Below, piece by piece: positions 1 to 58,884 of a DNA stretch of 58,884 nt. The stretch covers positions 1 through 58,884 of the forward strand of contig JAFQDE010000054.1 of NCBI GenBank assembly GCA_017416155.1, in the 5' to 3' direction. The notes beneath the pieces are model-generated. The model had not been told where the DNA came from. It saw only the letters and a list, made by a program, of their open reading frames with translations, and did no database searches. The DNA is from Tyzzerella sp. (GTDB lineage: Bacteria > Bacillota > Clostridia > Lachnospirales > Lachnospiraceae). Within the stretch, counting starts at the first letter, position 1; the number at the start of each line of letters is the position of its first letter. The position numbers and the translations under genes are program-made.

Positions 1-424
1 GATTCGTTTAAGATATGATCCGACATGGGGACTCGGAGTTAAGGTAGGCCATAGTACGGCAGGAAATTATAATGTTAACACCAGATATGTTGGATGGGAT
101 TATGATTTCAGTAACGTGGATTGGACCAAAGAACATACCATTAAATATGTTGTGGAAGATGTATATGAGGATAATGTATTTACAGGAATTCGAATGGCGT
201 TTGAATTTGATGGAGAGCCGGTGAAACTGTTGGCATATCTTAGCGGAACCACAAATCCGGATGGTGAAAAGACAGATGTATTTGTACCAACGACAGTATT
301 GAGTTTAAGCGAGAGTGATCTTACGATAGATGATACAACGGCAAGTTATATGTTTGTAAGAGGTGAGAACGGAGTAACGGGAGTTACAGTTACTAAGGCA
401 TATTTAAATCAGATTAATAATTAA
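1..424 (+). CDS. 3' end of an unidentified, probably extracellular beta-rich protein (5' partial)
   Basis: The reading frame is open from the first full codon at base 2 to the TAA at 422-424, about 140 residues, so the true start lies upstream of the window. The GTG at 116 is only an internal codon. The visible part is rich in Tyr, Trp, Asp, Thr and Val in alternating strands (for example WDYDFSNVDW) and has few charged helices. That resembles a secreted beta-sandwich or carbohydrate-binding region, but I do not recognise a family. A hairpin terminator follows directly, so this gene ends a transcript before the sugar-transport operon. Its position next to a glycan locus suggests, but does not prove, a role in the same process. 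Confidence 0.6.
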   Translation, partial: IRLRYDPTWGLGVKVGHSTAGNYNVNTRYVGWDYDFSNVDWTKEHTIKYVVEDVYEDNVFTGIRMAFEFDGEPVKLLAYLSGTTNPDGEKTDVFVPTTVLSLSESDLTIDDTTASYMFVRGENGVTGVTVTKAYLNQINN

Positions 425-432
425 TTTTCATG

Positions 433-457
433 GACTGGAAGTAAATTTCTTCCAGTC
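433..457 (+). terminator. Intrinsic terminator-like hairpin
   Basis: A 9-bp perfect stem (GACTGGAAG / CTTCCAGTC, 433-441 and 449-457) with a 7-base AT loop starts 9 bases after the upstream stop codon and is followed by TAATTTG. The T-tract is weak. It separates the partial gene from the ABC-transport operon. Confidence 0.6.
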
Positions 458-515
458 TAATTTGAAAGAAATTCATGATAGAGTTAGGTCTTATATCATA
501 TGAAAGAGGAACATG

Positions 516-1472
516 ATGGATACAAAGAAAAAAATTGACAAAAAAAGGCGTAGAGAGAAACGGTTGGCTTATATAAAAGGAAATTGGGGAAATTATGCGA
601 TGCTGCTACCAGGCATGATTATGTTAATCATGTTTAGTTACATTCCTATGTATGGATTATATATGGCATTTATAGATTATAACCCTCTTATACCAAATTT
701 ATTTAAAAATGAAAATGTAGGCGTTTACTGGTTCAAGGTGATGTTTACAGAGCCGGATTTATGGAAACTCGTAGTAAACACGCTCCGGCTAAATATTTTG
801 AAATTAATTTTTCGGTTTCCTGCCCCAATTATATTAGCTCTTCTTATTAATGAAATAGGAAACAAGTATTTTAAAAAGATTTTTCAAACAATTGCTTATC
901 TTCCTGCTTTCATATCGTGGGTTATTGTATCGGGAATGATGGTGATATTCCTTAGCACTGATAACGGCGTCCTAAACAGCATCTTAGAACAGTTCGGATT
1001 GGGAGCAATCAGTTGGTATTCTGCCCCTGAAATGTGGCCGGGCATCTTGGTAATTACTTCTATTTGGAAAGAAGTCGGATTTGGAACAGTCATGTTTTTA
1101 GCAGCGATTACTTCCATTGACAAGGAATTATATGAAGCTGCAAGTATTGATGGTGCCGGAAAGTTTAGACAGGTTATACATATTACACTTCCGGGATTGG
1201 CATCGACAGTAACGATTATGTTAATTCTTACGATTGGAAAAATTTTTGCAGACGATTTTGAACAAATCTATACCATGGTTGGTCAAAATGCAATTTTGGG
1301 AGAGACCACGGATGTTATTAGTACAAAGGTTTTTGCATTGGCAAATTCCGGAGCTTACAGACAGTTTCCGTTGGCAACAGCTTACGGACTGGTGCAAGGA
1401 GTTATTTCGTTAATACTTATCACGATATCAGATAAAGTTGCAAAAAAATTAGGTCAAGAGGGGATTTGGTAA
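516..1472 (+). CDS. Sugar ABC transporter permease, LplB family
   Basis: Integral-membrane subunit of a carbohydrate importer of the LplB/UgpA type. The N-terminus is very basic (KKKIDKKRRREKR) and is followed by about six hydrophobic segments. The cytoplasmic coupling loop carries the EAA signature (ELYEAASIDGAGKFRQVIHITLPG), which docks on the shared ATPase. Two ATGs occur, at 513 and 516; the AGAGG at 505-509 is better spaced from 516, which gives 318 residues, normal for the family. The stop codon overlaps the ATG of the next permease (TAATG), so the two are translationally coupled. No ATPase gene lies in the locus, as is common for this class, where a general MsmK-like ATPase encoded elsewhere is used. 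Confidence 0.9.
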   Translation: MDTKKKIDKKRRREKRLAYIKGNWGNYAMLLPGMIMLIMFSYIPMYGLYMAFIDYNPLIPNLFKNENVGVYWFKVMFTEPDLWKLVVNTLRLNILKLIFRFPAPIILALLINEIGNKYFKKIFQTIAYLPAFISWVIVSGMMVIFLSTDNGVLNSILEQFGLGAISWYSAPEMWPGILVITSIWKEVGFGTVMFLAAITSIDKELYEAASIDGAGKFRQVIHITLPGLASTVTIMLILTIGKIFADDFEQIYTMVGQNAILGETTDVISTKVFALANSGAYRQFPLATAYGLVQGVISLILITISDKVAKKLGQEGIW

Positions 1473-2326
1473 TGGCAAGGAAATCATTTCAGATATTTAA
1501 TTACATATTTTTAACTTTGCTTGGAGTTATTTTTGTTCTTCCTTATCTATATATTATTGTGGGTTCTTTTACGTCTGAGGCGGCATATTTAACAAACGGC
1601 TATCAACTTTGGCCGCAGGAATGGTCGTTGGACGCTTATAAAAAGATTTTTACATCTGCAAGTGATATTCTTAATGCATTTAAGAATTCAATTATTATCA
1701 CAGTAGGCGGAACATTACTTCAACTTTGTGTGACAACTATGACGGCCTATGCGCTTACGAGAAAAAACCTGAAAGGGAAAAAAATATTTATGGCTCTTAT
1801 GATGTTTGCCATGCTTTTTTCAGGGGGACTCATTCCATCATATATATGGATAGCTAGTACACTTCAGTTACGTAATACATATTTGGCAGTTCTTCTCCCA
1901 GGTTCACTTCATATTTGGAACTGTATTTTAGTTATGAATTATCTAAGAACAATTCCTGTTGAACTGGAAGAAGCTGCAAAAATGGACGGATGTGGATATT
2001 GGAGACAATTTGTTCAGATTATTTTACCACTTGCTGTTCCTATTATTGCAACGATAGCTCTGTATGCGGCTGTTGCATATTGGAATATGTGGTCTGCTCC
2101 AGAATTATATTTTGATTCGAATCATCGTCATATGCTTCCAATAACAGCATTGCTTCGCCAAATGATTCAACAGAATCTTAATCCTGGTGGTGGTGGCGTT
2201 AGTGGAGTAGCAGAGACTGTGAAAATGGCTACAACTGTTTTGGCTACAGTGCCTATTTTATGCGTATATCCATTTTTACAGAGATTCTTTATGTCAGGAT
2301 TGACACTTGGTTCGGTAAAGGGCTAA
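1472..2326 (+). CDS. Sugar ABC transporter permease, YtcP family
   Basis: Second permease of the same importer, forming a heterodimeric channel with the upstream LplB-like subunit. It has about six transmembrane segments and an EAA loop (ELEEAAKMDGCGYWRQFVQI). The ATG at 1472 overlaps the upstream TAA by one base and has a GAGGGG site about 8 bases upstream; an in-frame TTG two codons earlier is less likely. The length is 284 residues, typical of YtcP/AraQ-type permeases. The C-terminus (SGLTLGSVKG) matches the usual family ending. The solute-binding lipoprotein follows directly. Confidence 0.9.
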   Translation: MARKSFQIFNYIFLTLLGVIFVLPYLYIIVGSFTSEAAYLTNGYQLWPQEWSLDAYKKIFTSASDILNAFKNSIIITVGGTLLQLCVTTMTAYALTRKNLKGKKIFMALMMFAMLFSGGLIPSYIWIASTLQLRNTYLAVLLPGSLHIWNCILVMNYLRTIPVELEEAAKMDGCGYWRQFVQIILPLAVPIIATIALYAAVAYWNMWSAPELYFDSNHRHMLPITALLRQMIQQNLNPGGGGVSGVAETVKMATTVLATVPILCVYPFLQRFFMSGLTLGSVKG

Positions 2327-2368
2327 GGAGAGCCTTTGATACAACTGGTATATTTGAGGAGAAAATGT

Positions 2369-3979
2369 ATGAGAAAAATAAAACTATACTTGTTTATGAT
2401 TACACTGCTTTGTATTGCAGGTAGTATGTCAGCATGCGGTAAGGAAGATAATTCGAGTAAGGTTACGGTTTATGTTGAATACAATGGATCTTTTGGTTCT
2501 GAAGACGAAGAAGTAGAAAAAGCAATTGAAGAAAAATTCTATAAGGACACCGGTTTAGAAATAGATCTTCAAATTGAGGCTGCGAATACAGATATGCTTG
2601 GTCAAAAAATTGTTACGGCCATGGCGGATGAAAAGGCAGCTATTGATGGATTTGTAAATCACTATTCAAGTGACGGGGCTATAAATAGCTATATTCTCGA
2701 TGGAATGGTTATGGATCTAACTGATCTGGTAAAGGAATTGGCTCCATCATTTTATGCATCTTTTAACAGTGAAACAGACCCGAAAGGTGAGATATTAAAT
2801 GCAGGAACGCTTGATGGAAAGTTATATGCGCTTTCAGCAAAATTCAGACCATCCGGTTGGGCTTTACTTATTAGAAAAGATTACATGGAAAAAACTTCTT
2901 TTAATCCAGACGATTATGACATATTAAATGAGAATCATAAAGCGATGTCTTTGGATGACTTTAAACAAATGCTTGTTGAAATGAAAAACAATACGGATGT
3001 GGTACGCCCATTAGTAGGAAGACCGTGGTCACTAGACTATTTCTTCACTTCACCATTTGGAGCCGTTACATATTCAGAGTATGTGCTTGACAAGGATAAT
3101 AATCTGATTCCGGCATATGCAGATGACGCATACCTTAAGACACTAGAATTGTACAGATGGTTGCAGGAAGAACGTTTGTGGACAGAAAACCCATCCAATG
3201 CGCAGAATCTGTTAGTTGATTTTATTTCAGGCAAGGGAGCAGTTTATTGTGATTGGCCTGAAATCACCAGTCAGATTAGTGTTGCTAGACAGTTATATAA
3301 TGCCACAGGGGTAGAAAGTGTTGTCATTGAACCATTCCTAAAAGAAGGTTCCGATACAGAGACAAATGGTAATTCATATATTAAAGAGGCATTTGAAGCG
3401 TTGGCAATTCCGCTCAAGTCAAAAAATTATGAATTGCTTTTAAAGTATATCGAATGGCTTTACTCTGATGTTGAAAATTATGAGCTTGCAAAATATGGAA
3501 TAGAAGGAAAACATTGGGTAAAAATTCAAGGAGAACATGGTGAATACTATTGGGATTATCCGGAGGATAAAAAAGAACAGTACATGAACGCTCTTCCATA
3601 TTCAGGCAAATTTTGTTTGATTGAAGATTATAACATGTCGGATATGCTGTGGGCCGATTATAACGAAGAGGAAAAAACATTAGTAAATAAAGTACGCGAG
3701 TTTCCTGTATATCCTACGGATGGATATGTTACAGACGGCATGATTCTTCCATCTATTCCGGCTACAGAGCGTGAACTCCGTATGGCAAATACTGCTCATT
3801 ACGGAGAATATACATTGCCACGTTCTTATGCGTGGAGTGATGCGGCATTTCCGGATGGACAAACCATTGAAAGTATGTGGCAGTTAATGAAAAATAATCT
3901 ATATACGCAATATAGTGCCATTATTGATTTTAGGACACAAGCATACAGGGATATCATAGAAAATCAACAAAAACAATGA
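2369..3979 (+). CDS. Extracellular solute-binding lipoprotein (LplA-like) of the sugar ABC importer
   Basis: Substrate receptor for the two preceding permeases. The start at 2369 (MRKIKLYLF) is set by AGGAG at 2357-2361 and gives a clean lipoprotein signal peptide with lipobox SMSAC, so the mature protein is tethered to the outer face of the membrane by a diacylglyceryl cysteine. An in-frame TTG at 2336 would add 11 residues of no signal character. At about 536 residues it matches the large LplA/family 1 binding proteins that take oligosaccharides. The ligand cannot be read from the sequence; the downstream hydrolases suggest a branched plant- or yeast-type oligosaccharide. The first residues after the lipobox are rich in Asp, Glu and Ser, as expected for a linker. 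Confidence 0.88.
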   Translation: MRKIKLYLFMITLLCIAGSMSACGKEDNSSKVTVYVEYNGSFGSEDEEVEKAIEEKFYKDTGLEIDLQIEAANTDMLGQKIVTAMADEKAAIDGFVNHYSSDGAINSYILDGMVMDLTDLVKELAPSFYASFNSETDPKGEILNAGTLDGKLYALSAKFRPSGWALLIRKDYMEKTSFNPDDYDILNENHKAMSLDDFKQMLVEMKNNTDVVRPLVGRPWSLDYFFTSPFGAVTYSEYVLDKDNNLIPAYADDAYLKTLELYRWLQEERLWTENPSNAQNLLVDFISGKGAVYCDWPEITSQISVARQLYNATGVESVVIEPFLKEGSDTETNGNSYIKEAFEALAIPLKSKNYELLLKYIEWLYSDVENYELAKYGIEGKHWVKIQGEHGEYYWDYPEDKKEQYMNALPYSGKFCLIEDYNMSDMLWADYNEEEKTLVNKVREFPVYPTDGYVTDGMILPSIPATERELRMANTAHYGEYTLPRSYAWSDAAFPDGQTIESMWQLMKNNLYTQYSAIIDFRTQAYRDIIENQQKQ

Positions 3980-4017
3980 TAAGAGAATATTTAATAAGTG
4001 AGGGTGACACATAAATT

Positions 4018-5115
4018 ATGAAAAGATTAAAAATGGTAATGTTGACTTTGCTGTTACTGATTTCTACAGTTGCAACAAATATGACAGCATACGCACAAGA
4101 GGATGTGGTTGATATGTTATCAACCAAAGCAGATTGGTCTTTATACGAAAATGATTTTTCAATTATTACACTTGAGGATGGTGTGATGTCTATTACCCCT
4201 TCAGACGCAAAGTCAGGTGGTGTATATACAGCAGATTCTTACTCAAATGCGGTTATAGAGTTTGAATATCAGATTTCATATGATCCATCGGTAGAACCAT
4301 ATGATGAAGAAGACGGAGCTTTTTTACCGGGCAGTTTTTGGGGTATTATTTTTGGTTACCAAGTGACGATAGATGATCAATGGAACAGTAAAAATATTAT
4401 GCCTTGGTATACACAGGAATCTTATCCTTATATGCTTTGTTTCGATACAGAGCGCCAAACATCAGATACGAATTCGGGTCGTTATACACAGGTTGGTTTG
4501 TCTATTCGTCGATATAATGCATTAGGTGGACATGACTATGCGGCACGTTGGTCAACGGTAGATCCAGGTGATTTCGAATATTTGGCAAGTAACGGACGCA
4601 TGGGAAAGTCTGTGACGCCAGAGTATTATAAACCGATTACGGTTTCTGATTGCTTTGATACGGACAAACATAAAGTCAAAATGGAGTACCATGCAGAATA
4701 TATAGCAGATGGAGCTAAGAAGGATGCAATTGTGATTAATGTTTGGTTTGATGGAGAACTTGTACTCACAGTTGTGGATGAAATGCCTTTCAAAGGTGAA
4801 AGTTGGGGTACCGAAGTCGATGTTGATAAAAGAAAACAGAAGGGATATATTGGGGTTTTTGCACACAATGCAATGGTTTCTGATGCTGACCTCTATGATT
4901 GGAAGGTAGATATTTTTTCTTTGAAGGTTAGCAGTCAGGATGATGGTAGTACTGGAAATGGCTCGGCGAATACGCCAAATACCGATAATGGGACGAATAA
5001 AGTATTAGATACGCAAACCATTATTGTTGCAGGGGTGATCGTCGGCGCAGTGATTCTCGTAGTTATTGGTGTTGTCATTATTTCAAAGAAAGGGAAAAGA
5101 ACGCATGAGGAATAA
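4018..5115 (+). CDS. Surface protein: signal peptide, LamG-like domain, C-terminal membrane anchor
   Basis: It starts with a cleavable signal peptide (basic MKRLK, a Leu-rich core, then a likely cut after TAYAQ). The body of roughly 270 residues is beta-rich, with aromatic clusters such as GSFWGIIFGYQ and INVWFDGELVLTV. This resembles a concanavalin-like (LamG or DUF1080-type) sugar-binding or hydrolase fold; the assignment is by pattern only. A Ser/Gly/Asn/Thr linker precedes a 22-residue hydrophobic helix (IIVAGVIVGAVILVVIGVV) and a short basic cytoplasmic tail (KKGKRTHEE). The protein is therefore displayed outside with its C-terminus in the membrane. AGGGTGA at 4001-4007 supports the start. 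It overlaps the next gene by 11 bases. It may hold glycan at the surface for the adjacent lipoprotein hydrolase. Confidence 0.75.
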   Translation: MKRLKMVMLTLLLLISTVATNMTAYAQEDVVDMLSTKADWSLYENDFSIITLEDGVMSITPSDAKSGGVYTADSYSNAVIEFEYQISYDPSVEPYDEEDGAFLPGSFWGIIFGYQVTIDDQWNSKNIMPWYTQESYPYMLCFDTERQTSDTNSGRYTQVGLSIRRYNALGGHDYAARWSTVDPGDFEYLASNGRMGKSVTPEYYKPITVSDCFDTDKHKVKMEYHAEYIADGAKKDAIVINVWFDGELVLTVVDEMPFKGESWGTEVDVDKRKQKGYIGVFAHNAMVSDADLYDWKVDIFSLKVSSQDDGSTGNGSANTPNTDNGTNKVLDTQTIIVAGVIVGAVILVVIGVVIISKKGKRTHEE

Positions 5116-6370
5116 GATTGCAGGGATTTTAATTATTTGTATGCTCGCAGGCTGCCTGCTTAGTGGATGCAAGGGAGATGAGAATATAAAGGACTCATCG
5201 AGCAAAAAAGAAACAATGACAGAAAAATCAGAACCCCAAGGTCTCTTCTTTGAAGATGGAAAGCTGATGCAGGGGGATAAAGAATTCTATGGAGTCGGCG
5301 TGAATTATTATGATATGTTCACTGGATGCTTTTATAAGAAATGGGACCTGACCGATACTATGAATGCTTTGGAGGTACTGGATTCCTATGGTTGTAAGGT
5401 GGTTCGTTTTGCTACACTCCCATTCTACGGAGAAGATATGGGATATTACCTAAATGTAGAAGATACCTATTGGAGCAAACTGGATCAGCTTGTGGAAAAA
5501 TGTGAGGAATTGGGTATCGGTTTAATTCCTTCTCTTTTTTGGCGACTTTCATTTTTTGATTATTATGGAGAGGTTTACGAAGAATCTATTTTTAATGATG
5601 AAAGTCAGGGTATGAAATTCATGCGAGATTATACGGAGAAATTTGTAAAGCGCTATGCACATTCTCCAGCAATTTATGGTTGGGAGTTCTCAAACGAAAG
5701 AATTCTAAGTTCCGATATTCCGGGACGCCAACTGGAAGATGTTTATTATACCCTTAATGGTGTAAATCGTCTTTATACAGTTTTTTCTGAAATTGTAGCA
5801 GAAAATGACCCGTATAACAGAATGATTGCCACTGGAGATACCATGCCAAGGGCGAGTCAGTATAATCAATGGAAGTATGGAAACTGGACCGGAGATACAA
5901 TGGATCAGCACTTACAGGTACTGGAGAAAATGCATCCGCTCGAAATGAATTCCATGAGTTTACATGCATATTCTTTAAGAAGCCTATTGTCACCGAAAGA
6001 TCAAGTAGGCGCATATTTTGAGGCAGATACATGGAAAGAATTGTTTGAGCATATGCAGAATGTATCATCTACACTTTCAAAGGCATGTTACGTCGGAGAA
6101 TGTGGTTATGCATTAAACGCGGATATGGATTTTAATAGTGTTACAAAAGAAGATCTGCAGGAGTGCTATGATGCGATTGTTGATGCAGCCTATGATACTA
6201 ACATGCAACTGATACTTTTGTGGAATTATGATCCTACATCTACATTGGAGGGAGAAGCACTCTATGGCAGAGGGTCTGGTGTAGAATACAGTTGGAACGA
6301 AAATATGCCTTGGGGTCAGATAGCATTGGAAAGCATGAAAAAGCTGAATGATAAATGGAATTCAAAATAA
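5105..6370 (+). CDS. GH5-like glycoside hydrolase, surface lipoprotein
   Basis: The start at 5105 gives a lipoprotein signal peptide with lipobox LLSGC, so the enzyme is anchored outside the membrane. The rest is a TIM-barrel of the GH5/cellulase clan. YGWEFSNE carries the probable acid/base Glu198, SLHAYS a conserved barrel-end His, and YVGECGY the probable nucleophile Glu332. The proteins most like this that I know are mannan endo-beta-1,4-mannosidase-like, but the subfamily and linkage are inferred. A Ser/Lys/Glu-rich linker follows the lipidated Cys. It is a clear paralogue of the next gene, which lacks any signal. It overlaps the preceding membrane-anchored protein by 11 bases, so the two are probably made together. 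Confidence 0.8.
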   Translation: MRNKIAGILIICMLAGCLLSGCKGDENIKDSSSKKETMTEKSEPQGLFFEDGKLMQGDKEFYGVGVNYYDMFTGCFYKKWDLTDTMNALEVLDSYGCKVVRFATLPFYGEDMGYYLNVEDTYWSKLDQLVEKCEELGIGLIPSLFWRLSFFDYYGEVYEESIFNDESQGMKFMRDYTEKFVKRYAHSPAIYGWEFSNERILSSDIPGRQLEDVYYTLNGVNRLYTVFSEIVAENDPYNRMIATGDTMPRASQYNQWKYGNWTGDTMDQHLQVLEKMHPLEMNSMSLHAYSLRSLLSPKDQVGAYFEADTWKELFEHMQNVSSTLSKACYVGECGYALNADMDFNSVTKEDLQECYDAIVDAAYDTNMQLILLWNYDPTSTLEGEALYGRGSGVEYSWNENMPWGQIALESMKKLNDKWNSK

Positions 6371-6396
6371 AAATGAGAGTATAAGAATAGCGAATA

Positions 6397-7617
6397 ATGA
6401 AGAAAAAAAATTGTTTTAAAGGGAAATATGGTTTATATAATGATTCAAATGGCAGAATGATGTTTCAAGGAAAGCCATTTATGGGAATTGGTGTTAATTA
6501 TTTTGACTTATTTACATCTGCCTTCTACAGAGAATGGGATATTAGGCCATCGCTTCGCGCAATGGAAGTGCTCAAAAAATATGGATGTAAAGTGATTCGG
6601 TTTTCTACATTGCCGTTCTATGTAGAGGAATACATTTATTATGAGCAGACCGATTTGTATTGGATGACAATGGATGCGGTTGTAAGCAAGGCAGAGGAAT
6701 TGGGAATAGGACTTCTTCCGTCACTTTTTTGGACTTACTCAGTAAATGATTATTGTGATGAACCATATCAATCTGCATATTTGGATGAAAATAGTAAGAC
6801 AGTCGCCTTTATAAAAGATTATATCCATAAGTTTGTAGGACGTTATGTGGATTCACCAGCAATTTATGGTTGGGAGTTCTCAAATGAGCGGGTGCTAGGG
6901 AGCGATTGGCCGGATGCCTCTCATTTTAGAGGTGTATGGAACAAGAGCAATCGAAAAAGCCGCGATGAGAGAGATCGTGTGACTTTAGATGGATTAAATG
7001 CCATGTATAGTTTGTTTGCAAATTGTGTAGCAGGAGAAGATCCCTATGAACGGATTATATCTACCGGAGATACGAATCCAAGAGAGACCTCATATAACAG
7101 ATATGCTTATGGAGATATGGAAACAAAGGATACACATGAACAGCATGAAAAGGTTTTGGATTTGCTTAATCCGAAAGGGATTACGGCTCTTAGTCAGCAT
7201 CAATATTCATATGGTCTGGTAATTGACCCTAAGGATGCTACTTCTCCTTTGCTGGATTATTTTAATACATGGCACAGTTTTTTTTCTTATTTAATAGAGA
7301 TGTCTTCAAAGCGTAATATGTCTGCCTATGCAGGAGAAGTGGGCTACGCACATAGATATCCTGAAAATTATGGAAAAATCACATTAGAAAATGCTACACG
7401 GCCGTTTTATGAGGCAGTTGTTGCACAGCGACAGACAGGACTTCCTTTGATTTTATTCTGGAATTACGATCCAACTGCTGTCCAAAGTAATGCTGCCTAT
7501 ATATACGATCGCGGAACTGGAATAGAATACAGCTTCAGTGAGCATTCGTCTAGGGGAAAACGAATTCTTGAGATTATGAAAGAAGGAAATCAGATATTGA
7601 ATGAAATGAATAAGTAA
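6397..7617 (+). CDS. GH5-like glycoside hydrolase, cytoplasmic paralogue
   Basis: A 406-residue TIM-barrel enzyme without signal peptide or membrane segment, so it should act on imported oligosaccharide in the cytoplasm. It aligns by eye with the upstream lipoprotein from GVNYFDLFT through to the C-terminal LFWNYDPT block. The equivalent catalytic candidates are Glu164 (YGWEFSNE) and Glu314 (YAGEVGY). An extra segment of about 15 residues, rich in Arg, Lys and Ser (around 6930-6980), is absent from the lipoprotein version and may change the active-site rim. A 29-base stretch around the acid/base codon is identical between the two genes although the flanks have diverged. The next gene is a beta-mannosidase, which would complete degradation if the substrate is a beta-mannoside. 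Confidence 0.8.
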   Translation: MKKKNCFKGKYGLYNDSNGRMMFQGKPFMGIGVNYFDLFTSAFYREWDIRPSLRAMEVLKKYGCKVIRFSTLPFYVEEYIYYEQTDLYWMTMDAVVSKAEELGIGLLPSLFWTYSVNDYCDEPYQSAYLDENSKTVAFIKDYIHKFVGRYVDSPAIYGWEFSNERVLGSDWPDASHFRGVWNKSNRKSRDERDRVTLDGLNAMYSLFANCVAGEDPYERIISTGDTNPRETSYNRYAYGDMETKDTHEQHEKVLDLLNPKGITALSQHQYSYGLVIDPKDATSPLLDYFNTWHSFFSYLIEMSSKRNMSAYAGEVGYAHRYPENYGKITLENATRPFYEAVVAQRQTGLPLILFWNYDPTAVQSNAAYIYDRGTGIEYSFSEHSSRGKRILEIMKEGNQILNEMNK

Positions 7618-7638
7618 AACAAGGGAGTAAAAATAGTT

Positions 7639-10101
7639 GTGAAGAAGATACTTGTGAATTGGAAACTGAATATTGTTGATGTGAATAATGCACCAAAAGG
7701 ATTTGAGGCAAAGGAACTAGATGTGACACTTCCGGGAGATATCACAGATGCATTGATACAAAACGATCTTATAGAAGATATACATTACGGCGATAACTAT
7801 CTGAAATACCGTTGGATTAATAATGTGGCGTGGGAATACACTGCACCACTTTATATAACAGAGGATATGTTAGAAGAAGATATGCTGTATCTTCATTTTG
7901 AAGGAATAGATACTTTTGCGGATATCTATGTGAATAATCAACTGCTTTGCCAGACGGAAAACATGTTTTTAGCGTATGATGTACAGTTAAAGGATAATGT
8001 TCGTGTTGGAGAAAACCAAATTCGTGTTGTGATAAAGCCGGTAGATGATTTTTGTGTTGATTGTAGTGACCGATATGGTGCTGCTTTTAGGACCGACCGC
8101 ATGTTAATACGAAAAGCACAGTGCCATTTTGGCTGGGATTGGGCACCGGAATATTATGGGAGTGGAATCTGGCAGCCAGTATCCTTAATTGCCCGTAGTG
8201 AACGAAGTATTGAATGGGTAAGAGTTCGGACTCATACAGATGGAACTATCACATTCTTTCCAGAATTAAATTACTCGATTCGTAAACCGGAGTATCAGAC
8301 ATATAAGGATGATAAATTGCGCATTCGCGTCTTTGATGGAGATGTTTGTGTTGCTTTTCAAGAGTTTGCAATGACAGGTTATAAGAATCTATGCAATGTA
8401 TGTATTCCAAATCCAAAGCTTTGGTATCCAAACGGAAGTGGTGAAGCGGCAATATATCGATATACAGTTGAAATCGTTGCAAAGGATGGATATACAGTTG
8501 ATGTATATCATGGAACTTTTGGTATTCGAGAAGTGAAATTTGACCAAACGCCAAAGGGAAGAGAACGATTGGAATTTCGTGCATATATCAATGGAAGTAA
8601 GGTGTTTCTTAAAGGTTCTAACTGGGTTCCAGCAAGCTTTATGACTGGTGCAATCACAGAGGAGCGATATCGTAAATTGCTTATCTTAGCAAGGGATGCT
8701 GGATATAATGTGCTTCGTGTATGGGGCGGTGGTATATATGAGCAGGAAATCTTCTATAGATTATGTGACGAATACGGTATTCTTGTATGGCAGGATTTTA
8801 TGTTTGCTTGTGGAGATATTCCAGATGACAATGACGTTTTTTGTCGTCTTGTAGAAAAAGAAGCAGTATACCAAGTTCGCCGTTTGTGTAACCACCCATG
8901 TATGCTGTTATGGAATGGTGGCAATGAAATCAAAGTTGCGTTTGCATATAAAAACAATGAGCTCGGGAAATATCTTACGGATTATTTGTTGGCAGGTATA
9001 TGTGCAAGTTATACAGATATACCATATTTCCCAGCGTCTCCATGGTCTTATACGGATTTTGAAAATGATATAACATCAGGAGAAGTACATAGGTGCGCAT
9101 TGTTTTCCGCTGCAAAGGGAGTAGGAATGTCAAAATTCCGTAAATATATAGTGAAAAACAAGACAATCACAACAGAATGTGCCGCATTGGGGCCATGCAG
9201 AGTCCGTAATTTAAAGAAATTTATTCCGGAGGATAAACTGTGGCCTATTAATGATATTTGGCAGCTTCATTTTGTATGCAACCCATATGAACCACAATTG
9301 CCACCAAGCTTTGCACATTTAGAATTAGATGGTGCAGAAGACTTCTTTGGTGAGGTTAATGGTTTGAATGATTTTGTTAAAAAAGCAATGCTCGTACATG
9401 CCGAGATGCTGGAGAGTGAAGTAGATTATAGCAGGGCAGATGAAGCTTTTTGTGGTGGAATCATGAACTGGATGTACAATGACATATGGCGTAATGGCAC
9501 ATGGTCTGTTGTGGATTATGATTTCGGATGCAAGCCGGCTTATTATGCAATGAAACGCGCCTTTGCGCTAATCAGATTAGGTATTGTTCTTCGGGAAGAG
9601 GATTATGTTGTATTCCTTTCTAATCATACAAATGAAACAATTCAAAGGAAAGTATGTTTCGGTCAGAGATATTTAAACGGAGAGCTTTTATTCGAAAAAG
9701 AGTGGGTGGTAGACATACCTGCAGGTGGTGTCGCTGAACTCTCATTTGATGAAGAAATCAACACAGACGCATCCGCATATTTATTTGCAAGAACAGAAAC
9801 AGAACAAACGGTTGTATTCATAAATGGATACCGTGGTGTGGAATTTACCAGTGATGTTTCAGTTGAAATCATACCGACAGGTATGAAGGAGCACAGATTT
9901 ACTGGGGTTTGCAAGATAAAATCACATGCTTTCACAAAAGCAGTTTTTATAGATGCGAAAGAAGAGTTTGATTTTCTTGCAGAAGACAACTATTTTGACA
10001 TGGAAATGGGAGATGAGAGAGAAATTCCATTTTCATGTGCAAACAGCTTTACTTTATCAGATATTAAGGTGCAATCTTTTGCGGATGAATGGACAGAATA
10101 A
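7639..10101 (+). CDS. GH2 beta-mannosidase
   Basis: An exo-hydrolase releasing beta-D-mannose from non-reducing ends, EC 3.2.1.25 by family resemblance. The layout is a jelly-roll sugar-binding domain (about 1-190), an immunoglobulin-like domain (190-300), the catalytic barrel (300-600) and C-terminal beta domains. Diagnostic blocks are RVWGGGIYE, GILVWQDFMFACG and LLWNGGNE, with probable acid/base Glu430; the nucleophile is probably Glu513 in ITTECAALGP, where the usual SEFG is altered. The length of 820 residues is normal. There is no signal peptide, so it is cytoplasmic. Translation starts at GTG 7639 with an AAGGGAG upstream, a slightly long spacing. The altered nucleophile context leaves open a related substrate rather than simple mannosides. 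Confidence 0.85.
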   Translation: MKKILVNWKLNIVDVNNAPKGFEAKELDVTLPGDITDALIQNDLIEDIHYGDNYLKYRWINNVAWEYTAPLYITEDMLEEDMLYLHFEGIDTFADIYVNNQLLCQTENMFLAYDVQLKDNVRVGENQIRVVIKPVDDFCVDCSDRYGAAFRTDRMLIRKAQCHFGWDWAPEYYGSGIWQPVSLIARSERSIEWVRVRTHTDGTITFFPELNYSIRKPEYQTYKDDKLRIRVFDGDVCVAFQEFAMTGYKNLCNVCIPNPKLWYPNGSGEAAIYRYTVEIVAKDGYTVDVYHGTFGIREVKFDQTPKGRERLEFRAYINGSKVFLKGSNWVPASFMTGAITEERYRKLLILARDAGYNVLRVWGGGIYEQEIFYRLCDEYGILVWQDFMFACGDIPDDNDVFCRLVEKEAVYQVRRLCNHPCMLLWNGGNEIKVAFAYKNNELGKYLTDYLLAGICASYTDIPYFPASPWSYTDFENDITSGEVHRCALFSAAKGVGMSKFRKYIVKNKTITTECAALGPCRVRNLKKFIPEDKLWPINDIWQLHFVCNPYEPQLPPSFAHLELDGAEDFFGEVNGLNDFVKKAMLVHAEMLESEVDYSRADEAFCGGIMNWMYNDIWRNGTWSVVDYDFGCKPAYYAMKRAFALIRLGIVLREEDYVVFLSNHTNETIQRKVCFGQRYLNGELLFEKEWVVDIPAGGVAELSFDEEINTDASAYLFARTETEQTVVFINGYRGVEFTSDVSVEIIPTGMKEHRFTGVCKIKSHAFTKAVFIDAKEEFDFLAEDNYFDMEMGDEREIPFSCANSFTLSDIKVQSFADEWTE

Positions 10102-10128
10102 GTATGAGGTACGAAATTGGGAGGATAT

Positions 10129-12150
10129 ATGAGAGAGGAACATATTTTTAAAGGCAAATGGATTACAGATAGCGAGTTTGCAGATATTGAGATACGTAAT
10201 GTTTTTCATCGTCAATTAGAAGCTGCTTATCTTCCTTGTGATGAACACAGGAACCGACATATACTTTTTCGAAAGAAATTTTATGTATCAAAGCCTATAC
10301 AAAAGGCAACAATATATATAACTGCAGATGATTATTATAAGTTATATATAAATGGAACGTTTGTAACACAGGGTCCAGCACCTGCATATCCTTTTTCTTA
10401 TGGTTATAATGTCGTTGATATAACAGACTATTTATTGTGTGGAGAAAATACAATAGCAGTACACACACTTTATCAGGGACTAATAAACAGAGTGTGGGTA
10501 AGCGCTGATAATCGTCATGGTTTACTCATGGATTTGGTTGCAGATGATGAAATGTTGATTTGCAGTGATGATACCTTTCTTACGCAGCCACATACCGGAT
10601 ATCGGGAAACCGGTACCTTTGGATATAAGACTCAGTTTGCGGAAGAATATGATTCCTCTGCTCCGGAAGCATTCTTTATGGAACCGGATTTTGATGACAG
10701 TAGCTGGAAGCTTGCCCAATATCGGAAAAACGTAGATTATACAATTGAATTACAGAAAACGAAATCACTTGTTTTTGAGAAAATTCTACCGTGTTATACA
10801 TCAAAGAAAGAGAATATTTTGTTTATAGATTTTGGTGCATGTTATGTGGGTTATCTTTTTGTGAAAGCAAAAGGGAAAAAGGGAAATAAGATTGTTGTTC
10901 GTTGTGGTCAAGAGTTGAATAGTGATGGTACTGTCCGTTATCAGATGCGATGCGGGTGCAATTACGAAGAAGATTGGTTGCTATCGGGAAGAGAGGACTG
11001 GCTTGACTGGTTTGATTATAAATCTTTCCGCTACACAGAACTTGTTCTGCCCAATGAGTGTGAAATTGAAGATGTTTATATGATGGCACGACACTATCCG
11101 TTTGAGCTGAAAGCAAAAATGAAAGCGGAGTTTGCCGTGAATCCGGACCTAAGGGCTATATGGGACTTGTGTGTTCGAACACAAGAGTATGGTGTTCAAG
11201 AAGTGATACAGGATTGTATGGATCGAGAAAAAGGCTTTTATGTAGGTGATGGCTGTTATACTGCGCTCACAAATATGCTGCTTACGAACGATGATTCTAT
11301 GGTACGAAAACTGATTGATGATTATTTTGCATCTACATTTATTACACCAACCGGTGTCACCTGTTTGGACTGTTCATATATGCAGGAAATTGCAGAGTAT
11401 CCACTCTATCTTGTGTACCTAGTACTTTGGCACTATAGACTGGGTGGCGATAAAGAGTATCTAAGGAAAAAGTATGAGGAAGTCTGTAAACTGCTGGATG
11501 CATACAAGCAGGAATATGAAAAGGATTTTCTGCTGCAAGAATTAAATAAATGGTGTGTTGTAGAATGGCCAAAAAACTTTCAGGATAATTATGATGTTGA
11601 TATTACAGAGGGAAAGGTCTGTCACGAACCACATATTGCAATGAATGCATTTTATATTGAGGCAATAAAAAGTGCTAACATCATGGCAAGAGAGTTAGGG
11701 GGTACAGAATACCGTGAGGTGCAACCTTTGATAGATGCATATCATAATGCATTTCATGATTCGGAAAAACATCTTTACAAAGATAGCAGCATCAGTGAAC
11801 ACATAAGTTATATAGGAAATGTTTATACATATGCATTTCAGTTATATAAAGGTGAAGAGGAGCGAAGACAGTTAGAGATAATGATAGAGCATCGCGGAAT
11901 TACGGCAGTATCATTTTTTGGTGCATTTCCTTTGTTGTATGGATTGGTGCGCCATAAAAGATATGATCTGCTCAAACAATTTTTGGTAGATCAAAATGCT
12001 TGGCTTCGTATGTTAAGAGAGGATGCTACGGCAATCTTTGAGGGATGGGGAAAAGATGTTAAGAGCAACACATCTTTATTTCATTTGACATTTAGTTATG
12101 CTGCAGTATTTTTATCAGATGTGAATCTTGATAGCCTGTTTGGAAATTAA
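10129..12150 (+). CDS. GH78-like (alpha-L-rhamnosidase family) protein
   Basis: About 673 residues; the start at 10129 follows GGGAGG, and an in-frame TTG at 10117 lies inside that site. The N-terminal half is beta-sandwich (YKLYINGTFVTQGPAPAYP and YGYNVVDITDYL are typical rhamnosidase N-domain strands). The C-terminal half is an (alpha/alpha)6 barrel. The motif DCMDREKGFYVGDG corresponds to the GH78 DCPxRE..GWxGD block that supplies acidic catalytic residues, although the Pro is replaced by Met. It has no signal peptide and is probably cytoplasmic. It would remove terminal alpha-L-rhamnose or a related sugar after import. It is only distantly similar to the second GH78-like gene in this locus, so the two are unlikely to be redundant. 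Confidence 0.75.
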   Translation: MREEHIFKGKWITDSEFADIEIRNVFHRQLEAAYLPCDEHRNRHILFRKKFYVSKPIQKATIYITADDYYKLYINGTFVTQGPAPAYPFSYGYNVVDITDYLLCGENTIAVHTLYQGLINRVWVSADNRHGLLMDLVADDEMLICSDDTFLTQPHTGYRETGTFGYKTQFAEEYDSSAPEAFFMEPDFDDSSWKLAQYRKNVDYTIELQKTKSLVFEKILPCYTSKKENILFIDFGACYVGYLFVKAKGKKGNKIVVRCGQELNSDGTVRYQMRCGCNYEEDWLLSGREDWLDWFDYKSFRYTELVLPNECEIEDVYMMARHYPFELKAKMKAEFAVNPDLRAIWDLCVRTQEYGVQEVIQDCMDREKGFYVGDGCYTALTNMLLTNDDSMVRKLIDDYFASTFITPTGVTCLDCSYMQEIAEYPLYLVYLVLWHYRLGGDKEYLRKKYEEVCKLLDAYKQEYEKDFLLQELNKWCVVEWPKNFQDNYDVDITEGKVCHEPHIAMNAFYIEAIKSANIMARELGGTEYREVQPLIDAYHNAFHDSEKHLYKDSSISEHISYIGNVYTYAFQLYKGEEERRQLEIMIEHRGITAVSFFGAFPLLYGLVRHKRYDLLKQFLVDQNAWLRMLREDATAIFEGWGKDVKSNTSLFHLTFSYAAVFLSDVNLDSLFGN

Positions 12151-12159
12151 TAATAAAAT

Positions 12160-13266
12160 ATGAAGAAAGAGTATAGAGTGATTGCAATGAAGAATAAAAC
12201 GATAAAACCGGGTCAGGTATGGTTAGATACTAATGGCAAGCGCATTCAGGCGCATGGTGGTTCCGTATTTTATGAAGATGGAGTTTATTATTTTTACGGA
12301 GAAAATAAGGAATTTACGGATGGTAAAAGTGGAACGATTATGTGGGGTGTAAAATGTTATGCTTCTACTGATTTATGTAATTGGGAGGATAAAGGTCTTT
12401 TGATTCCACCTGATCTTGAGAATCCGAAGTCCACATTGCACCCTACGGCAAAAGCGGAACGCCCGCATATTATATACAATAGTAAGACAAAGAAATATGT
12501 GTGTTTTATGAAGGTAATGGTGCCGGATCATACACAACGAACAACGATTTTGACGGCAGATTCATTTCTTGGCCCGTATGAAGTTGTGCGGGAAGGTCTG
12601 TTTCCGCTGGGCGTAAGTGCCGGAGATTTTGATTTAAAAGTAGATGAAGAAACAGGTAAGGCTTATTACATTTTTGAACAGGTACATTCACAGACTGTGG
12701 TTGCAGAACTGACGGATGATTATCTGGATTTAAATGGTGTATATAGCACACATTTTCATAACGGATATCCACCGTATGTCCGAGAGGCATCAGCACATTT
12801 TATAAGAAATGGGAAGCACTATTTGATTACATCAGGAACTACAGGATATTATCCAAATCCATCAGAGGTGGCAGTTGCGGATTCATGGCACGGACCATAT
12901 ACAATTTTAGGAAATCCTCATCCATTGGACAGTTCCAATACATCATATCACTCTCAGATTTCTAGTGTGTTTAAGGTGGTTGGTAAGAAGGATTTGTACA
13001 TTGCCTGTGCAGACAGATGGCTTCCTGAACGTATGTTTTTGCAATATGAGGAATATGCATCTATATTCGAAAGTGTGTTTAATCCAAACATTAAGGAAAA
13101 GGGGAATTGGTCTAGTCTTCATAATTTATTAAGAAATCATGGAATAGACCCTAACTGTGGACCAAATCTTTCCATTGCTGATTATGTATGGCTCCCTCTT
13201 CGTTTTGAAGGAGATATGTGTTATATAGATTGGAAGGATGAATGGAGCCCGGAGGATTATGATTAA
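12160..13266 (+). CDS. GH43-like five-bladed beta-propeller glycosidase
   Basis: The N-terminus reads IQAHGGSVFYEDGVYYFYGE, a pattern I associate with GH43 enzymes of the exo-galactanase/arabinofuranosidase-related groups (compare AHGGG..Y..GTYYWYGE). Repeated blades contain FYEDGVYYFYG, YNSKTKKYVCFMK, AGDFDLKVDEETGKAYYIFEQ and HYLITSGTTGYYPNPS. The last, with an acidic residue after it, resembles the propeller centre. It is 368 residues, with no signal peptide, so cytoplasmic. The ATG at 12160 has little ribosome-site signal; an ATG nine codons later at 12187 is an alternative start. It lies between a GH78-like enzyme and the locus regulator. Removal of galactose or arabinose side groups is a reasonable guess only. 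Confidence 0.7.
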   Translation: MKKEYRVIAMKNKTIKPGQVWLDTNGKRIQAHGGSVFYEDGVYYFYGENKEFTDGKSGTIMWGVKCYASTDLCNWEDKGLLIPPDLENPKSTLHPTAKAERPHIIYNSKTKKYVCFMKVMVPDHTQRTTILTADSFLGPYEVVREGLFPLGVSAGDFDLKVDEETGKAYYIFEQVHSQTVVAELTDDYLDLNGVYSTHFHNGYPPYVREASAHFIRNGKHYLITSGTTGYYPNPSEVAVADSWHGPYTILGNPHPLDSSNTSYHSQISSVFKVVGKKDLYIACADRWLPERMFLQYEEYASIFESVFNPNIKEKGNWSSLHNLLRNHGIDPNCGPNLSIADYVWLPLRFEGDMCYIDWKDEWSPEDYD

Positions 13267-13281
13267 AAGAAAGAGAAAACA

Positions 13282-14070
13282 ATGGGATTATTTGAAGAAT
13301 TATCAGTTAACTATCTGCATACAAAGAAACCTGAGCAAAAAGATTTTGTTTCGCATATGCATGATTCCTATGAAATCTATTATTTTTTGACAGGGAATGG
13401 TAGCTTTTGTGTCGAAGGCAATGTATACCCACTTTCACAGGGAGATCTTTTTATAACAAGAGCCGTTGAGGCCCATCATTTGATATTGCACGGAGATGAG
13501 CCATATACTAGAATTACGATTCACTTTAGGCCGGGCAAAGATATGGATGAAGATTTAAAAAAATATTTATTATCTATGTATAATCCTCGTTGTATTGGTG
13601 TGCATAATTGTTTTTCTACTCGTCAATTTTATAAGGCTAATTGGCATACCTATATAAAAGAACTATATAAAACAGATAATATGGTGAAACGCCAGATCTA
13701 TCTATTGAACATTCTGTTGGAATTGGCAGATTCCTTTCCTAAAATTGTAGATGATTATATACATTATCCAAAGGATAATGTGCTCCGAATAACGCATTAT
13801 ATTGATGAACATTTCATGGAACCGATATCCTTAGAGCAGATTTGTCAGAAGTTTTTTATTAGTCAATCTCAGCTCAATCGTAATTTTAAAAATAATCTCG
13901 GGATGACAGTGAAGGTGTATATTAACAGGAAGAGGCTCTTTTATGCGAATGATTTATTGAAACAGGGAGAATCGCCTATACAGATATATACGAAATGTGG
14001 TTTTAATGACTATAACACTTTTTATAAAGCATATAGAAAGCAATTTGGTCATTCGCCCAAACAACAATAG
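13282..14070 (+). CDS. AraC-family transcriptional regulator with cupin sensor
   Basis: The N-terminal about 130 residues form a cupin-like sensor (HMHDSYEIYYFLTG, YPLSQGDLFITRAVEAHH), which in this family binds a sugar. The C-terminal about 100 residues hold two helix-turn-helix units (ISLEQICQKFFISQSQLNR and SPIQIYTKCGFNDYNTFYKAY), ending in the FGHSPKQ signature. It sits inside the hydrolase series and probably controls the whole locus from 516 to 17845 in response to an imported sugar; that target is inferred from position only. The ribosome site AAGAGA is modest. Length 262 residues, standard for the type. Confidence 0.88.
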   Translation: MGLFEELSVNYLHTKKPEQKDFVSHMHDSYEIYYFLTGNGSFCVEGNVYPLSQGDLFITRAVEAHHLILHGDEPYTRITIHFRPGKDMDEDLKKYLLSMYNPRCIGVHNCFSTRQFYKANWHTYIKELYKTDNMVKRQIYLLNILLELADSFPKIVDDYIHYPKDNVLRITHYIDEHFMEPISLEQICQKFFISQSQLNRNFKNNLGMTVKVYINRKRLFYANDLLKQGESPIQIYTKCGFNDYNTFYKAYRKQFGHSPKQQ

Positions 14071-14085
14071 GAGGTATAAGGTAGC

Positions 14086-16287
14086 ATGGAATATTTTGGA
14101 ATGGCAAAATGGATAGGAAGCGGACATAGAGTTGTGACAAGAACTACTGGCGAGCTAAGCCCTGCTTTACAGCTTCGAAAAGAATTTGAGTTAGAGGATA
14201 TCAAAAACGCCCGATGTAGAATTTGTGGATTGGGTTTGTTCGTCCTCTATATAAATGGAAAACGTGTGGGAGAAGAGGTATTAAGTCCTTCATTCACGAA
14301 TTACGATAAGAGAGTTTTATTTAACACATATGATCTTTCTGAATTTTTAGTTACCGGGACAAACGTTGTAGCAGTTAAATTGGGAAATGGATTCTTTAAT
14401 CAGCCAACCCATGACACATGGGGATTTTATCAGGCTTCGTGGCGTGAAACTGTTAAACTTTTGTTTCAGTTAACCGTAAATGGAAAAGAGGTGCTTGTAA
14501 GTGATAAAACATGGAAGCAGACACTTTGTGGCGCTACCGTTCATAATGCCATCCGTACGGGAGAACACTATGATGCCCGAAAGGAGGATGGTTGGAGGAG
14601 CGTTGGATATGACGATTCTTCATGGAAAGATGCGTGTGTTACGGCACCGCCGGGGGGCAGACTGGTTCCGCAGGAACTGCCACCGATTCGAGAATGCGAG
14701 GAATATGAAGCCATAGATATATGGAAGACAAAGAACGGTTGGTTGTTTGATTTTGGCAAAAATATTAGTGGATATGTATCTATCAAGATGCAGGGAAAGC
14801 GAGGAAAGACGGTTTGGATTCGATATAGCGAAATGTTAAACGGGAAGGAACTGGACCAGTCTAATATTTCCTGTTATGTTCTGGATACGGACGAGTTTTC
14901 TGTTGATAAATATACATTTTCGGGAGAAGGCATAGAGGTTTGGAAGCCGGAGTTTGTTTATCATGGTTTCCGATATGTTGAACTCAGTGGATTAGAAACA
15001 GAACCTCAAAAAGATGCTTTGAAAGCATATTTTGTACATACTGATTTGCGAAAAAAGGGAGATATGCACACATCAAATGATCTGCTTAACTGGATATATG
15101 ATGCTGGAATTCGTTCCTTTTTAAGTAATTTTCATGGCTTCTCAGAAGATTGTCCACATCGAGAAAAAAATGGGTGGACGGGGGACGCAGTCATATCTGC
15201 AGGATATGCGGTCTGTCAATTTGATATGCTGACAGCGTATTGTAAATGGATGTCAGATATTGTAGATAGTCAGCGTGATTCCGGACAGCTGCCGGGAATT
15301 GTTCCGACTTCCGGTTGGGGATATAACTGGGGGAGTGGTCCGGCATGGGACAGTGCATTGTTCTTTTTACCATATGAATTGTATTTGGAAACAGGAGATA
15401 CCTCATGTTTGGATATTGTATATGATGCAGCAGATAAATATTTAAACTATGCCGAGTATTATCGTGAAGACGGATTGGTTTGCTTTGGATTATCTGACTG
15501 GTGTCCACCAAAACTTCCTGATTTAAAAGTAATGAGTAATAAACTTTCAGATTCCTGTTATTATTATGCAATGCAAATGATTATGTATAAAATGGCATAC
15601 ATAAAGGGCGATATGGAGAAGGCAGATCGCTATCTGAAAAAAGCATTAGAAACAAAGAATGCTATTAAAAAACATTATATCAATGGAACTGATGTGGATA
15701 ATAATAGCCAAGGAGCATTGGCGGAAGTACTTTATTTTTCTATAGTAGAAGACGAGGAGGGAAAAGCAATTGCAAGTAAGCTGGTAGAAATCTTAGGAGA
15801 GGATTCCTACCAGCATAAGGTTGGTATTCTCGGTATGAAGGCACTTCTTAATGCACTGTCTAGATATAACTACACGGATGTGGCATATAAAGTAGTAAAC
15901 CGGTACGATTATCCATCTTATGGTTATTGGAAAAACATGGGCGCAACAACTCTGTGGGAAAATTGGGATGGAGGAGGTTCTCAAAATCATCACATGTATG
16001 CGGATGTGTTGAACTGGATGTTCCGAAATATTGTTGGAATTAAAAACATCAGCATTGCTTACGAGAATTGTTTGCTTGAGCCATACTTTTTTGAGGAGGA
16101 TTGCAGTGCATGTGGAGAAACAGAAACACCAAGCGGAAAGATTTTCTTTTCATGGAAGAAAGAAAAGGAAATTTTCACAGCTGAAATTAGGCTGCCGGAA
16201 GGTGTCTGTGCTGTTCTGAAATTGCCACAAATGGAGCCTCTTAAGGTGACAAGTGGAATGATAAATTTACCATTGGAATTACGATAA
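14086..16287 (+). CDS. GH78 alpha-L-rhamnosidase
   Basis: Hydrolyses terminal alpha-L-rhamnosyl residues by family. Domains in order: an N-terminal beta-sandwich with GLFVLYINGKRVGEEVLSP, the family's N-domain strands and GNGFFNQ, a second beta domain (FDFGKNISGYVSIKMQGKRG), then the (alpha/alpha)6 catalytic barrel with SEDCPHREKNGWTGD, the diagnostic acidic block, and GTVTP-like turns replaced by GIVPTSGWGYNWGSGPAWD. At the end of the barrel comes TTLWENWDGGGSQNHHMYADV, typical of the family, followed by a short C-terminal beta domain. It is 733 residues with no signal peptide. AGGAGG and AAGGTAG precede ATG 14086. It looks like a complete enzyme and is the firmer of the two GH78 calls. Confidence 0.87.
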   Translation: MEYFGMAKWIGSGHRVVTRTTGELSPALQLRKEFELEDIKNARCRICGLGLFVLYINGKRVGEEVLSPSFTNYDKRVLFNTYDLSEFLVTGTNVVAVKLGNGFFNQPTHDTWGFYQASWRETVKLLFQLTVNGKEVLVSDKTWKQTLCGATVHNAIRTGEHYDARKEDGWRSVGYDDSSWKDACVTAPPGGRLVPQELPPIRECEEYEAIDIWKTKNGWLFDFGKNISGYVSIKMQGKRGKTVWIRYSEMLNGKELDQSNISCYVLDTDEFSVDKYTFSGEGIEVWKPEFVYHGFRYVELSGLETEPQKDALKAYFVHTDLRKKGDMHTSNDLLNWIYDAGIRSFLSNFHGFSEDCPHREKNGWTGDAVISAGYAVCQFDMLTAYCKWMSDIVDSQRDSGQLPGIVPTSGWGYNWGSGPAWDSALFFLPYELYLETGDTSCLDIVYDAADKYLNYAEYYREDGLVCFGLSDWCPPKLPDLKVMSNKLSDSCYYYAMQMIMYKMAYIKGDMEKADRYLKKALETKNAIKKHYINGTDVDNNSQGALAEVLYFSIVEDEEGKAIASKLVEILGEDSYQHKVGILGMKALLNALSRYNYTDVAYKVVNRYDYPSYGYWKNMGATTLWENWDGGGSQNHHMYADVLNWMFRNIVGIKNISIAYENCLLEPYFFEEDCSACGETETPSGKIFFSWKKEKEIFTAEIRLPEGVCAVLKLPQMEPLKVTSGMINLPLELR

Positions 16288-16314
16288 TGCTAGTATACAC
16301 ATAGGGGAAAAAGA

Positions 16315-17274
16315 ATGATTGGATTTGATATAGGAGGTACAAAATGTTCTATCTGTCTTGGAGAGGAAACAGAAAAGGGTATAATAATTAAAGATAAACG
16401 AGTGGTTGCAACAGATCACTCTATATCTCCCTACAAGATGATAGATCAAATGTGTGCCATGGCAGAGGAGATGACAGACAATATTGATGTAATTGGTATC
16501 AGCTGTGGAGGTCCGTTGAATTCGCTGACGGGGATTATACAGTCACCTCCAAACTTGCCAGGATGGGATGATGTTCATATAGTAGAGTATCTAAAAAATA
16601 AGTATGGTGCCGAGGTGTATTTGGAGAATGACGCAAATGCCTGTGCAATTGCTGAGTGGAAGTTTGGTGCAGGAAAGGGCTGTAAGAATATGGCCTTTTT
16701 GACATTTGGCACCGGCATGGGAGCCGGCTTGATCTTAAATGGACAATTATATTCCGGAACAAACGGAAATGCAGGTGAAATCGGTCACGTACGTATATCA
16801 GAGTATGGTCCAGTAGGTTTTGGGAAAAAAGGATCCTTTGAAGGTTTTTGCTCGGGCAATGGATTGGCACAGATAGGGCAAATGATTGCAAGAGAAAAGT
16901 TTCAAAGTGGAGAACCAGTTTCCTTTTGCAAGGATATATCAGAATTAGCAATGATTACTGCAAAGAAGATTGCCGAATATGCCAATGAAGGACACGAAGA
17001 TGCATTAGAAGTATACCGCATTTGTGGAGAGAAGTTGGGACATGGTTTGTCTATTTTGATAGATATATTAAACCCGGAACGTATTGTATTAGGGAGCGTA
17101 TATCAGCGGAGTGAGCATTTGCTGAGAACTTCTATGGAAAAGGTGATAGAGCGTGAATGTCTAGTCTCATCAAAAAACGTGTGTATGGTGGTTCCGGCAA
17201 AACTGGAAGAGAATATAGGAGATTATGCCGCATTAGGGGTAGGAATAATCGGAGGACAGAAAGATGTTTTATGA
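16315..17274 (+). CDS. ROK-family sugar kinase
   Basis: Actin-fold kinase: the N-terminal DIGGTKCSICLG is the ATP phosphate loop, ENDANACAIAEWKFGAGKG is the ROK signature with the catalytic Asp, and GTGMGAGLILNGQLYSGTNGNAGEIGHVRI is the second signature with the zinc-ligand His. The Cys-rich zinc motif of most ROK proteins (CxCGxxGC) is missing; that position reads SEYGPVGFGKKGSFEGFCSG, so zinc binding is altered or lost. It lacks the DNA-binding domain of ROK repressors, so it is an enzyme. The phosphorylated sugar is unknown, presumably a monosaccharide freed by the upstream hydrolases. Its end overlaps the next gene by 11 bases, tying the kinase to a SIS-domain isomerase. Confidence 0.85.
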   Translation: MIGFDIGGTKCSICLGEETEKGIIIKDKRVVATDHSISPYKMIDQMCAMAEEMTDNIDVIGISCGGPLNSLTGIIQSPPNLPGWDDVHIVEYLKNKYGAEVYLENDANACAIAEWKFGAGKGCKNMAFLTFGTGMGAGLILNGQLYSGTNGNAGEIGHVRISEYGPVGFGKKGSFEGFCSGNGLAQIGQMIAREKFQSGEPVSFCKDISELAMITAKKIAEYANEGHEDALEVYRICGEKLGHGLSILIDILNPERIVLGSVYQRSEHLLRTSMEKVIERECLVSSKNVCMVVPAKLEENIGDYAALGVGIIGGQKDVL

Positions 17275-17845
17275 GAGATATCCTGAATTACAGAAGTGCA
17301 GAGAGCAGATTGAAAACGCGCGTATGCTATTGATTAATACATATAAAAACGGAGGAAAGGTGCTTGTATGTGGCAATGGTGGAAGCGCTGCCGATAGCGA
17401 GCACATTGTAGGGGAATTGATGAAGGGATTTCTAGCAACGCGTCCAGTTTTGGACGAACGTATTCCGGAGAAATTAAGATGTGATTTACAGGGAGCACTT
17501 CCTGCAATTTCACTTCCCAGTCAAAGTGCTATTCTCTCTGCCTTTATGAATGATGTGAATCCTGAAATGATATATGCACAATTGGTGTATGGTTATGCCA
17601 ATGAGGAGGATTTAATTATTGGATTATCTACATCCGGAAATTCCGTAAATGTTGTAAATGCCATAAAAGTAGCGAAATGTTTAGGAGCAAGCACATTATC
17701 AATGACCGGAAGTAGAGAGAGTAAACTTTCTGATTTATCAGATGTTTCGATTCGTGTGCCGGCTGAAGAGACTTATAAAATACAAGAGTACCATTTGCCA
17801 GTATACCATTATCTTTGTGCAGAGGTGGAAAAATACTTTTTTTAG
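17264..17845 (+). CDS. SIS-domain sugar-phosphate isomerase, GmhA-like
   Basis: A 193-residue single SIS domain of the GmhA/DiaA type. Recognisable elements are the phosphate loop VCGNGGSAADSEHIVGEL, whose His and Glu match zinc ligands of GmhA, the SIS Ser-rich loop IGLSTSGNSVNVVNA, and the C-terminal IQEYHLPVYHYLC, whose Gln and His match the other two ligands. GmhA converts sedoheptulose 7-phosphate to heptose phosphate for lipopolysaccharide. A Gram-positive cell with this gene at the end of a glycan locus and fused by overlap to a ROK kinase more likely uses it as an aldose-ketose isomerase for the kinase product. GGAGG precedes ATG 17264. It is the last gene before a terminator. Confidence 0.82.
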   Translation: MFYERYPELQKCREQIENARMLLINTYKNGGKVLVCGNGGSAADSEHIVGELMKGFLATRPVLDERIPEKLRCDLQGALPAISLPSQSAILSAFMNDVNPEMIYAQLVYGYANEEDLIIGLSTSGNSVNVVNAIKVAKCLGASTLSMTGSRESKLSDLSDVSIRVPAEETYKIQEYHLPVYHYLCAEVEKYFF

Positions 17846-17868
17846 GATGACGTTCAGTCTTTGAGATT

Positions 17869-17914
17869 CCACCGAAGTCTACTTGGTTTGAACCAAAACT
17901 TCGAAGTGGACTTT
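17869..17914 (+). terminator. Intrinsic terminator of the glycan locus
   Basis: A long interrupted stem: CCAC / GTGG outside, CGAAGT / ACTTCG in the middle and TTGGTT / AACCAA around a TG loop (17869-17909), then ACTTTTC. It lies 24 bases after the SIS gene stop and ends the + strand locus. Confidence 0.75.
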
Positions 17915-17935
17915 TCATACATGAGATATAATAGA

Positions 17936-17967
17936 AAGAGGTCCCGGCAGTGATGCCGAGACCTCTT
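17936..17967 (-). terminator. Intrinsic terminator for argG, possibly bidirectional
   Basis: The arms AAGAGGTC and GACCTCTT, then CGGCA and TGCCG around a GTGA loop, with one C/A mismatch, form a near-perfect hairpin 15 bases beyond the argG stop. Read on the minus strand it is followed by a T- and A-rich run. Confidence 0.8.
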
Positions 17968-17981
17968 ATTTGTGCTAAGTC

Positions 17982-19205
17982 TTATTTATTTGCTTCAACC
18001 TCTGCCATCTTCATTGCACGAACTTTTAATGGAAGTCCGAATAATGTGATGAATCCGTCAGCGTCATGGTGGTCGTAAAGATCACCGGTTGTGAAGCTTG
18101 CGAGTGATTCGTTGTAAAGTGTGTATGGAGAAGTAGTTCCTGCTTTAATGATGTTACCTTTGTAAAGTTTGAACTTCACTTCACCTGTCACATATTCCTG
18201 TGTAGATGTTACAAATGCCTTGACTGCATCGCAGAGTGGTGTGAACCATTTTCCTTCATAAACAATCTGAGCAAGTTTGTTGCCCATGTCTTTCTTTGCT
18301 TCCATAGTTGCACGGTCTAATACAAGTTCTTCGAGTTGTTGATGTGCTTCCATAAGGATTGTTCCGCCCGGTGTCTCATATACACCACGTGATTTCATAC
18401 CAACAACGCGGTTTTCTACAATGTCAACAATACCGATTCCATGTTTTCCGCCAAGTTCATTTAATTTCATGATGATTTCAGAAACTTTCATCTTCTCACC
18501 ATTGAGAGCAGTAGGAATACCTTTTTCAAATGACATAGAAATGTATTCGCCTTCATCTGGTGCGTTTTCAGGTGAAACACCAAGGACTAATAAGTTATCG
18601 TAGTTTGGCTCGAGTGATGGATCTTCCAATTCAAGACCTTCGTGGCTGATGTGCCAGATGTTACGGTCACGGCTGTAGCTGTGGCTTGCATCGAAAGGTA
18701 AGTTAATTCCGTGTGCCTTGCAGTATTCGATTTCATCTTCACGAGATTGCATTGTCCATACGTCTGTCATTCTCCAAGGAGCAATAATCTTAAGGTCAGG
18801 AGCAAGTGCTTTGATACCAAGTTCAAAACGAATCTGGTCATTACCTTTACCTGTTGCACCGTGGCAGATAGCAGTAGCACCTTCTTTTCTTGCAATGTCA
18901 ACTAATGTTTTTGCAATTGCAGGACGAGCCATAGATGTTCCTAATAAATATTTGTTTTCATATACGGCATTGGCCTGTACACATGGCATGATATATTCAT
19001 CACAGAGTTCATCGATAATATTTTCTATGTATAATTTAGAGGCTCCTGAAAGTTTTGCTCTTTCTTCCAATCCGTCTAATTCTTCGCCTTGACCACAGTC
19101 GATACAGCAGCAGATAACTTCATAATCAAAATTTTCCTTTAACCATGGGATAATGGCTGTGGTATCAAGACCACCTGAGTACGCTAAAACAACTTTTTCT
19201 TTCAT
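17982..19205 (-). CDS. argG: Argininosuccinate synthase
   Basis: Joins citrulline and aspartate with ATP to give argininosuccinate, the penultimate step of arginine synthesis, in the cytoplasm. The N-terminus VVLAYSGGLDTT is the PP-loop that binds ATP; GATGKGNDQIRFE and SYSRDRNIWHISHEG are strongly conserved family blocks. The 407-residue length is full. The start is preceded by AGGAGG (minus strand) at about 8 bases. It is transcribed away from argCJBD, sharing a 185-base region with facing promoters. argH, the partner lyase, is not adjacent in this window. The gene ends in a strong hairpin. Confidence 0.97.
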   Translation of the reverse strand: MKEKVVLAYSGGLDTTAIIPWLKENFDYEVICCCIDCGQGEELDGLEERAKLSGASKLYIENIIDELCDEYIMPCVQANAVYENKYLLGTSMARPAIAKTLVDIARKEGATAICHGATGKGNDQIRFELGIKALAPDLKIIAPWRMTDVWTMQSREDEIEYCKAHGINLPFDASHSYSRDRNIWHISHEGLELEDPSLEPNYDNLLVLGVSPENAPDEGEYISMSFEKGIPTALNGEKMKVSEIIMKLNELGGKHGIGIVDIVENRVVGMKSRGVYETPGGTILMEAHQQLEELVLDRATMEAKKDMGNKLAQIVYEGKWFTPLCDAVKAFVTSTQEYVTGEVKFKLYKGNIIKAGTTSPYTLYNESLASFTTGDLYDHHDADGFITLFGLPLKVRAMKMAEVEANK

Positions 19206-19249
19206 AATATATATCCTCCTAAAATCGTTTTTCGAATTTCAATATGCAT

Positions 19250-19278
19250 ACTATACTACCATTTTTGTATAAAATCAA
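19250..19278 (-). promoter_or_regulatory. Sigma-A type promoter for argG
   Basis: On the minus strand, TTGATT (complement of 19273-19278) and TATAGT (complement of 19250-19255) are separated by exactly 17 bases. The distance to the argG start is about 45 bases. It faces away from the argC promoter. Confidence 0.65.
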
Positions 19279-19328
19279 CCCTAAAATGAAAAAATATGCA
19301 GAAAATTTTAAAAATTATAAATTTTATG

Positions 19329-19343
19329 TTGAAATTTATTCAA
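19329..19343. promoter_or_regulatory. Possible ArgR operator overlapping the argC -35 box
   Basis: TTGAA-ATTTA-TTCAA is an inverted repeat with perfect 5-base arms that resembles half sites of the Bacillus/clostridial ARG box (TGAATA...TATTCA). It covers the -35 box, where a repressor would block polymerase. This rests on similarity and position only; no argR gene is in the window. Confidence 0.4.
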
Positions 19344-19357
19344 ACACAACGTATAAT
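19329..19357 (+). promoter_or_regulatory. Sigma-A type promoter for argCJBD
   Basis: TTGAAA at 19329-19334 and a perfect TATAAT at 19352-19357 with a 17-base spacer, ending 33 bases before the argC start. Confidence 0.75.
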
Positions 19358-19390
19358 TATGCGAAAAGGTGAATGAAAGAGGTTGAAAAA

Positions 19391-20431
19391 ATGATTAAAG
19401 CAGGTATTATCGGTGCTACCGGTTATGCGGGGCAGGAGTTAGTAAGAATCTTGTTGGGACATAAGGAAGTGGAGATTAAGTGGTATGGCTCCCGTAGTTA
19501 TATAGATAAGAAATATTATGAAGTATATCAGAATATGTTTGAAATCATAGAGGATATTTGTCTAGACGACAATATAGTAGAATTGGCTAATCAGGTAGAT
19601 GTTATCTTTACAGCAACACCGCAAGGATTTCTTGCTTCTATATTAAATGAAGAGATTCTATCAAAGGTGAAGATTGTCGACCTTAGTGCGGACTATCGTA
19701 TCAAGGATGTTGCTACATATGAAGAATGGTATAAAATTGAACATAAGAGTCCGCAATTTATTGAGGAAGCAGTATATGGTCTGTGTGAGGTCAATCGTGA
19801 AGATATAAAGAAGGCGAGATTAGTTGCGAATCCGGGATGTTATACAACCTGTTCTATATTAACGATTTATCCACTGGCAAAAGAGGGACTGATTGATATG
19901 AGTAGTATTATCGTTGATGCCAAGTCGGGAACATCAGGAGCGGGAAGAGGTGCCAAGACAGACAATCTTTTCTGTGAAGTAAATGAAAATATGAAGGCAT
20001 ATGGTGTTGCATCGCATAGACATACACCTGAGATTGAAGAACAACTTGGCTATGCATCAGGAGAGCAGGTGGTATTGAACTTCACACCACATTTGGTGCC
20101 AATGAATCGGGGAATTCTGGCAACTGCCTATGCGAACCTCAAGGACGGTGTCACAGAGGAAATGGTGAAAGCAGCATACGATAAATATTATAAGGAAGAG
20201 AAATTTGTTCGCGTGCTGGAGAAGGGTATGATGCCACAGACAAAATGGGTTGAAGGTAGCAACTATGTAGATATTAACTTTGTTGTTGACAAGCGTACCA
20301 ATCGTGTTATTATGATGGGAGCGATTGACAATCTTGTCAAAGGTGCAGCAGGTCAGGCAGTACAGAATATGAATCTGATGTTTGGGTTCAAGGAATCGGA
20401 AGGATTGGAACTTGTTCCAATGTTTCCATAA
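19391..20431 (+). CDS. argC: N-acetyl-gamma-glutamyl-phosphate reductase
   Basis: NADPH-dependent reduction of N-acetylglutamyl phosphate to the semialdehyde, third step of arginine synthesis. The N-terminus GIIGATGYAGQELVRIL is the nucleotide-binding fold, and ANPGCYTT carries the catalytic Cys150. The start at 19391 has AGAGG at 19378-19382 and gives the family's standard MIKAGIIGATG opening; an in-frame ATG at 19373 has poor spacing. It is 346 residues long. First gene of argC-argJ-argB-argD, an order common in Firmicutes. Confidence 0.96.
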   Translation: MIKAGIIGATGYAGQELVRILLGHKEVEIKWYGSRSYIDKKYYEVYQNMFEIIEDICLDDNIVELANQVDVIFTATPQGFLASILNEEILSKVKIVDLSADYRIKDVATYEEWYKIEHKSPQFIEEAVYGLCEVNREDIKKARLVANPGCYTTCSILTIYPLAKEGLIDMSSIIVDAKSGTSGAGRGAKTDNLFCEVNENMKAYGVASHRHTPEIEEQLGYASGEQVVLNFTPHLVPMNRGILATAYANLKDGVTEEMVKAAYDKYYKEEKFVRVLEKGMMPQTKWVEGSNYVDINFVVDKRTNRVIMMGAIDNLVKGAAGQAVQNMNLMFGFKESEGLELVPMFP

Positions 20432-20456
20432 AAATAGACAGACGGAGGTTATGAAC

Positions 20457-21680
20457 ATGAAAAGAATTCAAGGTGGAGTTACAGCAGCAAAAGGATATGA
20501 GGCGACCGGAATAGCATCCGGCATTCGCAAAAACGGACGTTTAGATATGGCGATTGTTTATAGTCAGAAACCATGTCAGGTGGCAGGAACCTTTACTACA
20601 AATGTGGCAAAGGCTGCGCCGGTTACTTGGGACCAAAAGATTGTAAAAGAGAGTGATTTCGCACAGGTGATTATCGTGAACTCGGGTATTGCAAATGCAT
20701 GTACCGGAGCAGAGGGATATGGATATTGCAAGGCGACAGCAGACAAGGCAAGTGCTGTTTTAGGCATTCCGGCAGAGGCAGTTCTTCTTGGCTCTACCGG
20801 TGTAATAGGAAAACAACTTCCAATCGATAGAATCGAAGCAGGTGTGGATAAATTGGTGGATGCCAAAGCAGATACAATTGAAGCGGGAACGGAAGCAGCG
20901 AAAGCCATTATGACAACAGATACCTGTGAAAAGGAGATTGCAGTTACAATTGAAATCGGTGGAAAGACTGTGACTGTCGGGGGCATGGCAAAAGGTTCGG
21001 GTATGATTCATCCGAATATGTGTACAATGCTCAGTTTTATTACAACAGATGCCGTGATTGGAAAGTCAGCATTACAGAAAGCGCTCAGCGATGACGTGAA
21101 TGATACATACAACATGATTTCCGTGGATGGTGATACGTCGACAAATGACACAGTGCTTGTGCTTGCAAACGGTATGGCAGAGAATCCGGAGATTGTAGAG
21201 GGAACTGCGGATTACGAAACATTTGCGAAGGCGTTACACGAAGTCAATGAATATTTAGCAAAGAAGATTGCCGGAGATGGCGAAGGTGCTACTGCTTTAT
21301 TTGAAGTGAATATTTTGGGCGCAGAGACAAAGGAACAGGCGAAGATGCTTGCGAAAGCAATTGCATGTTCAAACCTTACAAAGGCAGCTATTGCCGGCCA
21401 TGATGCCAACTGGGGACGTATTATCTGTGCAATGGGATATTCGGGAGCACAGTTTGATCCGGAAAAGGTAGATTTGTTCTTTGAAAGCAGTGCAGGCAAG
21501 ATTCAGATTGCCGAGGATGGCGTAGCTGTGGATTACAGTGAAGAAAAGGCAACCGAAATCTTATCTCAGCCGTTGGTTATTGCAACTGCAGATGTGAAGA
21601 TAGGCAATGAAAAAGCAACTGCATGGGGATGCGATTTGACACACGGATACATTGAAATTAATGCAGATTATAGGAGCTAG
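20457..21680 (+). CDS. argJ: Glutamate N-acetyltransferase / ornithine acetyltransferase
   Basis: Recycles the acetyl group from N-acetylornithine to glutamate, making the arginine pathway cyclic. Presence of ArgJ means that separate ArgA and ArgE need not be used for bulk flux. Self-cleavage in this family occurs before a Thr; here MCTMLSF places it at Thr190, splitting the 407-residue precursor into alpha and beta chains. [10 protein letters not shown] just upstream is the conserved lead-in. GGAGG at 20444-20448 favours ATG 20457 over ATG 20451. Whether the enzyme is bifunctional or only transfers acetyl from acetylornithine cannot be told from sequence. Confidence 0.96.
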
Positions 21681-21682
21681 TT

Positions 21683-22579
21683 ATGGATCAAAAATTAGAA
21701 AAATATTTGAGCAAAGCGGAAGTCTTAATTGAGGCACTTCCATATATTCAGAGATTTAACAAAAAAGTAATCGTAGTGAAATACGGCGGAAGTGCTATGG
21801 TCGATGAGGCGCTTAAGAAGCGTGTCATTCAGGATGTAACACTTCTGAAATTAGTTGGTTTCAAGCCGATTATCGTGCATGGCGGAGGAAAAGACATCAG
21901 CCGTATGGTAGAGCGTGTGGGTATGACACCACAGTTTGTCAATGGGCTTCGCGTGACAGATGCGGAGACAATGGAAATTGCGGAAATGGTGTTGAACAAA
22001 GTAAACAAGGGATTAGTGCAGATGGTGGAATCCCTTGGTGTTCGGGCAATCGGTATCAGTGGCAAGGACGGTGGACTTCTTCATGTAAACAAGAAATATT
22101 CCGAGGGTAAGGATATTGGATTTGTGGGAGAGGTGAAAAAAGTCAACACAGAGATTTTGTGGGATTTGTTAGAGAAAGATTTTCTTCCGGTTATCTGTAC
22201 AGTTGGTTTGGATGATGACTTTAACAGTTATAACATCAACGCAGACGATGCGGCATGTGCGATTGCGCAGGCAATGGAGGCAGAAAAGTTAGCATTTCTT
22301 ACAGATATTGAAGGTGTATATAAGAACCCGAAGGACCCTGACACTTTGATTTCAGAACTCACGGTCACAGAGGCGAAAGAGCTTATCACAGATGGCTATA
22401 TCGGTGGCGGCATGCTTCCGAAGCTACAGAACTGTATTGATGCGATTGAGAGTGGCGTATCCAGAGTGCATATTCTGGATGGACGAATTCCACACTGTTT
22501 ACTCTTAGAAATCTTTACGAATAAGGGTATTGGTACTGCGATTTTAAAAGATGACGGAAGTAGGTTTTATCATGAATAA
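21683..22579 (+). CDS. argB: Acetylglutamate kinase
   Basis: Phosphorylates N-acetylglutamate with ATP, the step usually inhibited by arginine. VVKYGGSAM and [17 protein letters not shown] are the amino-acid-kinase nucleotide and substrate loops; [14 protein letters not shown] is the conserved C-terminal block. It is 298 residues, full length. The start is 2 bases after the argJ stop with AGGAG at 21671-21675, so the two are tightly coupled. An N-terminal extension of about 20 residues ([19 protein letters not shown]) is of the kind found in arginine-sensitive hexameric forms, suggesting feedback control by arginine. Confidence 0.96.
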
Positions 22580-23759
22580 GAATTATATTCAGACAGCAGA
22601 GGAAGCGCTGCTACATACATATAATCGTTTTCAGATAGTATTGGAAAAGGGAGCCGGTGCATATCTCTATGACGTCAATGGGAAAGAATACTTGGATTTT
22701 GCAGCAGGAATCGCTGTGTGCTCCTTGGGATATGGACATCCGAAATACAAAGAGGCATTGAAGAATCAGATAGATGAATTGATGCACACCTCCAATCTGT
22801 TTTACAGTGTTCCGGTTGTAAATGCAGCGCAGGCATTAAAAAAAGCGTCGCAGATGGACCGCGTGTTCTTTACAAACAGTGGAACAGAGGCAATCGAAGG
22901 AGCACTGAAAGCAGCAAGAAAATATGCCTATACAAAAGGAACAGGCAAATATGAATTTATAGCGATGAACCACTCCTTCCACGGAAGAAGCATGGGAGCA
23001 CTTTCTGTTACGGGAACCGAGCATTACCGTACACCATTTGAACCGTTAATCAGTGGTGTGAAATTCGCAGAGTTTAATAATCTGGAGAGTGTCAAGGCGC
23101 AGATTACGGATAAGACATGTGCGATTGTATTAGAACCTGTGCAGGGAGAAGGCGGTATCTATCCGGCGGAGCGGGCATTCTTGGAAGGAGTCAGAGCGCT
23201 CTGTGATGAACAGGACATTCTTCTTATTTTCGATGAGATACAATGTGGCATGGGCCGTTGCGGAACCATGTTTGCATGGCAGGGATACGGAGTAAAACCG
23301 GATATTATGGCAATGGCAAAGGCAATTGGCAATGGTATTCCGGTAGGAGCATTTGCAATGACGGAAAAAGTGGCAGAACATTCACTTGCACCCGGGGACC
23401 ACGGAACAACTTATGGGGGAAATCCGTTTGCATGCGCCGGAGTTGATGCTGTCTTGAAGATTTTTGAGAAGGAGCATATCTTGGAACATGTGCAGAAGGT
23501 GAGTGTGTATCTGGAAGAAAAACTGGATGCGCTTGTGAAGTCTTCAGATGTTGTGGAGGCAAGGCGTGGAAAGGGTCTCATGCAGGGATTGGTTCTCAAA
23601 AAGCCGGTAGGAGATGTAGTGAAGAAAGCATTGGAGCATGGCTTGATTGTAATCTCAGCAGGGGGCAATGTACTCCGTATGGTGCCACCGCTCGTTATTA
23701 CAGAGGCGCATGTCAATGAAATGATAGGAAAATTAAGTAAAGCATTAGAAGAGGCCTAG
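22572..23759 (+). CDS. argD: Acetylornithine aminotransferase
   Basis: PLP-dependent conversion of N-acetylglutamate semialdehyde to N-acetylornithine with glutamate as donor. [18 protein letters not shown] and [16 protein letters not shown] are class-III aminotransferase blocks, [12 protein letters not shown] the cofactor Asp region, and [13 protein letters not shown] holds the Schiff-base Lys250. The start at ATG 22572 overlaps the end of argB by 8 bases; an ATG at 22551 would overlap by 29 and adds an unconserved leader. It is 395 residues. Last arginine gene of the operon here; argF and carAB are not seen. Confidence 0.95.
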
Positions 23760-23819
23760 TGTATAAAAGTCCAATCATTGGGAAATACTTCCAACATATT
23801 TTTGTGGGGAGGTATTACC

Positions 23820-24251
23820 ATGATTGGATTTATTATTGCGTTATTATCAGGTGCACTGATGAGTGTGCAAGGAGTGTTTAACACGCAGGTGACAAAAACG
23901 ACAGGAATGTGGGTCTCTAATGGCTGGGTGCAGCTTACGGCCTTTGCTGTTTGTGTGGCGGCATGGTTTATTACGGGAAGAGATTCGATTGCAAGCCTTG
24001 CAAAGGTGGAGCCAAAGTATGTGCTTCTCGGCGGTGTGATTGGAGCAGGAATTACATGGACTGTTATCAAAAGCATTGAGATTCTTGGGCCTGCAAAGTC
24101 GGCACTTCTCATTGTCGTTGCACAGCTTTTGGTATCCTATCTGATTGAGCTTTTTGGTATGTTTGGTATGGATAAGGAACCATTTGAATGGCGTAAACTG
24201 ATTGGTATGGTTGTTGCTGCTGTCGGAATAACAATCTTCCAATGGAAGTAA
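23820..24251 (+). CDS. Small DMT/YdcZ-like (DUF606) membrane protein
   Basis: A 143-residue protein with about five hydrophobic helices and little outside the membrane. The opening MIGFIIALLSGALMSVQGVFNTQV and ending LIGMVVAAVGITIFQWK are typical of the YdcZ/DUF606 branch of the drug/metabolite transporter superfamily, which has half-size members. GGGGAGG stands 7 bases before ATG 23820; an upstream ATG at 23778 is unlikely. The gene follows argD by 60 bases with no terminator between, so it may be co-transcribed with the arginine genes. The substrate is unknown. Members often occur in pairs, but no second copy is adjacent. Confidence 0.75.
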   Translation: MIGFIIALLSGALMSVQGVFNTQVTKTTGMWVSNGWVQLTAFAVCVAAWFITGRDSIASLAKVEPKYVLLGGVIGAGITWTVIKSIEILGPAKSALLIVVAQLLVSYLIELFGMFGMDKEPFEWRKLIGMVVAAVGITIFQWK

Positions 24252-24265
24252 AAATAGGTTGTAAT

Positions 24266-24294
24266 TTGACACAAAATTCGTTAGAATAAGAATA
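24266..24294 (+). promoter_or_regulatory. Possible promoter for the comEA operon
   Basis: A consensus TTGACA at 24266-24271 is followed after 17 bases by AGAATA, a weak -10. The region is otherwise non-coding and precedes comEA by about 45 bases. Confidence 0.4.
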
Positions 24295-24339
24295 TCTTAG
24301 CATAGAGGGGTATCTGTAGTTTAGTCTATGGAGGAAAAT

Positions 24340-24894
24340 ATGCGAAGAATAAGAATTATGGTGCTCATAATAACGTTGTTTCTTGGACTGGTTGGCTGTC
24401 AGAAGAATGATGACAAAAAGGTTTCGCTTGAAACGGTGGAAGAGACCAAAGACGTAGAGCATGAACAGGAGACCGCTGAGAACACATCCTACAATTTTGT
24501 GTATGTGTGTGGCGCAGTGAAGCGTGAAGGTGTTTATGAACTTCCGGTAGGGAGCCGCGTGTATCAGGCCATTGAAGCTGCGGGAGGATTTCTCGAGGAT
24601 GCCAATGTAAGGAATGTAAATCAGGCGGAAATTTTAGAAGATGAAGCACGTGTTTATGTGCCTGTGATTGGGGAAGAGGTACAGACAGATTCTGATGATG
24701 AAGGCAAAATTAATATCAATAAAGCCTCGAAGGAAGAACTGATGACTCTTCCGGGTGTTGGAGAATCTCGTGCTGAGAGTATTATCAAGTATCGCGAAGA
24801 ACAGGGTGCATTTCGCAAAGTAGAAGATATTATGCAGGTATCCGGAATTAAAGAGGGACTTTTTGAAAAGATAAAAGATTACATTACTATATAA
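24340..24894 (+). CDS. comEA: ComEA-like DNA-binding competence protein
   Basis: Binds double-stranded DNA outside the membrane and hands it to the ComEC channel. The N-terminus is a short hydrophobic stretch ending LGLVGC, so it may be lipid-anchored rather than held by a transmembrane helix as in Bacillus. After an acidic linker comes a SLBB domain (VYVCGAVKREGVYELPVGSR), then two helix-hairpin-helix motifs at the C-terminus (ININKASKEELMTLPGVGE and FRKVEDIMQVSGIKEGLFEKI). GGAGG 5 bases upstream sets ATG 24340. It has 184 residues, usual for the family. comEC lies four genes downstream, separated by a two-component system and a lipoprotein. Confidence 0.88.
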   Translation: MRRIRIMVLIITLFLGLVGCQKNDDKKVSLETVEETKDVEHEQETAENTSYNFVYVCGAVKREGVYELPVGSRVYQAIEAAGGFLEDANVRNVNQAEILEDEARVYVPVIGEEVQTDSDDEGKININKASKEELMTLPGVGESRAESIIKYREEQGAFRKVEDIMQVSGIKEGLFEKIKDYITI

Positions 24895-24911
24895 TTTAAG
24901 GGAGATTATTC

Positions 24912-25601
24912 ATGGGAAAACGAGTATTAGTTGTGGATGATGAAAAATTAATCGTGAAAGGAATTCGTTTTAGTCTGTTGCAGGACAGCCTGGAAGTGGA
25001 CTGTGCATATGATGGGGAAGAAGCGCTGAATATGGCAAAGGACAATGATTATGATTTGATTTTGTTAGATGTCATGCTTCCGAAGATGGATGGATTCCAG
25101 GTATGTCAACAGATTCGTGAGTTTTCCGATGTACCGATTATTATGTTGACTGCAAAAGGTGATGATATGGATAAGATTCTCGGATTGGATTATGGTGCTG
25201 ATGACTATATCACGAAACCATTCAATATTTTGGAGGTTAAGGCAAGAATTAAGGCGATTATGCGACGTGGCCGAAAGAAAGATGAAAAAGAAGCACCGGA
25301 CAATGTCATTGAGAAGAATGGTATGAAAATCGACCGAGAAAGCAGACGTGTGTTTATTGATGGTCAGGAAGTCAATCTTACTGCGAAGGAGTTCGATGTA
25401 TTGGAGCTTTTAGCGATGAATCAGGATAAGGTGTACAGTAGAGAACAATTGCTTAAACTTGTGTGGGGATATGATTATCCGGGAGATGCAAGAACCGTGG
25501 ATGTACATATCAGACGTCTGAGAGAAAAGATTGAGAAGACACCGAGCAATCCAAAGTACGTTTACACGAAGTGGGGAGTGGGTTACTATTTTAAAGGCTA
25601 A
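24912..25601 (+). CDS. OmpR/PhoB-family response regulator
   Basis: The receiver domain (about 1-120) has acidic pocket Asp9-Asp10, phosphoacceptor Asp53 in LILLDVMLP, LTAKG and the switch Lys in DYITKPF. The C-terminal winged helix reads LTAKEFDVLELLAMNQDKVYSREQLL then RTVDVHIRRLREKI and VGYYFKG, the standard OmpR end. It is 229 residues. The gene is immediately followed by its sensor kinase, whose TTG start is 4 bases past this stop. Targets are unknown; the closest general resemblance is to WalR/ResD/PhoP-type regulators of envelope or nutrient responses. Confidence 0.93.
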   Translation: MGKRVLVVDDEKLIVKGIRFSLLQDSLEVDCAYDGEEALNMAKDNDYDLILLDVMLPKMDGFQVCQQIREFSDVPIIMLTAKGDDMDKILGLDYGADDYITKPFNILEVKARIKAIMRRGRKKDEKEAPDNVIEKNGMKIDRESRRVFIDGQEVNLTAKEFDVLELLAMNQDKVYSREQLLKLVWGYDYPGDARTVDVHIRRLREKIEKTPSNPKYVYTKWGVGYYFKG

Positions 25602-25605
25602 GATT

Positions 25606-27030
25606 TTGGAAAAAAGCAAACTATTAAAGAGTCTCAGATTTCGAATTATTATGCTGCTTATTTTGGTAAGCAGCATACCTTGTTTTGTGGTAAAACAAGT
25701 CATTATCGGGGCTTATGAAGATCGTTCTGTTGCGTGGAGAACAGCTGAGATACAGGAACAGTGTACCATCTTATCGCATCATCTTGCTACATCTGATTAC
25801 CTTAATAATCCGATTTCAGGAGAGGTGGACGCTGAGTTGTCGATGTTATCTAACATTTACAATGGGCGGGCATTGATTATTGACGAGGAATATAAGGTTG
25901 TAAAAGATACTTTCGGCAGTGATGAGGGAAAGACAATTATTGCGCCGGATGTTATTACGTGTTTTGCAGGAAGCGGTACCAGCTATTATGATGATGAAGC
26001 AAGATACCTGGATATTACGACACCGATTTTAGAAACAGAAGGAGACACGACAACGGTTAAAGGGGTTATTTTGGTTAGTGTATCCACCGAGATTATCTAT
26101 GAGACAATGGATGTAATGGGGCAGAATGCCAATATGATTATTTGGGCATTATGGCTTATGATATTATTCATTGGTTCTTTTATTACAAATCAAATGATGA
26201 AACCATTGGAAAGAATTGCAAAAGGAATGGAAGAAGTTACCGAGGGTTATGATAGCAATAATTTGCATGTAGACACCTATGCGGAGACGCAGAATATTTC
26301 TGAGGCATTTAATAAGATGCTTGGACGTATGAAAATATTAGATGATTCCAGACAGGAATTTGTATCGAATGTGTCACATGAACTCAAGACGCCATTGACG
26401 TCCATGAAAGTACTTGCAGATTCGCTTCTTATGCAAGACGATGTGCCGGCAGAGCTTTACAAGGAGTTTATGGAGGATATCGCAGAGGAAATTGAGCGAG
26501 AGAATAAAATTATTAATGATTTGTTATCTCTTGTGAAAATGGATAAGAAGTCATCGGATTTGAATATTAAGGCAGAAAATATTAACGAACTTGTAGAGCG
26601 TATTTTGAAGCGGCTCAGACCAATTGCGGCACAGCAAAATGTAGAAGTTTTGTTTGAAAGTTTTAGGCCGGTTGTTGCTGAAGTGGATGAGGTGAAATTC
26701 ACCCTTGCAATCACCAATCTGGTGGAAAATGCGATTAAATATAACAGAGAGGAAGGTTCTGTACATGTATCCTTGAATGCGGACCATAAATATTTCTATG
26801 TCAAGGTGGCAGATACCGGAATTGGTATTCCACAAGAGGATCTGGATCACATTTTCGAGCGTTTTTATCGCGTGGACAAGTCTCACTCCAGAGAAATAGG
26901 AGGAACCGGGCTTGGACTTGCAATTGCGCGTAATGCGGTGATTATGCATAGAGGTGCAGTGAAGGTATATAGTGAGGAAGGTGTCGGAACGACATTTACT
27001 GTTAGAATTCCGCTTAATTATATTGCATAA
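25606..27030 (+). CDS. Membrane sensor histidine kinase with HAMP domain
   Basis: Partner of the preceding regulator. Layout: TM1 (about 15-35), an extracellular sensor of roughly 140 residues, TM2 (MIIWALWLMILFIGSFI), a HAMP linker (MMKPLERIAKGMEEV), a dimerisation/phosphoacceptor helix FVSNVSHELKTPL with His258, then the ATPase lid (NLVENAIKYN, DTGIGIPQEDLDHIFERFYR, GGTGLGLAI). No ATG is available near the start. A TTG at 25606 with AAAGG 8 bases upstream is my choice, giving 474 residues; any earlier start would run inside the regulator gene. Confidence 0.9.
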   Translation: MEKSKLLKSLRFRIIMLLILVSSIPCFVVKQVIIGAYEDRSVAWRTAEIQEQCTILSHHLATSDYLNNPISGEVDAELSMLSNIYNGRALIIDEEYKVVKDTFGSDEGKTIIAPDVITCFAGSGTSYYDDEARYLDITTPILETEGDTTTVKGVILVSVSTEIIYETMDVMGQNANMIIWALWLMILFIGSFITNQMMKPLERIAKGMEEVTEGYDSNNLHVDTYAETQNISEAFNKMLGRMKILDDSRQEFVSNVSHELKTPLTSMKVLADSLLMQDDVPAELYKEFMEDIAEEIERENKIINDLLSLVKMDKKSSDLNIKAENINELVERILKRLRPIAAQQNVEVLFESFRPVVAEVDEVKFTLAITNLVENAIKYNREEGSVHVSLNADHKYFYVKVADTGIGIPQEDLDHIFERFYRVDKSHSREIGGTGLGLAIARNAVIMHRGAVKVYSEEGVGTTFTVRIPLNYIA

Positions 27031-27046
27031 AGAAAAGAGGAACTAT

Positions 27047-27922
27047 ATGATGAAAAAGATTTTGTTACTTCTTGGCAGCATGTTCTGTATTATCTTCGTG
27101 GGATGTGGTGTTAAGGAAAAACAGAGTAATGAGATGTATATATATTATCTGAACGCAGATGGAAATGCTTTGGTTCAGGAAGTCTACCCTCTGATGGATG
27201 TGGATGGAATTTTGGACAAGATGAAGATGCATACCCTTTTACCACATGGGGTAGAGATCGAAAAATATAAATTAGACAGATTGCAGCTGATGTTATATTT
27301 CAATGAGGCATATCTAGATATGAATAAGAGTACGGAGGTGCTTGTTCGTGCAGCAATTGTGCAGACAATGACACAACTTTCGAATGTGGAGTTTGTATCT
27401 TTTTATATTGGGAACGATATGCTAAGAGATAACGAGGGGAACGCTTACGGGTTGATGACTGCACAAGATTTTGTGCAGAATACGGGGTCCTCCATCGATT
27501 CTTATCAGACAACCGATTTGAGATTGTATTTTGCAGACAAAGAAGGGAAACAGTTGAAGGAGACGAAAAAGTCCAATATTCGATACAATGCCAATACAGC
27601 CATTGAACGTTTGGTAGTGGAACAATTGATGAAAGGAACAAGTTCAACCAGCAACCAATCTGTAATTCCAAAGACAACAAAACTGTTGGGTGTATCCGTA
27701 AAAGATGGAGTTTGTTATGTTAACTTTGACTCCAAGTTTGTTACAGACAGTTATGATCTGAACCCGGAGGTAACCATCTATGCCATTGTCAATTCGATTA
27801 TTGCAAATGCGAATGTCACGAAGGTTCAGATTCTGATAGAAGGCGCCAATGATGTCATGTATAAAAACATTGTGGATTTGAGCAAGCCGTTGGAATGGAA
27901 TGTAGAGATTGTAAAGGAGTAG
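27047..27922 (+). CDS. Lipoprotein with two GerMN domains
   Basis: The lipoprotein signal (KKILLLLGSMFCIIFVGC) anchors it to the outer face of the membrane. Two GerMN-type repeats follow: residues around 30-150 (MYIYYLNADGNALVQE, then a long helix with VRAAIVQTMTQL) and around 160-285 (LRLYFADKEGKQLKE, NTAIERLVVEQLMKG, VKDGVCYVNFDSKF). GerM of Bacillus acts in sporulation and germination; vegetative lipoproteins with the domain are also known, commonly beside two-component systems (as in MtrAB-LpqB). AAGAGG at 27035-27040 fits ATG 27047 or 27050. The sensor-regulator-lipoprotein order suggests that this protein modulates the kinase. Confidence 0.85.
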   Translation: MMKKILLLLGSMFCIIFVGCGVKEKQSNEMYIYYLNADGNALVQEVYPLMDVDGILDKMKMHTLLPHGVEIEKYKLDRLQLMLYFNEAYLDMNKSTEVLVRAAIVQTMTQLSNVEFVSFYIGNDMLRDNEGNAYGLMTAQDFVQNTGSSIDSYQTTDLRLYFADKEGKQLKETKKSNIRYNANTAIERLVVEQLMKGTSSTSNQSVIPKTTKLLGVSVKDGVCYVNFDSKFVTDSYDLNPEVTIYAIVNSIIANANVTKVQILIEGANDVMYKNIVDLSKPLEWNVEIVKE

Positions 27923-27924
27923 AG

Positions 27925-30120
27925 ATGAAGACAAGACCATTATGTTGTGCTTGCCTATTCATTCTTATCTTTCAGAGTATTATATTCATGGTGAAGGGCG
28001 GGGATTCGCTTGTGAAGATTCCCCGGTCTTCGATTTTTTACTCGGAACAGGAAAAGACTGTCTTGATTCAAGGGCAGGTATATAAGAAAACAAACAATTC
28101 AAAGTGTCAAGTTTTATATCTAACAAACAATTCAGTTGAAGATAATCGATTATTAATTTATGTCAAACAAGGTAAAGACGTTCCCATAGGAAAGTACATT
28201 TTAATACGTGGAAAACTAGGTTTTTTTGAACAGGCAAGAAATCCCGGAGGTTTTGATGAGGCGCTCTATTATGCGCGGCAAAATATTTATGGCTGTGTGT
28301 GGTGCGAGGAGATTTTGGAAGTAACGGGTGAAAAACATGTTTTTATGGAAGACTTATATCAATTTCGGATCATGTGGAGAAAACGCATTGTAAATTGTAT
28401 CGGTGAGAAAAATGGAGGTATTCTGGCGGCAATGCTTCTCGGAGAAAAAAGTGAGATGGATACCTATGTAAAGGAGTTATATCAGAACAATGGAATCAGT
28501 CATATTCTCGCAATATCCGGTTTGCATATTTCTTTTATCGGTCTGGGAGTGTATCGTCTGATTCGAAAAACAGGTCTTCATTATCTTCCGGCAGGAATTT
28601 TTGCCATGGGCATACTGACACTTTATATTTTGATGATAGGAGCATCGGTATCGGCAGTTCGCGCATATATCATGTTACTGCTTAAGATTGGTGCGGACAT
28701 TACAGGGAGAGTGTATGATATGTTAACAGCAGCCATATTGAGCGCTACGCTTACGGTGTTATACCAACCGCTTTACTTGACAGATGGTGGATTTCACATG
28801 TCTTATGGAGCTATTATAGGAATTGCTCTTATTTTACCTTTATTGAAAACATGCTTTCCGTGCAGGTATAGATGGTTGGACGGGGTTTATGCCAGCATGT
28901 CAATCAATATCATGCTATTTCCAATTACACTTTGGTTTTTCTATGTATTTCCGACTTATTCTGTATTTTTAAATCTGATAGTGCTGCCACTCACAGGACC
29001 GATATTGGGCCTTGGAATATTGGGAAGTTTTCTGCTTTCATGGATTCCAATTGCGGGAAGACTATGCTTGAAGATATGTGGTTTTATTTTGGAGTTCTAT
29101 GAGCAGGCATGTCAGATAGGGAATAGATTGCCTTTGGCACGATTGGTGATTGGGAAGCCGGCATGGTGGGAAATGCTTTTGTATTATTTCGTGCTTTTGT
29201 CGATTCTGATATATATTTTCTGTGCCGAGAAAAAGAAATGGAAACGAAGCCGGTATCGATGGGTTTGGATCGTATTGGTATTGACCATCGGAGTAATGTC
29301 ATTTCAATCAAACAAGAAGTTGGAGATTACGATGTTGGATGTCGGACAAGGGGACGGTATTTATCTGCACAGTCCTCATGGAGAGACGTATTTTATCGAT
29401 GGTGGAAGCAGTGACGAGAGCAGTTTGGGGAAATATTGTATTGAGCCGTTTTTGAAATCACAGGGCGTTGGAGTGCTGAATTATGTCTTTATTACGCATG
29501 GGGATTCGGACCATTACAGCGGAATTAAGGAAATGCTTACAAGACAGGAGGTGGGCATTCGGATTGATCATTTGGTGTTGCCTCAGTATTATAGTTCGGA
29601 TCATGAGTTATCTTCATTGGCGAAAATTGCGCAAGATGCAGGTGTTACAGTTTTGAAAATAAAAGGCGGTGACAAACTGCAGAAAGGAGATTTTCGCATT
29701 ACATGTATTCAACCTTATGGGAACGAAGAAAACTTAACAGACAATGCTGCATCAGTGATATTGGAGGTGACATATAAGGCGTTTTCTATGCTTTGTACCG
29801 GTGATGTGGAGGATGAAGGAGAGGAGTTGCTTCTGAAAAAGGTGACAGAAAAAGATTATGACGTGTTAAAAGTTGCACACCATGGTTCGAAGTATTCGAC
29901 ATCTGAGAAATTTTTGGAGTTGTCTCATCCGAAAATTGCTCTGATTTCTGCAGGAGAAAATAATCGTTATGGACATCCTCATGAAGAATTGCTGGTGCGC
30001 CTTAAAGATGCCGGATGTAAGATTTACAATACACAAGAAAATGGAGCAATTATGCTTGAAACAGACGGGAATTTATATTATTCTATAAGGGAGTATGTGA
30101 AGAAAGGCGAACATAGATGA
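27925..30120 (+). CDS. comEC: ComEC/Rec2 DNA-uptake channel protein
   Basis: Polytopic membrane protein that passes single-stranded DNA into the cell. The N-terminal soluble region is an OB-like DUF4131 domain (about 30-150), followed by the competence core (GISHILAISGLHISFIGLG, many helices) and a C-terminal metallo-beta-lactamase domain (MLDVGQGDGIYL, ITHGDSDHYSG, KVAHHGSKYSTS), presumed to degrade the non-imported strand. The THGDSDH metal motif is intact. It is 731 residues from ATG 27925; upstream in-frame starts would overlap the GerMN gene. The end overlaps holA by ATGA. With comEA it implies a potential for natural transformation, though pilus genes are not in view. Confidence 0.93.
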   Translation: MKTRPLCCACLFILIFQSIIFMVKGGDSLVKIPRSSIFYSEQEKTVLIQGQVYKKTNNSKCQVLYLTNNSVEDNRLLIYVKQGKDVPIGKYILIRGKLGFFEQARNPGGFDEALYYARQNIYGCVWCEEILEVTGEKHVFMEDLYQFRIMWRKRIVNCIGEKNGGILAAMLLGEKSEMDTYVKELYQNNGISHILAISGLHISFIGLGVYRLIRKTGLHYLPAGIFAMGILTLYILMIGASVSAVRAYIMLLLKIGADITGRVYDMLTAAILSATLTVLYQPLYLTDGGFHMSYGAIIGIALILPLLKTCFPCRYRWLDGVYASMSINIMLFPITLWFFYVFPTYSVFLNLIVLPLTGPILGLGILGSFLLSWIPIAGRLCLKICGFILEFYEQACQIGNRLPLARLVIGKPAWWEMLLYYFVLLSILIYIFCAEKKKWKRSRYRWVWIVLVLTIGVMSFQSNKKLEITMLDVGQGDGIYLHSPHGETYFIDGGSSDESSLGKYCIEPFLKSQGVGVLNYVFITHGDSDHYSGIKEMLTRQEVGIRIDHLVLPQYYSSDHELSSLAKIAQDAGVTVLKIKGGDKLQKGDFRITCIQPYGNEENLTDNAASVILEVTYKAFSMLCTGDVEDEGEELLLKKVTEKDYDVLKVAHHGSKYSTSEKFLELSHPKIALISAGENNRYGHPHEELLVRLKDAGCKIYNTQENGAIMLETDGNLYYSIREYVKKGEHR

Positions 30121-31094
30121 AGAGTCTGAACGAAGATTTAAAAACAGGACAATTCAATAGCGTATATTTGCTCTATGGTGAAGAGGCATATCTGAAAAAA
30201 CAGTACAAGGAAAAACTTCGCAATGCGATGCTTTCACCGGATGATACCATGAATTATGCCTATTATGAGGGGAAAGGCATCAACATCAATGAAGTGATTG
30301 ATTTAGCAGAGACTTTGCCGTTCTTTGCAGAACGTAGATTGATTATTATGGAGGATACAGGTCTGTTTAAAAGTTCATCTTCAGAACTGGCAGATTATCT
30401 GAAAGACATGCCGGATACTACTTCCATGATTTTTATTGAAACTGAGGTGGACAAGCGAAACAAGCTTTATAAAGCAGTTCAAAGTAAGGGACGTGCCGTG
30501 GAACTTGGAAAACAGGATGAGACCACTTTAATTCGTTGGGTTGCCGGCTTTATGAAACGCGAGGGAAAAAATGTCAGTGAGAGTACCGTTCGACATATGC
30601 TTGCAAAAGTAGGAACTGACATGGAGAATATTCAGAAAGAACTCGAAAAACTTTTTTGCTATACCGTGGACAAGGATAGTATTACGACAGAAGATGTGGA
30701 GACAATCTGTACAACGCTGATTACGAACCAGATATTTGATATGATAAATGCTGTAGCAGAGAAGCAGCAGAAAAAGGCACTTCAATACTATTATGATTTG
30801 TTGGCGCTTAAGGAACCGCCGATGCGCATACTATTTTTGCTTGCAAGACAGTTCAAACAACTCCTGGAAGTAAAAGATATGGAGCAAAAGGGCTATGGAC
30901 GTAAGGAGATAGCAGAGAAAGTGGGCCTCAATCCATTTGTAGTGGGTAAATACCAGGCACAGGCAAAGGCATTTCAGGTGAAAGAACTGCGAAACATTAT
31001 AGAAGACAGTGTAGATACGGAGGAGTGTGTGAAGACAGGAAGACTAACAGACATCTTAGCCGTTGAACTTTTTATAGTAAAATATTCTAAGTGA
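30117..31094 (+). CDS. holA: DNA polymerase III delta subunit
   Basis: Clamp-loader subunit that opens the sliding clamp. The N-terminus reads [16 protein letters not shown], the degenerate nucleotide-fold start of HolA, and later blocks ([68 protein letters not shown]) are typical. It is 325 residues. The ATG overlaps the comEC stop (ATGA). comEC-holA adjacency is common in Firmicutes; rpsT, often next, is absent here and lepA follows directly. Confidence 0.93.
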
Positions 31095-31107
31095 TTGGAG
31101 AAATAAC

Positions 31108-32925
31108 ATGGCAGGAATCGACCAGAAGAAGATAAGAAATTTTTGTATTATAGCGCATATTGACCACGGGAAATCGACTTTGGCTGACCGTATTATTGAG
31201 AAGACAGGTCTTCTTACAAGCCGCGAGATGCAGGCGCAGGTGCTTGATAATATGGAGCTTGAACGTGAGCGTGGAATTACAATCAAGGCACAGGCAGTAC
31301 GTATCGTATACAAGGCAAACGACGGCGAGGAGTATATTTTCAACCTCATTGATACTCCGGGACATGTCGATTTCAATTATGAAGTATCCCGAAGCTTGGC
31401 GGCATGCGATGGCGCAATTTTGGTCGTAGATGCGGCGCAGGGTGTGGAAGCCCAGACCTTGGCAAATGTGTATTTGGCCTTAGACCATGACCTTGATGTT
31501 ATGCCGGTAATCAATAAAATTGATTTACCGAGCGCGGAACCGCAGCGTGTCATTGATGAGATTGAAGATGTAATTGGGATTGAGGCACAGGATGCACCTT
31601 TGATTTCTGCAAAAGTAGGTCTTAATATCGAAGAAGTGTTGGAGCAGATTGTAGAGAAGATTCCGGCACCGACAGGGGATGCAAACGCACCTCTGCAGGC
31701 ACTTATTTTTGACTCGGTTTATGATTCTTATAAAGGTGTGATTGTATTTTGTCGTGTCAAGGAGGGCTCTGTTCGAAAGGGTACGAACATGAAGATGATG
31801 GCGACGGGCGCGACAGCAGAGGTTGTGGAAGTCGGATACTTCGGAGCAGGACAGTTTATTCCATGCGAGGAACTTTCGGCAGGTATGGTAGGCTATATTA
31901 CGGCCAGTCTTAAGAATGTAAAAGATACCCGTGTGGGTGATACGATTACGGATGCGGACAGACCGTGTGCAGTTCCGCTTCCAGGTTATAAAAAGGTACA
32001 GCCGATGGTCTACTGCGGTATGTATCCGGCAGATGGTGCGAAATATCAGGATCTTCGAGATGCTTTGGAGAAGTTGCAGTTGAATGATGCTTCTTTACAT
32101 TTTGAACCGGAGACATCGATTGCGCTTGGTTTTGGTTTCCGTTGTGGTTTCCTTGGATTATTGCACTTGGAAATTATTCAGGAGCGTTTGGAGCGTGAAT
32201 ATAACTTAGATTTGGTAACGACAGCGCCAGGCGTTGTTTACAAAGTACACAAGACAAGCGGGGAAGTGATTGAACTTACCAATCCGTCCAACCTTCCGGA
32301 GCCAACGGAGATTGATTATATGGAAGAGCCGATGGTGAAGGCGGAGATTATGGTAACCGCTGAATTTATCGGTTCGATTATGGACCTCTGTCAGGAACGA
32401 CGTGGTATCTATCAGGGAATGGAATACATTGAAGAGACAAGAGCGGTGCTTCGTTATCACCTGCCACTCAATGAGATTATCTATGATTTCTTTGATGCAT
32501 TGAAATCACGTTCACGAGGTTATGCGTCATTTGATTATGAGATGCTTGGATATGAGAAGTCAGAACTTGTGAAATTAGATATTCTGATTAACAAAGAAGA
32601 AGTTGATGCGCTTTCCTTTATTGTATTCTCAGGAAGTGCTTATGAGCGTGGACGTAAGATGTGCGAGAAACTCAAAGATGAGATTCCAAGACACCTTTTT
32701 GAGATTCCGATTCAGGCTGCAATCGGAAGCAAAGTCATCGCGCGTGAGACAGTAAAGGCGGTGCGTAAGGACGTGCTTGCAAAATGTTACGGCGGTGATA
32801 TTTCGCGTAAGCGTAAGCTTCTTGAGAAACAAAAAGAAGGAAAGAAGAGAATGCGCCAGATTGGAAACGTAGAGATTCCGCAGAAGGCATTCATGAGCGT
32901 GTTAAAGTTAGATGATAAGAAGTAA
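31108..32925 (+). CDS. lepA: Elongation factor 4 (LepA), ribosomal GTPase
   Basis: Translational GTPase that can back-translocate or help stalled and assembling ribosomes. [14 protein letters not shown] is the G1 loop, [12 protein letters not shown] switch [11 protein letters not shown]3 and NKIDLPSA G4. The EF4-specific C-terminal domain is complete ([26 protein letters not shown]). It is 605 residues, full length. It is followed by hemW, which starts 14 bases before the lepA stop, a classical Firmicute order. Confidence 0.97.
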
Positions 32926-34078
32926 AAAAGAGTTAGAATTATATATCCACATTCCATTCTGCGTGAAGAAGTGTGCTTATTGTGATTTCCTCTCAGGGCC
33001 ACAGGATGAAGAGACAATTGAGCGATATGTAGCAAGCTTGTTGGATGAGATTCGTGCGCATGGTTCAAAGCCAGAATTAGTAACGAGTTGCGAAATTACT
33101 TCAATCTTTTTAGGAGGCGGTACTCCGTCTATCTTGAATGTCACTCAAATACAAAGAATCTTTGAAGCATTGAGATATAACTTCATGATCTCTCAAGACA
33201 CTGAGATTACCATTGAAGCTAATCCAGGAACGGTAACACGAGAAAAATTACTAGCCTACCGTGCATGTGGTATTAATCGTATTAGTTTTGGACTGCAATC
33301 CACCAACAGCGAGGAGCTAAAACTGCTTGGTAGAATTCACACATACGGAGAATTTTTAGAGAGTTTCCATTTGGCTAGAGAGTGTGGTTTTGACAATATC
33401 AATGTCGATTTGATATCTGCAATTCCGAAGCAGACAGTGGAAAGCTGGGAAGAAACGTTGCAAAATGTAATCAAATTAAATCCCGAGCACATCTCAGCAT
33501 ACAGTCTTATCGTGGAAGAGGGAACTATGTTTGCGAAAGTGTATGGGGAAGGTTGTCCGGGAGAAAAAGATTTACCGAACGAGGAAGAGGAGAGAGCCAT
33601 CTATTATCGCACTGAGGAACTCCTAAAAGAAGCAGGGTATCATCGCTATGAGATATCTAATTATGCAAAAGAAGCAAAAGAATGTAGGCATAATCTAGGA
33701 TATTGGGAGCGCAAAGAATATCTTGGAATTGGACTTGGTTCAGCAAGCCTGATTAAACATACAAGATATTCTAATACATCCGACTTGGGAAAATACATCA
33801 AATACGCAAAAGAACCTGATAAAATCAAGGAAGACATCCAACTTCTCTCGTCACAAGAGCAGATGGAAGAATTTATGTTTTTGGGACTTAGAAAGATGGA
33901 AGGTGTCTTAGAAAGAGAATTTGAGGAATATTTTGGTGTCAATATAGATGAAGTATATAGCGAACAACTTAATAAACTGATAGAAGAACATTTGTTGGAC
34001 AGAAAAGATGGAAGAATTATGTTGACAGAGCGAGGAATAGATGTCAGCAATTCCGTTTTTGCAGAATTTATAGAATAA
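32912..34078 (+). CDS. hemW: HemW-like radical SAM protein
   Basis: [16 protein letters not shown] contains the CxxxCxxC that binds the radical SAM [4Fe-4S] cluster; GGGTPS and TIEANPGT follow as in HemN/HemW. HemW proteins bind haem and are thought to insert it into targets, not to act as coproporphyrinogen oxidase. At 388 residues the length fits HemW, and the longer HemN N-terminus is missing. Translation begins inside lepA (14-base overlap) with a weak ribosome site, so it probably depends on lepA translation. A small GCAAG/CTTGC repeat follows the stop. Confidence 0.9.
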
Positions 34079-34095
34079 AAAAGCAAGCAAAATAC

Positions 34096-34124
34096 TTGCA
34101 AATCATTCCATATTATGCTATGAT
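34096..34124 (+). promoter_or_regulatory. Sigma-A type promoter of the glp operon
   Basis: TTGCAA at 34096-34101 and TATGAT at 34119-34124 with a 17-base spacer. Transcription should start near 34131, so the leader to the first gene is about 125 bases and contains a terminator. Confidence 0.7.
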
Positions 34125-34130
34125 TTGCAA
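34096..34130. repeat. Perfect 11-bp inverted repeat spanning the glp promoter
   Basis: TTGCAAATCAT (34096-34106) and ATGATTTGCAA (34120-34130) are exact reverse complements separated by 13 bases. The left arm contains the -35 box and the right arm overlaps the -10 box and the predicted start, so a dimeric repressor bound here would exclude polymerase. It has no T-tract and is unlikely to be the hemW terminator. Confidence 0.6.
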
Positions 34131-34160
34131 AGAAATTAAATGATGATACCAAGAGAAATG

Positions 34161-34212
34161 AGCAAGGTATAGCAATGCGATGTGAGTCGCTTTGTTTCAC
34201 CTTGCTTTTTTT
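34161..34212 (+). terminator. Leader terminator, probable GlpP-controlled attenuator
   Basis: Outer stem AGCAAGGT / ACCTTGCT (34161-34168, 34199-34206), inner stem CAA-GCGA / TCGC-TTG, then seven T residues (34206-34212). It lies between the promoter and the first gene, so transcription ends here unless antiterminated. In Bacillus, GlpP with glycerol 3-phosphate binds such a leader hairpin; glpP is the last gene of this operon. Confidence 0.75.
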
Positions 34213-34257
34213 GTTTTTAGATGCAAAAGGATATCAAAGGAAAAGGAGAACAAAACA

Positions 34258-35709
34258 ATGTATGATGTAGCAATCATTGGAGCCGGCGTTGTTGGAAGTG
34301 CGATTTCAAGAGAATTATCAAGATACCAAGCAAACATCTGCGTCATTGAAAAAGAAGAAGACGTATGTAACGGCACTTCCAAAGCAAATAGTGCAATTAT
34401 TCATGCTGGATTTGATGCAAAACCGAATTCGCTCAAGGCGAAATTAAATGTTCGTGGGAACGAATTGATGGATGCTATTTCAGAAGAATTAGACATTCCA
34501 TTTACAAGAAATGGAGCACTCGTGGTCTGCACAAAAGATCAGGATAGAAGCGGACTTACCATTTTATTGGAAAAAGCAGCCATCAATGGTGTTCCGGGAT
34601 GTAGAATTGTGGAACGAGAGGAATTACTTCAAATGGAACCAAATGTAGCTGACGATGTGACATGTGCACTCTATGCGCCGACCGGCGGTATTGTGTGTCC
34701 ATTCCACATGACAATGGCATTTGCTGAGAATGCGAATGTAAACGGTGTTTCGTTCTTCTTGAATACGGAAGTGAAGCATATTCAAAAAAATGAGAATGGA
34801 TATGCGATTGAGACATTACATACAGATACAAATGAGGTGGAAACTTATGAAGCAAAAGTAGTAATCAATGCTGCAGGTGTATACGCAGATGAATTGAACA
34901 ATATGGTAAGCGAGCATAAACTACATATTACAGCAAGAAAAGGTGAGTATTGCTTACTTGATAAGGATGCAGGTGCACATGTAAAGCATACGGTATTCCA
35001 ACTTCCATCTAAGATGGGTAAAGGAGTTCTTGTAACACCAACTGTTCATGGTAACCTTCTGGTAGGACCGACAGCTCTTGATGTGAAAGATAAGGAATCA
35101 CTTAGTACAACAGGAGAAGGACTTGCATTTCTTTCGTTAACATCTGCACTCAGCGTGAAAAATGTGCCAATGCGTCAGGTAATCACTTCCTTCTCAGGGC
35201 TTCGTGCTCATGAAGACGGAAATGATTTCGTAATCGGTGAGGCAGAGGATGCCAAGGGATTTGTCAATGTGGCAGGGATTGAATCACCGGGACTTACATC
35301 CGCACCGGCTATCGGGGAGATGGTAGCAGGCCTTGTAAAAGAAATGCTTTCTCTTAGCGAGAAAGATAACTTTGTAGCGAAGAGAACAGGTCTCCTTCAT
35401 CCGCAGACTCTGACAATAGAGGAGCGCAATGCTTTAATCAAAAAACAACCAGCATATGGCAACATTATTTGCCGTTGTGAAATGATTTCCGAAGGTGAAA
35501 TCTTAGATGCCATTCATCGACCATTAGGTGCTCGTTCATTAGATGGGGTAAAACGACGTACACGTGCAGGTATGGGACGCTGCCAGGCAGGATTCTGTTC
35601 ACCGCGTACAATGGAAATCTTAGAACGTGAACTTGGAATGAGCATGTTTAGCATCACAAAGAACGGTGTCGGAAGTAACATTGTCATCGGTTATAACAAA
35701 GAGGTGTAG
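34258..35709 (+). CDS. GlpA-like glycerol-3-phosphate dehydrogenase flavoprotein with BFD-type Fe-S domain
   Basis: An FAD protein of the D-amino-acid-oxidase/GlpA fold: the N-terminus DVAIIGAGVVGSAISREL binds FAD and the middle carries VNVAGIESPGLTSAPAIGE. The C-terminal about 70 residues form a BFD-like [2Fe-2S] domain with CRC and, about 30 residues on, GRCQAGFC. This matches the anaerobic GlpA type rather than aerobic GlpD/GlpO, which lack the cluster. It probably oxidises glycerol 3-phosphate to dihydroxyacetone phosphate and passes electrons to the next two proteins. AAGGAG before ATG 34258 gives 483 residues. Operon membership with glpP supports the substrate; E. coli GlpC has no counterpart here. 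Confidence 0.85.
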   Translation: MYDVAIIGAGVVGSAISRELSRYQANICVIEKEEDVCNGTSKANSAIIHAGFDAKPNSLKAKLNVRGNELMDAISEELDIPFTRNGALVVCTKDQDRSGLTILLEKAAINGVPGCRIVEREELLQMEPNVADDVTCALYAPTGGIVCPFHMTMAFAENANVNGVSFFLNTEVKHIQKNENGYAIETLHTDTNEVETYEAKVVINAAGVYADELNNMVSEHKLHITARKGEYCLLDKDAGAHVKHTVFQLPSKMGKGVLVTPTVHGNLLVGPTALDVKDKESLSTTGEGLAFLSLTSALSVKNVPMRQVITSFSGLRAHEDGNDFVIGEAEDAKGFVNVAGIESPGLTSAPAIGEMVAGLVKEMLSLSEKDNFVAKRTGLLHPQTLTIEERNALIKKQPAYGNIICRCEMISEGEILDAIHRPLGARSLDGVKRRTRAGMGRCQAGFCSPRTMEILERELGMSMFSITKNGVGSNIVIGYNKEV

Positions 35710-35718
35710 GGGGAACAC

Positions 35719-36987
35719 ATGACTATGAAACAATATGATTTAGTAATCGTGGGCGGTGGTCCTGCCGGACTAGCTGCTGCAGTTGCTGCAAAAGACAACG
35801 GAGTAGACAATATTTTAATAATAGAAAGAGATAAAGAACTTGGTGGAATTCTCAACCAGTGCATTCATAATGGTTTTGGACTCCACACATTCAAAGAAGA
35901 ACTTACCGGACCGGAGTACGCATCTCGTTTTATTGACCAAGTGTTAGAGCGCAACATAGAATACAAATTAAATACGATGGTCATGGATATTGCGGCAGAT
36001 AAAACAGTTACAGCCATGAACCGCGAAGAAGGTATGTTTCAGATTCATACTAAGGCAGTGATTCTTGCGATGGGATGTCGTGAGCGTTCCAGAGGCGCTC
36101 TAAATATTCCAGGCTATCGTCCGGCAGGCGTGTTCTCAGCAGGCACTGCCCAGAGACTTGTCAACATGGAAGGCTATATGCCGGGTAAAAAGGTTGTCAT
36201 CTTAGGTTCCGGTGATATTGGACTTATTATGGCAAGACGTATGACTCTCGAGGGGGCGGAAGTCAAAGTAGTTGCAGAACTTATGCCATACTCAGGGGGA
36301 CTCAAACGTAACATCGTTCAATGTTTGGATGATTTTGACATTCCTCTTAAACTTAGTCACACAGTTGTTGACATCGAAGGAAAGAATCGTGTAGAAGCAG
36401 TTACTATCGCAGAAGTTGGCCTTGACCGCAAACCAATCGCGGGAACAGAGATTCGTTATGAGTGTGACACACTCCTTCTTTCATGCGGTTTAATTCCGGA
36501 AAATGAGCTCAGTAAAAGTGCAGGAGTTACTTTGAATCCAATCACATCAGGTCCTATTGTTGGTGATAATCTGGAGACAAATATTGATGGTGTGTTTGCA
36601 TGTGGCAATGTACTTCATGTTCATGATCTTGTTGACTATGTTTCCCAGGAGGCGATTGTAGCGGGTAAGAATGCGGCTGATTATATCCAGAACGGAACAA
36701 AGGCAGATACAAAGAGAGTGGAGATTGTCGCTGAGAGTGGCGTTCGCTATACAGTCCCAAAATATGTTCGTCCAGAAGAAATGGAAGAGAATGTAACAGT
36801 TCGTTTCCGCGTCGGTGATGTATACAAGAACTGCGTGATCGCAACATATTATGATGATGAGTTAATCAACAAGCGTAAGCGTCCGGTTATGGCTCCAGGT
36901 GAGATGGAGCAAGTGATTCTTAGCAAGAAAAAACTTGCAGAGTACCAAAATCTTGGTAAAATAACTATTCGGATTGAGGAAGCATAA
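35719..36987 (+). CDS. NAD(P)/FAD-dependent oxidoreductase of the glp operon
   Basis: Pyridine-nucleotide-disulfide-type fold with two Rossmann motifs: LVIVGGGPAGLAAAVAA near the N-terminus for FAD and VVILGSGDIGLIMARRM in the middle for NAD(P). A conserved CIHNGFG block occurs near residue 50 and VFACGNVLHVHDLVDYV near the end of the FAD fold. It probably exchanges electrons between the GlpA-like protein and NAD or another carrier, taking the place of GlpB. ATG 35719 or 35725 is possible; GGGGGAA lies at 35709-35715. It is about 422 residues. The gene order flavoprotein, oxidoreductase, DUF1667 recurs in clostridia. Confidence 0.82.
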   Translation: MTMKQYDLVIVGGGPAGLAAAVAAKDNGVDNILIIERDKELGGILNQCIHNGFGLHTFKEELTGPEYASRFIDQVLERNIEYKLNTMVMDIAADKTVTAMNREEGMFQIHTKAVILAMGCRERSRGALNIPGYRPAGVFSAGTAQRLVNMEGYMPGKKVVILGSGDIGLIMARRMTLEGAEVKVVAELMPYSGGLKRNIVQCLDDFDIPLKLSHTVVDIEGKNRVEAVTIAEVGLDRKPIAGTEIRYECDTLLLSCGLIPENELSKSAGVTLNPITSGPIVGDNLETNIDGVFACGNVLHVHDLVDYVSQEAIVAGKNAADYIQNGTKADTKRVEIVAESGVRYTVPKYVRPEEMEENVTVRFRVGDVYKNCVIATYYDDELINKRKRPVMAPGEMEQVILSKKKLAEYQNLGKITIRIEEA

Positions 36988-37000
36988 GGAGGATTGAATA

Positions 37001-37366
37001 ATGAATACAATTGAATTAACATGTATCGGATGCCCCCTGGGATGTCCTCTTACGGTGACAATGGAAGCAAATGAAGTGATAGAAGTCAAAGGTAACACTT
37101 GTCCAAAGGGTGCAACCTATGCGAAAAAAGAAGTGACGAACCCTACCAGAATCGTAACATCCACAGTGCGTGTAACAGGAGGAACTTGCCAAATGTTAAA
37201 TGTAAAGACTGCGTCTGATATTCCGAAGGACAAAATCTTTGCCTGTGCAGAAGCATTGAAAAGAGTGGTTCTAACTGCACCGGTTCGAATTGGAGATGTT
37301 GTTCTTGAAAATGTTGCGGGAACAGGTGTAAATGTTGTTGCGGCAAGAAATATTTCCGCGTTATAA
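37001..37366 (+). CDS. DUF1667 Cys-rich small subunit
   Basis: A 121-residue protein with four Cys in a tight pattern (CIGCPLGCPL, then NTCPKG about 25 residues on) that is likely to bind an iron-sulfur cluster or zinc. The rest is a small beta/alpha domain with no membrane segment. It follows the two flavoproteins within 13 bases and has an AGGAGG site. I infer that it is the electron-carrying third subunit of the glycerol-3-phosphate dehydrogenase complex, replacing membrane-linked GlpC. The biochemical role of DUF1667 proteins is not settled, as far as I know. Confidence 0.85.
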   Translation: MNTIELTCIGCPLGCPLTVTMEANEVIEVKGNTCPKGATYAKKEVTNPTRIVTSTVRVTGGTCQMLNVKTASDIPKDKIFACAEALKRVVLTAPVRIGDVVLENVAGTGVNVVAARNISAL

Positions 37367-37399
37367 TAAAACAAGAAAAAGTATGGATGGGAAACACGT

Positions 37400-37966
37400 A
37401 TGAAAAAAGAATTCAAAGAAGCATTGGAGGATTCTCCAATTATTGTTGCAGTTAAAGATGATAAAGGATTACAAAAATGTATCACAAGTGACAGTCGCGT
37501 GATATTTATCTTATATGGTGATATACTCACTATTCCGGATATCGTTGCCACTGTGAAAGAGGCCGGAAAACTGGCAATGGTTCACATTGATTTAATTTCC
37601 GGACTTAGCAGCAAGGAAATCACCGTTGATTTCTTGAAGAAATATACAAAGGCAGATGGTATCATTACAACAAAACCGAATCTGATTAAGCGTGCAAAGG
37701 AACTTGATTTCTATACGATTTTGCGTGTTTTTCTGCTAGACTCTATGGCTTATGAAAATATTGACCGACAGGCAAAAACAGCAAAACCGGATGTCATTGA
37801 GGTGCTTCCGGCACTGATGCCAAAGATTGTTTCTAAGGTGTGCAAACTATCGTCTATTCCTGTGATAGCAGGTGGGTTGGTATCAGAGAAGGAAGATGTC
37901 ATGACACTCTTACAGGCAGGGGCCATCAGCATTTCCTCTACGAATGAAAATATGTGGTTTGTATAA
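37400..37966 (+). CDS. glpP: Glycerol-3-phosphate-responsive antiterminator
   Basis: A 188-residue TIM-barrel-like RNA-binding regulator of the GlpP family. Family blocks visible are SPIIVAVKD, VIFILYGDI, VHIDLISGLS, DGIITTKPNLIKRAK, VEVLPALMPK (here IEVLPALMPK) and VIAGGLVSEKEDV. Binding of glycerol 3-phosphate lets it prevent termination at a leader hairpin. In this operon the hairpin at 34161-34212 is the obvious target, which would make the operon self-controlled in a positive loop. It is the last gene, followed 5 bases later by a strong terminator. Confidence 0.92.
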   Translation: MKKEFKEALEDSPIIVAVKDDKGLQKCITSDSRVIFILYGDILTIPDIVATVKEAGKLAMVHIDLISGLSSKEITVDFLKKYTKADGIITTKPNLIKRAKELDFYTILRVFLLDSMAYENIDRQAKTAKPDVIEVLPALMPKIVSKVCKLSSIPVIAGGLVSEKEDVMTLLQAGAISISSTNENMWFV

Positions 37967-37971
37967 AAACA

Positions 37972-37996
37972 GAGCCGGAGAGTTTTTCTCCGGCTC
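37972..37996. terminator. Bidirectional intrinsic terminator
   Basis: A perfect 10-bp stem (GAGCCGGAGA / TCTCCGGCTC) with loop GTTTT between convergent glpP and the DUF1292 gene. On the minus strand it is followed by TGTTTTTATAC, a good T-tract; on the plus strand the tail is weaker (GTGCTTTGTT). Confidence 0.85.
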
Positions 37997-38010
37997 GTGC
38001 TTTGTTCATC

Positions 38011-38337
38011 TTATTCTTCAATCATATCTTCGAATTCTTGTTCATCAAGCCATTCGTCAAAGGCATCAGCAGCTGCTTCATACTCATCGTCATCCTCAAT
38101 GTTTTCTAAAGTTGGTTCGCCGTCTGTTGTCTCAACGTAGCGATAGATAAATACGTCGCCTTCTTCGTTGTCACCTTCTTCGTCCAATGGAAGAAGAGCA
38201 ATATATTCTTTGTCATCTACACTGTAAATTGTAAGAACTGCACATTCAAGAACTTCATCGTTATCAAGTGTTAATGTTACAGTTACTTCCTCATTGCATC
38301 CGCAATCGCAGTTGTGATCATGTGTGTGTTCGCTCAT
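38011..38337 (-). CDS. DUF1292 acidic small protein
   Basis: A 108-residue, very acidic protein. The N-terminal HTHDHNCDCGCNEE is a possible metal-binding tail, followed by the DUF1292 core (VTLTLDNDEVLECAVLTIY, YIALLPLDE, VFIYRYVE), then an acidic helix ending EDMIEE. Family members are widespread in Firmicutes and of unknown function; in many genomes they lie near yrrK/mreB-type genes, but that context is absent here. AAGGAG stands 8 bases ahead of the ATG on the minus strand. The His/Cys-rich head is longer than the usual member as I remember it. Confidence 0.85.
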   Translation of the reverse strand: MSEHTHDHNCDCGCNEEVTVTLTLDNDEVLECAVLTIYSVDDKEYIALLPLDEEGDNEEGDVFIYRYVETTDGEPTLENIEDDDEYEAAADAFDEWLDEQEFEDMIEE

Positions 38338-38491
38338 AATAAGTCTCCTTTAAAATGAATAGTTTTGATACATTTACTCTATCAGAATAGGACAAGAATT
38401 GCAAGGCAGATTTTGCTATGCAAGGAAAATTAATTCATGTATAATAGATATGGTGCTTATTACATGTGGAAATGATGAGGAGAATAGACAC

Positions 38492-40174
38492 ATGAGAGGA
38501 ATCAAAGGACATCCACTACCATTAGGAATTACAGAATACAATGGTATTGTAAACTTCTCTTTAGAAGTGAAAAGCGGTAAAACATGCAGACTGTGCATTT
38601 ATAAAAAAGAGGAAGAGCTGCCGGAATTGACAATCGAACTGCCGGAGCAGAATGCCGTAGGAGAGGTGCGCTTTATAGCCTTGCCAATATCGCAGGTAAA
38701 GGGAAGAGAATATAACTACGAGATAGATGGTGTCAAGAAGTTGGACTCTTATGTGAAGGTGTACACAACGAATGCTCATACAGGTGAGATGCGTGGTAAG
38801 ATTCTTCAAGATGCTTATGACTGGGAGGGGGACAGACCTCTATGTATCCCGAATCATGAAGTGATTGCGTATTCATTGCATGTGCGCGGGTTTACTATGC
38901 ATCGTTCCTCACAGGTGAAACATAAAGGAACATTCCGTGGTCTTGTAGAAAAACTCCCATATTTCAGAGAACTTGGCATTAATCAGATTCAGTGTATGCC
39001 GGTTTATGATTTTGATGAGAACACCTCATATACTAATTATTGGGGCTACGGTGAGGCGAATTGTTTTGCAATGAAAAAGCGCTATGCAGCAAGCAAGAAT
39101 GCGGAAAAAGAATTCAAAGACACGGTGAAGACATTTCATCAAAACGGCATTGAGATTGTTCTAAATATGCCTTTTACCGAGCAGACACCAAAGCAGAGAA
39201 TCGTGGATTGCCTGCGCTATTATAGAATGGAGTATCATGTGGATGGGTTTGTACTCAATCCTTATGTGGCACCAATGGATAGCATCCGAACCGATGCAAT
39301 CCTTATGGGAACAAAGATATTAGTGAATCATGACGATTATCAAAATACAATAAGACGTTTTCTTCGAGGTGATAAAGGAATTCTTGAGTCAGTCATGCAA
39401 AACATGAGGAAGATTTCGGAGCAATGTGGAGGTTATAACTATATCACGAACCATACGGGATTTACTTTGGTGGATATGGTTTCTTATAATCGGAAACACA
39501 ATGAAGCAAATGGCGAGAACAACTGTGATGGTCCGAGTGTGAACTACAGCTGGAACTGTGGAAGAGAAGGCAACACACGCAATGAAGAGATTATATCGGT
39601 TCGCAGGCAGCAGAGAAGAAATGCAATGGCACTTCTTTTACTGTCACAGGGAACGCCGGTTATTTTGGCAGGAGATGAGTTTGGTAATTCCCAAAAGGGA
39701 AATAATAACGTGTATTGCCAGGACAATGATATCGCATGGCTCAATTGGAACGGACTTCAAAAGGACAGAGAGTTTTTTGAGTACGTAAAAAAATTGATTG
39801 CTATTCGCAAACAGTATCCTGTATTTGGTTCAAAATTAATATTAACTGGTACGGATAAACACGGCTGTGGAGTGCCGGATATTTCTTATCACGGAGAAAA
39901 TGCATGGAAAATAGATGAGACTCAGAAAGAGCCGTATCTTGGAATTTATTATCATGTAGAAGACGGAACAGATTGCTTTGTTGCATATAATATGCAGGAG
40001 TGTGAGCAGGAGATAGCACTGCCGTCGCTTGGGAAGAAGAAGGTATGGTATCGTTCGTTTACGACTGAAGAAGGGCAACTGCATGCTGAAAAAATGGCAG
40101 GGAAATTATTAGAAGATAATCAAAGAAAAATAATGGTTCCGGCACGGACAATTGTGTTACTTATAGGAAGGTAG
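38492..40174 (+). CDS. Inactive GH13 relative of glycogen debranching enzyme (pseudoenzyme)
   Basis: Overall a GlgX/isoamylase-type protein: an N-terminal CBM48-like domain (HPLPLGITEYNGIVNFSLEV), then the GH13 barrel with YWGYGEANCFAMKKRYA, VDMVSYNRKHNEANGEN, NYSWNCGREG and GTPVILAGDEFG, then a C-terminal beta domain. The catalytic triad is gone. The nucleophile position in DGFVLNP is Asn256 (normally Asp in DGFRFD), the acid is Asn279 in KILVNHD (normally Glu in LIAEPWD), and the stabiliser is Thr322 in NHT (normally Asp in NHD). Region I also lost its Asp-Val-Val-x-Asn-His. The frame is intact for 560 residues, so it is a maintained protein rather than decay. AGGAG precedes ATG 38492 and a TATAAT lies at 38440-38445. 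Glycan binding or regulation is the likely role. Confidence 0.85.
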   Translation: MRGIKGHPLPLGITEYNGIVNFSLEVKSGKTCRLCIYKKEEELPELTIELPEQNAVGEVRFIALPISQVKGREYNYEIDGVKKLDSYVKVYTTNAHTGEMRGKILQDAYDWEGDRPLCIPNHEVIAYSLHVRGFTMHRSSQVKHKGTFRGLVEKLPYFRELGINQIQCMPVYDFDENTSYTNYWGYGEANCFAMKKRYAASKNAEKEFKDTVKTFHQNGIEIVLNMPFTEQTPKQRIVDCLRYYRMEYHVDGFVLNPYVAPMDSIRTDAILMGTKILVNHDDYQNTIRRFLRGDKGILESVMQNMRKISEQCGGYNYITNHTGFTLVDMVSYNRKHNEANGENNCDGPSVNYSWNCGREGNTRNEEIISVRRQQRRNAMALLLLSQGTPVILAGDEFGNSQKGNNNVYCQDNDIAWLNWNGLQKDREFFEYVKKLIAIRKQYPVFGSKLILTGTDKHGCGVPDISYHGENAWKIDETQKEPYLGIYYHVEDGTDCFVAYNMQECEQEIALPSLGKKKVWYRSFTTEEGQLHAEKMAGKLLEDNQRKIMVPARTIVLLIGR

Positions 40175-40178
40175 GAGT

Positions 40179-40832
40179 ATGAGAGGTCTGAGTACATTTA
40201 CGCTGAAAATGATTGCAATTATATCGATGCTTATCGATCACATAGGACATATATTCTTTCCGGAAGTGATGATATTTCGAATAATCGGAAGGATATCATT
40301 TCCGATATTTGCGTACGTTTTGGCGGAAGGCATCCATTACACAAAAGATATCACGAAATACATGCTGCGCCTGGGAATATTTGCGCTACTGTCCGAGATT
40401 CCGTATGACCTTGCCATTATGGGAAGTGTGCTGGAATTCTCGCATCAGAATGTTTTCTTCACCTTGTTCTTTGCAGTTCTGATGTTTTGGGCGTATAAGA
40501 AAATCGAACATCACGGATTAAAAACAGGTACCCTTGTGGTTATATTTTTGTTAGGCATTTTTGTGTGCCGGTATCTGAATACAGATTACTGTGATATTGG
40601 CATTCTGTTGATTTTCGCATTTTATATGTATAGAGATAAAAAAGTGGGAAGATTAGTGCTTGCGGGAGCTCTTTTCTTGGGATTAACAGGGGGACTTCAG
40701 TTATATGCACTTCTTGCACTTCCGCTGATTGCACTCCATAACGGAGAACAGGGGCCGAAAATGAAATCATTTTTCTACTTGTTTTATCCGGCACATTTGC
40801 TTATATTATATATAGTTCATTTGATTGTATAG
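40179..40832 (+). CDS. TraX-family membrane protein
   Basis: A 217-residue protein with about seven transmembrane helices. The N-terminus LSTFTLKMIAIISMLIDHIGHIFFP and GRISFPIFAYVLAEGIHYT are the TraX signature; the family is named for the F-pilin N-acetylase and belongs to integral-membrane acyltransferases. Chromosomal copies in Firmicutes are common and need not be linked to conjugation; no other tra genes occur here. The substrate is unknown. It begins 5 bases after the GH13-like gene, so the two are co-transcribed, and is followed by a DUF5662 gene. Confidence 0.85.
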   Translation: MRGLSTFTLKMIAIISMLIDHIGHIFFPEVMIFRIIGRISFPIFAYVLAEGIHYTKDITKYMLRLGIFALLSEIPYDLAIMGSVLEFSHQNVFFTLFFAVLMFWAYKKIEHHGLKTGTLVVIFLLGIFVCRYLNTDYCDIGILLIFAFYMYRDKKVGRLVLAGALFLGLTGGLQLYALLALPLIALHNGEQGPKMKSFFYLFYPAHLLILYIVHLIV

Positions 40833-40846
40833 GAGACTAACGAATT

Positions 40847-41377
40847 ATGAAAGCTTGGAAACATTTTTGTACAATTACATACCATAAGTCTTTGGTTGCG
40901 AAAGGATGCTTTGCTGTAGGTCTGTATTGGCAGGGAATCATGCATGACATGTCAAAGTACAGCTGGACAGAGTTTCGCGTAGGAGCAAAGTATTTCCAGG
41001 GAACCAGAAGCCCAAATAATGCAGAAAAAGAGGATATCGGATATTCTTCTGCATGGCTTCACCACAAAGGACGCAACAAGCATCATTTAGAGTATTGGTT
41101 GGATTATGGATTTCCGCCGGATAAGCGAATCACTGGAATGCGCATGCCGGAGAAGTATGTAGTAGAGATGTTTATGGACCGTATTGCCGCGTGTAAGGTC
41201 TATATGGGAGATGGCTATCATGATAACGCACCGTATGAGTATTATGAGAGAGGGAAGGATATTACTCCACTTCATGAAGAGACGAGAGAACTGCTTTCAC
41301 GGATGCTGAAGATGCTGGGAGAGAAGGGTGAGAAAGAAACTTTCGCCTATGTGAAAAAGGAAGTATTGCATAGATAG
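40847..41377 (+). CDS. DUF5662 family protein
   Basis: A 176-residue soluble protein, His/Trp/Tyr-rich, with conserved-looking blocks HKSLVAKGCF, GIMHDMSKYSWTEF, YSSAWLHHKGRNKHHLEYW and MPEKYVVEMFMDRIAA. The several His and Asp residues (HDMSK, HHKGRNKHH) resemble the metal-binding HD-type arrangement, so a metal-dependent hydrolase is conceivable, but no function is known to me. It follows TraX by 14 bases and a terminator follows its stop, so it closes the operon that begins with the inactive GH13 protein. Confidence 0.78.
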   Translation: MKAWKHFCTITYHKSLVAKGCFAVGLYWQGIMHDMSKYSWTEFRVGAKYFQGTRSPNNAEKEDIGYSSAWLHHKGRNKHHLEYWLDYGFPPDKRITGMRMPEKYVVEMFMDRIAACKVYMGDGYHDNAPYEYYERGKDITPLHEETRELLSRMLKMLGEKGEKETFAYVKKEVLHR

Positions 41378-41385
41378 GAAATATA

Positions 41386-41431
41386 AAGAAGGCTGTGATT
41401 TGGTAAACATTTACCAGACCACAGCCTTCTT
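41386..41431. terminator. Bidirectional intrinsic terminator
   Basis: A 12-bp perfect outer stem AAGAAGGCTGTG / CACAGCCTTCTT with an inner GGTAAA / TTTACC element, between the convergent DUF5662 and gpsA genes. Both flanks are A/T-rich, so it can serve both strands. Confidence 0.85.
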
Positions 41432-41437
41432 TATAAA

Positions 41438-42484
41438 CTATTTTTCAAATGTGAATTTCTCCCATGGAATGTCAACCGGCTTTCCTTGAGTGATGATTTC
41501 ATCGATATGTAATAACAATGGGAACTCGGAAGCGTCAACGAGTCCTTTTTCTGCTTTCACACGAACTGCCTTAGCAACCCGCTCAGCAACTACGAGAGAC
41601 TCGAGTGTCACACCTGCAAGTTCATCTTTTGCTTCTGTGATAGTAAGACCTCTTCCTAATAAGATACCTACAAGTCTTGTACGTCCACCGTAAACAGTTA
41701 CATATAAGTCTCCGGCACCGATTACAAGATTGTCCATATCAGGTGCGCCCTGCATAACTAATAACTTGCGCATTTCTCTTACTGCCTGACCGAAAACAGC
41801 AGCCTGAGAGTTGAAGTGTAACTCGCTGTCTAAACCGAATTCTTTTTGGTTCAAACCGATTGTAAGGGCAATACCAAGAGCGTATCCATTTTTTAATGCA
41901 ACAGCACTTTCTACGCCGACAATATCTGTTGAAAGGCTGATGTGATAATATGATGTAGACATTGCTTCCTTCATCATGCGTAAGATGCTCATATCCTTAC
42001 CGCAGAAAGCAACTTCTGTCTGGTCGTGAGCTACCAGTTCATAACTTGTACATGGACCACCAATTGCATTGAGCGGAATGTTCTTTCCAAGCGCGTCTAA
42101 TTTTGCCTGCCATAAGTCAAGGTATGTAAGAAGAGTACCGTCTTCTGTATTCATAAGACCTTTTGTTACAGATATAACCGGAACACCTTCTTCTAGCTGT
42201 GGTAAAACTTCATTTCCAAACCATTCTACACCAAAGCTACTTACGCCACCGATGATAAAGTCAGCGCCTTTGATTGCTTCCTGTAATTCTTCAATGTGAT
42301 AGAATTTCACGCCTTCCGGGAAATCCTTTGTAAATTTTGTGTGTCTATTGCTTTTTTTACAATCTTCAATGATTTCGCAATCTAAATGTGTACCAACAAT
42401 ACGAACGTCATTTCCGTTTTCTCTTGCAGGGAATGCAAGTGCTGAACCCATCATTCCTGCACCGATAATTGTTATCGTCTTCAT
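41438..42484 (-). CDS. gpsA: NAD(P)-dependent glycerol-3-phosphate dehydrogenase
   Basis: Reduces dihydroxyacetone phosphate to sn-glycerol 3-phosphate for phospholipid synthesis. TITIIGAGMMGSALAFPA is the NAD(P) loop, SVTKGLMN and AIGGPCTSYELVA follow, and VESAVALKNGYALGIA holds the catalytic Lys region (usual KNVxAI). It has 348 residues from ATG 42484, which has AGGAGG at the right spacing; a longer in-frame extension upstream belongs to other coding sequence. The GPC in place of the family's usual GPS/GPN is unusual. It is the biosynthetic opposite of the catabolic glp operon at 34258. Its start overlaps a truncated DeoR-type reading frame. Confidence 0.88.
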   Translation of the reverse strand: MKTITIIGAGMMGSALAFPARENGNDVRIVGTHLDCEIIEDCKKSNRHTKFTKDFPEGVKFYHIEELQEAIKGADFIIGGVSSFGVEWFGNEVLPQLEEGVPVISVTKGLMNTEDGTLLTYLDLWQAKLDALGKNIPLNAIGGPCTSYELVAHDQTEVAFCGKDMSILRMMKEAMSTSYYHISLSTDIVGVESAVALKNGYALGIALTIGLNQKEFGLDSELHFNSQAAVFGQAVREMRKLLVMQGAPDMDNLVIGAGDLYVTVYGGRTRLVGILLGRGLTITEAKDELAGVTLESLVVAERVAKAVRVKAEKGLVDASEFPLLLHIDEIITQGKPVDIPWEKFTFEK

Positions 42485-42620
42485 AATTGTCCTCCTTAGC
42501 CAAATGTCGTCGCACAGTAATGGGGGCAACGTACAATGTATTTGCAATCATACTGACACTGCAGTATTTTTGTTCTTTTAGCATTTCTACGATAAGATCC
42601 TGTCTTTCTTTTTTAAGCAT
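42408..42620 (-). pseudogene. Truncated DeoR-family regulator (HTH only)
   Basis: From ATG 42620 the first about 42 residues (KKERQDLIVEMLKEQKY, then VSMIANTLYVAPITVRRHLAK) are a clear DeoR N-terminal winged helix-turn-helix. The usual 200-residue effector domain is missing: just after the helix the DNA becomes the ribosome site and start of gpsA in another frame, and this frame stops 77 bases into gpsA with an unrelated tail (NYEDDNNYRCRND...). It may be the remnant of a deletion that fused the head of a regulator to gpsA, or a small 70-residue DNA-binding protein coupled to gpsA. The intact HTH makes a functional mini-regulator possible. Confidence 0.55.
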
Positions 42621-42710
42621 CTTTGTTCCCTTCTGTCTAACTGTTGTCTTGAAAAAAGTAATTAATCATTATTTAAGACAAACAGTGACGCAAAAACAAT
42701 CATTTTATAA

Positions 42711-42740
42711 ATTGTACCATGTTAAGATGTAATAGAGCAA
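42711..42740 (-). promoter_or_regulatory. Possible promoter for the DeoR remnant and gpsA
   Basis: On the minus strand TTGCTC and TACAAT are separated by 18 bases (complement of 42735-42740 and 42711-42716), about 90 bases upstream of the DeoR-like start. Confidence 0.4.
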
Positions 42741-42788
42741 CAAAAAGTAATCAAACCTTTGAAATTTTTGAGGTAATTAAATTAGATA

Positions 42789-42817
42789 TTGACATTACGC
42801 AATGTGTATACTAAAAT
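42789..42817 (+). promoter_or_regulatory. Sigma-A type promoter (distal) upstream of the Rpn gene
   Basis: Consensus TTGACA at 42789-42794, a 17-base spacer, and TAAAAT at 42812-42817. It would start a transcript near 42824, some 250 bases ahead of the Rpn start. Confidence 0.55.
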
Positions 42818-42956
42818 GAAGTCCCACACAGCGAAATCTCTATACAAGGTAGCTGTCATATATTTATTAAATCAGATGAAATCTTATCTCGAAATCCGAG
42901 AATATTTCACCAAATTAAAATAGAATAATGAAAGGTTTTTATGTACGAAGGAGTAG

Positions 42957-42984
42957 TTGACAAATCATTTCTTTATATTATAAT
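42957..42984 (+). promoter_or_regulatory. Sigma-A type promoter (proximal) for the Rpn gene
   Basis: Perfect TTGACA at 42957-42962 and perfect TATAAT at 42979-42984 with a 16-base spacer, about 90 bases before the Rpn start codon. Confidence 0.75.
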
Positions 42985-43073
42985 AGTCTTAAGATGACTT
43001 ATTTGTTTTTCGTGAAAGCTCCATTTGTATAAGATAACATTCGTATATGGTGTGGAGAAAGAGAGGAACAAAG

Positions 43074-43994
43074 ATGGGTAAAATGAACACCATAACAAAG
43101 GACTATATGTCTGAACCAAAGTATTTTGCAGACAGTTTTAATTATTATTTGTTTGATGGGAAACAGGTTATTAGGTCGGATAATCTGCAAGTACTGGACC
43201 CGACGGAGATGGCACTTATTCCGCAAGACAATACAGTTGAAAATGTAGAAAAAATACGCGATGTCTTGAAACAATGCGTGCTAATGGCAGATGACAAGGC
43301 TACATATCTGATGCTTGGAATCGAGAATCAGACAGACATTCATTATGCTTTTCCTGTCAAAAATATGATTTACGATGCTTTGAATTATGGCAAGCAAGTT
43401 TCCGACAAAGCAAAGGAACATCGAAAGAGAAAAAACCTAAGAGATAGTGGGGAATTCTTATCTGGATTTTCAAAAGAAGATAAGTTAAAGCCACTTATTA
43501 CGTTAACTATCTATTTTGGTCCGGATGATTGGGATGCACCACGAAGTCTGAAAGAGATGTTTGAAACAACGGATGAGACAATTTTACAATTTGTTGAGGA
43601 TTACCGAGTACATTTGATTGTGCCGAAGGAAATTGAAGACTTTAGTAAGTTTGCAACAGATTTCGGAAAAGCGATGCGATTTATTGCGGCCTCCCAAGAT
43701 GAAGATGCGTTAGAGGAGTTGCAAAAAGCAGAAGAATTTCAAAGTGTTGATATCCAAACCGTACAATTATTAAATGCGTGTACCAATAGCAAAATTTCAG
43801 TTATTGAAGGAGAGGAGGAAGTGAATATGTGTAAAGGATTGGATGATCTTATGGCGAGACACCGAAGAGAGGGAAAAGCAGAAGAACGAGTAAATTTGAT
43901 TCGTACAGCATTGCACGGTGGTAGTACTCCTGAAGCAATCGCCAAAGTTATGTGCATTCCACTTGAAGAAGTAAAATCAATAAGCAATCAATAG
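43074..43994 (+). CDS. Rpn-family recombination-promoting nuclease (PD-(D/E)XK)
   Basis: An Rpn/YhgA-like protein with about 306 residues from ATG 43074 (AGAGG 7 bases upstream). The nuclease domain shows ENQTDIHYAFPVKNMIYDA (the Glu-x-Gln of the PD-(D/E)XK fold) after KATYLMLGI; the common Asp-Leu-x-Tyr leader lies near YYLFDGKQVI. The C-terminal 55 residues (CKGLDDLMARHRREGKAEE...) form a helical tail. E. coli Rpn proteins cut DNA and are linked with phage defence; many genomes annotate them as putative transposases, but no terminal repeats are seen here. The gene stands alone between its own promoter and a terminator. A strong internal ribosome site marks a second product. Confidence 0.85.
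   Translation: MGKMNTITKDYMSEPKYFADSFNYYLFDGKQVIRSDNLQVLDPTEMALIPQDNTVENVEKIRDVLKQCVLMADDKATYLMLGIENQTDIHYAFPVKNMIYDALNYGKQVSDKAKEHRKRKNLRDSGEFLSGFSKEDKLKPLITLTIYFGPDDWDAPRSLKEMFETTDETILQFVEDYRVHLIVPKEIEDFSKFATDFGKAMRFIAASQDEDALEELQKAEEFQSVDIQTVQLLNACTNSKISVIEGEEEVNMCKGLDDLMARHRREGKAEERVNLIRTALHGGSTPEAIAKVMCIPLEEVKSISNQ
43827..43994 (+). CDS. Probable intragenic small protein from the Rpn gene (RpnS-like)
   Basis: Inside the Rpn frame, GGAGAGGAGG at 43809-43818 stands 8 bases before an in-frame ATG at 43827, a near-ideal translation start. The product would be the last 55 residues of Rpn: an N-terminal helical stretch (DDLMARHRREGKAEERVNLI) and a short helix-turn-helix-like end (TPEAIAKVMCIPLEEVKSI). 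In E. coli Rpn genes a small in-frame C-terminal protein (RpnS) binds and blocks the toxic nuclease. The arrangement here fits that, but translation is not proven by sequence alone; the purine-rich run could also be coincidence from Glu-rich codons (EGEEEV). Confidence 0.55.
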   Translation: MCKGLDDLMARHRREGKAEERVNLIRTALHGGSTPEAIAKVMCIPLEEVKSISNQ

Positions 43995-44043
43995 TAAATG
44001 GTGTCGCGTTTTGCGAAATATACAGGGAATACACATTTTAAAG

Positions 44044-44084
44044 AAAGCCTTGCTTCGTGGCAGTAATGCCAGCAGCAGGGCTTT
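44044..44084. terminator. Intrinsic terminator between Rpn and luxS
   Basis: AAAGCC / GGCTTT outer arms (44044-44049, 44079-44084), TGCT / AGCA, and TGGCA / TGCCA around GTAA. The plus-strand tail is GTTGTG. It separates convergent genes. Confidence 0.7.
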
Positions 44085-44100
44085 GTTGTGTCATGAGACA

Positions 44101-44580
44101 TTATTTCGGATACACCAAACGTTCATCTGTAATACCCGTCAAAACTTCGTCTAAATATTTCTTCGCGAGATATTTTGCCATCGGTAGATTCATATCTAGA
44201 TAATTTCCACAATCTTTTGCAGAAGCACCCGGAATCTTGTCATCGAATTCTGCGATAAAGCTGTACATTTCTTTTAATAACTCGATGATATCTGTTGATT
44301 CATAATCCCCGGCTAAAAGTAAATAAAATCCGGTGCGGCATCCCATTGGTCCGAAGTAGATAATCTTTGTTCCGAATTCTTTATGGTTACGTAGAAATGT
44401 AGCTGCGAGATGTTCAATTGCATGCATCTCAGCAGTATTCATAACCGGCTCGTCGTTCGGGCTTGTCATACGAAGGTCAAAAGTTGTAATCATCTCTGAA
44501 CCGACAGGGTCTTTCCTGGAAACATATACTCCCGGAATTAATTTGATATGGTCTATAGTAAAACTTGTGATTTTCTGCAT
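44101..44580 (-). CDS. luxS: S-ribosylhomocysteine lyase
   Basis: Splits S-ribosylhomocysteine into homocysteine and the AI-2 precursor DPD, part of the activated methyl cycle. Metal ligands are His53 and His57 in HAIEH and Cys124 in KDCGNY; Cys81 in GPMGCRTGFY is the catalytic base. It has 159 residues, full length, starting with AGGAGG upstream on the minus strand. It stands alone, facing the histidine-phosphatase gene across a 96-base divergent promoter region. No SAM or SAH riboswitch is recognised in that space. Confidence 0.97.
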   Translation of the reverse strand: MQKITSFTIDHIKLIPGVYVSRKDPVGSEMITTFDLRMTSPNDEPVMNTAEMHAIEHLAATFLRNHKEFGTKIIYFGPMGCRTGFYLLLAGDYESTDIIELLKEMYSFIAEFDDKIPGASAKDCGNYLDMNLPMAKYLAKKYLDEVLTGITDERLVYPK

Positions 44581-44610
44581 AAGTTCCTCCTAAAAAATTT
44601 CGATAAATTT

Positions 44611-44639
44611 ATTATAATGATTTCTTTTCATGAAAACAA
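44611..44639 (-). promoter_or_regulatory. Sigma-A type promoter for luxS
   Basis: On the minus strand TTGTTT (complement of 44634-44639) and TATAAT (complement of 44611-44616) are 17 bases apart, 30 bases before the luxS start. Confidence 0.6.
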
Positions 44640-44649
44640 GTGTTATACT
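44621..44649 (+). promoter_or_regulatory. Possible promoter for the histidine-phosphatase gene
   Basis: TATACT at 44644-44649, with TTTCTT 17 bases upstream as a poor -35. It overlaps the oppositely directed luxS promoter, so the two may compete. Confidence 0.4.
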
Positions 44650-44676
44650 TAAGAAAGTGTGTGGAGGTAGAAACAT

Positions 44677-45291
44677 ATGATTATATATATGATGAGACAT
44701 GGTGAAACAGATTGGAACGTGCAACATTTGTTTCAGGGTAGGACAGACATACCACTGAATGAAAATGGAAGAATAGTTGCAGAGTGGACAAGGGATGGGC
44801 TTAGTGATGTTCATTTTGACGTTGCATTTTGTAGTCCACTATGCAGAGCAAAGGAGACAGCTCAGATTATTTTGGAGGGGCGAGATGTCACATTGATAGA
44901 AGATGAGCGAATTATTGAAATGGGATTTGGTGAATATGAAGCGACCAGTATGACAGATATTGATGAAGATATTGAAATCTTTTTTAAACATCCGGAAGCA
45001 TATGTGGATAAAAAAGGAATCGAATCCTTTGATGCTGTGCTTGCAAGGGCCAATAGTTTTCTTACTGAATTGGCAGAGAATGCGGAGTATAAAAACAGCA
45101 CTATATTGGTTGCAACGCATGGTGCAATGCTAAGGGGTCTAATTGCTGCTTTTAAGGGATATGAAGTTAAGGATTTCTGGCAAGGTGGCATTCATAAAAA
45201 CTGTGGTATGACGATTGTGGAAGTGCAGGGAGATAAAAAGAAAATATTGCAAGAGGCAATCGTGTTATATGAAGAAAAGGACTTGAAATAA
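44677..45291 (+). CDS. Histidine phosphatase (phosphoglycerate-mutase superfamily)
   Basis: MMRHGETDWNVQHLFQGRTDIPLN carries the phospho-acceptor His in RHGE; CSPLCRAKETA supplies the second active-site Arg, FGEYEA and LVATHGAMLRG the Glu and second His. It has 204 residues, which with the short active-site loops suggests a broad-specificity phosphatase (PhoE/CobC-like) rather than a cofactor-dependent glycolytic mutase. The substrate cannot be told. GGAGG stands 9 bases before the ATG. It precedes trpS by 52 bases with no terminator between. Confidence 0.88.
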   Translation: MIIYMMRHGETDWNVQHLFQGRTDIPLNENGRIVAEWTRDGLSDVHFDVAFCSPLCRAKETAQIILEGRDVTLIEDERIIEMGFGEYEATSMTDIDEDIEIFFKHPEAYVDKKGIESFDAVLARANSFLTELAENAEYKNSTILVATHGAMLRGLIAAFKGYEVKDFWQGGIHKNCGMTIVEVQGDKKKILQEAIVLYEEKDLK

Positions 45292-45343
45292 CATTGATAT
45301 AAATGATAAAATAATACGATAACGTAAACGGAGGAAATAAGTT

Positions 45344-46348
45344 ATGATAAATGATAAAAAAGTATTGTTCAGCGGTATGCAGGCAACCGGAAGTCTGACG
45401 CTTGGCAACTATCTGGGAGCCCTCAAGAACTGGCTGACGTTAAGTGATGAATATGAATGTTTTTACAGTGTAGTAGATATGCATTCGATTACAGTAAGGC
45501 AGGACCCTGCAACACTCAGAAAGAGAGCAAGAGCTTTATTGACTCTCTATATCGCGGCCGGTCTTGATCCGGAGAAAAACTGCATTTACTATCAATCACA
45601 TGTATCAGGACATGCGGAGCTCGCATGGATTTTGAATTGCTATACCTATATGGGTGAACTTAATCGTATGACACAGTTTAAGGATAAGTCTCAAAAACAC
45701 GCAGACAACATCAATGCCGGATTGTTTACATATCCTGTACTTATGGCTGCAGATATTTTATTGTTCCAGGCAGATGTGGTTCCGGTTGGTATTGATCAGA
45801 TGCAGCATTTGGAACTCACAAGAGATATTGCACAGAGATTCAATGGTATTTACGGAGATGTATTTACAGTTCCAGAACCATATATCGGTAAAGTTGGTGC
45901 GAAGATTATGAGCCTTCAGGACCCGACAAAGAAGATGTCGAAGTCAGACGAGAATCCAAACGCAAGTATTTATTTGATGGATGATCCGGATACAATTATT
46001 CGCAAATGTAAACGAGCAGTGACAGACTCTGAGGCTCAGATTTTGTATCGTGATGAACAACCGGGTGTAAAGAACCTGATTGACATTTACAGTGCCTGCA
46101 CGAACAAATCACAGCAGGATGTTGTAAAGGAATTTGACGGCAAAGGATACGGAGATTTCAAGATGGCAGTTGGGGAAGCAGTTGTTTCTGTATTAAAACC
46201 ATTGCAGGATGAAGTTGCGCGCTTAGAAAAAGACAAAGTATACATCGACAGCATTATCAAGAATAATGCGGAAAAAGCAAATTATTATGCGTTGAAGACA
46301 CTTAGAAAAGTGCAAAAAAAGGTGGGCTTCCCTGAAAGAATCCGATAA
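45344..46348 (+). CDS. trpS: Tryptophanyl-tRNA synthetase
   Basis: Charges tRNA-Trp with tryptophan. Class I signatures are TGSLTLGNYLGAL (HIGH region) and KKMSKSDENPNAS (KMSKS). It has 334 residues, full length. The 52 bases upstream contain GGAGG and no T-box leader, unlike many clostridial aminoacyl-tRNA synthetase genes, so it seems not to be controlled by tRNA sensing here. A weak -10 like TAAAAT lies near 45308. Confidence 0.97.
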   Translation: MINDKKVLFSGMQATGSLTLGNYLGALKNWLTLSDEYECFYSVVDMHSITVRQDPATLRKRARALLTLYIAAGLDPEKNCIYYQSHVSGHAELAWILNCYTYMGELNRMTQFKDKSQKHADNINAGLFTYPVLMAADILLFQADVVPVGIDQMQHLELTRDIAQRFNGIYGDVFTVPEPYIGKVGAKIMSLQDPTKKMSKSDENPNASIYLMDDPDTIIRKCKRAVTDSEAQILYRDEQPGVKNLIDIYSACTNKSQQDVVKEFDGKGYGDFKMAVGEAVVSVLKPLQDEVARLEKDKVYIDSIIKNNAEKANYYALKTLRKVQKKVGFPERIR

Positions 46349-46396
46349 GTATTGGTAAAAATGGAAATATTTTTATTGTAACACGAGGTGAAAAAT

Positions 46397-47371
46397 ATGT
46401 TATTTTTAAATAAGGACGATATCGCCAAATCAATCAACCTAAATGGAATGATGGACCAAATTGAAGAAGCGTATCGTATCTTTGGCTCTGGTAAATTTTA
46501 TATGCCACCGCGACCAACGGTATCATATGGTAATGACACGTTAATCTACATGCCGTGTTTTACGGAGAAGAGTCTTGGTACAAAGATGCTAAGCATTTTT
46601 CCGGATAATGCCAAGCTTGGATTACCATCCATCGACGGCTTAGTGATTATAAATGACCGTCAAACAGGGAAACCGCTTGCTATTTTGGATGGACAGGCAG
46701 TGACTGCTTACCGCACCGGAGCTGTGGGTGGTGTCGCTATTCGGCATTTATCCAGAAAAGGCTGTAGAACTGTTGGTATTGTGGGTGCAGGAACGCAGGG
46801 ATTTCACTTAGCATTGTACGCTTGCGCGGCACGTCCTATTGAGACGGTATATGTCTACAATCACAGCGAACGTGATTTAACGGACTATATGGAAAGACTG
46901 AGAAAATCCATTGATAACCCTACAGTAAAAGTGGTACAGTGCAAGCAGGTAGAAGAGTTGGTGAAATACAGTGATATTATCTGTACTGCGACACCTTCTA
47001 ACACACCTGTTTTACCTAATGATAAAGAGTTACTGAGAGACAAGTGTATCATTGCAATCGGTTCTTACAAGCCGGATATGAGAGAGATTCCGAATAGTAT
47101 TTTTGAGCTGATTGATAATGTATACACGGAGTTAGAATATGCATGCGAAGAGAGTGGCGACCTTTCACAACCATTGGAAGCAGGAATTTTGGATATGGAT
47201 AGGGTGAAACTTATGCATGAACTTCTCGCATCCTCAGTAGATACAGAAGAACTTGCTAAGAAAACAACTTATTTCAAATCAGTGGGCATGGGTCTTTTTG
47301 ATTTGTGCGTGGCAGAGCGATTAGTTCAGGATGCAACTGATAAGAATATTGGACAGAACATAAGGGTATAA
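46397..47371 (+). CDS. Ornithine cyclodeaminase/mu-crystallin family protein
   Basis: Rossmann-type dehydrogenase fold of about 324 residues. VGIVGAGTQGFHLALYA is the NAD(P) loop; AYRTGAVGGVAIRHLSRK and DIICTATPSNTPVL are family blocks. Members convert ornithine to proline, reduce ketimines, or act on alanine-type substrates; the exact one cannot be chosen from sequence. GAGGTGA 7 bases upstream favours ATG 46397 over GTG 46388. It is followed 10 bases later by ridA, whose product removes reactive imines and enamines, which agrees with an imine-handling reaction. Confidence 0.85.
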   Translation: MLFLNKDDIAKSINLNGMMDQIEEAYRIFGSGKFYMPPRPTVSYGNDTLIYMPCFTEKSLGTKMLSIFPDNAKLGLPSIDGLVIINDRQTGKPLAILDGQAVTAYRTGAVGGVAIRHLSRKGCRTVGIVGAGTQGFHLALYACAARPIETVYVYNHSERDLTDYMERLRKSIDNPTVKVVQCKQVEELVKYSDIICTATPSNTPVLPNDKELLRDKCIIAIGSYKPDMREIPNSIFELIDNVYTELEYACEESGDLSQPLEAGILDMDRVKLMHELLASSVDTEELAKKTTYFKSVGMGLFDLCVAERLVQDATDKNIGQNIRV

Positions 47372-47383
47372 GGAGGAATTATG

Positions 47384-47761
47384 ATGAGAGTTGTAGCAAC
47401 AGATAAAGCGCCAAAAGCGTTAGGACCATATTCACAAGGTTATGTTCATAACGGAATCTTTTATTCGGCAGGTCAGATTGCCATCAATCCGGCAACTGAT
47501 ACTGTGGAAGCGACTGATATTACAGGACAGACAGAACAGGTATGTAAGAACCTCGGTGCAGTATTAGAAGCAGCGGGAACGTCATATGATAAAGTGATTA
47601 AGACAACATGTTTCTTGGCAGACATGGGTGATTTTACAGCATTTAATGAAGTGTATGCAAAGTATTTCACATCAAAGCCTGCAAGAAGTTGTGTGGCAGT
47701 AAAAACATTACCAAAAAATGTACTCTGCGAAGTGGAATTAATCGCAGTGGTAGAAGAATAG
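47384..47761 (+). CDS. ridA: RidA/YjgF-family imine/enamine deaminase
   Basis: Hydrolyses reactive 2-aminoacrylate and related imines to keto acids and ammonia, protecting PLP enzymes. APKALGPYSQGY is the N-terminal substrate strand, and PARSCVAVKTLPKNVLCEVELIAV contains the conserved Arg that binds the carboxylate. It is 125 residues from ATG 47384, which has AGGAGG 7 bases upstream; ATG 47381 is also possible. It is co-transcribed with the cyclodeaminase-family gene. Confidence 0.93.
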   Translation: MRVVATDKAPKALGPYSQGYVHNGIFYSAGQIAINPATDTVEATDITGQTEQVCKNLGAVLEAAGTSYDKVIKTTCFLADMGDFTAFNEVYAKYFTSKPARSCVAVKTLPKNVLCEVELIAVVEE

Positions 47762-47773
47762 GAAGTGAACGTT

Positions 47774-48613
47774 ATGTCAGAACAAGAAAAAAATGCATCA
47801 TGCTCCGCTGAAAGTTGCGCGGGATGTGCACATGCGAGTACCTGTGAAAGCAAAAAAGTGGACATGAAAATTGCACCAAATGAATATACTAATGTTAAGA
47901 AAGTTATCGGTGTCATTAGTGGGAAAGGCGGTGTTGGCAAATCCATGGTAACTGCCTCACTGGCAAGACAAATGAGAACTCAGGGATATTCTGTCGGCAT
48001 TTTGGATGCTGATATTACAGGACCATCCATTCCGAAAATGTATGGCGTGCATGAACATGCAGTAGGAACTGAGGTAGGTATGTTCCCATGTATTGCAAAG
48101 GATGAGACGAGAATTATGTCTGTAAATCTCCTTTTAGACAGTGAAGATACACCGGTGATTTGGAGAGGGCCGATTATCGCAGGAGTGGTAAAACAGTTTT
48201 GGGAGGAAGTACTTTGGGGAGATCTTGATTATCTTTTCGTAGACATGCCTCCGGGAACAGGAGATGTACCGCTTACGGTATTCCAATCCTTGCCGCTCGA
48301 CGGAGTTGTGATTGTAACGTCTCCGCAGGATTTGGTACAGATGATTGTTAAAAAGGCCTATCATATGGCAGAGGCGATGAATATTCCGGTACTAGGTATT
48401 GTAGAAAACTACAGTTATCTTGCTTGCCCGGACTGTGGTAAAAAAATTCACGTCTTTGGTGAAAGCCACATTGATGAAATAGCTGCCGACCTTGGCTTAA
48501 AAGTGCTTGGAAAGATGCCAATTGACCCTGCGCTTGCAGAGATGGTGGAAGCAGAGAAGTTCTATGAGGTGGACAATGATTATATAAAAGAAGCGGCAGA
48601 AGTATTGAAATAA
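47774..48613 (+). CDS. Mrp/NBP35-type P-loop ATPase for Fe-S cluster handling
   Basis: A 279-residue MinD-like ATPase. SGKGGVGKS (49-57) is the deviant Walker A, DADITGPSIPK and FVDMPPGTGD are Mrp signatures, and YLACPDCGKKI holds the CxxC that bridges a [4Fe-4S] cluster between two subunits. The extra N-terminal Cys-rich head (CSAESCAGCAHASTC) resembles that of eukaryal NBP35-type proteins and could hold a second cluster. It probably acts as a scaffold or carrier for iron-sulfur assembly in the cytoplasm, fitting the many Fe-S enzymes of this anaerobe. ATG 47774 follows GGAAGTG. The ATPase is followed by HPr 18 bases on. Confidence 0.9.
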   Translation: MSEQEKNASCSAESCAGCAHASTCESKKVDMKIAPNEYTNVKKVIGVISGKGGVGKSMVTASLARQMRTQGYSVGILDADITGPSIPKMYGVHEHAVGTEVGMFPCIAKDETRIMSVNLLLDSEDTPVIWRGPIIAGVVKQFWEEVLWGDLDYLFVDMPPGTGDVPLTVFQSLPLDGVVIVTSPQDLVQMIVKKAYHMAEAMNIPVLGIVENYSYLACPDCGKKIHVFGESHIDEIAADLGLKVLGKMPIDPALAEMVEAEKFYEVDNDYIKEAAEVLK

Positions 48614-48631
48614 AGGAAGGATGTACAAAGA

Positions 48632-48889
48632 ATGAAAGAGTTTAGGTATGTGATTACCGATGACCTTGGTATTCATGCCAGACCGGCAGGGTTGCTTGTA
48701 AAAGAAGCAGCACTATTTCAATCATACATCAAGATAAAAAAAGGCGAAAAAGAAGTGGACGCCAAAAGAATTTTCGGAATTATGGGATTAGCAGCAAAAA
48801 AAGGTGATGAGATTTTACTTACTGCAGAAGGAGCAGATGAGGACGAAGCAATTGCAGCCATCACAGAATTTTTGAAGGCTAATTTATAA
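48632..48889 (+). CDS. HPr-like phosphocarrier with Arg in place of regulatory Ser46
   Basis: An 85-residue PTS carrier. GIHARPAG places the phosphorylated His at residue 15, so phosphate transfer from enzyme I should work. The region that normally reads NxKSIMGVMSL, with Ser46 as target of HPr kinase, reads DAKRIFGIMGLAAKKGDEI: position 46 is Arg45-neighbouring Arg46 and Ser52 is Gly. It therefore cannot be phosphorylated at residue 46 and should escape HPrK/CcpA catabolite control. It is followed directly by enzyme I and a mannitol-type PTS permease, which suggests a dedicated or housekeeping-independent relay. Whether another, normal HPr exists is not visible here. Confidence 0.88.
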   Translation: MKEFRYVITDDLGIHARPAGLLVKEAALFQSYIKIKKGEKEVDAKRIFGIMGLAAKKGDEILLTAEGADEDEAIAAITEFLKANL

Positions 48890-48912
48890 TTTCTAGTAAG
48901 GAATGAAACACA

Positions 48913-50535
48913 ATGATTACATTAACAGGCAAGAGTGTCTTTGGTGGTGTAGAAATCGGTAAGATTTTATTCTATAAGAGAAACAGCCGACAGATTAGAA
49001 GGTGGCATGTAGAAGATACAGAGAATGAGGTTATTCGTTTTGAGAACGCAAAAGCAGAGGCAATTGTGCAACTCAAAGGGCTCTACGAGAAAGCTATGAA
49101 GGATGTCGGCGAAGAAAATGCGTTGATTTTTGAGATTCATCAAATGATGTTAGAGGATTTGGATTATTTAGAGTCCATTATTCATATCATCAAAAACCAG
49201 CAAGTAAATGCAGAGTATGCTGTTGCAACAACAGCAGATAATTTTGTGGCAATGTTTGTAGCAATGGATGATGCATATATGCAGGGACGAGCTACGGATG
49301 TGAAGGATGTATCAGAACGTATACTGAACATTCTCGCAGGCGCAGGAGGCACGATATTTTCCCTCGATGAGCCTACAATCATTGCCGCAGATGATTTAGT
49401 GCCAAGTGAGACAGTACAACTTGATAAGGAAAAAGTACTTGGATTTGCTACAATGTATGGCTCTTCCAACTCTCACACAGCAATCCTCGCAAGAACAATG
49501 AATATTCCTGCAATTATTGGTCTGGGGGAGGAATTGAGGGAAGAATACGACGGTGCTTATGCTGTAATTGATGGCTTTGACGGAAAGATCTATATAGACC
49601 CGGACGAAGAGACTTTGAAACTCATGAAGGAGAAACAGGCAATAGACCGTGAAAAGAAATTATTATTACAAGAGTTAAAAGGGAAAAAGAATGTAACGCG
49701 AAGTGGTCAGAAGATTCATATCTATGCCAATATTGGTAATGCATCAGATGTTGGTTTGGCACTGCAAAATGACGCCGGAGGCATCGGCCTCTTTCGAAGT
49801 GAATTCTTGTATTTGGAAAACAACACGTTTCCTACAGAAGATGAACAGTTTCAAGTATACAAGACTGTTGCTGAAAACATGGCTGGAAAGAAGGTCATTA
49901 TCCGTACATTAGATATCGGTGCAGATAAACAGGCAACATATTTTAATTTGCCACACGAAGAAAATCCTGCACTTGGTTATCGGGCAATTCGTATTTGTCT
50001 AACACAGACAGATGTTTTCAAAACTCAGTTACGTGCACTCTTACGTGCTTCCGCATATGGACAGATTGCAATTATGTTTCCAATGATTACGTCTGTATGG
50101 GAAGTGAGACGCATTAAAGACATCCTTGAGGAAGTAAGAGCAGAATTGCGAACGGACGGTATTCCATATAACGAAGAACTAGAAATCGGTCTTATGATTG
50201 AGACACCGGCGGCGGTTATGATAAGCCGTGAACTTGCGAAAGAGGTGGATTTCTTCAGTGTTGGAACAAATGATTTAACACAGTACACATTGGCAATTGA
50301 CAGACAAAATCCGAAGTTGGATGATTTTTATGACCCGCATCATCCGGCAGTACTTGCCATGATTCAGATGGTAGCCGACAGCATTCACGCGGAAGGTAAA
50401 TGGATTGGCATCTGCGGTGAACTTGGTGCGGATTTGGAGATGACAGAGACATTCCTAAAGATGGGAATTGATGAACTCTCTGTATCACCAGCTATGATTC
50501 TCTCGGTTCGAAAGAAAGTAAGAGAGACAGAGTAA
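48913..50535 (+). CDS. ptsI: PTS enzyme I (phosphoenolpyruvate-protein phosphotransferase)
   Basis: Takes phosphate from PEP and passes it to HPr. GSSNSHTAILARTMNIPAI holds the active His188 (usual GGRTSHSAI). The C-terminal PEP-binding barrel is complete: GGIGLFRSEFLYL, IIRTLDIGADKQ, NPALGYRAIRICL, FFSVGTNDLTQYTLAIDR, and GICGELGAD with the catalytic Cys. It has 540 residues, slightly shorter than the usual 570 at the N-terminal side. It sits 24 bases after the HPr gene and 27 before the mannitol permease. Confidence 0.95.
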   Translation: MITLTGKSVFGGVEIGKILFYKRNSRQIRRWHVEDTENEVIRFENAKAEAIVQLKGLYEKAMKDVGEENALIFEIHQMMLEDLDYLESIIHIIKNQQVNAEYAVATTADNFVAMFVAMDDAYMQGRATDVKDVSERILNILAGAGGTIFSLDEPTIIAADDLVPSETVQLDKEKVLGFATMYGSSNSHTAILARTMNIPAIIGLGEELREEYDGAYAVIDGFDGKIYIDPDEETLKLMKEKQAIDREKKLLLQELKGKKNVTRSGQKIHIYANIGNASDVGLALQNDAGGIGLFRSEFLYLENNTFPTEDEQFQVYKTVAENMAGKKVIIRTLDIGADKQATYFNLPHEENPALGYRAIRICLTQTDVFKTQLRALLRASAYGQIAIMFPMITSVWEVRRIKDILEEVRAELRTDGIPYNEELEIGLMIETPAAVMISRELAKEVDFFSVGTNDLTQYTLAIDRQNPKLDDFYDPHHPAVLAMIQMVADSIHAEGKWIGICGELGADLEMTETFLKMGIDELSVSPAMILSVRKKVRETE

Positions 50536-50561
50536 TAAAAAGAATAACGGAGGGTCATATA

Positions 50562-52352
50562 GTGAAAAACGCATTACAGAGATTTGGTAAGTTTCTCTCT
50601 GCAATGGTTATGCCAAATATTGGTGCATTTATTGCTTGGGGATTTATTACTGCATTATTTATTCCGGATGGATGGTTTCCAAATGAAGAACTTGCTTCCA
50701 TTCATCCATTTATGTTGAATTATCTGCTTCCTGCACTTATCGCTTACACAGGTGGTAAGATGATAGGCGGAAGTCGCGGGGGAGTTATGGGCGCCATTGC
50801 AGTTATGGGTTGTGTAGCCGGTTCTAGTCAACCTATGCTTATGGCAGCTATGGTTATGGGGCCTTTGTCAGGCTGGTTCATCAAGAAATTTGATGAAACT
50901 ATGGACGGACGAATGCCGGCTGGCTTTGAGATGTTAATCAACAACTTCTCAATCGGTATTTTTGGTATGGTACTTGCTATCATCGGATATTACTTAATCG
51001 GACCTTTTATGACAGGTGTCACAAACATATTAACAGCAGGTGTCGATTGGCTTGTAAATAAGAGCTTACTTCCGCTTGCAGCAATCTTTGTAGAACCTGC
51101 AAAAGTATTGTTCCTTAACAATGCAATTAATCATGGTGTATTCACACCAATTGGTGCCGAACAAGCGGCAGAGGTAGGAAAATCAATTATGTACATGATT
51201 GAAACAAACCCAGGTCCGGGACTAGGTGTTCTACTTGCTTATTGGTTTGCATCAAAAGATAAAAACACAAGAGATTCGGCACCGGGTGCTATTATCATCC
51301 ATTTCTTAGGTGGCATCCATGAGATTTATTTTCCATACATCTTGATGAATCCAGTTGTTATTATTGGACCAATTCTTGCAAATATTTGCGCAATTGCATT
51401 TTATAGTTTTACAAATTGCGGACTTGTCGGACCTGCTTCGCCTGGTTCTATCATCGCATATCTTGCGGTTTCACCAAAGAACCAGATTTTTACAGTTCTT
51501 CTTGGTGTGGCTTTGGCGGCAGTTGTTTCCTTCTTTATCAGTAGCTTTATCATCAAAGCAACAGAAGGGAAAACAGGTAAGAGTTTAGAGGAAGCACAGA
51601 TTCAAAAAGAGGTAATGAAAGCGGAAGCAAAGGGACTAGCTGTATCAACTGTAAAGAAAATTATCTTTGCGTGTGATGCAGGTATGGGTTCTTCTGCTAT
51701 GGGTGCAACCAAATTCCGCAACAGAATCAAAGATGTACGTCCGAGCATCATTGTTAAGAATTCATCAGTCGACAACATTCCGGCAGACTGTGATATTGCA
51801 GTTGTACAGGAAACGCTGCAGGAACGTGCAAGAGCGGCAGCACCACGGGCAAAGTTGGTTATCATCAACAACTTTCTGTCAGATCCTGAATTAGATGCTT
51901 TATATGCTCAGCTTGTAGACGGGGAAACAAAAACGGAAGTTTTTATTAAAGAAAGTATCAAGTTAAATCAACCTTCTGTAACAAAGGAGGAAGCAATTCG
52001 TGCAGCAGGAAAACTCCTTGTTGAGCGAGGATGTGTAGAGCCAAGTTACGTGGAAGCAATGCTGGAACGTGAAAAGATTGCAACTACATACATGGGTATG
52101 GGTATTGCAATTCCTCATGGAACATCAAAGGCGAAAGGTACAGTTAAGAAGACGGCTATCACAATGCTTCAATATCCGGAAGGTGTTGATTTTGGCGACG
52201 AAAAGGCTCAGTTGGTATTTGGCATCGCAGGTATCGGCGATGAGCATCTTGAACTTCTCAGTAAGATATCAGGAGCCTTGGATGCTCCGGAAGTTCTTGA
52301 TAAAATGAAGACTACAGATGATGTTGATTGGATCTTAGAAATCCTTTCATAA
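50562..52352 (+). CDS. mtlA: PTS mannitol-type permease, fused IIC-IIB-IIA
   Basis: The first about 335 residues are the multi-spanning IIC domain (MPNIGAFIAWGFITALFIPDGW, EPAKVLFLNNAINHGVFTPIG, GGIHEIYFPYILMNP, the last with the conserved GGIHE motif). Next is a IIB domain (IIFACDAGMGSSAMGA, phosphorylated Cys371) and then a IIA domain (GMGIAIPHGT, His519). Import and phosphorylation of mannitol is the family function. The C-B-A order on one chain is that of E. coli MtlA; in many Firmicutes IIA is separate. It has 596 residues. GTG 50562 has GGAGGG 8 bases upstream. No mtlD or MtlR gene lies in the window. Confidence 0.9.
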   Translation: MKNALQRFGKFLSAMVMPNIGAFIAWGFITALFIPDGWFPNEELASIHPFMLNYLLPALIAYTGGKMIGGSRGGVMGAIAVMGCVAGSSQPMLMAAMVMGPLSGWFIKKFDETMDGRMPAGFEMLINNFSIGIFGMVLAIIGYYLIGPFMTGVTNILTAGVDWLVNKSLLPLAAIFVEPAKVLFLNNAINHGVFTPIGAEQAAEVGKSIMYMIETNPGPGLGVLLAYWFASKDKNTRDSAPGAIIIHFLGGIHEIYFPYILMNPVVIIGPILANICAIAFYSFTNCGLVGPASPGSIIAYLAVSPKNQIFTVLLGVALAAVVSFFISSFIIKATEGKTGKSLEEAQIQKEVMKAEAKGLAVSTVKKIIFACDAGMGSSAMGATKFRNRIKDVRPSIIVKNSSVDNIPADCDIAVVQETLQERARAAAPRAKLVIINNFLSDPELDALYAQLVDGETKTEVFIKESIKLNQPSVTKEEAIRAAGKLLVERGCVEPSYVEAMLEREKIATTYMGMGIAIPHGTSKAKGTVKKTAITMLQYPEGVDFGDEKAQLVFGIAGIGDEHLELLSKISGALDAPEVLDKMKTTDDVDWILEILS

Positions 52353-52371
52353 TTGAATAGTGTGAGACAAC

Positions 52372-52410
52372 AGTGAGGTAAGAATTCATGTGATTCTTAC
52401 CTCACTTTCT
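52372..52410 (+). terminator. Strong intrinsic terminator after mtlA
   Basis: A perfect 14-bp stem AGTGAGGTAAGAAT / ATTCTTACCTCACT (52372-52385, 52393-52406), loop TCATGTG, then TTTCT. It ends the PTS operon. Confidence 0.88.
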
Positions 52411-52501
52411 ACGTATACAAAAAAACAATTGCTACAATTGTCAAAATATGGCAAAATGGTCTTAATATATTGACAAACGATAAAACCAAATGGGTGAAAA
52501 A

Positions 52502-53830
52502 ATGATTAGGGAATATACAAAAGAAAATGTTTATGAGGCGTTGCAAAGACGCCTCAAATATATCTTTGAAGAGTTTGACAATATCTTTGTTTCGTTTTCA
52601 GGAGGGAAGGACAGTGGTCTGCTCCTTGAGCTGACGTTAGATTTTCAACAGAAATATTATCCAAACAAAAAAATCGGTGTATATCATCAGGATTTTGAAG
52701 CTCAGTATGATGAGACTACGAAATATGTAGAACGTACTTTTGAACGAATAAAAGATAAAGCGGAATGTTATTGGGTGTGTCTCCCAATGGCTACAAGGAC
52801 AGCAGTCAGTAGTTATGAGATGTATTGGTATCCGTGGGACGATACAAAGGAAGATATATGGGTGCGACCGATGCCAGAACATCCGTATGTTATCAATTTG
52901 AACAACAATCCAATTACTACATATCATTATCGGATGCATCAAGAAGATTTAGCAAAGCAGTTTGGTCGTTGGTATCGCATCTCTCATGGCAACAAGAAGA
53001 CAGTATGTCTTTTAGGAATTCGTGCGGACGAATCAGTACAGAGATATAGCGGTATTTTTCGAAAAAAATATGGTTATCAGGGGACATGTTGGATTAGTAC
53101 ACAGTTCAAGAATGTGTGGGCTGCATCACCACTTTATGATTGGTCAAAAAGTGATGTTTGGCATGCAAACTATTTATTTAACTATGATTATAATAAGTTA
53201 TATGATCTATATTACAAAGCAGGTCTGACATTAGATCAGATGCGAGTGGCATCTCCATTCGGAGATTCGGCAAAAGACAGTTTGAATGTATATAGAGTGC
53301 TGGAACCTGAAACATGGGCTAAACTTGTTGGACGAGTAAGAGGTGCCAATTTTGGCGCAATTTATGGGCGGAGTAAAGCATTGGCTTATAAGAAGTTGGT
53401 GTTGCCGGAAGGACACACATGGCAGTCTTATACCAAGTTTTTGTTAGATACTCTACCACCTCGTGTTAGAAATAATTATGTAAAGAAATTTAAGACTTCT
53501 ATTCGTTTCTGGCATAACACTGGCGGAGGATTGGAGGAACATGTAATAGAAGAGCTGATTCAGAGAGGTTACAATATAAAAAGAAACGGAGTGTCTAATT
53601 ATACTTTGATGAAAAATTCCAGAGTGATTTTTGTCGGCGATATACCAGATCACACGGATGATATAAAATCTTCGAAAGACATTCCTAGTTGGAAGAGAAT
53701 GTGCTATTGTATTTTGAGGAATGATCATACATGTCGATTTATGGGATTCAATTTAACACGCGAGCAACAGCGCAACGTTGATATACTAAAGATGAAATAC
53801 AGTAAAGTAGGTGAAGAATATGGAATATAA
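52502..53830 (+). CDS. IbrA-like PAPS-reductase-fold protein (DUF3440)
   Basis: A 442-residue PP-loop protein. FVSFSGGKDSGLLLEL carries the ATP-pyrophosphatase loop Ser33-Gly-Gly-Lys-Asp-Ser38; VYHQDFEAQYDETT and CLLGIRADESVQRY are the PAPS-reductase/DndC-type signatures. Then a region DWSKSDVWHANYLFNYDYNKLYDLYYKAG, typical of the superfamily, and a C-terminal half of unknown fold (DUF3440-like) with late Cys (MCYCILRNDHTC). Such proteins adenylate or transfer sulfur; DndC uses one in DNA phosphorothioation. The partner ibrB-like gene overlaps by 11 bases. ATG 52502 is preferred (GGGTGA upstream); ATG 52490 is possible. The pair is set between two terminators. E. coli IbrA/IbrB are known from prophage and affect eib gene expression; the mechanism is not known to me. 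Confidence 0.82.
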   Translation: MIREYTKENVYEALQRRLKYIFEEFDNIFVSFSGGKDSGLLLELTLDFQQKYYPNKKIGVYHQDFEAQYDETTKYVERTFERIKDKAECYWVCLPMATRTAVSSYEMYWYPWDDTKEDIWVRPMPEHPYVINLNNNPITTYHYRMHQEDLAKQFGRWYRISHGNKKTVCLLGIRADESVQRYSGIFRKKYGYQGTCWISTQFKNVWAASPLYDWSKSDVWHANYLFNYDYNKLYDLYYKAGLTLDQMRVASPFGDSAKDSLNVYRVLEPETWAKLVGRVRGANFGAIYGRSKALAYKKLVLPEGHTWQSYTKFLLDTLPPRVRNNYVKKFKTSIRFWHNTGGGLEEHVIEELIQRGYNIKRNGVSNYTLMKNSRVIFVGDIPDHTDDIKSSKDIPSWKRMCYCILRNDHTCRFMGFNLTREQQRNVDILKMKYSKVGEEYGI

Positions 53831-54347
53831 AAGTCCTGTTTATAATGTAAAAGCAATACCTATAGAAAAGATTGTGGCAAATACATATAATCCTAATGCT
53901 GTTGCCCCACCAGAGATGAAATTACTCTATGATAGCATCAAGGAAGATGGTTATACGATGCCCATTGTTTGTTACCATGATGAGGGGAATGACAAGTATG
54001 TAATTGTTGATGGTTTTCACAGATATCGTGTGATGTTAGAACATAAAGATATTCGCGAGCGAGAAAAAGGAATGCTTCCGGTGTCTATCATTGATAAACC
54101 GCTTGACCACCGTATGGCAAGTACCATCCGCCATAATCGTGCGAGAGGTTCTCATAATGTGGATCTTATGAGTAATATCGTTAAAGAGTTACATGAACTG
54201 GGAAGGTCAGATGCGTGGATATCTAAACATCTCGGTATGGATAAAGATGAGATATTACGGCTTAAGCAGATTACAGGACTTGCGGCACTGTTTAAAGATG
54301 TTGAGTTTGGGCAGGCATGGAAGCCAGCAATGGAGGAAGAAGTGTAG
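53820..54347 (+). CDS. IbrB-like ParB-fold protein
   Basis: A 175-residue ParB/sulfiredoxin-fold protein. IPIEKIVANTYNPNAVAPPEM is the N-terminal ParB motif, DKYVIVDGFHRYRVML the GxxRxR-type nucleotide-binding box, and IRHNRARGSHNVDLM the second (P-like) box. Then a helix-turn-helix-like region (SDAWISKHLGMDKDEILRLKQITG). It lacks the dimerisation tail of chromosomal ParB, so it is not a partition protein. With the PAPS-reductase-like partner it forms the IbrAB pair. ATG 53820 with AGGTGA 6 bases upstream is chosen over GTG 53811; the overlap with the first gene is 11 bases, giving coupled translation. Confidence 0.82.
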   Translation: MEYKSPVYNVKAIPIEKIVANTYNPNAVAPPEMKLLYDSIKEDGYTMPIVCYHDEGNDKYVIVDGFHRYRVMLEHKDIREREKGMLPVSIIDKPLDHRMASTIRHNRARGSHNVDLMSNIVKELHELGRSDAWISKHLGMDKDEILRLKQITGLAALFKDVEFGQAWKPAMEEEV

Positions 54348-54358
54348 TGAGATATTAG

Positions 54359-54390
54359 AAGGAAGATGCTTTGAACGAGGTGTCTTCCTT
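54359..54390 (+). terminator. Hairpin terminator after the IbrAB module
   Basis: AAGGAAGA / TCTTCCTT (54359-54366, 54383-54390) with a 16-base loop, followed by AATTTG. The loop is long, so strength is moderate. Confidence 0.55.
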
Positions 54391-54532
54391 AATTTGTTCG
54401 GGTCATAGTCAATTGTGGATTTGCCTTTTGCATATATTACGGTGTACATTTTAATTCTTTCATATGCACAGTAAATGTCAAAATGTCACAAAAAAACCGA
54501 CAAATATTTGTCAAATCTAGCTATATTTTTAC
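54391..54532. other. Intergenic region upstream of ldh
   Basis: AT-rich spacer between the IbrAB terminator and the ldh promoter, without a recognised gene. It holds a direct repeat AATGTCA..AATGTCA (near 54472-54488) and the palindrome described separately. Confidence 0.4.
54499..54512. promoter_or_regulatory. Palindromic operator candidate upstream of ldh
   Basis: GACAAATATTTGTC is a perfect 14-base palindrome 21 bases upstream of the ldh -35 box. The position fits an activator. The binding protein is unknown. Confidence 0.4.
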
Positions 54533-54561
54533 TTGAATAAGACAGGTGCTTATGTTATTAT
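54533..54561 (+). promoter_or_regulatory. Sigma-A type promoter for ldh
   Basis: TTGAAT at 54533-54538 and TATTAT at 54556-54561, 17 bases apart. Predicted start is near 54568. Confidence 0.6.
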
Positions 54562-54569
54562 ATGAAAAG

Positions 54570-54592
54570 ATGAGTTTTTAGAACTCATTTTT
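54570..54592 (+). terminator. Small leader hairpin with T-tract upstream of ldh
   Basis: A 7-bp stem ATGAGTT / AACTCAT with loop TTTAG and four T residues, at the very 5' end of the predicted transcript. It could be a weak attenuator or a stabilising 5' hairpin. Confidence 0.4.
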
Positions 54593-54604
54593 AAAAACGC
54601 TAGA

Positions 54605-54622
54605 TTGTTAAAAAATAAACAA
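54605..54622. promoter_or_regulatory. Rex-type redox operator in the ldh leader
   Basis: TTGTTAAAAAATAAACAA matches the Rex consensus TTGTTAA-N4-TTAACAA at 13 of 14 fixed positions. It lies about 40 bases after the predicted start and just before the ribosome site, so Rex would act as a roadblock, released when NADH is high. Confidence 0.65.
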
Positions 54623-54638
54623 TTCAGGAGGAACACTT

Positions 54639-55586
54639 ATGAAAAGAAAAATTACTATCATTGGAGCAGGAAGCGTTGGCTCAACAATCGCGTACACATT
54701 GTCAAATGATGATATCGCATCTGAAATCGTTATGATTGATATCAACAAACAAAAGGCAGAAGGTGAAGTTTTGGATATTATCCAAGGTACATGCTTTAGA
54801 GATCCAATTTCTATCATTGCAGGAGATTACGAGGACGCAGCTGGTTCTGATATCGTAATCATTACATCAGGTATTGCTCGTAAACCGGGTCAGACAAGAC
54901 TTGAGTTAGCGCAGACAAACGTGAATATCATGAAACAAATTGCACCACAAATCGCGAAAGCAGCACCAAATGCAATCTATGTTATCGTAAGTAATCCGGT
55001 TGATGTTATGACATATGTATTTACAAAGGTTTCAGGAATTCCTGAAAACCAAATCATCGGTTCAGGAACTGTTCTTGATACAGCAAGACTTCGCTGTGGT
55101 CTTTCAGAGCATTTCAACATTGCTCAAAAACATGTTCACGCTTATATCTATGGTGAACACGGAGATTCTTCATTTATTCCATGGAGTTGTGCCTCTATCT
55201 CGGCAGTGAAGGTCGATGAATATCCGGAAGCAATGAAGAGACTTGGAAGAGAAGTTGAGCCGGTTGATAAAGATGCTATGATTGAATACGTTCGTAAATC
55301 TGGCGGAAAGATTATTGCTAATAAGGGAGCTACCTTCTACGCAGTATCAGCATCTGTTGTTCAGCTATGTAAGAAATTAGTTGCTGCATCTGATTCTATG
55401 GCAACTGTTTCTACATTAATGCACGGCGAATACGGCATCGAAGATGTGTGCTTAAGTACATTATGTCTTGTAGGACCGGATGGATACCAAGGAAAAGTTC
55501 ACGTAGAACTTACAGATGAAGAAGTTGAAAAACTTCGCAAGAGTGCAGACGCTCTTAAGGCTGTTATTTCACAGATTGAGATCTAA
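54639..55586 (+). CDS. ldh: L-lactate dehydrogenase
   Basis: NADH-dependent reduction of pyruvate to L-lactate, regenerating NAD in fermentation. ITIIGAGSVGSTIAYTL binds NAD; ARKPGQTRLELAQ has the Gln that selects pyruvate over oxaloacetate (malate dehydrogenases have Arg), and IYGEHGDSSFIPW contains the catalytic His. It is 315 residues with AGGAGG at a proper distance. It has its own promoter and the Rex-like site. It is followed by hdrBCA with no terminator in the 39-base gap, so read-through is likely. Confidence 0.95.
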   Translation: MKRKITIIGAGSVGSTIAYTLSNDDIASEIVMIDINKQKAEGEVLDIIQGTCFRDPISIIAGDYEDAAGSDIVIITSGIARKPGQTRLELAQTNVNIMKQIAPQIAKAAPNAIYVIVSNPVDVMTYVFTKVSGIPENQIIGSGTVLDTARLRCGLSEHFNIAQKHVHAYIYGEHGDSSFIPWSCASISAVKVDEYPEAMKRLGREVEPVDKDAMIEYVRKSGGKIIANKGATFYAVSASVVQLCKKLVAASDSMATVSTLMHGEYGIEDVCLSTLCLVGPDGYQGKVHVELTDEEVEKLRKSADALKAVISQIEI

Positions 55587-55625
55587 TACATACTAGAATG
55601 CTATAAAATAGGAGAGGGAAATGAT

Positions 55626-56420
55626 ATGAAGTACAGTTATTATCCAGGATGTACCCTCAAAAACAAAGCAAAAGATTTGGACGCATATGCCAGAGCTTCT
55701 GCAAAAGCATTAGGTTTCGAATTGGAAGAGATTGAAGATTGGCAGTGCTGCGGTGGGGTTTACCCACTCGGCACTGACGAAATTGCTTCTAAGCTTTCTT
55801 CGGTTCGTACACTGAATGCGGCAAAAGAGAAGGGTCAGGACTTAGTAACACTTTGCTCAGCATGTCACCATGTTGTAAAACGTGTCAATGATGACATGAA
55901 GAACGTGGAAGATATTCGCACAAGAGCAAACAACTACATGCAGCTCGAAGAACCATATGCTGGCGAGACAGAGGTATTGCACTTCTTAGAAGTACTCCGC
56001 GACAGAGTTGGTTTTGACAAGTTGAAAGAAAAAGTGGTAAATCCACTGAAGGGCAAGAAAATCGGAGCATACTACGGATGCTTACTTCTTCGTCCGGGAA
56101 AAGTTTTGGGATTTGATAATCCTGAGAATCCAACCATCATCGAAGATTTTATCCGTGCAATCGGAGCAACACCGGTTGTATACCCATACCGCAATGAATG
56201 CTGTGGCGGATACATATCCTTAAAAGAAAAAGAGATGGCGAAAAACATGTGTGACAAGATAATTGACAGCGCAGAAGGCTTCGGCGCAGAAATGTTGATT
56301 ACGGCTTGTCCTCTTTGCATGTATAACCTTAATAAGAGCACAGAAGGCAAGATTCCTGTTGTATACTTTACAGAACTCTTAGCTGAGGCGCTCGGAGTAA
56401 AAGAGGAGGTAGAATTCTAA
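55626..56420 (+). CDS. hdrB: Heterodisulfide-reductase subunit B-like protein
   Basis: 264 residues with two CCG domains: YYPGC, DWQCCGG and CSAC form the first, and YYGCLLLRPG, NECCGGY and ACPLC the second. In methanogens these hold a pair of unusual noncubane [4Fe-4S] clusters that reduce a heterodisulfide. This organism lacks CoM/CoB, so the electron acceptor is different, possibly another disulfide or a partner enzyme. Its stop overlaps the ATG of hdrC (TAATG). AGGAGAGGG precedes the start. Confidence 0.9.
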   Translation: MKYSYYPGCTLKNKAKDLDAYARASAKALGFELEEIEDWQCCGGVYPLGTDEIASKLSSVRTLNAAKEKGQDLVTLCSACHHVVKRVNDDMKNVEDIRTRANNYMQLEEPYAGETEVLHFLEVLRDRVGFDKLKEKVVNPLKGKKIGAYYGCLLLRPGKVLGFDNPENPTIIEDFIRAIGATPVVYPYRNECCGGYISLKEKEMAKNMCDKIIDSAEGFGAEMLITACPLCMYNLNKSTEGKIPVVYFTELLAEALGVKEEVEF

Positions 56421-56806
56421 TGAGTCACGTAAATAAGGTTGATCAAATCAAAGAAATCAGCGGCGTGAATCCACTGAAATGTATGAAATGTGGAAAATGT
56501 TCTGCTTCCTGCCCATCCTTCAACGAGATGGACATCAAACCACACCAATTCGTATCTTACGTACAAAACGGAGATGTGGAAAGTTTGGTAAAATCAAAAT
56601 CACTTTGGAAATGTCTCTCATGCTTTGCGTGCTTAGAGCGTTGTCCAAGAGATGTAAAACCGGCAAAATTAATTGACGCAGCAAGACAAATCGTTGTTCG
56701 TGAAAAAGGTGCTACATATTTATCACCGGATGAAGTTCCGGAGCTTCTTGATGAAGAACTCCCACAACAACTTTTGGTTAGTGCATTCAGAAGATATAGG
56801 AGGTAA
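56420..56806 (+). CDS. hdrC: Heterodisulfide-reductase subunit C-like protein
   Basis: 128 residues with two ferredoxin-type cluster motifs, CMKCGKCSASCP (near 20) and CLSCFACLERCP (near 70). It passes electrons between the flavin subunit HdrA and HdrB. The start overlaps hdrB by one base with AGGAGG 10 bases ahead. Translation is coupled to both neighbours (hdrA starts 5 bases after the stop). Confidence 0.9.
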   Translation: MSHVNKVDQIKEISGVNPLKCMKCGKCSASCPSFNEMDIKPHQFVSYVQNGDVESLVKSKSLWKCLSCFACLERCPRDVKPAKLIDAARQIVVREKGATYLSPDEVPELLDEELPQQLLVSAFRRYRR

Positions 56807-56811
56807 GTCAC

Positions 56812-58800
56812 ATGCAGAGAATAGGAGTATTTGTCTGCCACTGTGGTAGCAATATCGCAGCGACGGTAGACGTGAAAAAAGTTGCAGAGATGGCTCTTTT
56901 AGAGCCGGGCGTTGTTCATGCAGAAGATTACCAATATATGTGTTCTGAAGCAGGACAGGCAAAGATTCAGGCTGCAATCAAAGAAAAGAATTTAACAGGA
57001 ATCGTTGTATGTTCTTGTTCACCACGTATGCATGAAAATACATTCAGAAACGCAGCTGAAAAAGCAGGCATTAACCCATACATGGTAGAGATTGCAAACA
57101 TTCGTGAACACTGTTCATGGATTCACAAGGATATGGAAGAGGCTACAGAAAAAGCCGTTATCCTTGCAAGAGCAGCGATTGCGAAAGTGAACTTAAATGC
57201 ACCACTTAAACCGGGCGAGAGCTTAGTTACAAAGCGTGCACTCGTAATCGGTGGTGGTATCGCAGGTATCCAGACTGCAATCGATATTGCAGATGCAGGA
57301 TACGAAGTAGATATCGTAGAGAAGACACCAAGTATCGGTGGTAGAATGTCTCAGTTAGACAAGACATTCCCAACACTTGACTGTTCAGCATGTATCCTCA
57401 CACCGAAGATGGTAGAAGCTGCAGCTCACGAAAAGATTACAATCTATACATATAGTGAAGTTGAAAAAGTATCTGGCTTCGTTGGTGATTTCACAGTAGA
57501 TATCCGCAAGAAAGCAAGATATGTAGATGCAAATAAATGTACAGGTTGTGGCGTTTGTCAGGAAAAATGTCCATCTAAGAAGTCATTAAGTGAATTCAAC
57601 CGTGGACTTAACACAAGAAGTGCCATCTACACACCATTTGCGCAGGCAATTCCAAATGTACCTGTAATTGATACAGAGGCATGTATCAAGATGAAGACAG
57701 GCAAGTGTGGTATCTGTTCAAAGGTATGTCAGGCAGGTGCTATTGACTACGAACAAAAAGATGAGATTTTGACACAAAAATACGGTGCAATCGTGGTTGC
57801 AACAGGTTTCGATACAATCAAGCTTGACAACTATGATGAGTATGCATACAACCAGAGCAAGGATGTTATCACATCACTGGAATTAGAGCGTGTTATGAAT
57901 GCTGCTGGTCCTACAAAGGGACATCTGGAACGTCTTTCTGACGGAAAACATCCGAAGGAAATGGTATTTATCCAATGTGTTGGTAGCCGTTGTGCAGATG
58001 GCAGAGGAAAGAGCTACTGTTCTAAGATTTGTTGTATGTACACAGCTAAGCATGCAATGTTAATCCGTGACAAATATCCGGATGTAAACGTTACAGTATT
58101 CTACATTGATGTTCGTACACCAGGTAAGAACTTCGATGAGTTCTATAGAAGAGCTGTGGAAGATTACGGTGTAAATTATGTCAAAGGTCAGGTTGGTAAG
58201 GTTATTCCTCAGCCAAATGGAAAACTCCTTGTACAGGGTGTTGACCTCTTAGACAACAAGCAGATTATGAAAGAAGCAGATATGGTTGTTCTTGCAACAG
58301 CAATTGAACCAAATCCGGATGTTCGTAAAATCGCAACTATGCTTACAGCAAGTATCGATACTAACAACTTCCTTACAGAATCACATGCAAAACTTCGTCC
58401 GGTAGAATCACCAACAGCAGGTGTATTCTTATCAGGAGTTTGTCAGGGACCAAAAGATATCCCTGAGACAGTAGCACAGGCAGGTGCTGCGGCCGTAAAA
58501 GCAATCGGTTTGTTAGCAAAAGATAAGCTTCTTACAAACCCATGTACAGCAAAACCAGATGAGTTATTGTGTAACGGATGTTCAAACTGTGCAAACGTTT
58601 GTCCATACGGAGCAATCTCATACGAAGAGAAAGAAGTAAATGACCACGGTATCCGTGAGACACGCCGAATTGCTGTTGTAAACAGTGCACTTTGCCAAGG
58701 CTGTGGTGCTTGTACAGTAGTTTGTCCGTCAGGTGCTATGGACTTACAAGGATTCTCAAATAGACAGATTATAGCGGAGGTAGATGCAATATGTCGATAG
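56812..58800 (+). CDS. hdrA: Heterodisulfide-reductase subunit A-like flavoprotein
   Basis: 662 residues. Domains in order: N-terminal region with [11 protein letters not shown] and [14 protein letters not shown] (Cys ligands of an extra cluster), FAD fold ([21 protein letters not shown], near 145), [12 protein letters not shown], an inserted ferredoxin part ([12 protein letters not shown] and [13 protein letters not shown]), a second nucleotide half (FIQCVGSRC), and a C-terminal two-cluster ferredoxin ([30 protein letters not shown]). HdrA is the flavin-based electron-bifurcating core. AGGAGG precedes ATG 56812. Its end overlaps the start of mvhD. Confidence 0.92.
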
Positions 58801-58884
58801 AAAACAACAACGAATTCAGACCGAAAATTGTAGCGTTCTGCTGTAACTGGTGTAGTTATGCAGGCGCTGACCTTGCAGGAAGCA
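58791..58884 (+). CDS. mvhD: MvhD-like iron-sulfur subunit (3' partial)
   Basis: The ATG at 58791 overlaps the hdrA stop by 10 bases, with GGAGG at 58776-58780. The first 31 residues end with [16 protein letters not shown], the diagnostic [2Fe-2S] start of MvhD/FrhD proteins, which join an electron donor such as hydrogenase or formate dehydrogenase to HdrA. The gene runs off the window. Confidence 0.9.

Follow-up and report, generated by a model that had tools for sequence, protein, structure and literature searches.

An accessory IbrA–IbrB gene pair in a gut Lachnospiraceae genome, its viral IbrA–EctC–IbrB relatives and a possible role in nucleic-acid modification

The two overlapping genes described here belong to the known IbrA–IbrB family, and the surprising part of our results is a viral operon in which an ectoine synthase-like protein joins the pair (IbrA–EctC–IbrB). 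The genes lie in the window, that is, the whole of contig JAFQDE010000054.1 (C50; 58,884 nucleotides) of Tyzzerella sp., whose source genome amounts to 2.07 Mb and is 84% complete. The family spans nearly all Escherichia coli (as ybdNM), phages, plasmids and gut Firmicutes, and the literature searched, in the portions available, gives no biochemical function for IbrA–IbrB. The role of IbrAB and that of EctC outside ectoine operons now become testable together. Our results further suggest that a single pathway accounts for some of the viral genes now assigned to sulfate or osmolyte metabolism; viral PAPS-reductase genes are read as sulfate assimilation in the accessible text of one study (PMC8725595), and viral ectoine synthase as osmoprotection in that of another (PMC13079714). 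Adjoining IbrA or IbrB genes should be looked for before either is interpreted as metabolic.

The ibrAB locus and its two products

On the forward strand, ibrA (52502..53830) encodes 442 residues, comprising a PAPS_reduct (PP-loop) domain at approximately residues 4–268 and a C-terminal DUF3440, and ibrB (53820..54347, from an ATG) encodes 175 residues with a predicted ParB fold and KorB-like DNA-binding domain. A further in-frame ATG for ibrA is found at 52490, and the ORF list begins ibrB at GTG 53811. Both genes are intact and overlap by 11 bases, as originally predicted. They are not chance ORFs, because both have Pfam and PHROG matches: IbrA to PF11922 (DUF3440; E = 1e-82, 277 bits, cut-off 25), PF01507 (PAPS_reduct; E = 1.6e-11, 45 bits, cut-off 22.5) and phrog_2302 (phosphoadenosine phosphosulfate reductase; E = 1e-103), and IbrB to PF02195 (ParB_N; E = 1.7e-6, 28.4 bits, cut-off 26.3) and phrog_2159 (ParB-like partition protein; E = 1e-79). 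The G+C contents of ibrA (0.375) and ibrB (0.398) are close to that of the window (0.398), so that composition gives no foreign signature. The original prediction had also bounded the pair cleanly by terminators. A hairpin is indeed present on each side, namely a perfect 14-bp inverted repeat 5' of ibrA (52372..52406, forward strand), possibly the terminator of the preceding operon, and a terminator-like 14-pair hairpin 3' of ibrB (54359..54390, forward strand) identified by the terminator scan; however, the scan barely exceeded shuffled sequence (2 sites against 1.0, sd 1.0), placed one site within ibrA and did not list the upstream repeat.

All four predicted motifs are located, two of them in IbrA: the ATP-binding PP-loop SGGKDS (residues 33–38; 52598..52615, forward strand) and LLGIRADES, which follows the pattern LxGIRxxES (residues 170–178; 53009..53035, forward strand). 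The sequence of the PP-loop separates the ATP type from the PAPS-reductase type, and SGGKDS is of the ATP type. It is present, or replaced by SAGKDS, in all 15 rows of one IbrA alignment and is found in 153/153 homologues, a count partly built in as the scans began from the pattern SFSGGKD. The C-terminal tail carries a near-invariant cysteine, Cys411 (53732..53734, forward strand), which is kept in 154/154 aligned rows including that of the window; the sole exception, from outside these rows, is an alanine in Lactobacillus phage AQ113. ECGLH, the C-terminal catalytic motif of CysH, is missing from the window IbrA and from 153/153 homologues, and the NCBIfam CysH models score far below their cut-offs (NF002537, 14.4 bits against 154; TIGR00434, 11.3 against 165.1). 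Judged by its sequence, then, IbrA is not a sulfate-assimilation reductase, a finding that would have refuted the original prediction had it been the reverse. IbrA was also considered as DndC and rejected, the score against the NCBIfam DndC equivalog (24.9 bits) being far under the cut-off of 290.4; PADLOC scores for DndC and BrxP are both weak, and no conserved cysteine cluster is present in the aligned IbrA homologues. Among the first 50 structural matches listed for the predicted IbrA model, FAD synthase and ATP sulfurylase are the closest, and CysH is also included.

The other two motifs are found in IbrB. DGFHRYR (residues 64–70, with GFHRYR at 65–70; 54009..54029, forward strand) sits where ParB carries its first phosphate motif, and the Arg/Asn box RHNRARGSH (residues 104–112, extending as RHNRARGSHN to 113; 54129..54155, forward strand) lies within the stretch that matches the operator-binding domain of KorB (residues 97–154; 54108..54281, forward strand). 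KorB is the closest structural match to predicted IbrB among the first 50 listed, and IbrB models as a small KorB, with a ParB fold and a KorB-like DNA-binding domain. The dimerisation tail is lacking, the model ending at residue 175 with one more helix after the DNA-binding domain. The likeness to SerK is limited to 23.4 bits against the equivalog (cut-off 380) and to a structural match over just 78–83 residues. Reading the neighbouring genes by eye revealed no ParA adjoining ibrAB, in line with the predicted lack of a partition partner, and the nucleotide-activated role proposed for the pair fits both predicted folds.

Occurrence, genomic site and probable acquisition

The pair is scattered in its occurrence. 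Within the genus, ibrA is found in 2/10 genomes (own genome counted) and in 0/4 of those of good quality. An even draw of the family gave matches in 55/299 genomes, of which 46 are near full-length at at least 67% identity (two with one internal stop), three fragmented, four divergent and partial (37–39%) and two marginal, and a phylum-wide draw gave DUF3440 in 4/398 genomes, again with the own genome counted. In some members of the family ibrA is broken or fragmented (G134:C6, G037:C4 and G261:C152), which suggests that the pair is not essential. The association of the two genes is strict: ibrB directly follows ibrA in 29/30 relatives, the contig of the thirtieth stopping at ibrA, and this, together with the Pfam domains of both products, bears out their assignment as an IbrA–IbrB pair. 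Among further GTDB loci, scanned, like the other related loci, with short conserved seeds (SFSGGKD for IbrA, ECYC for EctC) and with the best 80 kept, ibrB follows ibrA in 79/80, with the same 11-base overlap in 20.

By eye, the window neighbours of ibrAB are PTS genes on one side and lactate dehydrogenase/Hdr-like genes on the other. The latter (54639–58800; names by eye) comprise a lactate/malate-dehydrogenase-like gene and then HdrB-, HdrC- and HdrA-like genes; this operon is kept in five congeners (G002, G003, G004, G006 and G007) and might serve as a lactate or malate module with electron bifurcation. Neighbourhoods were clustered for 13 relatives (12 genomes of the same family and the congener G002), and no neighbour family recurs among those listed save a few generic ones; a gene read by eye as prolyl-tRNA synthetase is near ibrAB in two of the 13. 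A recurrent metabolic neighbour, which would have spoken against the original prediction, is lacking among the neighbours listed. In G002 (L045), the gene at 14284–14841, ∼3.5 kb away from ibrAB, resembles a zeta toxin by eye, and in another locus (L058) the gene at 25–753, ∼8 kb away from the pair, resembles Fic by eye.

Comparison with G002 supports the predicted acquisition of the cassette. G002 carries a homologue of window positions 47765–48613, then ∼115 bp, and then a match to the lactate-dehydrogenase operon promoter (from window position 54523), whereas the window holds ∼5.9 kb at this site (48614..54522), comprising HPr, EI, mannitol-type EII (PTS names by eye), ibrA and ibrB. This site thus lacks the pair in G002, which has its own ibrAB on another contig; its IbrA is 81% identical to that of the window, and DNA similarity there is confined to window 52511–54325, that is, to the pair itself. 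Since ibrAB occupies different places in two congeners, movement is favoured. Alternatively, the pair-free site in G002 may reflect loss, and the 5.9 kb stretch also holds the PTS genes. In G003 a gene resembling mannitol dehydrogenase (name by eye) comes after the PTS gene, an arrangement not found in the window; another contig carries a 57% relative. Repeats flanking ibrAB were considered as a mark of mobility and rejected, being imperfect short pairs only.

In a quick tree with long branches and many weak forks, the chromosomal gut IbrA sequences form one supported group, in which rows from Phascolarctobacterium, Anaeroplasma and Oscillospiraceae are placed among those from Lachnospiraceae, and the next group out consists of viral loci (L155, L157, L158 and L182). 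The tree fits lateral spread among gut bacteria, subject to its weak forks and to the possible contamination of bins. Taken with its sporadic occurrence, ibrAB is an accessory chromosomal cassette whose acquisition is well supported and whose route was presumably lateral transfer.

Viral partners of ibrAB

The original prediction had called the module isolated, which holds for the chromosomal loci but not for viruses, where an EctC, an SNF2-like helicase and a ∼140-aa protein recur beside the pair. Three viral sets were compared, namely the best 80 IbrA loci among the matches listed, the best 80 of 232 EctC relatives and the best 80 IbrB loci among the matches listed; they share some loci and so are not independent. 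EctC is present in 43/80 viral IbrA loci (20 of these in ORFs of >240 aa, taken as IbrB fusions), the helicase in 30/80, as a rule immediately upstream of ibrA, and the ∼140-aa protein in 47/80. A tblastn recheck of the same loci gave EctC in 44, SNF2 in 30, both in 1, the ∼140-aa gene in 48 and ibrB in 79. All 30 helicases match those of four isolated phages that have Pfam SNF2-rel_dom above the cut-off. From the side of EctC, ibrA is found in 78 of the 80 loci, a figure that concerns this EctC subfamily (scan pattern ECYC), with ibrB in 77, the ∼140-aa gene in 68 and SNF2 in 7. The IbrB loci gave ibrA in 79, EctC in 33, SNF2 in 35 and EctC together with SNF2 in 2. EctC, SNF2 and the ∼140-aa gene are all absent from the 80 GTDB loci and the 30 family loci. 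In several phages ibrAB is near replication and recombination genes.

EctC matches number five among 50,697 phage records; four of these (Gaia twice, Nebkiss and XCL1123) adjoin a PAPS reductase and ParB, and the fifth has no ibrA within the surrounding 7.6 kb. Some depositors label the product 'ectoine synthase/ParB multidomain protein', so annotators are already aware of the EctC–ParB fusion; a search of open-access PMC text by title or start of abstract found no paper on it. Two stand-alone members of the ∼140-aa family gave no Pfam match above the cut-off and no PHROG match.

Some smaller proteins accompany the viral pair. A free-standing DUF3440-like tail of 75–88 aa is found in 16/80 viral IbrA loci (L172 8135–8398, L217 6847–7074 and 14 others); two members scanned match PF11922 at E = 2e-7 and 5e-4, the second below the cut-off, and one of five inspected has the tail-position cysteine. 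In L181 a DUF3440-like tail is fused to the ∼140-aa neighbour. Two further clusters (6 and 7; e.g. L174 3261–4388 and L160 843–1166) lie upstream of ibrA in 12/80 and 11/80 viral loci, mostly beside the SNF2 helicase, and the members scanned match PHROG 16123 and 5809. Fusobacterium phage phiFN37 (L068, 10751–13060) has a second ParB-like gene by a queuine-TGT-like gene and a queuosine precursor transporter, a Dpd-like pair ∼3 kb from ibrB; among the ORFs of 160 fetched viral and bacterial loci this TGT has no relative and the second ParB has one, in viral locus L209.

The residues of viral EctC separate into two classes. In the available text of PMC6344544, the iron ligands of ectoine synthase are given as Glu57, Tyr84 and His92 and the substrate residues as Trp21, Arg25, Asn38, Thr40 and Tyr52. 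The three iron ligands are kept in 43/43 viral EctCs, as are Ser23, Arg25, Thr40 and Tyr52, whereas Trp21 is replaced in 43/43 (by Gly in 37) and Asn38 in 42/43. The Asn38 change is not decisive by itself, since the ectoine synthase 5bxx aligns a His at this position. From these alignments the chemistry of viral EctC is probably kept and its substrate may differ. No EctC was found in the window's own genome (84% complete; the control genomes of the search also gave no match). The EctC family is above the cut-off in 6/398 genomes, with four full-length EctCs (L236–L239) and no ibrA beside them up to 1.5 kb on each side, so the chromosomal ectoine genes there are unlinked to IbrA. The same article, in its accessible part, describes the function of orphan EctC as not yet clear (PMC6344544).

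Proposed role and comparison with known systems

We tentatively propose, at somewhat less than even probability, that ibrAB is an acquired two-part, ATP-dependent nucleic-acid-modifying enzyme in which IbrB positions IbrA on DNA. IbrB, with its ParB-type NTP fold and KorB-like domain, would bind DNA under nucleotide control and position IbrA, an ATP pyrophosphatase with a predicted PAPS-reductase/FAD-synthase/ATP-sulfurylase fold, which would adenylate the target; the target would be DNA, and neither RNA nor a small molecule. Cys411 on the IbrA tail, with Cys93, could act as sulfur carrier. In viruses, the product would probably be elaborated by the EctC-like cyclase or handled with the SNF2-like helicase, and the chromosomal cassette, which has neither, would have to fulfil a simpler task or rely on enzymes of the host. 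For a predicted DNA-binding and ATP-activating pair found near replication and recombination genes in several phages, a loader with a modifying enzyme would be the simplest arrangement. An extended version, which we regard as unlikely, makes IbrAB the core of a nucleic-acid hypermodification pathway, where IbrB loads IbrA onto the DNA, IbrA uses ATP to activate a base by adenylation or thiolation, in many viruses an iron enzyme of EctC type with an altered pocket closes an ectoine-like ring with the help of the ∼140-aa protein, and the gut cassette is a stripped two-gene form that has spread laterally. If true, many of the auxiliary metabolic genes annotated in viruses as 'cysH' or 'ectoine synthase' would be parts of such a pathway and not of sulfur or osmolyte metabolism.

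IbrAB might alternatively be a regulator, with IbrB a KorB/VirB-like nucleotide-gated switch and IbrA making or sensing a nucleotide signal, an explanation that is credible though not probable. KorB, the closest structural match to IbrB, is a CTP-dependent repressor, annotators describe phage copies as co-activating prophage gene expression and, in the available text of PMC9068703, ybdM is termed a predicted transcription factor. However, a regulator leaves unexplained why IbrB is so strictly paired with a PP-loop protein that looks catalytic, or, in viruses, with EctC, and no target gene recurs near the pair among the neighbours listed for the 13 relatives. A small-molecule route from an amino acid, in which IbrB acts as a kinase like SerK/SbnI, IbrA catalyses adenylation or thiolation, viral EctC closes the ring and nucleic acid is no target, is a real rival too, though a less likely one: the KorB-like DNA-binding domain predicted for IbrB speaks against it, as does the replacement of the ectoine-precursor residues Trp21 and Asn38 in viral EctCs, with the proviso that one true ectoine synthase also lacks Asn38.

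The original prediction had considered defence, and a stand-alone anti-phage or toxin–antitoxin pair now appears improbable. The patchy distribution with some broken copies would suit it, as would the zeta-toxin-like and Fic-like genes near two of the loci and the Listeria genes lmo1309/lmo1310, listed by neighbourhood as a putative toxin–antitoxin pair in the accessible part of PMC7020466. However, no defence system was recognised by eye among the neighbours listed for 13 loci, the PADLOC scores are weak, phages themselves carry ibrAB, and ybdNM-like DNA is present in 5370/5426 complete E. coli genomes (in 5350 of them the match covers 80% of the query or more), which is atypical of a defence gene. 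An assimilatory CysH with an unrelated neighbour is most improbable despite the PAPS_reduct match, the CysH among the structural matches and the label phosphoadenosine phosphosulfate reductase on many copies in phages and plasmids, given the ATP-type PP-loop, ECGLH in 0/153 homologues, CysH models at 11–14 bits (cut-offs 154–165) and the strict IbrB pairing.

Several known systems bear on the proposal of a loader and a modifying enzyme. E. coli IbrA/IbrB and K-12 YbdN/YbdM are of the same two families in the same order as the window pair; IbrA/YbdN are ∼29–34% identical to window IbrA, and the tail motif ND..C is kept in the E. coli copy read, as in the window. ybdNM is near-core in E. coli, whereas the window cassette is sporadic, and CitR is described as its repressor in the part of PMC9068703 available. 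DNA like one plasmid ibrAB is found in 2124/5426 complete E. coli genomes (2006 over 80%), and IbrA matches occur in 595 plasmid records, mostly from Klebsiella and Escherichia; on Klebsiella pneumoniae plasmid L073, ibrAB is immediately upstream of the salmochelin genes iroBCD and iroN. In both Gaia and XCL1123, IbrA is ∼40% and IbrB 60–62% identical to its counterpart in the window. In the Mycobacterium phages Gaia and Nebkiss and Pseudoalteromonas phage XCL1123, EctC is free or fused to IbrB, and Gaia and XCL1123 also have the ∼140-aa protein; the window has neither.

The phosphorothioate proteins DndC and BrxP align with IbrA over parts of the PP-loop domain but differ in scores far below cut-off, in the lack of a cysteine cluster in IbrA and in their partner. 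KorB (plasmid RK2) and ParB/Noc have the NTP-binding fold and DNA-binding domain in common with predicted IbrB, which differs in having no adjoining ParA (by eye) and no C-terminal dimerisation domain; the canonical ParB boxes are GERR and ENxxR, from which GFHRYR and RHNRARGSH depart. DpdA–DpdB, described in the available text of PMC12839542 as a TGT and a ParB-like ATPase of DNA modification, likewise combines a modifying-type enzyme with a ParB-like protein. The DpdA enzyme is unrelated to IbrA, yet a ParB-like partner serves it too, which would suit the reading of IbrAB as loader and modifying enzyme.
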